Shown here: piece after piece, positions 1-35,641 of the stretch
Layout: each line of letters begins with the position of its first letter
Numbering within the stretch: the stretch's first letter is position 1
Assembly: GCA_001802375.1 (NCBI GenBank)
Contig: MGXK01000093.1
Span: forward strand, 2,051 to 37,691
DNA length: 35,641 nt
Origin: Gammaproteobacteria bacterium RBG_16_51_14
Lineage (GTDB): Bacteria > Pseudomonadota > Gammaproteobacteria > Eutrophobiales > Eutrophobiaceae
Reading direction: 5' to 3'
Notes under the pieces: generated by a model
What the model saw: only the letters and a program-made list of their open reading frames with translations
Told to the model about the DNA's origin: nothing
Database searches by the model: none
Program-made: the position numbers and the translations under genes

Positions 1-1253
1 ATGTCTTTCCGGCAGAACATGCCGTCCCAGTGGATGTGCTTGATGGCGCGATAGGCTGCCTGCTGGGCCTGGGTGACGGTCTCGCCGAGGGCCGTGGCAC
101 ACAGCACACGGCCACCGGCCGTGACTACATTGCCCTTCTCTTGCCGGGTGCCCGCATGAAATACCTTGACCGTTTCCGGGAAGGTGGTGTCCAGCCCGGT
201 GATTACATCGCCTTTTTTGACACGGGCCGGATAATTCGCCGCTGCCAGGACCACACCGAGGGCCGGGCGATGGTCCCATTCCGCCGTCATCTCATTCAGT
301 CTCCCGGCCAGCGTGGCCTCACATAACTCAATCAGATCACTTTTCAGGCGCATCAGGATCGGTTGTGCCTCCGGGTCGCCGAAACGGCAATTGAATTCCA
401 GTACCTTGGGGATTCCCTCCGCCGTAATGATCACACCGGCATAGAGAAAACCCAGGTAATCACGGCCTTCCTCCGCCATGCCCCTGACCGTGGGTTCTAT
501 CACCTCTTTCATGATGCGCGCATGGATCTCCGGTGTGACCGCGGGTGCCGGTGAATAGGCCCCCATGCCACCGGTGTTGGGTCCGCTATCCCCGTCATCC
601 CTGGCCTTGTGGTCCTGGGAGCTGGCCAATGGCAGGATATGCTTGCCATCTGTCATGACGATGAAACTGACCTCTTCGCCCTTCAGGAATTCTTCGATGA
701 TTATGCGGCGGCCCGCTTTACCATATTTATCCTGGGACAGCATGTCATCAATCACCTCGACGGCCTCGTCTTCCGTGTGCGCGACGATAACACCCTTGCC
801 CGCGGCCAGGCCATCCGCCTTGATGACGATTGGCACATCTTTCATCTTGAGATACGCGTAGGCTGCATCCTGATCGGTGAAATCCCGATACTCCCCCGTG
901 GGGATGTGATGGCGATTGAGAAAGGCCTTGGCAAAGGACTTGGAACCTTCCAGGATGGCCGCCTCCCGCGCCGGGCCAAAACAGCGTAGCCCGGCCGCCC
1001 TGAATGCATCGACAATACCGTTCACCAGCGGCTTTTCGGGTCCGATAATGGTCAGATCGATGACCTCCCGGGCAGCAAATTCCAGCAGGCCACGGATATC
1101 CTCTGCCTCGATCGCGACATTCGTTACCTTGTCCTCTGTCGCCGTCCCCGCATTCCCCGGCGCGACATAAACGGCGTCCACCGTCCCTGATTGTGCCGCC
1201 TTCCAGGCCAAGGCATGCTCGCGCCCGCCACCACCCACGATCAAGACTTTCAT
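1..1253 (-). CDS. purD: Phosphoribosylamine-glycine ligase, C-terminus cut by window edge
   Basis: This is GAR synthetase, which joins 5-phosphoribosylamine and glycine using ATP in the second step of de novo purine synthesis in the cytosol. The reverse strand opens with MKVLIVGGGGREHALAWK, the family's nucleotide-binding N-terminus. Further on it carries the ATP-grasp motif GPNTGGMGA, and near the window edge the typical ending HWDGMFCRKD. About 417 codons are visible. The family is usually near 430 residues, so roughly ten C-terminal residues lie outside the window. The ATG at 1253 has no strong Shine-Dalgarno sequence. It lies 145 bases downstream of purH on the same strand, the usual purH-purD arrangement, so co-transcription is likely. 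Confidence 0.96.
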   Translation of the reverse strand, partial: MKVLIVGGGGREHALAWKAAQSGTVDAVYVAPGNAGTATEDKVTNVAIEAEDIRGLLEFAAREVIDLTIIGPEKPLVNGIVDAFRAAGLRCFGPAREAAILEGSKSFAKAFLNRHHIPTGEYRDFTDQDAAYAYLKMKDVPIVIKADGLAAGKGVIVAHTEDEAVEVIDDMLSQDKYGKAGRRIIIEEFLKGEEVSFIVMTDGKHILPLASSQDHKARDDGDSGPNTGGMGAYSPAPAVTPEIHARIMKEVIEPTVRGMAEEGRDYLGFLYAGVIITAEGIPKVLEFNCRFGDPEAQPILMRLKSDLIELCEATLAGRLNEMTAEWDHRPALGVVLAAANYPARVKKGDVITGLDTTFPETVKVFHAGTRQEKGNVVTAGGRVLCATALGETVTQAQQAAYRAIKHIHWDGMFCRKD

Positions 1254-1291
1254 ATTCTATTCATTAGCAGGCCGATGTTGGAACTACAGGT

Positions 1292-1307
1292 CTTGCCGCA
1301 GGGCAAG
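1292..1307. repeat. Small hairpin between purH and purD
   Basis: The arms CTTGCC and GGCAAG are perfectly complementary around a four-base loop, in the 145-base gap between purH and purD. No T-run follows on either strand, so it is not a convincing intrinsic terminator. It may stabilise or process the purH-purD message, but that is a guess. Confidence 0.3.
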
Positions 1308-1398
1308 TCATCGCATTTTCGAGGTTCGAGGCCCACACAAGGGCAGGCACGAAAACCGGAAAAAACGGGGCAACACAGTAATAAGGAAAAGATGAATT

Positions 1399-2961
1399 TC
1401 AATGGAGGAAGTGGCGCATCCCGGTAAACACCATCGCCATTCCATGTTCGTTGGCCGCTGCAATCACCTCCTCATCACGCAGGGAACCGCCCGGCTGGAT
1501 GACCGCCCTGATACCGACCTTGGCGGCCGAATCGATGCCGTCACGAAACGGGAAAAAGGCATCGGAGGCCATGACCGATCCGCTCACCTCCAGGCCCTCA
1601 TCCGACGCCTTGATGGCGGCAATACGGGCACTGTAGACCCGGCTCATCTGGCCCGCGCCGATACCGATGGTCTGGTGGTCCCTTACATAGACGATGGCAT
1701 TGGATTTGACGTATTTCACCACATGCCAGGCGAACAGCAGATCCTCCAGCTCCGCGTCGGTAGGGGCCCGTTTTGAGACCACCTTCAGCATGTCTCTGCT
1801 CACCATACCGAGATCACTGTCCTGTACCAGCAAGCCGCCACTGACGCGTTTCATATTCAGTTGCTGTACCGTGCATCCCCGTTTTCCTGCCGCAAGGACA
1901 CGCACACCCGGTTTTTCCGCCGTGACCCTGAGTGATTCTTCATGGATAGAGGGTGCGATGATGACCTCGACAAATTGTCTTTTGATAATAGCGCTTGCCG
2001 TCTCGGCATTCAGTTCCCGGTTAAATGCAATGATCCCGCCAAAGGCCGAGGTCGGATCCGTTGCATAGGCGCGTTCATAGGCCTCCAGCAGGGTATTGCC
2101 AGTAGCAACACCGCACGGATTGGCATGTTTGACAATGACACACGCGGGCTCCCCGAATGACAGCACACATTCCAGTGCCGCATCGGTATCCCCGATGTTG
2201 TTATAGGACAATTCCTTCCCCTGTAACTGCCTTGCGTTCGCCAGGGTCCCGGCCGGCGCATCGGCTTGTGAATAAAATGCCGCCTTCTGGTGGGGGTTCT
2301 CACCGTAACGCAATTCCTGCAATTTCCGGAACTGCGAGGTATAGGTTACGGGGAAATCAAGGTGTGCCCCGTCTTTACCTATACTGCCCAGATAATTGGA
2401 GACGTTGGCATCGTAATTCGCTGTGTGTGCAAACACCTTTTGTGCCAGGGAAAAACGCGTTTCGTCACTCAAGGTGCACCGGTTTGCCTGCAATTCATCA
2501 AGCACGCGTTGGTAATCACTCACATCTACCACTACACCAACGGATGCATAATTCTTGGCGGCCGATCGCAACATGGTCGGTCCGCCGATATCGATGTTCT
2601 CGATAGCCTCGGCGAGGGTGCAATCCGGTCTGCCTACCGTCTGTTCGAAGGGATAGAGATTGACCACGACCAGATCGATCGGTTCGATGCCATGTTTTTT
2701 CATGACGGCATCATCGACCCCCCTGCGTCCCAGCAGGCCGCCATGTATTTTCGGATGCAGCGTCTTGACACGGCCATCCATCATCTCGGGGAAACCGGTG
2801 TAGTCAGACACCTCAACGACTTTGACACCATTCTCCGTCAGCAACCGGGCGGTGCCGCCGGTGGACAGGATAGTGATATTCAATTGTACCAGCTGTTTGC
2901 AGAAATCGACGATTCCGGCCTTGTCGGAGACACTGACCAGCGCACGTTTGACTGGATTCAT
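1399..2961 (-). CDS. purH: Bifunctional AICAR transformylase / IMP cyclohydrolase
   Basis: PurH catalyses the last two steps of IMP synthesis: formyl transfer to AICAR from 10-formyl-tetrahydrofolate, then ring closure. At 520 residues it is of normal length. The N-terminal MGS-like cyclohydrolase domain starts [14 protein letters not shown] and includes STGGTARLL and [16 protein letters not shown]. The transformylase domain shows RYGENPHQ and the catalytic-region motif KHANPCG. The ATG at 2961 is preceded by AGGAA at a suitable distance. It lies 107 bases downstream of fis and is followed by purD, so it probably belongs to the dusB-fis-purH-purD transcription unit, perhaps with its own promoter. 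Confidence 0.98.
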
Positions 2962-3068
2962 AATTCTGTTCCTGCGTTATTGATAATAATCCCCCTGAAA
3001 ATCAGCAGCAGACGGATCGGTGAAAATGGCTGCAATACCCTCTCCCCGGGTGCCGTGCCAGGCAAGGA

Positions 3069-3350
3069 TTATTCCAGACCATATTTCCTGAGACGGCTGC
3101 GCAGGGTGGCACGATTCAAGCCCAGCATCCGGGAGGCCTTGGTGATATTCCCCCGTGCATGCTGCATCACCACCTCAAACATCGGTTTTTCGAACTCCAG
3201 GAGAAAGAGTTCATAGAGATCCTTCGCTTCATGGCCATCCAGATCGTTCAGATAAGATTGCATTGCATCCTGTACATTTTCGCACAAACAGGGTTTCCCT
3301 TTTCTGTCGGGTAGCGCTGGCTTCTGGGTAGTTGATTTAACCATATTCAC
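3069..3350 (-). CDS. fis: DNA-binding nucleoid protein Fis
   Basis: Fis is a small homodimeric nucleoid protein that bends DNA and controls rRNA and growth-phase genes. The C-terminal half carries the hallmark helix-turn-helix GNITKASRMLGLNRATLRSR, ending RKYGLE. The N-terminal part is shorter and more divergent than in enteric Fis. The total is 93 residues against about 98. The GTG at 3350 overlaps the dusB stop codon as GTGA and has AGGA about nine bases upstream. An ATG two codons later (3344) is the alternative start. The dusB-fis pair with translational coupling is the standard gammaproteobacterial arrangement. Confidence 0.95.
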   Translation of the reverse strand: MNMVKSTTQKPALPDRKGKPCLCENVQDAMQSYLNDLDGHEAKDLYELFLLEFEKPMFEVVMQHARGNITKASRMLGLNRATLRSRLRKYGLE

Positions 3351-4324
3351 GCGGCCAGTTCCTGAGGATCAGGGAAGAAACCCTGGATGAGACGTATTTG
3401 TTCATTCGCGGTATTTGCCTGATTGACCAGTGCCTGAAAGGCCCTGGCGTTGGTCTGGTTCCGGCAATACCAGCCGATATGTTTTCGCGCCATGCGTATC
3501 CCGGCGTATGCACCATAGAATTCATGCAGGCCGCGCACATGCCGCAACAAGGTAGCACGGATCTCCCTGGTCCCGGGTACTGCCATCAATCTGCCCGTCG
3601 CCAGAAAATACGCGGTTTCACGGAAGATCCAGGGGTTCCCCAGCGCGGCACGGCCTATCATGATGCCATCGACAGCCGTAGACCTGAGTACATACGCCGC
3701 CTGCTGTGGAGAATCGATATCTCCGTTGGCGATTACCGGGATGGACAGTACTGATTTAATCTCCGCCACTGTCCGGTGTTCGGCCTGGCCATTGAATCTG
3801 CAGGCGCGGGTCCTGCCATGGACCGTCAATGCCTGAATGCCGGAATCCTCTGCGATCCGGGCAATCCGGTGGGCATTGCGGTGCTCCATGTCCCAGCCGG
3901 TCCGTATCTTGAGGGTCACCGGTACCGCAACCGCAACGACGACACTTCTCAGGATACGCGCAACCAGCAACTCATCGCGCAACAGGGCAGAACCCGCCAT
4001 GGCGTTGGAGACCTTTTTCGCGGGGCAGCCCATATTGATATCAATCATGTCGGCCCCGTGATCGACATTAAGGCGGGCCGCCTCTGCCATCACATCCGGA
4101 TTGGCCCCTGCAATCTGCACGACCCTGGGCCGTTGTTCATCCAGGGCCTTAAGCCGGTTCTGTGTTTTCCTGCTTTTCCACAGGGAGGGATTGGCCATCA
4201 CCATCTCGGACACAGCCAGTCCTGCGCCCAGTTCCCGGCACAATTGCCGGAAGGGACTGTCTGTAACACCTGCCATCGGGGCGAGGAGAATGTTGTTCTT
4301 GAGTTTGTAGGGACCGATTACCAT
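3347..4324 (-). CDS. dusB: tRNA-dihydrouridine synthase B
   Basis: This FMN-dependent enzyme reduces specific uridines to dihydrouridine in the tRNA D-loop. The N-terminal TIM-barrel motif LLAPMAGVTDSPFR binds flavin. The catalytic cysteine is C100 in DINMGCPAKKV when counted from the ATG at 4324. Later motifs VHGRTR, NGDI and GIMIGRAALGNPW are typical of Dus proteins. Counted from this ATG the protein has 325 residues. An in-frame GTG seven codons earlier (4345) is less likely, because the ATG gives the usual start MVIGPYKL and has GGTGA just upstream. The stop overlaps the start of fis. Confidence 0.96.
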   Translation of the reverse strand: MVIGPYKLKNNILLAPMAGVTDSPFRQLCRELGAGLAVSEMVMANPSLWKSRKTQNRLKALDEQRPRVVQIAGANPDVMAEAARLNVDHGADMIDINMGCPAKKVSNAMAGSALLRDELLVARILRSVVVAVAVPVTLKIRTGWDMEHRNAHRIARIAEDSGIQALTVHGRTRACRFNGQAEHRTVAEIKSVLSIPVIANGDIDSPQQAAYVLRSTAVDGIMIGRAALGNPWIFRETAYFLATGRLMAVPGTREIRATLLRHVRGLHEFYGAYAGIRMARKHIGWYCRNQTNARAFQALVNQANTANEQIRLIQGFFPDPQELAA

Positions 4325-4433
4325 GTATTCACCGCTTCTTGTCACAACCGGCGGTTTAAAATTAAGGCATCATGATAACGACTATTGCCCGGGCAGAAAA
4401 GCAGCTTGTTTAACTACTGGTATTAACAGGAAA

Positions 4434-5384
4434 TTATAGAAAACGGAATTCAAAACTGACCGCCCCGTGCGACGGACCGGTGATTTCCAGCACAAAATGG
4501 ATGGGGAAATCGGGCGCCATCCCTTCCTCAATCCCGATACTGTCATCAAGGTAGTCTGCCGGGTTGAATTCCCGGTAGGCAATGACGTTACCGCCGGTAT
4601 CAAACAGGGTCAGCTGAATACGTGGAAATGGCTGCACCCCCTGCGAAAGATTGGTCATGGTCGCATTCACCAGCAAGGCGTCTGCAAACCGGGGATGGAA
4701 ACGCACATCACGATTGAGTAGTGTGATCGCCGAGACATCCCGGCGGCGTATCGTTTCGCAGTCCAGTCTTTCACATAACTGCTGCACCCAGGGGACCAGC
4801 ACGGGGTAACGGTACATAAGTTCATCCCGGTGATACCAGGCCGCCTGCACGACCACCAGCATGGCAACCAGCAGCGTTGCCAGCCCCCACAACATCCTGC
4901 CGGCCAGGCTTCGCCGTGGAAGATGGTCAGACAGTAATTCCGCCAGTCCATCCGGAGTATCACGCACCGGTTCTGCATCGGTACCGGCCTCGTCATTCTC
5001 CTTGTCGTACTGGCCTCTGGTGGTGCTGTCGGCCGGGCGGGCCTCCAGTTCGGCTGATACCTCCGCTATGTCATTGAACAAAATATCTGCATCTACGCTC
5101 CCCGGTTCTCCGGCAACCTTCATTGCCACCAGGCTGTCAATTGCCAGTTCATTTTCAGCGATGGAAATATCAAACTGGGGCTCGCGTTCCGGATGGATCT
5201 CGGATTTTTCATCGGTATCCTGTACGGGTAGTAATTCCGTTTCCGGCAGGGGGCTGTCGTGAAGACGTTCCAGTGCATTGAACTGTTTGCCGCAATAACC
5301 ACAACGCACCTGGCCATTGGCCGCAGACAATTGCTCCGCATGGATGCGGAACTGCCTGGCACAATCGGGGCAATCGGTAAACAT
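4434..5384 (-). CDS. Zinc-ribbon / DUF3426 single-pass membrane protein
   Basis: The function is unknown. The N-terminus is an MJ0042-type zinc ribbon with cysteines at 5, 8, 28 and 31 (CPDC and CGYC). An acidic, probably disordered stretch follows (about residues 45-155). One transmembrane helix lies near residues 164-184. The C-terminal domain of about 130 residues matches the DUF3426 pattern, with SQGVQPFPRIQLTLFD, an AYREFNPADYL-type motif and a VSFEFRFL ending. The inferred topology has the zinc ribbon in the cytoplasm and DUF3426 in the periplasm. It starts 23 bases after prmA, the usual neighbour in gammaproteobacteria. The link to ribosome or tRNA modification genes is positional only. 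Confidence 0.85.
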   Translation of the reverse strand: MFTDCPDCARQFRIHAEQLSAANGQVRCGYCGKQFNALERLHDSPLPETELLPVQDTDEKSEIHPEREPQFDISIAENELAIDSLVAMKVAGEPGSVDADILFNDIAEVSAELEARPADSTTRGQYDKENDEAGTDAEPVRDTPDGLAELLSDHLPRRSLAGRMLWGLATLLVAMLVVVQAAWYHRDELMYRYPVLVPWVQQLCERLDCETIRRRDVSAITLLNRDVRFHPRFADALLVNATMTNLSQGVQPFPRIQLTLFDTGGNVIAYREFNPADYLDDSIGIEEGMAPDFPIHFVLEITGPSHGAVSFEFRFL

Positions 5385-5407
5385 TCAGCCTGGATATTCG
5401 AAAACAG

Positions 5408-6286
5408 TCATGCACGTGTCCCCTGCAGCAGGGCCCATTCCTGTCGGTAAACAGGGTGTTCCATGTTAAACCAGCCTTGATAGGCGGCCAAACATTCCCC
5501 GGCCTGGGTGGCGAGGAGCCCGGACAGGGCCAGCCTGCCGCCGACCTGTACCAGGACAGCAAATTGCGGGCCGAGGTCAAGCAGGGGGTTCATGAGGATA
5601 TTGGCAATAAGCACATCGGTCGCCGGTAAATCAATTTCATCAGCATGGCTGATGACGATATGCCGATCAAGATGATTTCTCTGTATATTTTCCCTGGCCG
5701 CCTGCAAGGCCTGGGGATCAATGTCAACGGCATAAACCTCCCCGGCACCGAGCCTGGCGGCGGCAAGTGCCAGGATCCCCGAACCACAGCCATAATCGAT
5801 CACCGTCTTGCCGGTGACGTCATTGGCAACCAGCCATTCCAGGCACAGGGAGGTGGTGGCATGGCTGCCGGTACCAAAGGCCAGTCCCGGGTCCAGTATG
5901 ATCGGTTCTGTCAGGCTGTCCGGTGGTCTGCACCAGCTCGGGCAGATACACAACCTGTCGCCGAAGGTCAGCGGCCGATGCCCCTGCTGGTATTCGCTGA
6001 TCCAGTCCCTGTCTTCCAGCAGGGTGATCTCATGTTTCAGGATATGTTCCGCACCGATGCGATCCCGCAGGCATACCAGCAGTACATCCAGATCAGTTTC
6101 TTCATAGAGTGTCGCGACCACACGGGTCTGTTGCCACAGCACCGGTTCGGTTTCCTCCTGCCCGAAAACCGGCTCGTTACTGACGGCGGAAAAACTGACT
6201 GACACCGCGCCGAATTTTTCGAGCAGCTCCGCCATTTGTTCCGCATGCTGCGGGTCGCTTTCCAGAGTCAGTTGTAACCAGGCCAT
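5408..6286 (-). CDS. prmA: Ribosomal protein L11 methyltransferase
   Basis: PrmA uses S-adenosylmethionine to trimethylate ribosomal protein L11. The 292-residue protein has the expected two parts. The N-terminal substrate-recognition domain begins MAWLQLTLES. The Rossmann methyltransferase domain has motif I DYGCGSGILALAAARLGA, the acidic loop VYAVDIDPQA and the family motif IANILMNPLL. LAFGTGSHATTSLCLEWL, just before motif I, is diagnostic for PrmA. It is the first gene of the minus-strand run prmA-DUF3426-dusB-fis-purH-purD. accB and accC, which often precede prmA in related bacteria, are absent here. A diverging diguanylate cyclase takes their place. Confidence 0.97.
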   Translation of the reverse strand: MAWLQLTLESDPQHAEQMAELLEKFGAVSVSFSAVSNEPVFGQEETEPVLWQQTRVVATLYEETDLDVLLVCLRDRIGAEHILKHEITLLEDRDWISEYQQGHRPLTFGDRLCICPSWCRPPDSLTEPIILDPGLAFGTGSHATTSLCLEWLVANDVTGKTVIDYGCGSGILALAAARLGAGEVYAVDIDPQALQAARENIQRNHLDRHIVISHADEIDLPATDVLIANILMNPLLDLGPQFAVLVQVGGRLALSGLLATQAGECLAAYQGWFNMEHPVYRQEWALLQGTRA

Positions 6287-6432
6287 ATCCGGATTTTACC
6301 TTGATTTTTTAATGTGATGAGGATATTTCCTGGATAGCGATTTTACTATATGCAAATCAGGATGACTCACAGAATTTCCATACCAGTAAATCCATGCGAT
6401 CATATTATCAATGCGTTCATGTATGTCGAACC

Positions 6433-6461
6433 TTCCCCGATGACATGCTCATGAGGGGGAA
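6433..6461. repeat. Inverted repeat upstream of prmA
   Basis: TTCCCC pairs with GGGGAA, and an inner ATGA pairs with TCAT around a five-base loop, separated by a small asymmetric bulge. It lies about 150 bases upstream of prmA and 210 bases upstream of the cyclase. No T-run follows on either strand. Confidence 0.4.
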
Positions 6462-6515
6462 ATATCGCAGGGGTAATCTGGATATGCTAACCTTTCTTTG
6501 ACGTTCCATAAGAGG

Positions 6516-6564
6516 AACAGGGAGTAAATGGGATTTCATGAACACCAGCCCAAATCTCCCTGTT
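6516..6564. repeat. Nine-base perfect inverted repeat
   Basis: AACAGGGAG at 6516-6524 is the exact reverse complement of CTCCCTGTT at 6556-6564, with a 31-base spacer. Inside the spacer GGG can also pair with CCC near the inner ends, so a long imperfect stem is possible. It could be an RNA fold or a pair of half-sites for a dimeric regulator. Confidence 0.45.
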
Positions 6565-6569
6565 AATAG

Positions 6570-6592
6570 TGATAAGCGGGATCTGCTTATCA
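6570..6592. promoter_or_regulatory. Palindromic operator-like site next to a -10-like element
   Basis: TGATAAGC and GCTTATCA form perfect eight-base arms around seven bases. TATAAT follows immediately at 6594-6599. A symmetrical site covering the -35 position of a possible promoter for the diguanylate cyclase is what a repressor or activator operator would look like. No consensus -35 hexamer is visible, so this is a tentative call. Confidence 0.35.
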
Positions 6593-6668
6593 TTATAATA
6601 GCGGTTACCCTATAGCGTACTATAAACAACAAGCGTTACTTTCCCCGGATACACCAGCTCAAGTTATT

Positions 6669-7712
6669 ATGAATAACCGGATTCTACAGTCTGTTATTGA
6701 AATAACACGACAGCGTGACGTGGATTCACTTGAATACAGCCTGGTGGCAACCCTGGCTGAAATTTTGCCTGCCAGCGAGATTTCCCTATGTAAATTAGTA
6801 AATGGAAACCTGTCTGCCGATTTCGAAGAGGTTGCCCGCCTTTCGGTGTTGGCTGATCAAACGGGTGAAAAACGGTATGCATGGAGTAATGAATCAAGGA
6901 TTATTCCCGCAGAACCACACATGAGGGAATGCATTCAAACCACAAGAACCCTCACCTGTGAAGTTGATGAATTAATACGGCTCCTGGTTCCATTAACCTG
7001 TAACAACAAGACGATTGGAATACTTAGTTTGTATAGTGCCAGGGACCTGAAGGATTTCAGGGAATTGATTGAGGGCTTTTTCAAGATTTATGCCAATTAT
7101 CTGACGATTTTAAGTGAAAGTGAGCACGATAAACTGACCGGTCTGTATAACCGGCGTACTTTCGATATAAAACTTGATCGGTTGCTTCATGACCAGCGTA
7201 GAAAAAAGGAAAAATATCTGGCTTCAGGATATCGTAATGAAAAACGAAAAATCACGACTGACGCGCGTGCCTGGCTGGGAATTATCGATATTGATTTTTT
7301 TAAACGCGTCAATGATGAATACGGTCATTTGTTTGGAGATGAAGTTCTTCTTAGTCTGGCGCAGACGATGCAGAAGTGTTTTCGTAATTCTGATCTGCTG
7401 TTTCGTTTTGGCGGAGAAGAGTTTGTAATCATATTAGAGCCCATTCCCCTGGATCATGCTCAAAAAACCCTGGAACGATTTCGTAGCACGGTGTCCGGAC
7501 ATCATTTTCCCCAGATCGGCACAATTACGATCAGCGCCGGGTATGCGGGAATTATGGAAAAAGACTACCCGCCTGCTGTTCTTGACTGTGCTGATAAAGC
7601 GCTGTATTTCGCCAAGGAACATGGTCGTAATTGTATCCATAATTATGAGACACTGGTCGAAAGCGGAAAATTAATCACAACAATAAAAAGCGGGACCATC
7701 GATCTGTTTTGA
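6669..7712 (+). CDS. Diguanylate cyclase (GGDEF), soluble, with N-terminal sensor-like domain
   Basis: The protein makes cyclic di-GMP from two GTP. Residues 1 to about 150 form a region without membrane helices that looks like a degenerate GAF-type sensor. The GGDEF domain follows, with KLTGLYNRR (155-163), metal-site aspartate D207 in IDIDFFKRVND, and GGEEF at 248-252. An RxxD inhibitory motif (RNSD, 239-242) lies exactly five residues before GGEEF, so product feedback is expected. The stretch between NRR and DID is about 20 residues longer than usual and strongly basic (about 175-200). No EAL domain is present. The gene stands alone, has no clear Shine-Dalgarno site and is more AT-rich than its neighbours, which suggests later insertion at this locus. 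Confidence 0.9.
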   Translation: MNNRILQSVIEITRQRDVDSLEYSLVATLAEILPASEISLCKLVNGNLSADFEEVARLSVLADQTGEKRYAWSNESRIIPAEPHMRECIQTTRTLTCEVDELIRLLVPLTCNNKTIGILSLYSARDLKDFRELIEGFFKIYANYLTILSESEHDKLTGLYNRRTFDIKLDRLLHDQRRKKEKYLASGYRNEKRKITTDARAWLGIIDIDFFKRVNDEYGHLFGDEVLLSLAQTMQKCFRNSDLLFRFGGEEFVIILEPIPLDHAQKTLERFRSTVSGHHFPQIGTITISAGYAGIMEKDYPPAVLDCADKALYFAKEHGRNCIHNYETLVESGKLITTIKSGTIDLF

Positions 7713-7720
7713 TCGGAAAC

Positions 7721-7753
7721 GGGGTCAGGTCTTGTATTGCAATATGGATACAA
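7721..7753 (+). repeat. Short motif resembling a REP-transposase-associated sequence
   Basis: Nine bases after the cyclase stop codon the sequence GGGGTCAGGTCTTG begins, followed by an inverted repeat TTGTAT...ATACAA (7732-7737 and 7748-7753). I recall nearly the same phrase recurring beside Y1/REP-associated transposase genes in other proteobacteria. No transposase is present here, so this would be a remnant or a solo end. The identification is from memory only. Confidence 0.3.
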
Positions 7754-7972
7754 AAAAGTCGCCCATTAGCCAGCAAAAGGGTCGTTCTCTGACATCCATT
7801 TCATCGCGACAGTAATGCATCCTGCATTTCAAGTCTGCTTATGCCCCGATACGTAAGGAGGTAACTGTCTGATCCGCCAGCTCATATCGTTCAAGGCGGT
7901 TACAACCGGAGCCCCTGTTTTTTTGGAACTCGGGACTTGTAGAAATCAGCTTATCCATTGATACTATCCGCT

Positions 7973-8536
7973 ATGAAAACAGCCAATCTTACCAATCACT
8001 TTCTGATTGCCATGCCGGGTCTGGCAGACCCTAATTTTTACAGAACGGTGACCTATATATGTGCCCACAATGATGAAGGTGCAATGGGTATCGTTATAAA
8101 CCGTCCCCTGGATCTTGAACTTCGTGACGTACTGGAACAGATGAATATCCAGTCAAAAAACGAAAAAATCGGCAAAATTCCTGTCTATCAGGGTGGTCCT
8201 GTCCATACGGACCGGGGTTTCATACTGCATCGCCCCCCCATGAAGGAATGGGAATCCTCCATAATCATCGAGGATGATATATGCGTTACCACCTCGCGGG
8301 ACATACTGCAGGCCATCGCTGATGGCGAGGGTCCCGAGCAATCACTGGTTGCACTGGGTTATGCAGGCTGGGCTGCCGGACAGCTGGAACAGGAAATTAT
8401 GGATAACATCTGGCTCAACGGACCGGCAGATCTGCAGATTATTTTCAAAACTCCCTCAAAACAACGCTGGGAGTCAGCTGCGTCACATCTGGGTGTTGAT
8501 CTGAACAAGCTTTCCAGTGATGTCGGTCACGCGTGA
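7973..8536 (+). CDS. yqgE: AlgH/YqgE family (UPF0301) protein
   Basis: This is a conserved small protein of unsettled function. In Pseudomonas it is called AlgH from its link to alginate regulation. The N-terminus LTNHFLIAMPGLADPNFYRTV is diagnostic, followed by the family motif GAMGIVINRP and the later GYAGWAAGQLEQEI. From the ATG at 7973 it has 187 residues, the family norm. An upstream TTG at 7958 would add five residues and is unlikely. It is the first gene of the yqgE-ruvX-pyrRBX operon, and its TGA overlaps the GTG of ruvX. The 260 bases upstream must carry the operon promoter, but I could not pick one out with confidence. Confidence 0.95.
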   Translation: MKTANLTNHFLIAMPGLADPNFYRTVTYICAHNDEGAMGIVINRPLDLELRDVLEQMNIQSKNEKIGKIPVYQGGPVHTDRGFILHRPPMKEWESSIIIEDDICVTTSRDILQAIADGEGPEQSLVALGYAGWAAGQLEQEIMDNIWLNGPADLQIIFKTPSKQRWESAASHLGVDLNKLSSDVGHA

Positions 8537-8955
8537 AAAACGAGATACTGCTTTGTTTTGATTTTGGTGAAAAAAGGATCGGCGTTGCTGTTGGCCAGAC
8601 AATTACGGGAACGGCCAGTCCGCTGGCAACAGTCAATGTGAACAAGCACATACCTGACTGGGACAGCATCACACATCTGGTAAACAGCTGGCAACCGGCA
8701 TCACTGGTTGTAGGAATGCCGTTAACCATGTACGGATCCCGTCAGGAAATGAGCGAGGCAGCCGCCCGTTTTATCCGCCAGCTGGAAGGCCGTTACCATT
8801 TGCCCGTATTCGAGATCGATGAACGCCTGTCTACCTATGAAGGGAAGCAGCGCCTGGGCAGCAGCTGGAACGTTGACCCGGTTGCCGCGCAGGTAATACT
8901 TGAAACCTGGTTGTCCGAACACAGGGATGATGATCCCGGGCAAAGGGTAGATTAA
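8533..8955 (+). CDS. ruvX: Putative pre-16S rRNA nuclease / Holliday-junction resolvase-like YqgF
   Basis: YqgF/RuvX is an RNase H-fold nuclease implicated in 16S rRNA 5' end maturation and formerly predicted to resolve Holliday junctions. The 140-residue protein shows the family core: CFDFGEKRIGVAVG with the catalytic aspartate D10, LVVGMPLTMYGS, EIDERLSTYEG, and a C-terminal VDPVAAQVILETWL carrying the last acidic residue. The start is GTG, overlapping the yqgE stop as GTGA, which indicates translational coupling. Two bases separate its stop from pyrR. Confidence 0.95.
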   Translation: MKNEILLCFDFGEKRIGVAVGQTITGTASPLATVNVNKHIPDWDSITHLVNSWQPASLVVGMPLTMYGSRQEMSEAAARFIRQLEGRYHLPVFEIDERLSTYEGKQRLGSSWNVDPVAAQVILETWLSEHRDDDPGQRVD

Positions 8956-8957
8956 AG

Positions 8958-9461
8958 ATGATTAATGAGGATATCGAAGGTTTACTCGAACAGATTGCGC
9001 TGGATCTGAAATCCCTGTTACAGGCACAGTTGCGTACCGATCCGGTAATGATCGGGATCCATACCGGAGGCATATGGGTGGCTGCCTACCTGCATAAAAA
9101 ATTACACCTTGCTGATCCCCTGGGAGAACTCAATATCGCCTTTTACCGGGATGATTTCAGTCACATCGGGATCCATCCGAGGGTAACACCTTCCAATCTG
9201 CCATTTGACGTGGATAACAGACACATCATCCTGGTGGACGATGTGCTTTATACAGGAAGAACGATCCGGGCTGCCTTGAATGAGATCTTTGATTATGGCC
9301 GGCCGGCCAGCGTTACCCTGGTGGTGCTGCTGGAACGCAGCGGGCGTGAGTTACCGATCCAGGCAAATATAATCGGGAAAAGTATGACGCTAAACGCAGA
9401 TGAACATGTTAAACTTACCGGACCCGAGCCACTGGCACTGGTAATAAAAAAATCGGAATGA
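8958..9461 (+). CDS. pyrR: PyrR-type regulator / uracil phosphoribosyltransferase
   Basis: The phosphoribosyltransferase fold is shown by the PRPP-binding motif [13 protein letters not shown] (residues 91-102). [12 protein letters not shown] and [12 protein letters not shown] match the PyrR family. In Bacillus PyrR binds pyr mRNA and attenuates it. In gammaproteobacteria such as Pseudomonas it sits directly before pyrB and its RNA-binding role is less certain. No attenuator-like stem with a T-run is visible upstream here. The 167-residue length is normal. The stop overlaps the start of pyrB as ATGA. Confidence 0.94.
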
Positions 9462-10438
9462 CGGTCACCAATATTCAATTAGACAGCAACGGTCGCCTTA
9501 AGCATTTCCTTACCACAGAAGGTCTCAGTCAACAATTACTCCTGGATATCCTCAACCATGCGGAATCCTTTGCCGGCGTCGGCAAAAGGGCGGTTAAAAA
9601 AGTCCCCCTGCTGCGTGGCAAGACCGTCGTTAACCTGTTTTTCGAACCCAGCACACGCACCAGAACCACATTTGAACTCGCCGCCAAGCGTCTGTCCGCA
9701 GACGTACTGAATCTCAATATTCCCTATTCATCCACCAGCAAGGGAGAAACACTGTCGGACACCCTGCGTACGCTGGAGGCGATGCACAGCGACATGTTTG
9801 TTGTAAGGCATGATAACAGCGGCGCAGCACACTATATTGCCTCGCAGGTTGCCCCGCACATCAGTGTCATCAACGGTGGAGATGGACGGCATGCACACCC
9901 GACACAGGCCATGCTGGACATGTTCACCATTCGGCGGCATAAGGGGACTTTTTCATCCCTGGTCGTTGCGATCGTCGGCGATATACTGCATTCCCGTGTT
10001 GCCCGCTCACTGATTCACGCATTGACGACACTGGGCGTATGTGAAGTGAGGGTGGTTGCACCCAATACCCTGCTCCCGGCCGAGGTGGAAAAACTGGGGG
10101 TCCATGTGTTTCATGATATGCGTCGCGGCCTGGCTGATGCCGATGTGGTCTACATGCTGCGCCTGCAACGTGAACGCATGCGCAGCGCCCTGCTGCCCAG
10201 TGAAAACGAATATTTTTATCGTTACGGACTGACCAGGGAAAAACTGGCTGTGGCCAGACCTGATGTCATTGTCATGCATCCGGGCCCGATTAATCGCGGT
10301 ATTGAAATAGAATCAAGCGTCGCGGATGGTGAACATTCCGTTATCCTGGAGCAGGTCAGTCATGGTATCGCGGTGCGCATGGCAGTGATGGCCATGGTGA
10401 TGGGACGCTTCCACGACAATAATGCAGAAGGGACCTGA
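9458..10438 (+). CDS. pyrB: Aspartate carbamoyltransferase catalytic chain
   Basis: PyrB condenses carbamoyl phosphate and aspartate to carbamoyl aspartate, the committed step of pyrimidine synthesis. The carbamoyl-phosphate site [19 protein letters not shown] is at residues 61-79 (STRTRT 65-70). The 80s loop includes STSKGET, HAHPTQ is at 145-150, and [12 protein letters not shown] lies near the C-terminus. At 326 residues it is the longer type found in Pseudomonas, where PyrB assembles with the dihydroorotase-like PyrX rather than with PyrI. No pyrI is present. It overlaps both neighbours (ATGA with pyrR, TGATG with pyrX), so the three proteins are translationally coupled. Confidence 0.98.
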
Positions 10439-11712
10439 TGCGAATCAAAATCAGCAACGGACATATCATTAATCCGGCCACGCGCGTGGACAGGGTCGGA
10501 GATATCTACATTGCTGACGGAAAAATTCTTTCACTGTCTGATGCGCCCGATGGTTTCAAGGCCGACCGTGAGATCGATGCTACAGATAAACTCGTATGCC
10601 CGGGTCTGGTTGATCTCTGCGCCCATCTGCGTGAACCCGGCGCCGAAAACAAGGCGACGATAGCCAGTGAAACGAGTGCAGCCGTCACTGGCGGGATCAC
10701 ATCCATCTGCTGCCCACCGGATACCAGGCCCGTTGTCGATACCCCCGCAGTCGCGGAACTGATCCATCAACGCGCAACGCAGGTCAACAAGGCACGCGTT
10801 TATACCCTGGGTGCGATGACCTTCGGGCTTGCCGGGGAAAGACTGGCGGAAATGGATACACTGAAACGGGCCGGCTGTGTCGGTATCAGTAATGCACTTG
10901 CACCGATTGAAAATACGGAGGTCCTGCGACGGGCAATGGAATACGCAGCCAGTTGTGACCTGACCCTGCATCTTTTTGCAGAAGATTCTCATCTACGAAA
11001 TCAGGGTGTCGCGCATGAAGGCGCTGTCAGTACGCGGCTGGGTTTGCCGGGCATCCCGGAAACTGCCGAGACTGTTGCTGTCAGCAGCGCCCTGCTGCTC
11101 ATAGAGCAGACCGGGGTACGCGCACATTTCTGCCGGCTCTCAACGGGCCGGGGTGTTGCCATGATCGCGGAAGCAGGACGGCGTGGACTCGCGGTGAGTG
11201 CGGACGTCGGTATATGCCACCTGCATCTCACCGAGATGGATATCGATGGCTTCAACAGCAATTGCCATTTACGCCCCCCCCTGCGCAGCCAGCGGGACCG
11301 GGAGATGCTGCAACAGGATGTCGCAGACGGCAGTATCAACGCGGTCTGTTCCGATCACCAGCCACATGACGCCGATGCCAAATCTGCGCCCTTCAGTCTT
11401 ACCGAACCGGGGGCCTCTACCATCGAATTGCTGCTGCCATTGATGTTGCATCTGGTAAACCGGAAGCACATCAACCTCACCACTGCCATTGCCGCCCTGA
11501 CCATCAACCCGGCCAGGATTTTGGGTTTACGGGCAGGCAATATTGACAAGGATATGCCTGCGGATATCTGTATCATTGATACAGACACCGCATGGAATGT
11601 GGACAACGCGGCGCTGGTCAGTGCCGGCAAGAATTCTCCATTCCATGGCTGGGAACTGACTGGCCGGGTAACCCATACCCTGTGTGGTGGAATACCCGTA
11701 TTTGAACGATGA
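10438..11712 (+). CDS. pyrX: Non-catalytic dihydroorotase-like subunit (PyrX / PyrC')
   Basis: The fold is that of a type I dihydroorotase (PGLVDL, HLREPG, the SDHQPH motif, TINPARILGL), but the metal site is broken. Against the Aquifex-type enzyme as I remember it, the first histidine of HxH is C61, the bridging-region aspartate falls in SNAL (about 151-154), one ligand histidine is F180, and another is R233. Only H63 and D306 remain. In Pseudomonas such a pseudo-dihydroorotase is a structural partner that holds aspartate carbamoyltransferase in a dodecamer. The 424-residue length is normal. A true PyrC must be encoded elsewhere. The start overlaps the pyrB stop by one base (TGATG). Confidence 0.93.
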   Translation: MRIKISNGHIINPATRVDRVGDIYIADGKILSLSDAPDGFKADREIDATDKLVCPGLVDLCAHLREPGAENKATIASETSAAVTGGITSICCPPDTRPVVDTPAVAELIHQRATQVNKARVYTLGAMTFGLAGERLAEMDTLKRAGCVGISNALAPIENTEVLRRAMEYAASCDLTLHLFAEDSHLRNQGVAHEGAVSTRLGLPGIPETAETVAVSSALLLIEQTGVRAHFCRLSTGRGVAMIAEAGRRGLAVSADVGICHLHLTEMDIDGFNSNCHLRPPLRSQRDREMLQQDVADGSINAVCSDHQPHDADAKSAPFSLTEPGASTIELLLPLMLHLVNRKHINLTTAIAALTINPARILGLRAGNIDKDMPADICIIDTDTAWNVDNAALVSAGKNSPFHGWELTGRVTHTLCGGIPVFER

Positions 11713-12638
11713 CATGCCAGCAGTGGCTGGCGACGCCGGTAGCAGACATCATGAGCCACCCCGCAACCCGTAATACAATCCTTGTTGAATTCGCGGAGCT
11801 GCTGTCCCGACAGGTATATGGAGGTGAACAATATCTCATCCGGTTATTTGCGCCCGGGACCGCGGCACGGGCCCGGCCCGGCAGTTTCGTACACCTGCAA
11901 TGCGATCCGGCATTGCCCATGCGCCGCCCCTTTTCGATCATGCGGGCCAGCCCGGATGAGGGCTGGATCGATATCCTGTTCAAGGTCTGTGGCACAGGTA
12001 CCCGGTTGCTGGCGGCACGTAACAAGGGAGATGTGATCGATCTGCTGGGACCCATTGGACAGCCATTCAAATCTGCCCGTTATCGTAAACGGCCACTCCT
12101 GATCGGTGGTGGCGTTGGTATCCCGCCGATGATCTTTCTGGCCGAACAGGTAAGGAAAAATAATCACGGGATCAGCCCTCTCGTATTGATGGGCTCGGAA
12201 ATCCCCTTTCCCTTTCAGACCAGGCCGTCCCAGATCATACTGCCGGCCATGCCGAATGAGGTCATTGCCACCATGCCATTACTGGATGACTGGGGGATAG
12301 CGTGCCGTCTGGCCAGTCTGCAGGGCTATGCGGGCTGTTATGATGGTTATGTCACCGATCTGGCCAGGTACTGGATAACACATCTGGACCCGGACCAGAG
12401 AAATGAGATCGAAATCTTTTCCTGTGGCCCCATGCCCATGCTTGCGGCGGTCGCGAAACTTGCCCGGGATTTCAACCTGCCGTGCCAGGTATCCATGGAA
12501 GAGTATATGGCGTGTGGCGTCGGCGGTTGTGCCGGGTGCACGGTACGTGTCGAAACCGGAAATGGACCTGCGATGAAGCGGGTCTGCGTAGATGGCCCGG
12601 TGTTTGATGCCGCCAGTGTTTTCCCCGTTCAGAAGTAG
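11709..12638 (+). CDS. pyrK: PyrK-like dihydroorotate dehydrogenase electron-transfer subunit, orphan
   Basis: This is a ferredoxin-reductase-type flavoprotein. It has the FAD motif RRPFSI (72-77), the nucleotide-binding loop LLIGGGVGIPPM (130-141), the CGPMPML motif (239-245), and a C-terminal [2Fe-2S] cysteine set C269, C274, C277 and C293. This is the PyrK domain order. PyrK normally channels electrons from class 1B PyrD to NAD. No pyrD lies nearby, and gammaproteobacteria usually have quinone-linked class 2 PyrD. The 309 residues exceed the common 250-260. The ATG at 11709 overlaps the pyrX stop as ATGA. A second ATG at 11751 is possible and would give 295 residues. The partner is unknown, so the symbol reflects family only. 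Confidence 0.85.
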   Translation: MTCQQWLATPVADIMSHPATRNTILVEFAELLSRQVYGGEQYLIRLFAPGTAARARPGSFVHLQCDPALPMRRPFSIMRASPDEGWIDILFKVCGTGTRLLAARNKGDVIDLLGPIGQPFKSARYRKRPLLIGGGVGIPPMIFLAEQVRKNNHGISPLVLMGSEIPFPFQTRPSQIILPAMPNEVIATMPLLDDWGIACRLASLQGYAGCYDGYVTDLARYWITHLDPDQRNEIEIFSCGPMPMLAAVAKLARDFNLPCQVSMEEYMACGVGGCAGCTVRVETGNGPAMKRVCVDGPVFDAASVFPVQK

Positions 12639-12687
12639 GCTGAATAAGCCGGATCTACCGCATTTCTGCTGCGCTGGTAACATCGGT

Positions 12688-12852
12688 TTCGCCTCGCACG
12701 GCGAATCACTTTTTTCTGGAAAAAAGTGACCAAAAAAGCCTTCCCCCGATATCGTGTCCTGCGGATACCCTCGCATGCTCATGATTTTTGCAGGTCGCGC
12801 AAACAGGACTTCCTGTCCTGGTTGCGCTCATCGGAACATCCCTGTTCCAATG
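12688..12852. repeat. Composite hairpin repeat element
   Basis: Four stems follow one another. TTCGCC/GGCGAA spans 12688-12705. TCACTTTTTTC/GAAAAAAGTGA, with 11-base arms and a two-base gap, spans 12706-12729. GCGCAA-CAGGAC paired with GTCCTG-TTGCGC spans 12797-12827. GGAACA/TGTTCC, with an outer CAT/ATG pair, spans 12829-12852. The order matches a dispersed intergenic repeat I recall from many beta- and gammaproteobacteria. Any other copies would be outside this window. It lies after two converging genes and might also terminate transcription, but its origin and function are not known to me. Confidence 0.7.
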
Positions 12853-12924
12853 ACCTTCAAATCATTCACCTGCTCGGCACGATATAAGGGGGATTGATCA
12901 AGGAGGGTCAGAGAACTTGAAATG

Positions 12925-12992
12925 GTCATGTCATTTGTTATTTGTCATTGGTCATTCGTCATTCGTCAATTGACCATTGACTACTGACCAAT
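12925..12992. repeat. Degenerate heptanucleotide tandem repeat
   Basis: After a partial GTCAT unit, the units GTCATTT, GTTATTT, GTCATTG, GTCATTC, GTCATTC, GTCAATT, GACCATT, GACTACT and GACCAAT follow in exact register. The seven-base period is clear in the left units and fades to the right. The array ends four bases before the receptor stop codon. Such arrays can vary in copy number between strains. Confidence 0.8.
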
Positions 12993-12995
12993 CAA

Positions 12996-15140
12996 TCATT
13001 GATACCGGATGGATAACCCTGCATGAATATTCAATTCCGGCGCTGTATCAAAGTATCGGTGACGGGATTCATTTACCCTGATGTTACCGGTGTATTTCTG
13101 GTCAAACAGATTGTTGATCCCGAAGAAGGGGGTGAACTCGATCTTGCCACCGGTTTTCGCGGTATATCCCATCCTGAGATTGGCGAGCGTGTAATCATCT
13201 GCTGCCTCACTTTGCGGAATGAGGGCGCCAAAATCATCAACAAAGGCATTATTCACGAGTACTTCGTCCACAAACTGGACATCAAAGACGCTGAAAAAAC
13301 CCGCTGGATGGTGGTAGGCAAATTCGGCAAATCCCGTGTGCACAGGTACGCCCGGTATTCTTTCGCCGGCAAAGGATGTCCCCGCAATCACCAGGGTATC
13401 AAATTCAAAGTCCGAGTAGGTATAGGCAAGGGAAACATCAAGGCCGGGCAGGGGGCGAAATGTCAGCCCGGCCTCGATACCATTCCGTGTCGTCTCACCT
13501 GCATTGCTGAAAAATGTTGAGCCGCCGAGATTGGTGCCGGCCGGCAGCAATTCATCAGTAACATCAATGGTAAACAGCGATAATTGGTAACTGGCATTCC
13601 CGGGCAGCAGGCCCTTGACACCTGCTTCATAATTGGTTGCCGTTTGTGAATTGAGTGTTGTGTTGAATCCGCCCGGCCCTGTTGTCGATGCAAACTCACG
13701 GGTACTGGGTGTTTCGAATGATTTCGAGATGTTGCCATAGAGATGGATGCCATCGCGCAGTTTCCAGAGCAGACCGGCCTGGGGGCTCCACTCCTTGAAT
13801 GTCGCACTGCCCGACTGATCAGCATCAGCAAGAAAACGATCATTGAATTCAAATTCAACCTCGTCATAACGCACGCCCAGGGTCAGCTCCAGATTGTCCG
13901 TAATGCTGAATTCATTCTGGAGATAAATTCCCCAGTTAAAAACATCTTCGTCCTGATTCAGAACCAGCGGTCCTATAACGGAACTGTCTCTGTTATTGGT
14001 AAAATTTTTCCGGTCATCCATTTGTGAATCGATATCAAAACCGGTTGTCAGGCGATTCCGATGACCGGCCATCCGGTCACTGAAACTGTATTGAAGTCCA
14101 CCCCCCACAAAGACACGATCAATCACGATAATACCGCCCGTGCTGATAGGGGCCCCGGTCGGAAGGTTGGCATTGAAATCACGAAAGACATAATAGTTAC
14201 GGGCGGTGATCTCGTGTTTTTCACCAATCGCCTTGCGATAGATGAGACCCACTTGCTGCTGCGCCACCGATTCATCCGCACCAAATCGGACGTTGTTTCG
14301 CTGGGCATCCCTGGGGTCCGGCCGGTATACCGTACAGAATGCAGAAGCGGATTTGGGACTGCATAAACCGCCCGGGTCTTCCGCTTTCGGTGAATCGACG
14401 ATATTGGCTGTCAACGTCAGATCGGATGAGTCATCAATATCGTAGCGTAGCTTGGAATTCAACAGGATGTTTTCCGTCTCACTGTGATCACGATAGCCTT
14501 CGAGTTCCAACCGGGAGAGATTGACGAGATAGTTCAGTGCATCCTTTTGGCCGCCGGTCTTTACCTGATATTGAAAGAGATCATTTGAGCCGACGGTATA
14601 ACGGCCTTCAATAAACGGGGCGTCAACAGGCCCGTCTTCGGTATAGATATTAATGACACCCCCCGAGGCCGCACCATAGATGGAGGAGGAGGGGCCGCGG
14701 ATGACTTCAATGTGATCGGTCGAGCCAATATCGATACTGTCAACGCCCCCCTGTCCATCCGGGAGCGTATTGGGGATGCCATCGACATAGAGCTTGACAC
14801 CGCGAATGCCGAATGTCGAGCGGGAACCAAACCCACGGATGGATACGCGTAAATCCTGGTTGAAGTTATAACGGTTCGTCATGAACAGTCCCGGGATCTT
14901 GGCAAGTGCCTCATCCAGTCCGAGTCGCTGCGTACCCAGTTGTATAGCATCGATACCGACATAGCCGACCGAGGCCGGTACCTCATAGAGCGATTTTTCT
15001 ACACGCGTTGCACTGACGGTGATATCCCCGAGCTGCTTGTAAGCCGACCCGGTAAAATCTTCCGCAGACGCATTGATACCAAACCCAATGCCGCTGAAGG
15101 CTAAAAAAAGGACACCCTTGTTCAAAAAATATTTTCTCAT
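12996..15140 (-). CDS. TonB-dependent outer-membrane receptor, YncD/PqqU-like
   Basis: This is a 714-residue outer-membrane receptor. A signal peptide of about 26 residues ends ...GINASA. The sequence GDITVSATRVEKS marks the start of the plug, which carries SIRGFGSRSTFGIRGVKLYV, DGIPNTLPDGQGG and VIRGPSSSIYGAASGGVINI. The beta-barrel follows, including NLFDQKYTGNIRVNESRHRY near the end. The plug and the final-strand motifs closely resemble E. coli YncD (PqqU), which imports pyrroloquinoline quinone, as I recall its sequence. A cysteine pair in EDPGGLCSPKSASAFC may form a loop disulfide. The last residue is Q rather than the usual aromatic. It starts 49 bases after the third pilT-like gene. 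The substrate remains an inference. Confidence 0.88.
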   Translation of the reverse strand: MRKYFLNKGVLFLAFSGIGFGINASAEDFTGSAYKQLGDITVSATRVEKSLYEVPASVGYVGIDAIQLGTQRLGLDEALAKIPGLFMTNRYNFNQDLRVSIRGFGSRSTFGIRGVKLYVDGIPNTLPDGQGGVDSIDIGSTDHIEVIRGPSSSIYGAASGGVINIYTEDGPVDAPFIEGRYTVGSNDLFQYQVKTGGQKDALNYLVNLSRLELEGYRDHSETENILLNSKLRYDIDDSSDLTLTANIVDSPKAEDPGGLCSPKSASAFCTVYRPDPRDAQRNNVRFGADESVAQQQVGLIYRKAIGEKHEITARNYYVFRDFNANLPTGAPISTGGIIVIDRVFVGGGLQYSFSDRMAGHRNRLTTGFDIDSQMDDRKNFTNNRDSSVIGPLVLNQDEDVFNWGIYLQNEFSITDNLELTLGVRYDEVEFEFNDRFLADADQSGSATFKEWSPQAGLLWKLRDGIHLYGNISKSFETPSTREFASTTGPGGFNTTLNSQTATNYEAGVKGLLPGNASYQLSLFTIDVTDELLPAGTNLGGSTFFSNAGETTRNGIEAGLTFRPLPGLDVSLAYTYSDFEFDTLVIAGTSFAGERIPGVPVHTGFAEFAYHHPAGFFSVFDVQFVDEVLVNNAFVDDFGALIPQSEAADDYTLANLRMGYTAKTGGKIEFTPFFGINNLFDQKYTGNIRVNESRHRYFDTAPELNIHAGLSIRYQ

Positions 15141-15157
15141 GACTCTCTCTTTTATTT

Positions 15158-15169
15158 AACAACGTTGTT
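15158..15169. promoter_or_regulatory. Perfect 12-base palindrome upstream of the TonB receptor
   Basis: AACAACGTTGTT lies 18 bases before the receptor start codon, within the 49-base gap after the PilU-like gene. It does not look like a Fur box. It is a candidate operator, but a chance palindrome cannot be excluded. Confidence 0.3.
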
Positions 15170-15189
15170 TTGATGAAAGCTTCCCGCCA

Positions 15190-16245
15190 TTAAAAATTGA
15201 TCCTGGCCTCAAGGTTGGTTCTTGAATCGGCGTTGCTCAATGCCTCCTCAAGTACAATGCGGCCTTCCTTGTAAAGGTTGAATAGCGCCCTGTCAAAGGT
15301 TTGCATCCCTCTCTGACCACTCTCTTCCATGGCGATCTTGATTTCATCAATATCCCCTTTGAGGATCAATTCTGATATATGCGGGGTATTGACCATAATC
15401 TCGATGGCGGCACAGCGCTTGCCATCCACGCCCAATACCAGGCGCTGTGAGATAACGGCGCGTATATTCAGTGACAGATCCATGAATAACTGCTTGTGCA
15501 GTGCCTGGGGAAACAGATTGATCACACGCTCCATGGCCTGATTGGCATTGTTTGCATGCAGGGTGGAAACAGCGAGATGACCGGTATTACTGAGTTCAAG
15601 CGCGGCCTCCATCGTCTCGCGATCACGGATCTCACCAATCAGTATTACATCCGGGGCCTCACGAAGAGAGGCCCTCAGGGCATTACGATAGGTGAGAGTG
15701 TCGACACCAACCTCACGTTGGTTGACAATGGATTTCAGGTTCGGGTGGCTGAATTCGACGGGATCCTCGATGGTAAGGATATGACCGGTCATATTCTCGT
15801 TGCGATGATTAATCATGGCAGCGAGTGTGGTGGATTTACCGGAACCGGTGGCCCCCACCATCAGGATCAAACCGCGCTTGTGCATGATCAATTCCTTGAG
15901 CACATCAGGGACCCCCAGTTTTTCAAAAGTCGGGATCTTGGACGGGATCAGTCGCAGCACCATACCGACATCGCCACGCTGGCGGAAGACATTGACGCGA
16001 AAACGGCCCGAGCCATCAGGCATGTGAATGGCAAAATCACATTCCATGGTTTCTTCAAAGTGATGGACCTGATGGTCGTTCATGATGCCGAAGGCCGCTG
16101 CCCTGCTGAGGTCAGTGGTCAGTATTGTCTTGCCGACAGCGGTTGCCTTGCCTTCAATCTTGATCTTGACGGGTGAACCCACCGTAAAAAACAGATCCGA
16201 TGCATTTTTTTCAACCATCAACTTCAGATACGGTGTAATATCCAT
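15190..16245 (-). CDS. Third PilT/PilU-family ATPase, PilU-like
   Basis: This is a hexameric retraction-type ATPase of the type IV pilus system by family. It has Walker A GATGSGKST (131-139), the Asp box ILTIEDPVEF, Walker B with DVILIGEIRDRETME, and the His box STLHANNANQAMERVINLFP. The 351 residues cover the normal PAS-like N-terminal domain and RecA-like C-terminal domain. In place of PilT's AIRNLIRE it has a PilU-like motif around HISELILKGDIDEIK. It resembles the neighbouring PilU more than PilT, but it lacks PilU's charged C-terminal tail. It lies 34 bases after pilU, so probably the same operon. All catalytic motifs look intact. Confidence 0.92.
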   Translation of the reverse strand: MDITPYLKLMVEKNASDLFFTVGSPVKIKIEGKATAVGKTILTTDLSRAAAFGIMNDHQVHHFEETMECDFAIHMPDGSGRFRVNVFRQRGDVGMVLRLIPSKIPTFEKLGVPDVLKELIMHKRGLILMVGATGSGKSTTLAAMINHRNENMTGHILTIEDPVEFSHPNLKSIVNQREVGVDTLTYRNALRASLREAPDVILIGEIRDRETMEAALELSNTGHLAVSTLHANNANQAMERVINLFPQALHKQLFMDLSLNIRAVISQRLVLGVDGKRCAAIEIMVNTPHISELILKGDIDEIKIAMEESGQRGMQTFDRALFNLYKEGRIVLEEALSNADSRTNLEARINF

Positions 16246-16279
16246 CTCTGCCTCATACCCCCTGGAATTGTCAGTTTTT

Positions 16280-17452
16280 CTATTTCCGCCGCATCATCCC
16301 TGCTTTTTCTTCCTCTTCATGCAGGCTCAGGTGTTCCAGATCACCCAGCCTGTCCTTGCCCTTGGACTCCTTGCCTTCCAGTTTAATCCTCAGCCGCAAC
16401 TCATTCATGGAATCGGCATTGCGCAGTGCATCCTCGAAGGTAATCTTGTCCGCCTCATACAGATCGAACAGGGCCTGATCAAAGGTCTTCATGCCGAGTT
16501 CATTGGATTTGGACATGATCGTCTTGATCTCATGAACTTCACCTTTCAGGATCAAATCCGAGATCAGGGGGGAATTCAGCAGGATCTCGATAGCCGCTAC
16601 CCGTCCCTTACCATCGGGTTTCCTCAGCAGGCGCTGGGATATCACGGCCTTCAGGTTCAGTGATAAATCCATGAGCAATTGTGGCTTTCGCTCTTCAGGG
16701 AAAAAGTTGATGATGCGATCCAGGGCCTGGTTGGAGCTGTTGGCGTGCAATGTTGCCATGGCCAGGTGTCCGGTTTCTGCAAAGGCGATGCCGAACTCCA
16801 TGGTCTCCCGGTCCCTGATCTCACCAATCATGATGACATCCGGGGCCTGGCGCAGGGTGTTTTTCAGTGCAATATTCCAGTCATCGGTATCCACCCCTAC
16901 TTCACGCTGCATGATGATGCAGTTTTTATGCGGGTGGACATATTCGATCGGGTCTTCGATCGTAATAATATGCCCGTAACTGTTCTGATTGCGGTAATCG
17001 ACCATTGCCGCCAGCGAGGTTGACTTGCCGGATCCGGTCCCGCCCACCATGATGACCAGACCGTTCTTCGTCATTACCACCTCTTTCAGTACCTCGGGCA
17101 GGCCCATTTTTTCGAGCGTCGGGACTTCCGTTTGAATCGTGCGCAGGACCAGTCCGCAATAGCCCTGCTGTATGAAGGCATTGGCGCGAAAACGGCCGAT
17201 GCCGGTCGGGTTGATCGCAAAATTGCATTCCTTGGTCGCCTCGAACTCCTTGAGCTGTTTGTCCGTCATAATGGCATAGGCCATGGCCTTGGTATTTTCA
17301 GAAGTGAGTTTGGTCTTGGATACCGGTGCTATCTTGCCATGGGACTTGATGGCCGGGGGAAAATCGACAGTGACAAACAAATCCGAACCTTTCTTCTCAA
17401 TCATCAGCTTGAGAAGATCACGCATGAATTTAATCGCTTGTTCTCGTTCCAT
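16280..17452 (-). CDS. pilU: Type IV pilus retraction ATPase PilU
   Basis: PilU works with PilT to depolymerise type IV pili for twitching, surface sensing and DNA uptake. Walker A is GGTGSGKST (137-145), the Asp box is IITIEDPIEYVHP, Walker B includes DVIMIGEIRDRETMEF, and the His box is ATLHANSSNQALDRIINFFP. A charged C-terminal tail (KESKGKDRLGD...EEEEK) brings it to 390 residues, close to the PilU norm. The Shine-Dalgarno AGGAGGG is near perfect. It follows pilT by 33 bases, the standard pilT-pilU order. Confidence 0.96.
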   Translation of the reverse strand: MEREQAIKFMRDLLKLMIEKKGSDLFVTVDFPPAIKSHGKIAPVSKTKLTSENTKAMAYAIMTDKQLKEFEATKECNFAINPTGIGRFRANAFIQQGYCGLVLRTIQTEVPTLEKMGLPEVLKEVVMTKNGLVIMVGGTGSGKSTSLAAMVDYRNQNSYGHIITIEDPIEYVHPHKNCIIMQREVGVDTDDWNIALKNTLRQAPDVIMIGEIRDRETMEFGIAFAETGHLAMATLHANSSNQALDRIINFFPEERKPQLLMDLSLNLKAVISQRLLRKPDGKGRVAAIEILLNSPLISDLILKGEVHEIKTIMSKSNELGMKTFDQALFDLYEADKITFEDALRNADSMNELRLRIKLEGKESKGKDRLGDLEHLSLHEEEEKAGMMRRK

Positions 17453-17485
17453 AGTTTCCCTCCTGCTTCAGTAATCTGCCAATCG

Positions 17486-18520
17486 CTAGAAATTGTCCTT
17501 GTTTTGCGCCTTCGAGGCAGCCTCCTGGCGACTGACGAGGTTCTTCTTCACCAGTTCCTGCAGATTCTGATCCAGCGTCAGCATGCCGAATTGCTGGCCG
17601 GTCTGGATCGCAGAATACATCTGCGCAATCTTGTTTTCACGGATCAGGTTACGTATCGCCGGGGTACCAATCATGATTTCATGGGCCGCTACCCGGCCAC
17701 CACCCTGTTTCTTCAAAAGTGTCTGTGAGATAACCGCGCGCAGCGATTCCGATAACATGGCCCGAATCATATCTTTTTCAGCCGCCGGGAACACGTCTAC
17801 GATACGGTCAATGGTCTTGGCTGCAGAACTGGTATGCAAGGTACCAAACACGAGGTGACCTGTTTCTGCCGCGGAAAGCGCCAGCCGGATGGTCTCGAGG
17901 TCACGCATTTCACCGACCAGAATCACATCCGGATCCTCACGCAGCGCTGATCGTAATGCTTCATTGAAGCCCAGGGTATCACGATGCACCTCGCGTTGAT
18001 TAATCAGGCATTTCTTGCTTTCGTGGACAAATTCGATGGGGTCTTCCACCGTAAGAATATGGCCATATTCGGTTTCATTCTTGTGATTGACCATGGCAGC
18101 CAGGGTCGTCGATTTACCGGATCCCGTCGGTCCGGTGACCAGTACCACACCACGGGGATAATCAGAGATATCCTTGAAGATCTTGGGGGCATTGAGTTGT
18201 TCGAGTGACAATATGACGGACGGGATGGTTCTGAATACAGCGCCAGCGCCTCTGTTGTGGTTAAAGGCGTTGACACGAAAGCGGGCAAGGTTTGGAATCT
18301 CGAATGAAAAATCACATTCGAGAAATTCTTCGTAATCCTTGCGCTGCTTGTCATTCATGATGTCATAAACCATATCATGAACATCCTTGTGATCCAGCGA
18401 AGGGACATTAATCCGCCTTATATCACCATCCACCCGGATCATGGGTGGCAGACCTGCTGACAGATGCAGATCTGAAGCCTTGTTTTTAACGCTGAATGCC
18501 AACAGTTCACCGATATCCAT
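17486..18520 (-). CDS. pilT: Type IV pilus retraction ATPase PilT
   Basis: PilT powers pilus retraction at the inner-membrane base of the machine. All family marks are present: Walker A GPTGSGKST (130-138), the Asp box ILTVEDPIEFVH, Walker B DPDVILVGEMRDLET, the His box FGTLHTSSAAKTIDRI, and the C-terminal AIRNLIRENK signature required for retraction. The 344-residue length is exactly typical. The start at 18520 has GGAGGG upstream. It diverges from yggS, as in Pseudomonas and E. coli (yggR-yggS). It heads the run pilT, pilU, PilU-like, TonB receptor. Confidence 0.98.
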   Translation of the reverse strand: MDIGELLAFSVKNKASDLHLSAGLPPMIRVDGDIRRINVPSLDHKDVHDMVYDIMNDKQRKDYEEFLECDFSFEIPNLARFRVNAFNHNRGAGAVFRTIPSVILSLEQLNAPKIFKDISDYPRGVVLVTGPTGSGKSTTLAAMVNHKNETEYGHILTVEDPIEFVHESKKCLINQREVHRDTLGFNEALRSALREDPDVILVGEMRDLETIRLALSAAETGHLVFGTLHTSSAAKTIDRIVDVFPAAEKDMIRAMLSESLRAVISQTLLKKQGGGRVAAHEIMIGTPAIRNLIRENKIAQMYSAIQTGQQFGMLTLDQNLQELVKKNLVSRQEAASKAQNKDNF

Positions 18521-18615
18521 TTAGCCCTCCAGTCCGGCAATAGCGGATAATTCTGCGCACGTAGTAACTATGATAGTGTGACACGCCTGAATATTGAAAG
18601 TCGATAAGCGAAAAC

Positions 18616-18629
18616 AAAAGTTAACTTTT
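18616..18629. promoter_or_regulatory. Perfect 14-base palindrome between pilT and yggS
   Basis: AAAAGTTAACTTTT lies near the middle of the 191-base divergent gap, about 96 bases upstream of pilT and 83 bases upstream of yggS. It is a candidate binding site for a dimeric regulator controlling one or both genes. The AT-rich composition raises the chance of coincidence. Confidence 0.35.
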
Positions 18630-18711
18630 TTATCAGGAAGTTACCCCTGCTTTTCACACTGCATACAGCGCAATAGTACTGACATTATGAAGTATAGACC
18701 ACAGTAATTTT

Positions 18712-19395
18712 ATGAAAAACATTGAGGAATCACTGCGCTACACGCTTCAACAAATCCGGGATGCCGAACAACAGTACGGACGGGCATGCGGTTCCGTCAA
18801 ATTGCTTGCCGTCAGCAAAACCTGTAATAAGGAAGAAATCCTGGAAGCCGCCCGATGGGGGCAACTGGATTTTGCTGAAAACTATGTTCAGGAGGCAATC
18901 GAAAAAATCAAGGCAACCAACAATCCAGCGCTGATCTGGCATTTCATCGGGCCCGTACAATCAAATAAAACCCGCCCGATCGCCGAGTATTTCCATTGGG
19001 TACATAGCATTGATCGGATAAAAATTGCGCAACGGCTCAACGATTCCAGGCCTGACGGATATCCACCCCTCAATGTCTGTATCCAGATGAATATCAGCGG
19101 AGAGACCAGCAAGGCAGGTATAGGGCCGGAACAAGCCCGGGAGCTGGCGCAGGCAATCATTACCCTGCCCAGATTGAAATTACGGGGACTGATGGCACTG
19201 CCTGCCCCCGGTCATGAATTTGCACAGCAGCGATGGCCTTTTGCCCGGCTTCAGCAGCATCTCAGGGAACTGCAATCAAGCTTCCCCGGCATGGACACCC
19301 TGTCCATGGGCACAACGAATGACATGGTGGCGGCCATCGCCGAAGGGGCTACCATGGTTCGTATCGGAACAGCCATCTTCGGTCCCCGTGCTTAA
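18712..19395 (+). CDS. yggS: Pyridoxal phosphate homeostasis protein
   Basis: YggS (PLPBP) binds pyridoxal phosphate without known catalysis and keeps free PLP and amino-acid pools in balance. The PLP lysine is K36 in LLAVSKTCNKEEI. FAENYVQEAIEKI, WHFIGPVQSNKTR, SIDR and the C-terminal SMGTTNDMVAAIAEGATMVRIGTAIFG motif fit the family. The match to usual SMGMSxDxxxAI is slightly altered. At 227 residues it is normal. It is followed by proC, yggT and yggU in the usual gammaproteobacterial order. No strong ribosome-binding site precedes the ATG. Confidence 0.96.
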   Translation: MKNIEESLRYTLQQIRDAEQQYGRACGSVKLLAVSKTCNKEEILEAARWGQLDFAENYVQEAIEKIKATNNPALIWHFIGPVQSNKTRPIAEYFHWVHSIDRIKIAQRLNDSRPDGYPPLNVCIQMNISGETSKAGIGPEQARELAQAIITLPRLKLRGLMALPAPGHEFAQQRWPFARLQQHLRELQSSFPGMDTLSMGTTNDMVAAIAEGATMVRIGTAIFGPRA

Positions 19396-19434
19396 TAGGT
19401 CAGTCCGTTACCTCATGCAAAGGCCCACTCATAT

Positions 19435-19453
19435 TGATACACTGCCGGTATCA
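19435..19453. repeat. Small inverted repeat upstream of proC
   Basis: TGATAC and GTATCA form perfect six-base arms around seven bases in the 86-base gap between yggS and proC. It could be a weak hairpin in the message or an operator. No T-run follows. Confidence 0.25.
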
Positions 19454-19481
19454 GTAAACCAGTCATAATGAGGTTCTGTGA

Positions 19482-20309
19482 ATGGAAGATACCAGGATTG
19501 CCATCATAGGATGCGGTAATATGGGGCGCAGTCTGATCGGCGGACTGATTGCCAATGGTCTGGCGTCGCAATTTTTATCCGGTGCCGACCCCGATCCTGG
19601 GAAACGGGGGCAGATTGCAAAACAATATGGCATTGCGGTTTTCGCGGATAACAGAGAAGCCGTCAGCCGTGTCGATGTCGTCGTCCTGGCGGTCAAACCG
19701 CAAATCATGCAGGCCACCGCCGTTTCTCTCAGGAATGCAGTGCTGGGCAAAGGATGCCTGATCATCTCGGTTGCCGCGGGCATCCGGCTCTCCGCCCTTG
19801 CTGCCTGGCTGGGGGATGCAGCCGCTATTGTGCGTGTCATGCCAAATACGCCTGCCATCATACAGACCGGTGCCTCAGCGTTGTATGCAAATTCATGTGT
19901 CACGCCGGCACAAAAAGAAACGGCGGAAGCCATCATGCGTTCCGTCGGCACTGCGATCTGGCTGGCTGACGAACTGATGATGGATGCCGTAACGGCACTC
20001 TCCGGGAGCGGACCAGCCTACTTCTTCCTGGTCATGGAGATTATGGAAAAAGCCGCTATATCGCTCGGGATGACCCAGAACCAGGCGCATTTACTTACTT
20101 TGGAAACCGCATTTGGGGCTGCCAAAATGGCGTTGGAATCCTCCTGCGATGCCGCAACACTGCGGGCACAGGTGACTTCCCCCGGAGGCACAACGGAAAG
20201 GGCATTAAACGTATTGCTGGAGGGGGGTATAGAAAGCCTTTTCCGTGCTGCCCTGGAAGCAGCACGGGACAGATCGGTTGAACTTGCTGAAACACTGGGT
20301 AAACCCTGA
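19482..20309 (+). CDS. proC: Pyrroline-5-carboxylate reductase
   Basis: ProC reduces pyrroline-5-carboxylate to proline with NAD(P)H, the last step of proline synthesis. The N-terminal dinucleotide-binding motif is IGCGNMGRSLIGGL. VMPNTPA lies in the middle. The C-terminal dimer and substrate domain includes ALSGSGPAYFFLVMEIM and TSPGGTTERALNVL. The 275-residue length is usual. GAGG lies eight bases before the ATG. The last base of its TGA is the first base of the yggT ATG (TGATG), indicating coupled translation. Confidence 0.98.
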   Translation: MEDTRIAIIGCGNMGRSLIGGLIANGLASQFLSGADPDPGKRGQIAKQYGIAVFADNREAVSRVDVVVLAVKPQIMQATAVSLRNAVLGKGCLIISVAAGIRLSALAAWLGDAAAIVRVMPNTPAIIQTGASALYANSCVTPAQKETAEAIMRSVGTAIWLADELMMDAVTALSGSGPAYFFLVMEIMEKAAISLGMTQNQAHLLTLETAFGAAKMALESSCDAATLRAQVTSPGGTTERALNVLLEGGIESLFRAALEAARDRSVELAETLGKP

Positions 20310-20908
20310 TGGGGGGCTCCTATCTCTCGGAAGCGGCTATCTTTCTGATCGATATCCTGCTCGGACTTTACCTGATCGCCATCCTTCTCCGCTTTCTCCT
20401 GCAAAGAATAAAGGCTGACTATTACAACCCGGTTTCACAACTCCTCGTAACCGTCACCAATCCGTTAATGCGTCCTTTACGCCGGTGGATTCCCGGTTAT
20501 CTCGGTATCGACTGGTCATCAATCCTGTTGCTCCTGTTGATCCAGGGTATGGAGCTGGGCCTCATTGCATTGTTAAGGACCGGGCACACACCGTCCATGG
20601 CCGGACTGGCCGTGATGACATTTGCCCATTTACTCAGATTAGCGGTTTACCTGTACCTGTTCCTTATCCTGATCCAGGTTGTCCTGAGCTGGGTAAACCC
20701 GAGCGCATATAACCCGGTCACCGTACTGATATATCAACTGACGGAACCTTTATTGCGTCCGGCGCGGCGCGCAATCCCCCCTGCCGGCGGTCTGGACTGG
20801 TCCCCACTGGTGGTCCTGATCGGTCTTAATCTGATCCTGATCCTGGTGGTGACACCGCTGCTGGACTGGGGCAATTACCTCGCAGGCTATCTGGTACGAC
20901 CGTTATAG
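20309..20908 (+). CDS. yggT: YggT family inner-membrane protein
   Basis: This is a small polytopic protein of unknown exact function, with two repeated YGGT domains. The first contains IFLIDILLGLYLIAILLRFLLQ and a following NPVSQLLVTVTNPLMRPLRR. The second contains LYLFLILIQVVLSWVNP and YQLTEPLLRPARRAIPP. Each repeat has two hydrophobic segments, so about four membrane helices in all. The 199-residue length is typical. The family has been linked to osmotic tolerance and, by homology, to assembly at membranes. It overlaps proC by one base and abuts yggU. Confidence 0.93.
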   Translation: MGGSYLSEAAIFLIDILLGLYLIAILLRFLLQRIKADYYNPVSQLLVTVTNPLMRPLRRWIPGYLGIDWSSILLLLLIQGMELGLIALLRTGHTPSMAGLAVMTFAHLLRLAVYLYLFLILIQVVLSWVNPSAYNPVTVLIYQLTEPLLRPARRAIPPAGGLDWSPLVVLIGLNLILILVVTPLLDWGNYLAGYLVRPL

Positions 20909-21211
20909 ATGACATGGTACTGCTGGAAGGGGACGATATTATTTCTTGATCTGCGTATTCAACCCCGCGCCAGGCAGAATGAAATTGCAGGCATCATGGG
21001 CGATCGGCTGCGTGTCCGCGTCAAGTCCCCTCCTGTTGACGGCAAGGCCAATCAATGCCTGGCTGAATTTCTGGGCGCACAGTTTGGCGTTTCTGCATCG
21101 AAGGTAGAATTGATCAGTGGTGGCAACCGTCGTGACAAGCGTATTGCCATCCACGCACCCGCCAGGCAACCGGCCTGGTTCCTGGCGCTCATGAAAAAGG
21201 AATCAGGCTGA
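20909..21211 (+). CDS. yggU: YggU / DUF167 family protein
   Basis: This is a small alpha/beta protein of unknown function, 100 residues. The family core is LRIQPRARQNEIAGIMGDRL, then RVKSPPVDGKANQCLAEFL, and VELISGGNRRDKRIAI. The ATG directly follows the yggT stop (TAGATG). It is the last gene of the yggS-proC-yggT-yggU operon. The next gene converges on it. Confidence 0.93.
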   Translation: MTWYCWKGTILFLDLRIQPRARQNEIAGIMGDRLRVRVKSPPVDGKANQCLAEFLGAQFGVSASKVELISGGNRRDKRIAIHAPARQPAWFLALMKKESG

Positions 21212-21312
21212 TGGATGAAAGAAAAAAATAACCCGTACTTGCTAGGGGACATGCGCGATACAGGATCCTGCATCCACAACTTGCCCCGACTTGGCGGGTA
21301 CCAGGAGACGGC

Positions 21313-22086
21313 TCAAAACGGCACATCATAGTCGATAATCAGCGGCGCATGATCGGAAAAACGCTCGTCTCTATAGATAGACACGGCTTTGAGTTTTTCG
21401 CGCAGGCCGGGGGTAATCACCTGATAGTCAATCCGCCAGCCAACATTTCTGGCCCAGGCCTGCCCCCGGTTGGACCACCAGGTATACTCGCCAGGCTGCT
21501 GATTCATAACCCGGAAGGCATCGACCAGTCCTGTCTTTCCAAACACTTCATCCATCCAGGCACGTTCTTCCGGCAGGAACCCTGAGTTCTTCTGGTTGCC
21601 GCGCCAGTTTTTCAGGTCAATTTCCTTATGTGCAATATTCCAGTCACCACAGATAATATAGTCACGCCTGTTCTTGCGTAGTTGCCTGAGTACCGGCATG
21701 ATGCGATCCATAAAATCATATTTGACTGCCTGTCGCCCTGCACTGGATGAACCGGAAGGCAGGTACAGGGAGATAATACTCAGCTTGCCGAAATCCGCCT
21801 GCAGAAATCTTCCCTCGTCATCTGCACTGGCCCATCCCAGTTCAACGGTAACGGCATCGGGTTGTCTGCGCGAATACAAGGCAACCCCACTGTAGCCTTT
21901 TTCCACGGCGTTATTGAAAAAACCCAGATAGCCCTCCGGGCGGACGATGTCCTCCGGCAACTGATGTACCTGGGCCCTGGTTTCCTGCAGGCAGACCACG
22001 TCCGCTTGCTGAGCAAGCAGCCAGGTAAAAAAGCCCTTGCGATAGGCGGAACGCACACCATTGACATTCAACGTAACGACCTTCAT
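21313..22086 (-). CDS. xthA: Exodeoxyribonuclease III family AP endonuclease
   Basis: This is an endonuclease/exonuclease/phosphatase-fold DNA repair enzyme of 257 residues. The catalytic set appears complete: N7 in TLNVNG, E35 in LQETR, Y108 in SLYLPSG, D148 and N150 in CGDWNIAH, D220 in WRIDYQ, and D245 and H246 in FSDHAPL. The locus beside pyrE is where Pseudomonas carries crc, the catabolite-repression relative that has lost several of these residues. Shared stretches such as LKNWRGNQKNSGFLPEERAWMDE look Crc-like. I call it a competent nuclease of the Crc/ExoA branch. It diverges from pyrE with an 86-base gap. Confidence 0.93.
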   Translation of the reverse strand: MKVVTLNVNGVRSAYRKGFFTWLLAQQADVVCLQETRAQVHQLPEDIVRPEGYLGFFNNAVEKGYSGVALYSRRQPDAVTVELGWASADDEGRFLQADFGKLSIISLYLPSGSSSAGRQAVKYDFMDRIMPVLRQLRKNRRDYIICGDWNIAHKEIDLKNWRGNQKNSGFLPEERAWMDEVFGKTGLVDAFRVMNQQPGEYTWWSNRGQAWARNVGWRIDYQVITPGLREKLKAVSIYRDERFSDHAPLIIDYDVPF

Positions 22087-22172
22087 GCCTCTATTTTCCG
22101 TTCATAATGCGCTGTATCATAGCGGAATCAGAACCCAAACCACAGTAACATCAATAAGATAAAGCCTGCCGC

Positions 22173-22820
22173 ATGGAAGATTATCAACAGAAATTCATCC
22201 ATTTCGCCATCGCTAAAAAGGCCCTCTGCTTCGGTGAATTCACCCTGAAATCCGGTCGCCTGAGTCCGTATTTTTTCAATAGTGGTTTATTCAACGATGG
22301 GCCCGGCCTGTCCCAACTGGGACATTGTTATGCCGGTGCAATACAGCACGCAGGCATTGAATTCGATATGTTGTTTGGTCCCGCCTACAAGGGGATCCCC
22401 CTGGCATCCGCTGCCGCAATAGCCCTGGCGGATCACTACCATAAGGCGTATCCCTTTTGTTTCAACCGCAAGGAGACAAAGGATCATGGTGAGGGTGGCC
22501 TGCTGTTCGGCGCCCCCCTGCACGGCCGGGTCCTCATCATTGATGACGTCATATCGGCCGGGTCCTCGGTGAATCAATCCATTGAAATCATCAGGGCCGC
22601 GGATGCAGTGCCGGCAGGTGCAGTCGTAGCGCTCAATCGCCAGGAACGCGGGGCAGGGAGCCTTTCTGCCATCCAGGAAGTGGAACAAATTCATGGAATT
22701 CATGTCATTAGTATTATCAGTCTGGATAATATTATTGCGTATTTGCAGGAGGATCCTGCAATGCGGGATAATCTCGAGGCGATAGCGCGTTATCGAAAAT
22801 GTTATGGTACGGACTCGTAA
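22173..22820 (+). CDS. pyrE: Orotate phosphoribosyltransferase
   Basis: PyrE attaches orotate to PRPP, giving orotidine monophosphate. The PRPP-binding motif is VLIIDDVISAGSSVNQSIEII. Other family marks are FGEFTLKSGRLSPYFFNSG at the N-terminus, FGPAYKGIPLASAAAIAL, and FNRKETKDHGEGG with the mobile catalytic loop. The 215-residue length is typical of gammaproteobacterial PyrE. It stands between xthA and the slmA/argB/algC/dut/coaBC run, as in Pseudomonas and, partly, E. coli. Confidence 0.98.
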   Translation: MEDYQQKFIHFAIAKKALCFGEFTLKSGRLSPYFFNSGLFNDGPGLSQLGHCYAGAIQHAGIEFDMLFGPAYKGIPLASAAAIALADHYHKAYPFCFNRKETKDHGEGGLLFGAPLHGRVLIIDDVISAGSSVNQSIEIIRAADAVPAGAVVALNRQERGAGSLSAIQEVEQIHGIHVISIISLDNIIAYLQEDPAMRDNLEAIARYRKCYGTDS

Positions 22821-22899
22821 TACAGGAAGAACCATAGTACAGATACTATAATTTCCGGTTACTGATGCTCGGTCAATTGCAAACGGTTCAGGAGAAGCC

Positions 22900-23529
22900 A
22901 TGAAAATATATCAATACCCGTTTTTTTATCTTTTTCTTGCAGTAACAGTACTGGCCTTTTCAGGCCCGGCAAATGCGCGTATCAAATGCTGGACAAACCA
23001 GGAAGGTGTCAAGGAATGCGGCAACAATATACCTCCTGAATTCGCACAAAAAGAACATAAGGAAGTCAGTGAACAAGGTGTTGTCATGGAGGAAAAGGAA
23101 CGGGCAAAAACAGAAGAAGAACTCGCCGAAGAAAAACGACTGGCTGATATCGAGGCTGAAGAGACCCGCAAGACAGAGGAACAGGCCAATAAAGACAAGA
23201 TCCTCATGGACACCTTCAGCAGTGTTGAGGACATCGAAATGACCCGTGACGGCAAGATTGCGGCGATCGAAGCAGAGATCAAAACAACCAATAAGCGTAC
23301 CGAGAAAATCCAGGCCGAACTGGACAAACGAATAGAGGCGGCAGCGGCGGAAGAACGCTCCGGCAAGGCCCCCGAGGAGTCCTTGCTGCAGGACATTGAG
23401 TCGCTACGCAGGCAAATCAAGAATAATGAGTCGTATATCGCAACAAAACAGGCCGATCAGGCACAGATACGCGAGTCCCATGAGCTTGATATCACGCGTT
23501 TTAAAGACTTGAAAAATATTGCCGAATAA
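22900..23529 (+). CDS. Secreted coiled-coil protein with DUF4124-like N-terminus
   Basis: I do not recognise a function. A signal peptide of about 26 residues ends ...PANA. It is followed by RIKCWTNQEGVKECGNNIPPEF, a short two-cysteine module like the start of DUF4124 proteins. The rest (about residues 60-209) is highly charged, rich in E, K, A and Q, and predicted from its heptad-like pattern to be coiled coil. The protein is expected in the periplasm, with one possible disulfide. AGGAGA precedes the ATG. The gene follows pyrE by 79 bases and converges on slmA. Confidence 0.8.
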   Translation: MKIYQYPFFYLFLAVTVLAFSGPANARIKCWTNQEGVKECGNNIPPEFAQKEHKEVSEQGVVMEEKERAKTEEELAEEKRLADIEAEETRKTEEQANKDKILMDTFSSVEDIEMTRDGKIAAIEAEIKTTNKRTEKIQAELDKRIEAAAAEERSGKAPEESLLQDIESLRRQIKNNESYIATKQADQAQIRESHELDITRFKDLKNIAE

Positions 23530-23561
23530 CCATTACAGGGGATACTGCTGCAAGCCCCCGG

Positions 23562-24155
23562 TTACCTGAACAACCCGGTTTTCATGCACTGCCATTGATC
23601 ATTCCAGTGTGCGGTGGGCAATTTCGTAAACGAACTGCGCACATACTGGCACATCTTGCCTTCAGCAAAGGCAACCAACTGATTGGCAGTTGCCTCAATG
23701 CTGCCCGCCGTACGGGGCGCACCCGTTTCCAGATTTGCCTCCCGCAGCACCTGCCGAAATTGTGTTTCCAGGCGTTCAAAAAACTGGGCAACACGGGCCT
23801 GCAGGCGATCATTTTCACCAACCAGGACATCTCCCAGCAGGACCCGGGTAATCCCTGGGTTACGTTCGGAAAAACCCAGCAGGAGCTGCAGCATCTTTTC
23901 ACAACGCAGCAGGATATCCCTGTCCTGGGCCAGGATCCGGTTCATCAAACCAAACACCGTTTCCTCCGCGAAATCAATCAACGCTTCAAACATCTTTGCC
24001 TTGCTGGCAAAGTGACGATATAACGCCGCTTCGGAGACGCCCACGGCCCTGGCCAGGGAGGCGGTTGTAATGCGTGAACCCGGATTGGATTCCAGTTCCT
24101 GGGCGAGCACCTCAAGGATCTGCTGGCGGCGATTAGGCTTGGCTGATGTGTTCAC
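23562..24155 (-). CDS. slmA: Nucleoid occlusion factor SlmA
   Basis: SlmA is a TetR-family DNA-binding protein that blocks FtsZ ring assembly over the chromosome. The N-terminal helix-turn-helix reads RITTASLARAVGVSEAALYRHFASKAKMFEALI, the SlmA form. The middle has LLLGFSERNPGITRVLLGDVL and FERLETQFRQVLREAN, both typical. The 197-residue length agrees with the family. The start is GTG at 24155. GAGG lies only two bases before it, closer than ideal, but no other start is available upstream. It follows argB by 20 bases. SlmA next to dut, coaBC and pyrE is conserved in gammaproteobacteria. Confidence 0.95.
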   Translation of the reverse strand: MNTSAKPNRRQQILEVLAQELESNPGSRITTASLARAVGVSEAALYRHFASKAKMFEALIDFAEETVFGLMNRILAQDRDILLRCEKMLQLLLGFSERNPGITRVLLGDVLVGENDRLQARVAQFFERLETQFRQVLREANLETGAPRTAGSIEATANQLVAFAEGKMCQYVRSSFTKLPTAHWNDQWQCMKTGLFR

Positions 24156-24175
24156 GGCCTCACATAAGTATTGTG

Positions 24176-25138
<963 letters not shown>

Positions 25139-25174
25139 TCATCGACTCACGGCACCGGGATCGCAAGCTGGGTA

Positions 25175-27841
25175 TCAGAATGGAAGCCGTAAATCCGGAT
25201 TTATTGAATGTAATGCATTGCGAAAATCCGCTTGTATCCTGTCTACCGCAATCTGATTATCTGCCTCAAATCGCAGGATCAGATAGGGAGAGGTATTGGA
25301 TGGTCGAATCAGCCCCCAGCCATCGGCATATTCTATCCGCAGGCCATCAATGGTGATGACCTCTGCGCCTGGAAAATGCATTTTTTCCTGCAGTGTTCGC
25401 ATAAACCCGGCATGTTCAGTCTCCACCATGCCCAGCCGTAACTCCGGTGTGGATATGCCGCCGGGAAATTCGGCAAAGGCATCGACAGGTTTGCCATTAT
25501 ATTTAATCAGGATCTCCACCAGACGCGCAGCAGCATACATGGCATCATCAAATCCATACCAGCGTTCCTTGAAAAAGATATGCCCGCTCATTTCGCCGGC
25601 GAGGGGTGCATTCACCTCTTTCATCTTGCTCTTGATCAGGGAATGTCCTGTTTTCCACATCAGGGGTTCACCCCCGGCGGCCTCAATAATCGTCTTGAGA
25701 TGACGGCTGCATTTAACGTCGAAAATGATTTTAGCGCCCGGATTACGCGACAGGACATCACTGGCCATCAGCATGAGCTGGCGATCCGGCCAGATGATAT
25801 TGCCGCCGCCATCAATCACCCCGAGTCGATCACCATCACCATCAAAGGCAAAACCCAGATCGGCCTGCTCCTTCCTGACCCGGTCGATCAATTCAACAAG
25901 ATTCTCGGGCTGACTCGGATCAGGATGATGGTTCGGGAAATTGCCATCCACTTCACAGTACAATTCGACAACGTCATGTCCGAGCGCCCGGAACAGCTGG
26001 GGGGCAAGATTGCCGGCGACACCATTCCCGCAATCGATCACGATCTTAAATGGCTTGCTCAGTGCGACGGGAATATCTTCTGAAATCCGCCGCAGATAGT
26101 CCGCGGCAATATCAACCACCTGCAAATCACCTTCGCCGCTGTTGAAGTCATGATTTTTCACTCGATGGTAAATCAGCTGGATGTTTTCACCGGACAAGGC
26201 CTCACCGCCAAGCATAATCTTGAGTCCATTATATTCAGGGGGATTATGACTGCCGGTGATCATGACTCCACTGCCCGTATCCAGAAAATGGGTGGCAAAA
26301 TAGAGCACCGGGGTCGGTACCATACCGATATTGATGACATCCCTGCCGCTCGCACGTAAACCCTTGATCAGGGCGTCAGCAAGCAGCGGGCTGGTAGTAC
26401 GGCCATCCATACCAACAACGATGCCCTGTTGACCACGGGTGTGGGCTTCGCTACCGATAGCTTGCCCTATGTTATGTACGGCCGCAACGGTCAGTGTCTT
26501 GCCGACGACACCACGAATGTCATAGGTGCGAAAGATACCGGGGTCAATCACATCCTGCCCCGCTTCCACTTGCGTCCGGGCTGACGGTACCGGTGTATTC
26601 CTGTCAGGCTGTCCGATCGGGGCATTTGCCTTGGCGGGGGTTACCATCGGCGTAGCGGCCTTTGCCTTGGCAGTGGCGGCCATCGATGCGGCGGCCTTGG
26701 CCTTGCCGGGCGCTGCCACCGCTGCCGGGGAGGGAGGTTTCTTATTATTCGATGTTGCTGCCACTATCGGGGTTGCGGGCGTTACGCCTGGTTTTACTAT
26801 TTTCGTGACATCGTCGCCTTCCATCCCTTCAGAAAGCGGCTTGATCGATCCTATCTGCCCCATCCGGGGCAAGTGGGGAATCAGCCTTTCCATACCGGGA
26901 TGGGCACCTTCCATGATGGCCTTCACCGCTCCGGCATAAACCACACCGGATACCGGCATGTCCAGCTTGCCGCGCCTCCGTACCAACAGGAAGGCAGTCC
27001 CGCAGACCAGGGCAAACAGGATAAATGCCATGATGGCAGTACCAGACAGGCCTGTCCCCGAACTATCAGCCGCTGCCACGGCAGTCGTTGCCATTGACTC
27101 GGCCCAATAGGAAACACTCCAGCGGCTATCAGTGACCGCAGTGGTCCTGGGCCCTCCCTGCCGATAGGACGGATTCCCTTGTTTGCCAAGTACCAGCGGT
27201 TTTCCTTTCACATGCTGGATTAATTCAACGTATCCCGGGACAGGACCCAGACCCGTCATGGCCTTGTTAAACAGCTCGACAGACAGGCTGAGATGAACCA
27301 GACCAACTAACCCTCCGCCCTTACCCATTACACGGCGGATAAGGACAATATGCTGGCCCGGACTGCCGAACATGTGCACCTCTGCACCCAGGGGCCCGGA
27401 GGTCGTCTCTGCGTTTTTGAGTAAATCCAGCGAGGCATAACCAAGAGGTGGAGAGGTCTCGTTTTCCAGTGCATAGCCCCCCGGCAGCAACAATCGTAAT
27501 TTCAGCACCTGATCAAACCGGGCCTGCATTTTTTCCGCCTGTATGGCCAGTGCGTCCGGCTCACCCTGTTCAAACAGGGCGATCACTTCTTCATCGCGGA
27601 CCAGGGCATCCAGATTGTCCGAGATGCCTTTGAAAGGCGCCTGTATTTTGCCGGCAATATCCCTTGCCTCAGCATCCAATGCGGCCTGCACCTGTTGCCG
27701 CGAACTCTCGGCCTGTTGTTTGTAAAAATAGGTGCCGCCGCCAATCACCAGCAATGCGGCGATCAGAACGGCAGAAATGATGGCCGCATTTCGTAACGTT
27801 CTTCGTTTAAACCGCCGCTGGATTACTGGCCCATCAATCAT
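25175..27841 (-). CDS. algC: Phosphomannomutase/phosphoglucomutase, long membrane-anchored form
   Basis: The C-terminal part (about 430-888) is a full alpha-D-phosphohexomutase making mannose-1-P or glucose-1-P for surface polysaccharides. It has [13 protein letters not shown], catalytic S531 in [12 protein letters not shown], the metal loop FDGDGDRLG, the sugar loop GEMSGHIFF and the phosphate loop [14 protein letters not shown]. Before it lie a transmembrane helix (19-40), a sensor-like domain of about 220 residues, a second helix (267-288), and an Ala/Pro/Lys-rich linker (about 350-425). Pseudomonas has a similar extended AlgC. The ATG at 27841 overlaps the dut stop by eight bases. A longer frame to 27931 would overlap dut far more and is rejected. 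Confidence 0.93.
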
Positions 27842-28316
27842 TCTGATTTCCTGTATGCAGCATTTGCAAACCGGTATGTCCGAAACCGCCGTCCCCGCGC
27901 TGGCTTTCATCAAATGACTCAACGATATCAAACATCGCCTGTACCACCGGTACGAACACCATTTGTGCGATCCGATCGCCAGGCTTGATAGTAAATGGCT
28001 GCTTGCCCCGGTTCCAGCAGGAAATGAAAACCTGGCCCTGATAGTCGGAATCGATCAGGCCAACGAGATTACCCAGCACAATACCGTTTTTATGGCCGAG
28101 ACCGGAGCGGGGCAGAAGCAGCGCCGCCAGGCCCGTATCCGCAATATGCATGGCAAACCCGCCTGGTATGAGTACCGAATCACCCGGATGGATCTCCATG
28201 GGTTCGTCCAGACAGGCATGGATATCCATGCCTGCGGACCCCTGGGTAACATAGTCGGGCATGGGTATACTCTTGCCCAGGCGTTGATCAAGGACTTTAA
28301 TCTGAATGTTTTTCAT
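27834..28316 (-). CDS. dut: Deoxyuridine 5'-triphosphate nucleotidohydrolase
   Basis: The trimeric dUTPase hydrolyses dUTP to dUMP, keeping uracil out of DNA and feeding thymidylate synthesis. All five motifs are visible: [51 protein letters not shown], and the C-terminal [10 protein letters not shown]. From the ATG at 28316 the protein has 160 residues. A TTG five codons upstream is less likely. The start lies inside the end of coaBC (20-base overlap), and the stop overlaps algC, so the three genes are coupled. Confidence 0.97.
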
Positions 28317-29502
28317 GAAATTGTTCAGCAATTTTATGTATCAGTTGTCTGGCCAGCTTGTCTTTCGGGGCCTGCCCCAGCGACAGGTGATTTTCCCCCC
28401 AGTACAGATCCAGGGCATTATTTTCCTGGTCAAACCCCATATCTTCGCCAACGAGGTTGGCTGCGATCATATCCAGTCCTTTTGCCTTTAATTTAGCCCG
28501 GGCATGTTCCTCCAGATTATCCGTTTCTGCTGCAAAACCGACCGTAAACGGCGGATCCGGCAGGCCGGCCACTTCTGCCAATATATCGGTTGTCTTTTCC
28601 AGTGTCAGTGCAATGGACGTATCCGTCTTTTTCAGTTTTTGTGGTGCCACCGTAATACAACGGTAATCAGCAACCGCCGCCGCCGCAACAAAGATATCCG
28701 TTGTCGTGATCGCTGCCATGACGGCACCGTGCATCTGTGCCGCACTGGTAACCTGAAGACATTGCACCCGGTCAGGCGGTGATTGTAACGCCGGGCCGGA
28801 AATCAGGGTTACCTCGGCCCCTGCCTCCACCGCAGCACGCGCTATGGCATAACCCATACGCCCGGAACTGCGATTGCTGATGTAGCGTACCGGATCGATG
28901 GCTTCCCGGGTAGGACCCGCCGTGACGAGCACCCGTATCCCCGCCAGTGCCCCGGTCTGGAAGATATTACTCACCCCCTCCACCAATTCAGTCGGTTCCA
29001 GCATGCGCCCCGGTCCGGCCTCACCACACGCTTGTTGCCCTTCTGCCGGACCCAGCAACCCGATCCTGCGTTTTCGCAATAACGCAATATTGTCCCGGGT
29101 GGCGGGATTGAGCCACATCTGATGGTTCATCGCCGGCGCAATCAAAAGCGGGACATCGGCAGCCAGACAGAGTGCGCTGAGCAGGTCATCGGCCATTCCA
29201 CAAGCAAGGCGGGCAATGAAATTAGCACTGGCCGGCGCAACGATAATAACATCACACCAGCGCGCCAGTTCGATATGACCCATTGCAGTTTCACTTTGCA
29301 GATCAAGAAACCCGGTATGTACCGGGTTACCCGACAGGGCCTGCATGGTCAGCGGGGTAATGAATTCACAGGCGTTTTTCGTCATAACGACCCGGACTTC
29401 AGCCCCTTGCTCACGCAGCCGGCGCACCAGATCAGCGCTTTTGTAGGCGGCGATGCCTCCGGTTATCCCAAGCAGTATCCGTTTCTGAAGCAGATTGTTC
29501 AT
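28297..29502 (-). CDS. coaBC: Phosphopantothenoylcysteine synthetase/decarboxylase
   Basis: This bifunctional enzyme makes 4'-phosphopantetheine for coenzyme A. The N-terminal FMN-dependent decarboxylase (CoaC) shows [29 protein letters not shown] and [13 protein letters not shown] with the catalytic cysteine. The C-terminal CTP-dependent synthetase (CoaB) shows [20 protein letters not shown] and [10 protein letters not shown]. At 401 residues it is of normal length. It heads the coaBC-dut-algC-argB-slmA chain and diverges from radC with a 93-base gap. No Shine-Dalgarno site precedes the ATG. Confidence 0.97.
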
Positions 29503-29595
29503 GGTGGTGTAATTTTACATTATTATTCAGGATTGCGATGCTGGTATCCTGTATCGGATCATCATTCATCATTTCACAGTAACAAGGAGGTTGCC

Positions 29596-30270
29596 ATGGC
29601 TATCACCAGCTGGCCCAGTAATGAACGTCCACGCGAAAAGCTGATCACCAGGGGTGCGCAGGCCCTGTCCGACGCTGAATTGCTTGCCATTTTCCTGCGC
29701 ACGGGGACCAGCGGCAAAACCGCCGTCGACCTGGCCAGACAGGTCCTGGTTCAATTCCAGGATTTGCGCAACCTGGTCAATGCCGGGCAGCAGGACTTTT
29801 GCCGTATCAAGGGACTCGGTATGGCCAAATTCGTCCAGATCCAGGCAGCGATTGAATTAGGCAGACGTGTCCTTGAAACAACACTGCACCGCGGCGATGT
29901 ACTGAGCAACCCGGTCCAGACCCGGGATTATCTCACCGCCAGATTACGTGCCCATGCCCATGAGGTATTCGCCTGTCTGTTTCTGGACAACCGGCACCGG
30001 GTCATCAGTTTCGACGAGATGTTTAACGGGACGATCGATGGCGCCCATGTCTATCCACGCGAAGTCGTAAAGCGGGCACTGGCCCATAACGCGGCAGCGG
30101 TTATTTTCGCCCATAACCATCCGTCCGGAGTAGCGGAGCCGAGCCGTGCGGACCAGGCCCTGACCCGGCGCCTGCAGGACGCCCTGGCCCTGGTTGAAAT
30201 ACGGGTTCTTGACCATATTATCATCGGCGAGGGGGAGACAGTCTCGTTTGCGGAGACCGGTTTGCTGTAA
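29596..30270 (+). CDS. radC: RadC/JAB-domain protein
   Basis: RadC proteins were once thought to act in DNA repair, but their role is unsettled. The N-terminal helix-hairpin-helix region includes [15 protein letters not shown] and [17 protein letters not shown]. The C-terminal JAB/MPN+ domain keeps the metal motif FAHNHPSG and the downstream DHIIIGEG. The ATG at 29596 has AAGGAGG six bases upstream and gives 224 residues, the family length. A longer open frame back to 29122 runs antisense through coaBC and is not used. It diverges from coaBC and precedes rpmB, as in E. coli. Confidence 0.96.
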
Positions 30271-30286
30271 GATCCGGCGCCCGTAC

Positions 30287-30315
30287 TTGGATCAGGCCTT
30301 TATTCCATGTACAAT
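30287..30315 (+). promoter_or_regulatory. Sigma-70 type promoter for rpmB-rpmG
   Basis: TTGGAT (30287-30292) and TACAAT (30310-30315) are separated by exactly 17 bases, and the -10 ends 38 bases before the rpmB ATG. This is the clearest promoter in the window and would drive the two ribosomal protein genes independently of radC. Confidence 0.65.
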
Positions 30316-30353
30316 CCGCACTCTTTTTTCCAACCATTGCTGGAACAGTCACC

Positions 30354-30590
30354 ATGTCACGAATCTGTCAGGTAACCGGTAAACGCCCCATGGCGGGGAA
30401 CAATGTGTCCCATGCCAACAACAAAACACGGCGCCGTTTCCTGCCCAACCTGCAAACCCGCCGGTTCTGGGTCGAAAGTGAAAAACGCTGGGTGAAACTG
30501 CGCCTGAGCATGAGCGGACTGCGCCTTATCGACAAGAAAGGTATTGACGAAGTCCTGAAAGAGATCCGTGCCCGAGGCGGAAAGGTTTAA
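30354..30590 (+). CDS. rpmB: 50S ribosomal protein L28
   Basis: L28 is a small component of the large ribosomal subunit. The 78-residue sequence begins [20 protein letters not shown] and continues [17 protein letters not shown], the standard bacterial L28 pattern, ending in a basic ARGGKV. It forms the conserved rpmB-rpmG pair with the following gene, 14 bases apart. Confidence 0.98.
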
Positions 30591-30604
30591 GGAGGTAGTC
30601 CTGT

Positions 30605-30760
30605 ATGCGCGATAAAATCAAGCTTGTTTCATCCGCCGGTACCGGCCATTACTACACAACGGACAAGAACAAGCGCACCAAGCCGGACAAGCTGGAGATG
30701 AAAAAATATGATCCGGTTGTACGGAAACACGTAATCTACAAGGAGTCCAAGATTAAATAA
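30605..30760 (+). CDS. rpmG: 50S ribosomal protein L33
   Basis: L33 has only 51 residues here, beginning [20 protein letters not shown] and continuing with [17 protein letters not shown]. No CxxC pairs are present, so this is the zinc-free (C-minus) form. AAGGAGGT lies eight bases before the ATG. It directly follows rpmB and is followed by a stem-loop. Confidence 0.97.
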
Positions 30761-30762
30761 GA

Positions 30763-30779
30763 TTCCCCCGGCAGGGGAA
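30763..30779. terminator. Stem-loop between converging rpmG and desaturase genes
   Basis: TTCCCC and GGGGAA pair around a five-base loop three bases after the rpmG stop. The plus strand has no T-run. On the minus strand the hairpin is followed by a T-rich stretch (TCTTATTT), so it may work better as the end of the desaturase transcript. It is probably a shared, bidirectional terminator for the two converging genes. Confidence 0.5.
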
Positions 30780-30807
30780 ACAGGTCGTACCGGTTCCACC
30801 CTGGTTA

Positions 30808-31995
30808 TCACCCAGGCAGCAATGTATATCCCCGCAGTGTTTTTGCAAAATCCTGTAAGGCAACAATCCCGCTTTCTTCTGCCTGTCGGCACCATTCCTG
30901 CAGGTATGGTATCAGGCTATCCCGGGGAGCGGTCTTTTCCTGCCATAGTGACTGCAGACGTTGTTTGAATTCATAGACGACCTGCAGGGGTTCACTTTGC
31001 CCCAGTAAAACTTCAAGGCGTTGCCGTGAGGTGGTATCCATCAGGATATCCGCCCTGATGATAAAACGCTTCCCCTGCCTGAACAGCCTTTTCTTCGCCG
31101 CATCCGCTTTGGCCTTTTCTTCCTGGTAAACCCGGGTAACCACATCCCTTGCATAATGCGCCATGATTTGAAGACGGTTGCTCATCACGGCCCTGACCGT
31201 ATCCACATCGATCCCCGTCTTGTTATGGTTAATTACCGGTTTCTTGGCCATCTTTTTTACCTTCGCCTGACCAAGGAATTCCAGCAGCCGGATATAGAAC
31301 CAGCCAAGATCGAATTCCCACCACTTGCTGGAAAACCTGGCTGAATTGGTAAAGGCATGATGATTATTGTGCATCTCCTCACCGCCAATGAGGATCCCCC
31401 AGGGCACGATATTGGTTGAGGCGTCCCGGGATTCATAATTTCGATAGCCCCGCCAGTGTCCGATGCCGTTAATAACGCCGGCTGCAAAAAACGGGATCCA
31501 GAACATCTGCACCGCCCAGACAGTGATGCCGATAAAACCGAACAACAGGAAATTTGTCAGCAGCATCAGACCAATCCCCAGGGCCGGGAAACGGGAATAC
31601 AGCAGATTTTCCAGTCTGTCATCCGGTGTTTTATGACCATAATCGCGGATCGTATCGGGGTTGGCTGCTTCCTTCTGGTATAATTCCGCCCCCTGCAGCA
31701 AGACCTTACGGATGCCCATTACCTGCGGGCTGTGGGGATCATCCGCTGTCTCCACCCTGGCATGATGCTTGCGGTGAACAGCCACCCATTCCCTGGTGAT
31801 CATGCCCGTCGTCAGCCAGAGCCAGAACCGGAAAAAATGGCTGCCGGCCGGACGCAGTATCAATGCCCGGTGCGCCTGATAGCGATGCAAGAAGATGGTG
31901 ACGGAGGCAATCGTGATATGGGTCAGAACCAATGTGTAGACCACATACCCCCACCAGGGTGGTGAGAAAAAGCCATTCAATATCGTGATATCCAA
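30808..31995 (-). CDS. Membrane fatty acyl desaturase
   Basis: This integral-membrane di-iron enzyme introduces a double bond into acyl chains, most likely delta-9 on acyl-CoA or lipid. Its three histidine boxes are HRYQAHR (37-43), HRKHH (74-78) and HNNHH (about 214-218). At least two pairs of hydrophobic segments lie around them. About 140 residues after the catalytic core form a basic, helical C-terminal extension common in proteobacterial members. The frame opens with TTG at 31995 and has no ATG nearby. A second TTG at 31980 is possible. A TATAAA sequence lies directly upstream of the TTG. It converges on rpmG. Confidence 0.92.
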   Translation of the reverse strand: MDITILNGFFSPPWWGYVVYTLVLTHITIASVTIFLHRYQAHRALILRPAGSHFFRFWLWLTTGMITREWVAVHRKHHARVETADDPHSPQVMGIRKVLLQGAELYQKEAANPDTIRDYGHKTPDDRLENLLYSRFPALGIGLMLLTNFLLFGFIGITVWAVQMFWIPFFAAGVINGIGHWRGYRNYESRDASTNIVPWGILIGGEEMHNNHHAFTNSARFSSKWWEFDLGWFYIRLLEFLGQAKVKKMAKKPVINHNKTGIDVDTVRAVMSNRLQIMAHYARDVVTRVYQEEKAKADAAKKRLFRQGKRFIIRADILMDTTSRQRLEVLLGQSEPLQVVYEFKQRLQSLWQEKTAPRDSLIPYLQEWCRQAEESGIVALQDFAKTLRGYTLLPG

Positions 31996-32354
31996 TTATT
32001 TTATACCGTGAACGCTGTGTCAGACCTGCCCTGTTCCAATCGTAGTATCCGCTGCAATTGCAGGCCACAGTGGCTGGTACGATGCTTCATTGCCAGTCAA
32101 AACAGGGTCATTCCTGACGCTACGTGCCACCCACCCCGGGGCAACCCGGAACATTGAAATAGTATCCATGATTATGGATGGTACCACCCGCATTTGTCCA
32201 ATAGGGAGAATATCTCGTTTACACACGGACACGTGGCTTGTCGATGCCAACAACCCTGCCATCACAGCAGGATGCCCTCTGTCCCGATTCCTGGCAGCAC
32301 CGATCCTTTGCAGATGCTTGCAAGTTGCAACCGGATCAGAATAATAGCTGACCC
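31996..32354. other. 359-base divergent intergenic region, desaturase / ABC exporter
   Basis: No gene is supported. Reading frames of 81-84 codons on both strands have no recognisable features. The region must hold promoters for both divergent units. Visible structure includes the palindrome CTGCAATTGCAG at 32052-32063, a hairpin ATCCAT/ATGGAT at 32164-32179, and CCTGC/GCAGG at 32255-32271. TATAAA on the minus strand (32000-32005) is a -10-like element touching the desaturase start. Confidence 0.6.
32052..32063. promoter_or_regulatory. Perfect 12-base palindrome upstream of the desaturase
   Basis: CTGCAATTGCAG lies about 57 bases upstream of the desaturase TTG. Desaturase genes are often under TetR-type repressors that bind palindromes, so this is a candidate operator. 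No regulator gene is adjacent. Confidence 0.35.
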
Positions 32355-33323
32355 ATGCCGAGGGAATCCTTAATCGAGGTAGAACAGGTCAGCCGCTATT
32401 ATGGTGCGCACCTTGCCGCCAGCAATATAAGCTTTACGGTCCATCGTGGCGATATCCTTGGTTTCCTCGGTCCGAACGGGGCAGGAAAAACAACCACCAT
32501 GGAGATTATCAGCGGAGTGCTCGCCCCCAGCAGCGGTAATGTCCGCATCGCCGGCCATGATATGGCTGCTGCGGCACAACAGGCAAAACAGCATATTGGC
32601 TTCCTGCCGGAACAACCGCCCCTGTATCCGGATTTATGCGTCGATGAATATCTGTTGTACTGCGCCCGGTTACGCCGCCTGAAAAAATCTGCTCTGGCCG
32701 TTGCAGTTGCTGAATGCAAGGCCCGTTGCGGACTGGAAGAGGTGGGCTCGCGATTGATCGGAAATCTTTCCCGGGGCTATCAGCAACGCACCGGCATCGC
32801 CCAGGCAATCATTCATAATCCGTCTGTCATCATCCTTGACGAGCCGACCTCCGGTCTGGACCCGATCCAGATACGGGAGATCCGCGCCTTGATACAGGAA
32901 CTCGGACAGGGACACAGCGTGATCCTGTCAACCCACATCCTGCCCGAGGTGCAAGGCATTTGTAACCGGGTTTTGATCATCCATGAAGGCAGGCTCGTGC
33001 TCGATCAGGGACTGGACCTGCTGCATAAAGGCGCTGATCAGACACTGCGCATCAGGATAGGCCTGCACACCCCCCCGGACATGGCCGAATTACTGGCACT
33101 GGACGGAATCGAGAGTGTTGAGTTGATGGATGATCACCGGTTCATGCTTGCCTGCAATACGCAGGCAGATGCGACAGCAATGATTGTTCATGCTGCGGTA
33201 TCCCGCGGCTGGGGCCTGTACGAGCTGGTACCTGAAAGCGATTCCCTGGAGGCCACCTTTATGCGCCTGACGCAGGGTGATTTTCCGGTGCAGGGATCAG
33301 CTCGGGAGGATATCTCATCTTGA
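32355..33323 (+). CDS. ABC transporter ATP-binding protein, GldA-type
   Basis: This is the ATPase of an ABC-2 type exporter. It has Walker A LGPNGAGKTTTME, the Q-loop region LPEQPPLYPDL, the signature NLSRGYQQRTGIAQAI, Walker B VIILDEPTSGLDP, and the switch histidine in STHILPE. The C-terminal 80 residues form the accessory domain common in this subfamily (LRIRIG..., SLEATFMRLT). The 322-residue length is typical. It is the first gene of an ATPase-permease-GldG-DUF4340 set and overlaps the permease (TTGA). In Bacteroidetes the relatives serve gliding. In gammaproteobacteria the cargo is unknown. Confidence 0.92.
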   Translation: MPRESLIEVEQVSRYYGAHLAASNISFTVHRGDILGFLGPNGAGKTTTMEIISGVLAPSSGNVRIAGHDMAAAAQQAKQHIGFLPEQPPLYPDLCVDEYLLYCARLRRLKKSALAVAVAECKARCGLEEVGSRLIGNLSRGYQQRTGIAQAIIHNPSVIILDEPTSGLDPIQIREIRALIQELGQGHSVILSTHILPEVQGICNRVLIIHEGRLVLDQGLDLLHKGADQTLRIRIGLHTPPDMAELLALDGIESVELMDDHRFMLACNTQADATAMIVHAAVSRGWGLYELVPESDSLEATFMRLTQGDFPVQGSAREDISS

Positions 33324-34063
33324 GCGTCATACTGCACATCTCCGGCAACGAATTACGGCGGTTGTTCAAATCACCCCTGGCCTGGATCATCCTGGCCATC
33401 GTGCAATTTCTGGCCGCCATTTTTTTCTATCTGCTGCTTGCGCAATTCATGAACCCGGCCGGCAGCGGGCAGGGCCTGACCGCAACGGTGGTTGCCGGGA
33501 CCTTGCAAATCGCCGGCATTATCCTGTTGCTGGTTTCCCCTTTGCTTACCATGCGGCTGTTCAGCGAAGAACATCGTCACGGTACGATCAAACTGTTGAT
33601 GTCATCGCCGGTTTCCAGCAGCGAGCTGGTAATAGGCAAGTATATTGGCATTACCGTTTTTTATCTGTGCATGCTGGGCATGATTACGCTTATGCCCCTG
33701 TCATTGCTGCCCGGCACAGAGCTGGATCTGGGCCAGCTGGGCTCAGGCCTGCTGGGCCTGTTCCTGCTGATGTCTGCCTTTGCCGCTATCGGGCTGTTTA
33801 TCTCAACATTAACCGATCAGGCGGGGGTGGCCGCGGTCAGTACCTTTGCTGTGTTGTTTGTATTATGGATAATCAATGTGGCCGGTAACAGCGCCTCCGA
33901 GCGTATGGCGCAGGTGTTTTCCTGGCTGTCCCTGCTGCGCCACTATGACAATCTCCTGAACGGCATGTTTAACTCCGTCGATGTAATTTACTACCTGCTG
34001 ATTACTGCCGGTTTCATCATCCTGAGTATCTGGCGTCTGGATGCGAGACGCAGGCATGGTTGA
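33320..34063 (+). CDS. ABC-2 type permease, GldF-like
   Basis: This is a membrane permease of 247 residues with about six hydrophobic segments, for example WIILAIVQFLAAIFFYLLLAQF, IAGIILLLVSPLLTMRLFSEE, LLGLFLLMSAFAAIGLFI and VSTFAVLFVLWIINVAG. The motif PLLTMRLFSEEHRHGTIKLL followed by SPVSSSELVIGKY is characteristic of ABC-2 permeases. The frame starts with TTG at 33320, overlapping the ATPase stop as TTGA, which implies coupled translation. It forms the channel for the adjacent ATPase. Confidence 0.9.
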   Translation: MSVILHISGNELRRLFKSPLAWIILAIVQFLAAIFFYLLLAQFMNPAGSGQGLTATVVAGTLQIAGIILLLVSPLLTMRLFSEEHRHGTIKLLMSSPVSSSELVIGKYIGITVFYLCMLGMITLMPLSLLPGTELDLGQLGSGLLGLFLLMSAFAAIGLFISTLTDQAGVAAVSTFAVLFVLWIINVAGNSASERMAQVFSWLSLLRHYDNLLNGMFNSVDVIYYLLITAGFIILSIWRLDARRRHG

Positions 34064-34084
34064 GTGTATTTACACAAACACGAT

Positions 34085-35446
34085 ATGAAGCTGGCACTGT
34101 CAAAACGGGCACAATCGAGACTCAACAGCAGCCTCATGCTGTTGCTCCTGGTGACACTTGCCATCCTGCTTGCATGGCTGAGCATCCGTTATCCGGTGCA
34201 GTTTGACTGGACAAAAAACGGGCGCCATACCCTGTCCAGGGCCAGCCAGGAAATCCTTGCGCGCATGCAGGACCGGATCGAGATTACCTCCTACGCCCGT
34301 GATAACCAGCTACTCAGGGATGCCATCCGACAATTCATCGGTCGTTATCAGCATGACAAGACAGACATTGTCCTGCATTTTGTCAACCCGGACGCGGTAC
34401 CGGATGAGGTCCGGAACCTGGGCCTCAGTGTCAATGGCGAACTGGTGATCCGCTATAAGGGACGTACCGAGCATGTCCAATCCGACAGTGAAGAAGCCCT
34501 CACCAACGCCCTGCAACGGCTCTCCCGCAAAGAAGACCGCTGGCTGGCCTTTGTTACAGGCCACGGTGAACGGGATCCCCTCGGCAAGGCAAACCACGAT
34601 CTCGGAGACTGGGTACGGCATTTGAACAACCGTGGATTCAGGACCCAGCCCATCAATATCAGTGAGACCCATGTCATCCCGGACAATACCGCGATCCTGG
34701 TGATCGCCGGACCGCGGATAAGCCTGTTGCCGGGAGAGGTGACGATCATCACCGAATACCTCGTCAATGGCGGTAACCTGCTGTGGCTGGTTGACCCGGG
34801 AGAACTCCACGGGCTGGAACCGCTGGCGGATCTTTTGAATGTCCGGTTTCACCAGGGGACCGTGATTGATTTTTCCGGACAACTGATTGGTATCAATGAC
34901 CCTGCCATTGCCCTGGTAACAGGGCGCCTGTATGCACCCCATCCCGTTACAGAAGGATTTACCTACACCACCCTGTTTCCAACAGCCGTCGCAATCGATG
35001 CCGGAAAGACAGAAGGATGGCAAACGAAGACGATCCTCAGTACCGGTGATCACACCTGGATCGAGACCGGTGCACTGACCGGTGAGGTCAGCTTTGATAA
35101 AGGGACAGATATTGCCGGGCCCCTGGCTATCGGTATCAGTATCGAGCGTGAGGTGGTAAATGATCAAGTCACGAAACAGCAACGCATTGTGGTGATGGGG
35201 GATGGTGATTTTCTTTCCAATACCTATCTGGGCAACAGTGGTAACCTGGAACTCGGTATGCGTTTAATCAACTGGCTCAGCCGTGATGATGATTTCATTG
35301 CCATCCCGGCAAGGATGGCAACCGATACCCAACTGAACATGTCCGGGACCACCCTCGGCATGATTGGACTGGGGTTCCTGTTTGTGCTGCCGTTGTTGCT
35401 GCTGGGGACCGGCGCGGTGATCAGCTGGCGCAGAAAAAACAGTTAA
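34085..35446 (+). CDS. GldG-like auxiliary subunit of ABC exporter
   Basis: The protein has an N-terminal membrane anchor (about residues 16-35, LMLLLLVTLAILLAWLSI), a large extracytoplasmic part, and a C-terminal helix (LGMIGLGFLFVLPLLLLG) ending RRKNS. The sequence after the anchor (FDWTKNGRHTLS) and the middle motif VTGHGERDP fit the GldG / DUF4350-like family that accompanies GldA and GldF. The ATG at 34085 gives 453 residues. A GTG at 34064, directly after the permease stop, would add seven. Its role, substrate capture or assembly, is unproven. Confidence 0.87.
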   Translation: MKLALSKRAQSRLNSSLMLLLLVTLAILLAWLSIRYPVQFDWTKNGRHTLSRASQEILARMQDRIEITSYARDNQLLRDAIRQFIGRYQHDKTDIVLHFVNPDAVPDEVRNLGLSVNGELVIRYKGRTEHVQSDSEEALTNALQRLSRKEDRWLAFVTGHGERDPLGKANHDLGDWVRHLNNRGFRTQPINISETHVIPDNTAILVIAGPRISLLPGEVTIITEYLVNGGNLLWLVDPGELHGLEPLADLLNVRFHQGTVIDFSGQLIGINDPAIALVTGRLYAPHPVTEGFTYTTLFPTAVAIDAGKTEGWQTKTILSTGDHTWIETGALTGEVSFDKGTDIAGPLAIGISIEREVVNDQVTKQQRIVVMGDGDFLSNTYLGNSGNLELGMRLINWLSRDDDFIAIPARMATDTQLNMSGTTLGMIGLGFLFVLPLLLLGTGAVISWRRKNS

Positions 35447-35457
35447 TCCCCCTCCGC

Positions 35458-35641
35458 ATGGAGCCCTCATCCGTGAGTTCACGCCTGTTACTCAACCTGC
35501 TGCTGGCAGGTTGTGTGGCGGCACTTGCGGTATTTCTGTTTGCAACCGCCGGGGGACCGCCTGAGGCAGTGATCACCAGGCTGACGGATATACCCACCGG
35601 CAGCATTTCCCGCATCAAGATCGAACGCCAGGCCCAGGAGC
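35458..35641 (+). CDS. DUF4340-type protein, cut by window edge
   Basis: Only 61 codons are visible. After MEPSSVSS a hydrophobic segment LLLNLLLAGCVAALAVFLFAT forms an N-terminal anchor, followed by the start of an extracytoplasmic domain with a LTDIPTGSISRIKIER pattern. This position after the GldG-like gene and the short N-terminal pattern are typical of DUF4340 proteins, which I infer. A GTG at 35476 is an alternative start. It lies 11 bases after the preceding stop, so it belongs to the same operon. Confidence 0.7.
   Translation, partial: MEPSSVSSRLLLNLLLAGCVAALAVFLFATAGGPPEAVITRLTDIPTGSISRIKIERQAQE

Follow-up and report, generated by a model that had tools for sequence, protein, structure and literature searches.

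The element of the window

The window considered here is the whole stretch of 35,641 nucleotides from Gammaproteobacteria bacterium RBG_16_51_14. Between a PyrK-like gene that ends at 12638 on the plus strand and a convergent TonB receptor gene on the minus strand (12996-15140) lies a branched element of about 12680-12895. The stretch 12660-12880 folds at -80.1 kcal/mol, compared with a mean of -53.25 for shuffled sequences (z -6.78), and none of the 200 shuffles was as good. The sole match above the cut-offs in an Rfam scan of the whole window was TwoAYGGAY (RF01731), at 12735-12900 on the minus strand, with 51.9 bits against a gathering threshold of 43. The parts of the element are listed in Table 1.

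A sequence-only reading of this DNA had described four successive stems at 12680-12860. The stems and the strong fold are borne out; the span is not, because the outer stem of the element, CCCCCGATATCGTG...CACGATATAAGGGGG, closes at about 12895. The description as hairpins in a row holds for the first two, which lie side by side, whereas the remainder forms a single branched structure built on a three-way junction. The 11-base perfect arms around two bases at 12706-12729 are present (TCACTTTTTTC-TG-GAAAAAAGTGA), as is the two-part stem of 12 pairs at 12797-12827, which consists of 6+6 pairs (GCGCAA/TTGCGC with CAGGAC/GTCCTG). That reading did not include the TwoAYGGAY core, the facing pairs, the pseudoknot and triple helix seen in relatives, or the limit between conserved and variable content, all of which are described below. 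It had also mentioned frequent mis-annotation of such sequences as small proteins, which finds no support here. The only long ORF across the element (167 aa, 12279-12782, minus strand) has no Pfam or NCBIfam match at E up to 1, and a protein-coding reading was rejected. A relative's copy matches 16 plasmid records, and in each of them the best place carries no annotated feature in a gene table that is incomplete.

Between the element and the TonB receptor gene, 12930-13002 contains AT-rich TCATTGGTCATT repeats and an inverted repeat with 23-nt arms (83%). The same arrangement occurs beside the second host copy, on contig C9.

Table 1. Parts of the element, with positions in the window.
Feature	Position	Strand	Basis
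Hairpin hp1, TTCGCC...GGCGAA; terminator-like read from the left, then TCACTTTTTT	12688-12705		Terminator scan, covariation
Hairpin hp2, pyrimidine/purine stem S2, 11 pairs	12706-12729	-	Sequence; loop pairing covaries in long-loop relatives
GGCTTTTTTGG, candidate third strand of triple helix (loop L1)	12730-12740	-	Three-strand covariation in relatives
TwoAYGGAY core, made up of an outer stem, an interior loop with tandem GA, a three-way junction carrying two GGA hairpins, and a small side hairpin	12743-12891	-	Rfam RF01731, model R1, covariation
Side hairpin P5, GTATCC-GCA-GGACAC	12754-12768	-	Covariation
Hairpin P4, loop ACAGGAAGT, GGA at 12811-12813, 28 nt from first GGA	12797-12827	-	Sequence, copies
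Hairpin P3, loop ACAGGGATGT, GGA at 12839-12841	12828-12853	-	Sequence, CsrA consensus, GGA across copies

Core fold and folding strand

The covariance model R1 gives the window copy, which is one of the 14 used to build it, 160.3 bits on the minus strand versus 22.7 on the plus strand. In a plain MAFFT alignment of these 14 copies, 25 of the 56 pairs changed on both sides and 91.5% of the cells were paired, compared with 83.4% in shuffled alignments. The 118 copies fitted to the model showed both-sided changes in 54 of the 56 pairs and 88.4% paired cells (63.9% shuffled), in an alignment that is biased toward the structure. The covariation of the stems among the relatives, a check that the sequence-only reading had proposed, is therefore very strong. 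The TwoAYGGAY strand has 320 G-U cells and 126 A-C cells, and this excess identifies it as the folding strand, although by itself it does not separate RNA from single-stranded DNA.

The sequences of the stems turn over wholesale while the loops of P3 and P4 retain GGA (108/118 and 112/118 copies, respectively; both loops in 104/118). GGA is present in the small hairpin P5 in just 34 of 117 copies, and P5 enlarges as one unit in the relatives, e.g. GTCCCCAAATAAAAACTTGGGG. The window copy has the two GGA-loop hairpins on the junction that characterize RF01731, as well as the tandem G-A pairs (CC-GAG...CGAG-GG), which are largely kept in the relatives. Tandem G-A pairs in the stem are a named feature of TwoAYGGAY in the available part of PMC4333381. 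As for the literal AYGGAY motif, the loops of the window read AGGGAT and AGGAA, and ACATGGATGT is found in some relatives.

Outer module, pseudoknot and triple helix

The hairpins hp1 and hp2 are placed on the outer side of nearly every copy with enough flank. The segment 12688-12740 corresponds to a conserved module, which takes the form, in many relatives, of an H-type pseudoknot that contains a covarying triple helix. In the copies with a long hp2 loop, this loop pairs with the bases adjoining the core and forms the stem S1 of the pseudoknot. The copies with a two-base hp2 loop, including that of the window, are a short-loop variant with no S1 stem. The pseudoknot was aligned in 37 copies chosen for the long loop, of which 3 were left out. 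The outer module of the 34 selected copies was 95.0% paired (80.4% shuffled), with double changes in 4 of the 6 pairs of S1; among the five measures applied, the number of pair types was not above that of the shuffles.

The pyrimidine run that lies parallel to the purine arm of hp2 fits as a third strand (U.A or C.G) in 257 of 272 cells, compared with 45-58% at eight slid registers, and 250 of 272 cells fit when both the third strand and the Watson-Crick pair are required. T.A-T and C.G-C exchange with each other in 4 of the 8 triple columns. Seven of the 34 module copies, of one type, have the triple broken at one column pair. From 115 modules, 93 could be parsed for triple runs, of which 74 were distinct. 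In a permutation test on these 74, which is inflated by the relatedness of the copies, the mean run was 6.81 versus 5.55 (sd 0.10), and none of 1000 permutations reached as high. An antiparallel pairing of the third strand with S2 was rejected for its poorer fit (mean run of 5.7 versus 6.8 for the parallel triple).

Two terminator-like sites were found in 12500-13100, where shuffled sequences contained a mean of 0.8. On the plus strand, hp1 and its T-tract form such a site, whereas none was found on the minus strand of the same stretch. The T-tract begins 4-5 nt after hp1 and is also constrained by the S2 stem.

Copies and distribution

A DNA search of the host genome (2.67 Mb, 154 contigs) retrieved the further copies that the sequence-only reading had suggested looking for: a second near-complete copy with 76% identity on contig C9 and a partial one, restricted to the outer module, with 93% on contig C97. 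In the latter (L191, G000:C97:16544-16610), hp1-hp2 at 93% is followed by a different sequence in the place of the TwoAYGGAY core, and no core was found there with a second model, R2. DNA matches at E up to 0.001 occur in 6 of the 58 genomes, host included, and three genomes of one genus carry 6-14 each. Searching the host genome with the Rfam family gave three places, none of them the window copy; because this approach undercounts, our own model was used. R1 gave 109 matches in 16 of the 53 genomes of the host's bacterial family, six of them in the host, with the provisos that its 14 copies come partly from genomes later searched and that the search filters lose weak matches. R2 gave 125 hits, of which 122 on 90 loci were kept; the three dropped were weak, and one of them was the opposite-strand image of a retained hit. 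The proposal of a dispersed, structured intergenic repeat is thus supported by the copies in the host and its relatives. Since the copies are dispersed and their stems covary, a single-copy sequence lacking covariation, which had been named as the case against it, is not what is found.

A pattern for the outer module retrieved at least 80 loci from named genomes, mostly Beta- and Gammaproteobacteria, in agreement with the presence in many proteobacteria that the sequence-only reading had mentioned. Among the matches listed are Xanthomonas, Pseudomonas, Methylobacter, Thiobacillus, Variovorax, Aggregatibacter and others. The module is present in the 80 named loci by construction, because they were fetched with a pattern derived from it. 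The triplex signature has 80 hits in these loci and none in one Markov resample, and R2 has 45 matches. Fourteen close facing pairs were seen, one of which is a different G+C-rich repeat. The other 13 are tight facing pairs with modules 383-468 bp apart, too close together to accommodate much cargo. Xanthomonas also has three close pairs placed back to back (L194, L200 and L230), 115-180 bp apart.

A second class of core shares the outer module but has loops that, judged by eye, lack the GGA pattern (Thiobacillus, Variovorax and Aggregatibacter); GGA loops are therefore not essential to the wider family. Tight facing pairs with a GUYYGAG...GCGAGUU core and no Rfam match at cut-off were seen at L203, L234, L243 and L268 (Thiobacillus, Aggregatibacter and Variovorax). 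As a hint that the element acts as RNA on the expected strand, the left core of an Aggregatibacter tight pair coincides, on the same strand, with the Rfam sRNA family AaHKsRNA22, which we take to be derived from RNA sequencing. No paper naming AaHKsRNA22 was found in the open-licence literature.

A more uniform version with the outer module was seen at 15 viewed loci (L045-L068) of G045, a genome from another family. The inner-side end GAGTAGTTAC occurs in 7 of these loci, with its complement on the other side in 2, possibly a transposable form. Palindromes that resemble Neisseria dRS3 are often found just outside the element: GTCATTCCCGCGnnGGCGGGAATCCAGT and similar ones (L146, L147, L168 and L129), and GTCATACCGG..CCGGTATCCAGT in L031 and L020. 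Carriage by phages was considered and discarded, as a relative's copy (L120) had no match in 50,697 phage records. Among plasmids, the same query matched 16 records, none over more than 30% of its length.

Facing pairs and their cargo

Adjacent copies within 2.5 kb are arranged minus-plus in 26 of 27 pairs, with the cores facing each other and the outer modules pointing away; the remaining pair is minus-minus and none is plus-minus. Unpaired copies, including that of the window, amount to 70 of 122, and contig ends explain only part of them. The 27 facing intervals under 4 kb are 40-3134 nt long, and in 26 of them the G+C content is below that of the flanks. One ORF of at least 80 aa is present in 16 intervals, two in 3, four in 2 and none in 6; three intervals, of 40, 48 and 120 nt, contain nothing or almost nothing. 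ORFs from different intervals, 30 in all, showed no similarity to each other at E up to 0.001. Pfam, run on 20 of the 30, gave 7 with a hit: a DpnII-MboI restriction enzyme, DUF4238, HNH, PIN (below the cut-off), DUF2059, GDSL (at the cut-off) and DUF4145. PADLOC, run on 10 of the 30, gave 3 hits.

The nearest outer gene points toward the element at 81 of 109 ends. Of the 19 facing pairs whose two sides could both be typed, 12 are flanked by convergent genes and none by divergent genes; in 7 others at least one side could not be typed. A promoter-like sequence located 16-41 nt inside the core (types GTGGCAT..TATCCT or GTGGACA..TATAAT) is directed inward at 14 of 116 ends (L114, L124, L127, L129, L130, L132, L146, L149, L153, L155, L156, L157, L164 and L168) and outward at 0 of 116, by a pattern that was written after viewing examples.

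Boundary of variable content

The element is a boundary between conserved chromosome and content that differs among species. By their outer flanks, 23 groups of ends are common to several genomes (four loci are counted at both ends). Over the first 900 nt inside, 36 comparisons gave no similarity in 23, some in 9 and too short a sequence in 4. In successive outer windows of equal size, long similarity was found in 30/30, 27/29, 25/28 and 21/24 comparisons, and any similarity in 30/30, 29/29, 26/28 and 22/24. Because the nearest outer flank served to define the groups, a fair control is given by the two outermost windows. In the first inner window, long similarity falls to 0/27 and any similarity to 8/27; the values for the next two are 6/19 and 4/17 (long), and 7/19 and 5/17 (any).

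A single site was read base by base. It lies between genes that we take to be yggT (with yggU in some genomes) and xthA, and is occupied by facing pairs whose cargo differs: G018 has a 140-aa ORF with no Pfam hit, and G005 a DpnII-like restriction enzyme. The site has no element in G029 and G069, from the genus of G018, nor in G020, from the genus of G005. In G069 an apparent scar joins the left hp1 to the outer half of the right hp1. No target-site duplication was found at this site.

At the locus of the window, pyrK has a match in 48 genomes, and 30 pyrK loci were examined. In 4 of these 30, pyrK and pilU are about 9-137 nt apart. In three other genomes a TonB homologue (39-40%) follows pyrK without an R2 hit, and the TonB receptor therefore need not be cargo. 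Among the 30 loci, an element immediately beside pyrK is seen only in the window; G029 has a weak hit (27.7 bits) some 750 nt downstream, and in G005 and G068 elements are found deeper within the pyrK-pilU interval. The copy of the window is thus an unpaired half-element within an interval of variable content.

Relation to CsrA

The SELEX consensus of CsrA is RUACARGGAUGU, as given in the available part of PMC7652899. The P3 loop of the window, ACAGGGATGT, is identical to its last ten positions (ACARGGAUGU). A match of at least 9/10 to these positions was found in 35 of 118 copies on the TwoAYGGAY strand, 0 of 118 on the other strand and 2 of 118 shuffled copies. In the window, 28 nt separate the two GGA; among 104 copies the spacing has a median of 28 and a range of 21-40, which falls within the 10-63 nt that a CsrA dimer is reported to bridge (PMC7652899, available part). 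On the other hand, most SELEX hairpins in the same part of that paper have four or fewer contiguous pairs, which counts against CsrA choosing stems as stable as those here (6-9 pairs). Binding of TwoAYGGAY by CsrA was proposed earlier from motif matching, according to the available part of PMC4333381, and Rfam places TwoAYGGAY in clan CL00106, also that of CsrB. The csrA gene is present in the host and in 52 of the 58 genomes overall; being nearly universal, its presence tests nothing. From motif, spacing and strand fit, the element is probably a CsrA-binding 3' end.

Proposed mechanism and alternatives

The best explanation, which we hold to be somewhat probable on balance, is that the elements are dispersed, RNA-coding ends of exchangeable gene cassettes, placed mostly downstream of genes and with a predicted CsrA-binding 3' end. 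What was observed is the fold, the dispersal, the covarying triple helix in relatives, the arrangement in facing pairs and the position at the edge of variable content; from this we infer the exchange of cassettes as units, the roles as terminator and 3' end, and the binding of CsrA. Accessory genes would be exchanged as cassettes between facing element ends; as a first guess, by analogy with the minimal mobile elements of Neisseria, this may occur by homologous recombination. Transcription entering from outside would stop at hp1 with its T-rich tract, whereas transcripts leaving the cassette would carry the TwoAYGGAY-triplex structure as a stabilised 3' end, whose two GGA loops could hold one CsrA dimer. 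In the window, the TonB receptor gene on the inner side would receive the element as its 3' end.

Part of this evidence can be read otherwise. The elements might be bidirectional terminators or insulators located at the 3' ends of genes and unrelated to CsrA, the accessory genes between them being tolerated because read-through is blocked. Such a role, possible though doubtful in our judgement, would suit the outer genes that point toward the element (81/109 ends), the convergent genes around 12 of the 19 typed pairs and the terminator-like hp1 and T-tract of the plus strand. However, the minus strand of 12500-13100 yielded no terminator-like site, the T-tract starts 4-5 nt past hp1 in a place also fixed by S2, and a terminator needs neither the conserved GGA pair nor the triple helix. 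We consider it rather improbable that the fold acts as DNA, i.e. that each half-element is a recombination site read as a folded single strand, like attC, with loops that contact a putative recombinase and an incidental likeness to RNA. The kept structure with sequence turning over, as in attC sites, and the mutually unrelated ORFs of the intervals agree with this, and triple helices and G-T pairs form in DNA too. Yet the ends face each other, whereas the order of attC sites is direct; the CsrA motif is in the loops of one strand only, and an Rfam sRNA family covers the Aggregatibacter core.

A tentative alternative is a non-autonomous transposable repeat (MITE/REPIN-like) without host function, the facing pairs and cargo being by-products of insertion. 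Dispersed copies in 16 of 53 genomes, the tight facing pairs of other Proteobacteria with no room for cargo (383-468 bp) and the shared GAGTAGTTAC end in 7 of the 15 viewed G045 loci speak for it. The positions common to species and genera (23 groups of ends) speak against it and indicate that any movement is slow, and no duplication was seen at the single site read base by base. Mobilisation of the REP/RAYT type was rejected: Y1_Tnp is present in 26 of the 53 family genomes, in assemblies that may be incomplete, and does not track the copies, with no match in G005, G018, G029, G067, G069 and G072, each of which has 4-7 copies. No recombinase for the movement of the element was found with Y1_Tnp, the family searched. 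As to MITE features, shared ends were seen in G045 only, and target-site duplication was absent from the one site read. The preferred reading remains that of cassette ends.

Comparison with known systems

The core is filed as TwoAYGGAY, with which it has in common the core fold, the two GGA-loop hairpins and the tandem-GA stem. In contrast to TwoAYGGAY as described, the core is here linked to hp1 and another module, occurs at dispersed places and forms facing pairs around genes in relatives. As far as the available parts of the papers go, the family appears in a 2010 list as a probable RNA with no assigned role, and a later proposal, based on motifs, is that CsrA binds it; PMC2864571, PMC4333381 and PMC11701678 list it or propose this binding, and these parts mention no added module, dispersal or facing pairs.

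Like the element, the sponge RNAs CsrB/Rsm (clan CL00106) have GGA in hairpin loops. CsrB gathers many CsrA sites in one sRNA gene, whereas the usual copy here has just two GGA loops and many copies are dispersed. In integrons, attC sites have a conserved fold with variable sequence and follow each other in direct order. Their cassettes share with the present ones the accessory genes beside such a fold, but the ends described here face each other (26/27 close pairs) and are dispersed at many sites. REP/BIME repeats are dispersed inverted intergenic elements able to affect transcripts, and so are the Correia elements (CREE), as far as the available parts of their descriptions go. In contrast to both, the present element is a branched fold of about 240 bp with conserved loops, and it brackets cargo genes.

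The arrangement is likened to the minimal mobile elements of Neisseria, in which different whole-gene cassettes lie between conserved genes (PMC3082526, available part). Different whole genes between the same conserved neighbours are likewise seen at the yggT-xthA site of G005 and G018 and in the boundary comparison. The cassette ends here, however, are one structured family, whereas the definition in the available part of PMC3082526 names none. No prior account of paired elements of this kind was found in the accessible parts of the open-licence literature, and the combination of TwoAYGGAY core, module and facing cassette ends is undescribed as far as the literature searched goes.

With these results, TwoAYGGAY gains a larger structure, which in relatives includes a pseudoknot and a covarying triple helix, and a genomic role at the boundary of exchangeable genes. 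If the preferred reading is right, the element would provide a sequence handle for small accessory genes, including restriction and defence-like ones, at predictable sites, and would link gene capture to post-transcriptional control; it may tie accessory genes to a global RNA-binding regulator. More speculatively, and with rather low confidence, these elements could define a distinct class of mobile gene cassettes in Proteobacteria in which facing CsrA-binding triplex RNA elements provide a promoter directed inward, a terminator on the outer side and a 3' end that is both stabilised and regulatory. Were this so, any captured gene would be placed at once under the Csr network of its host.
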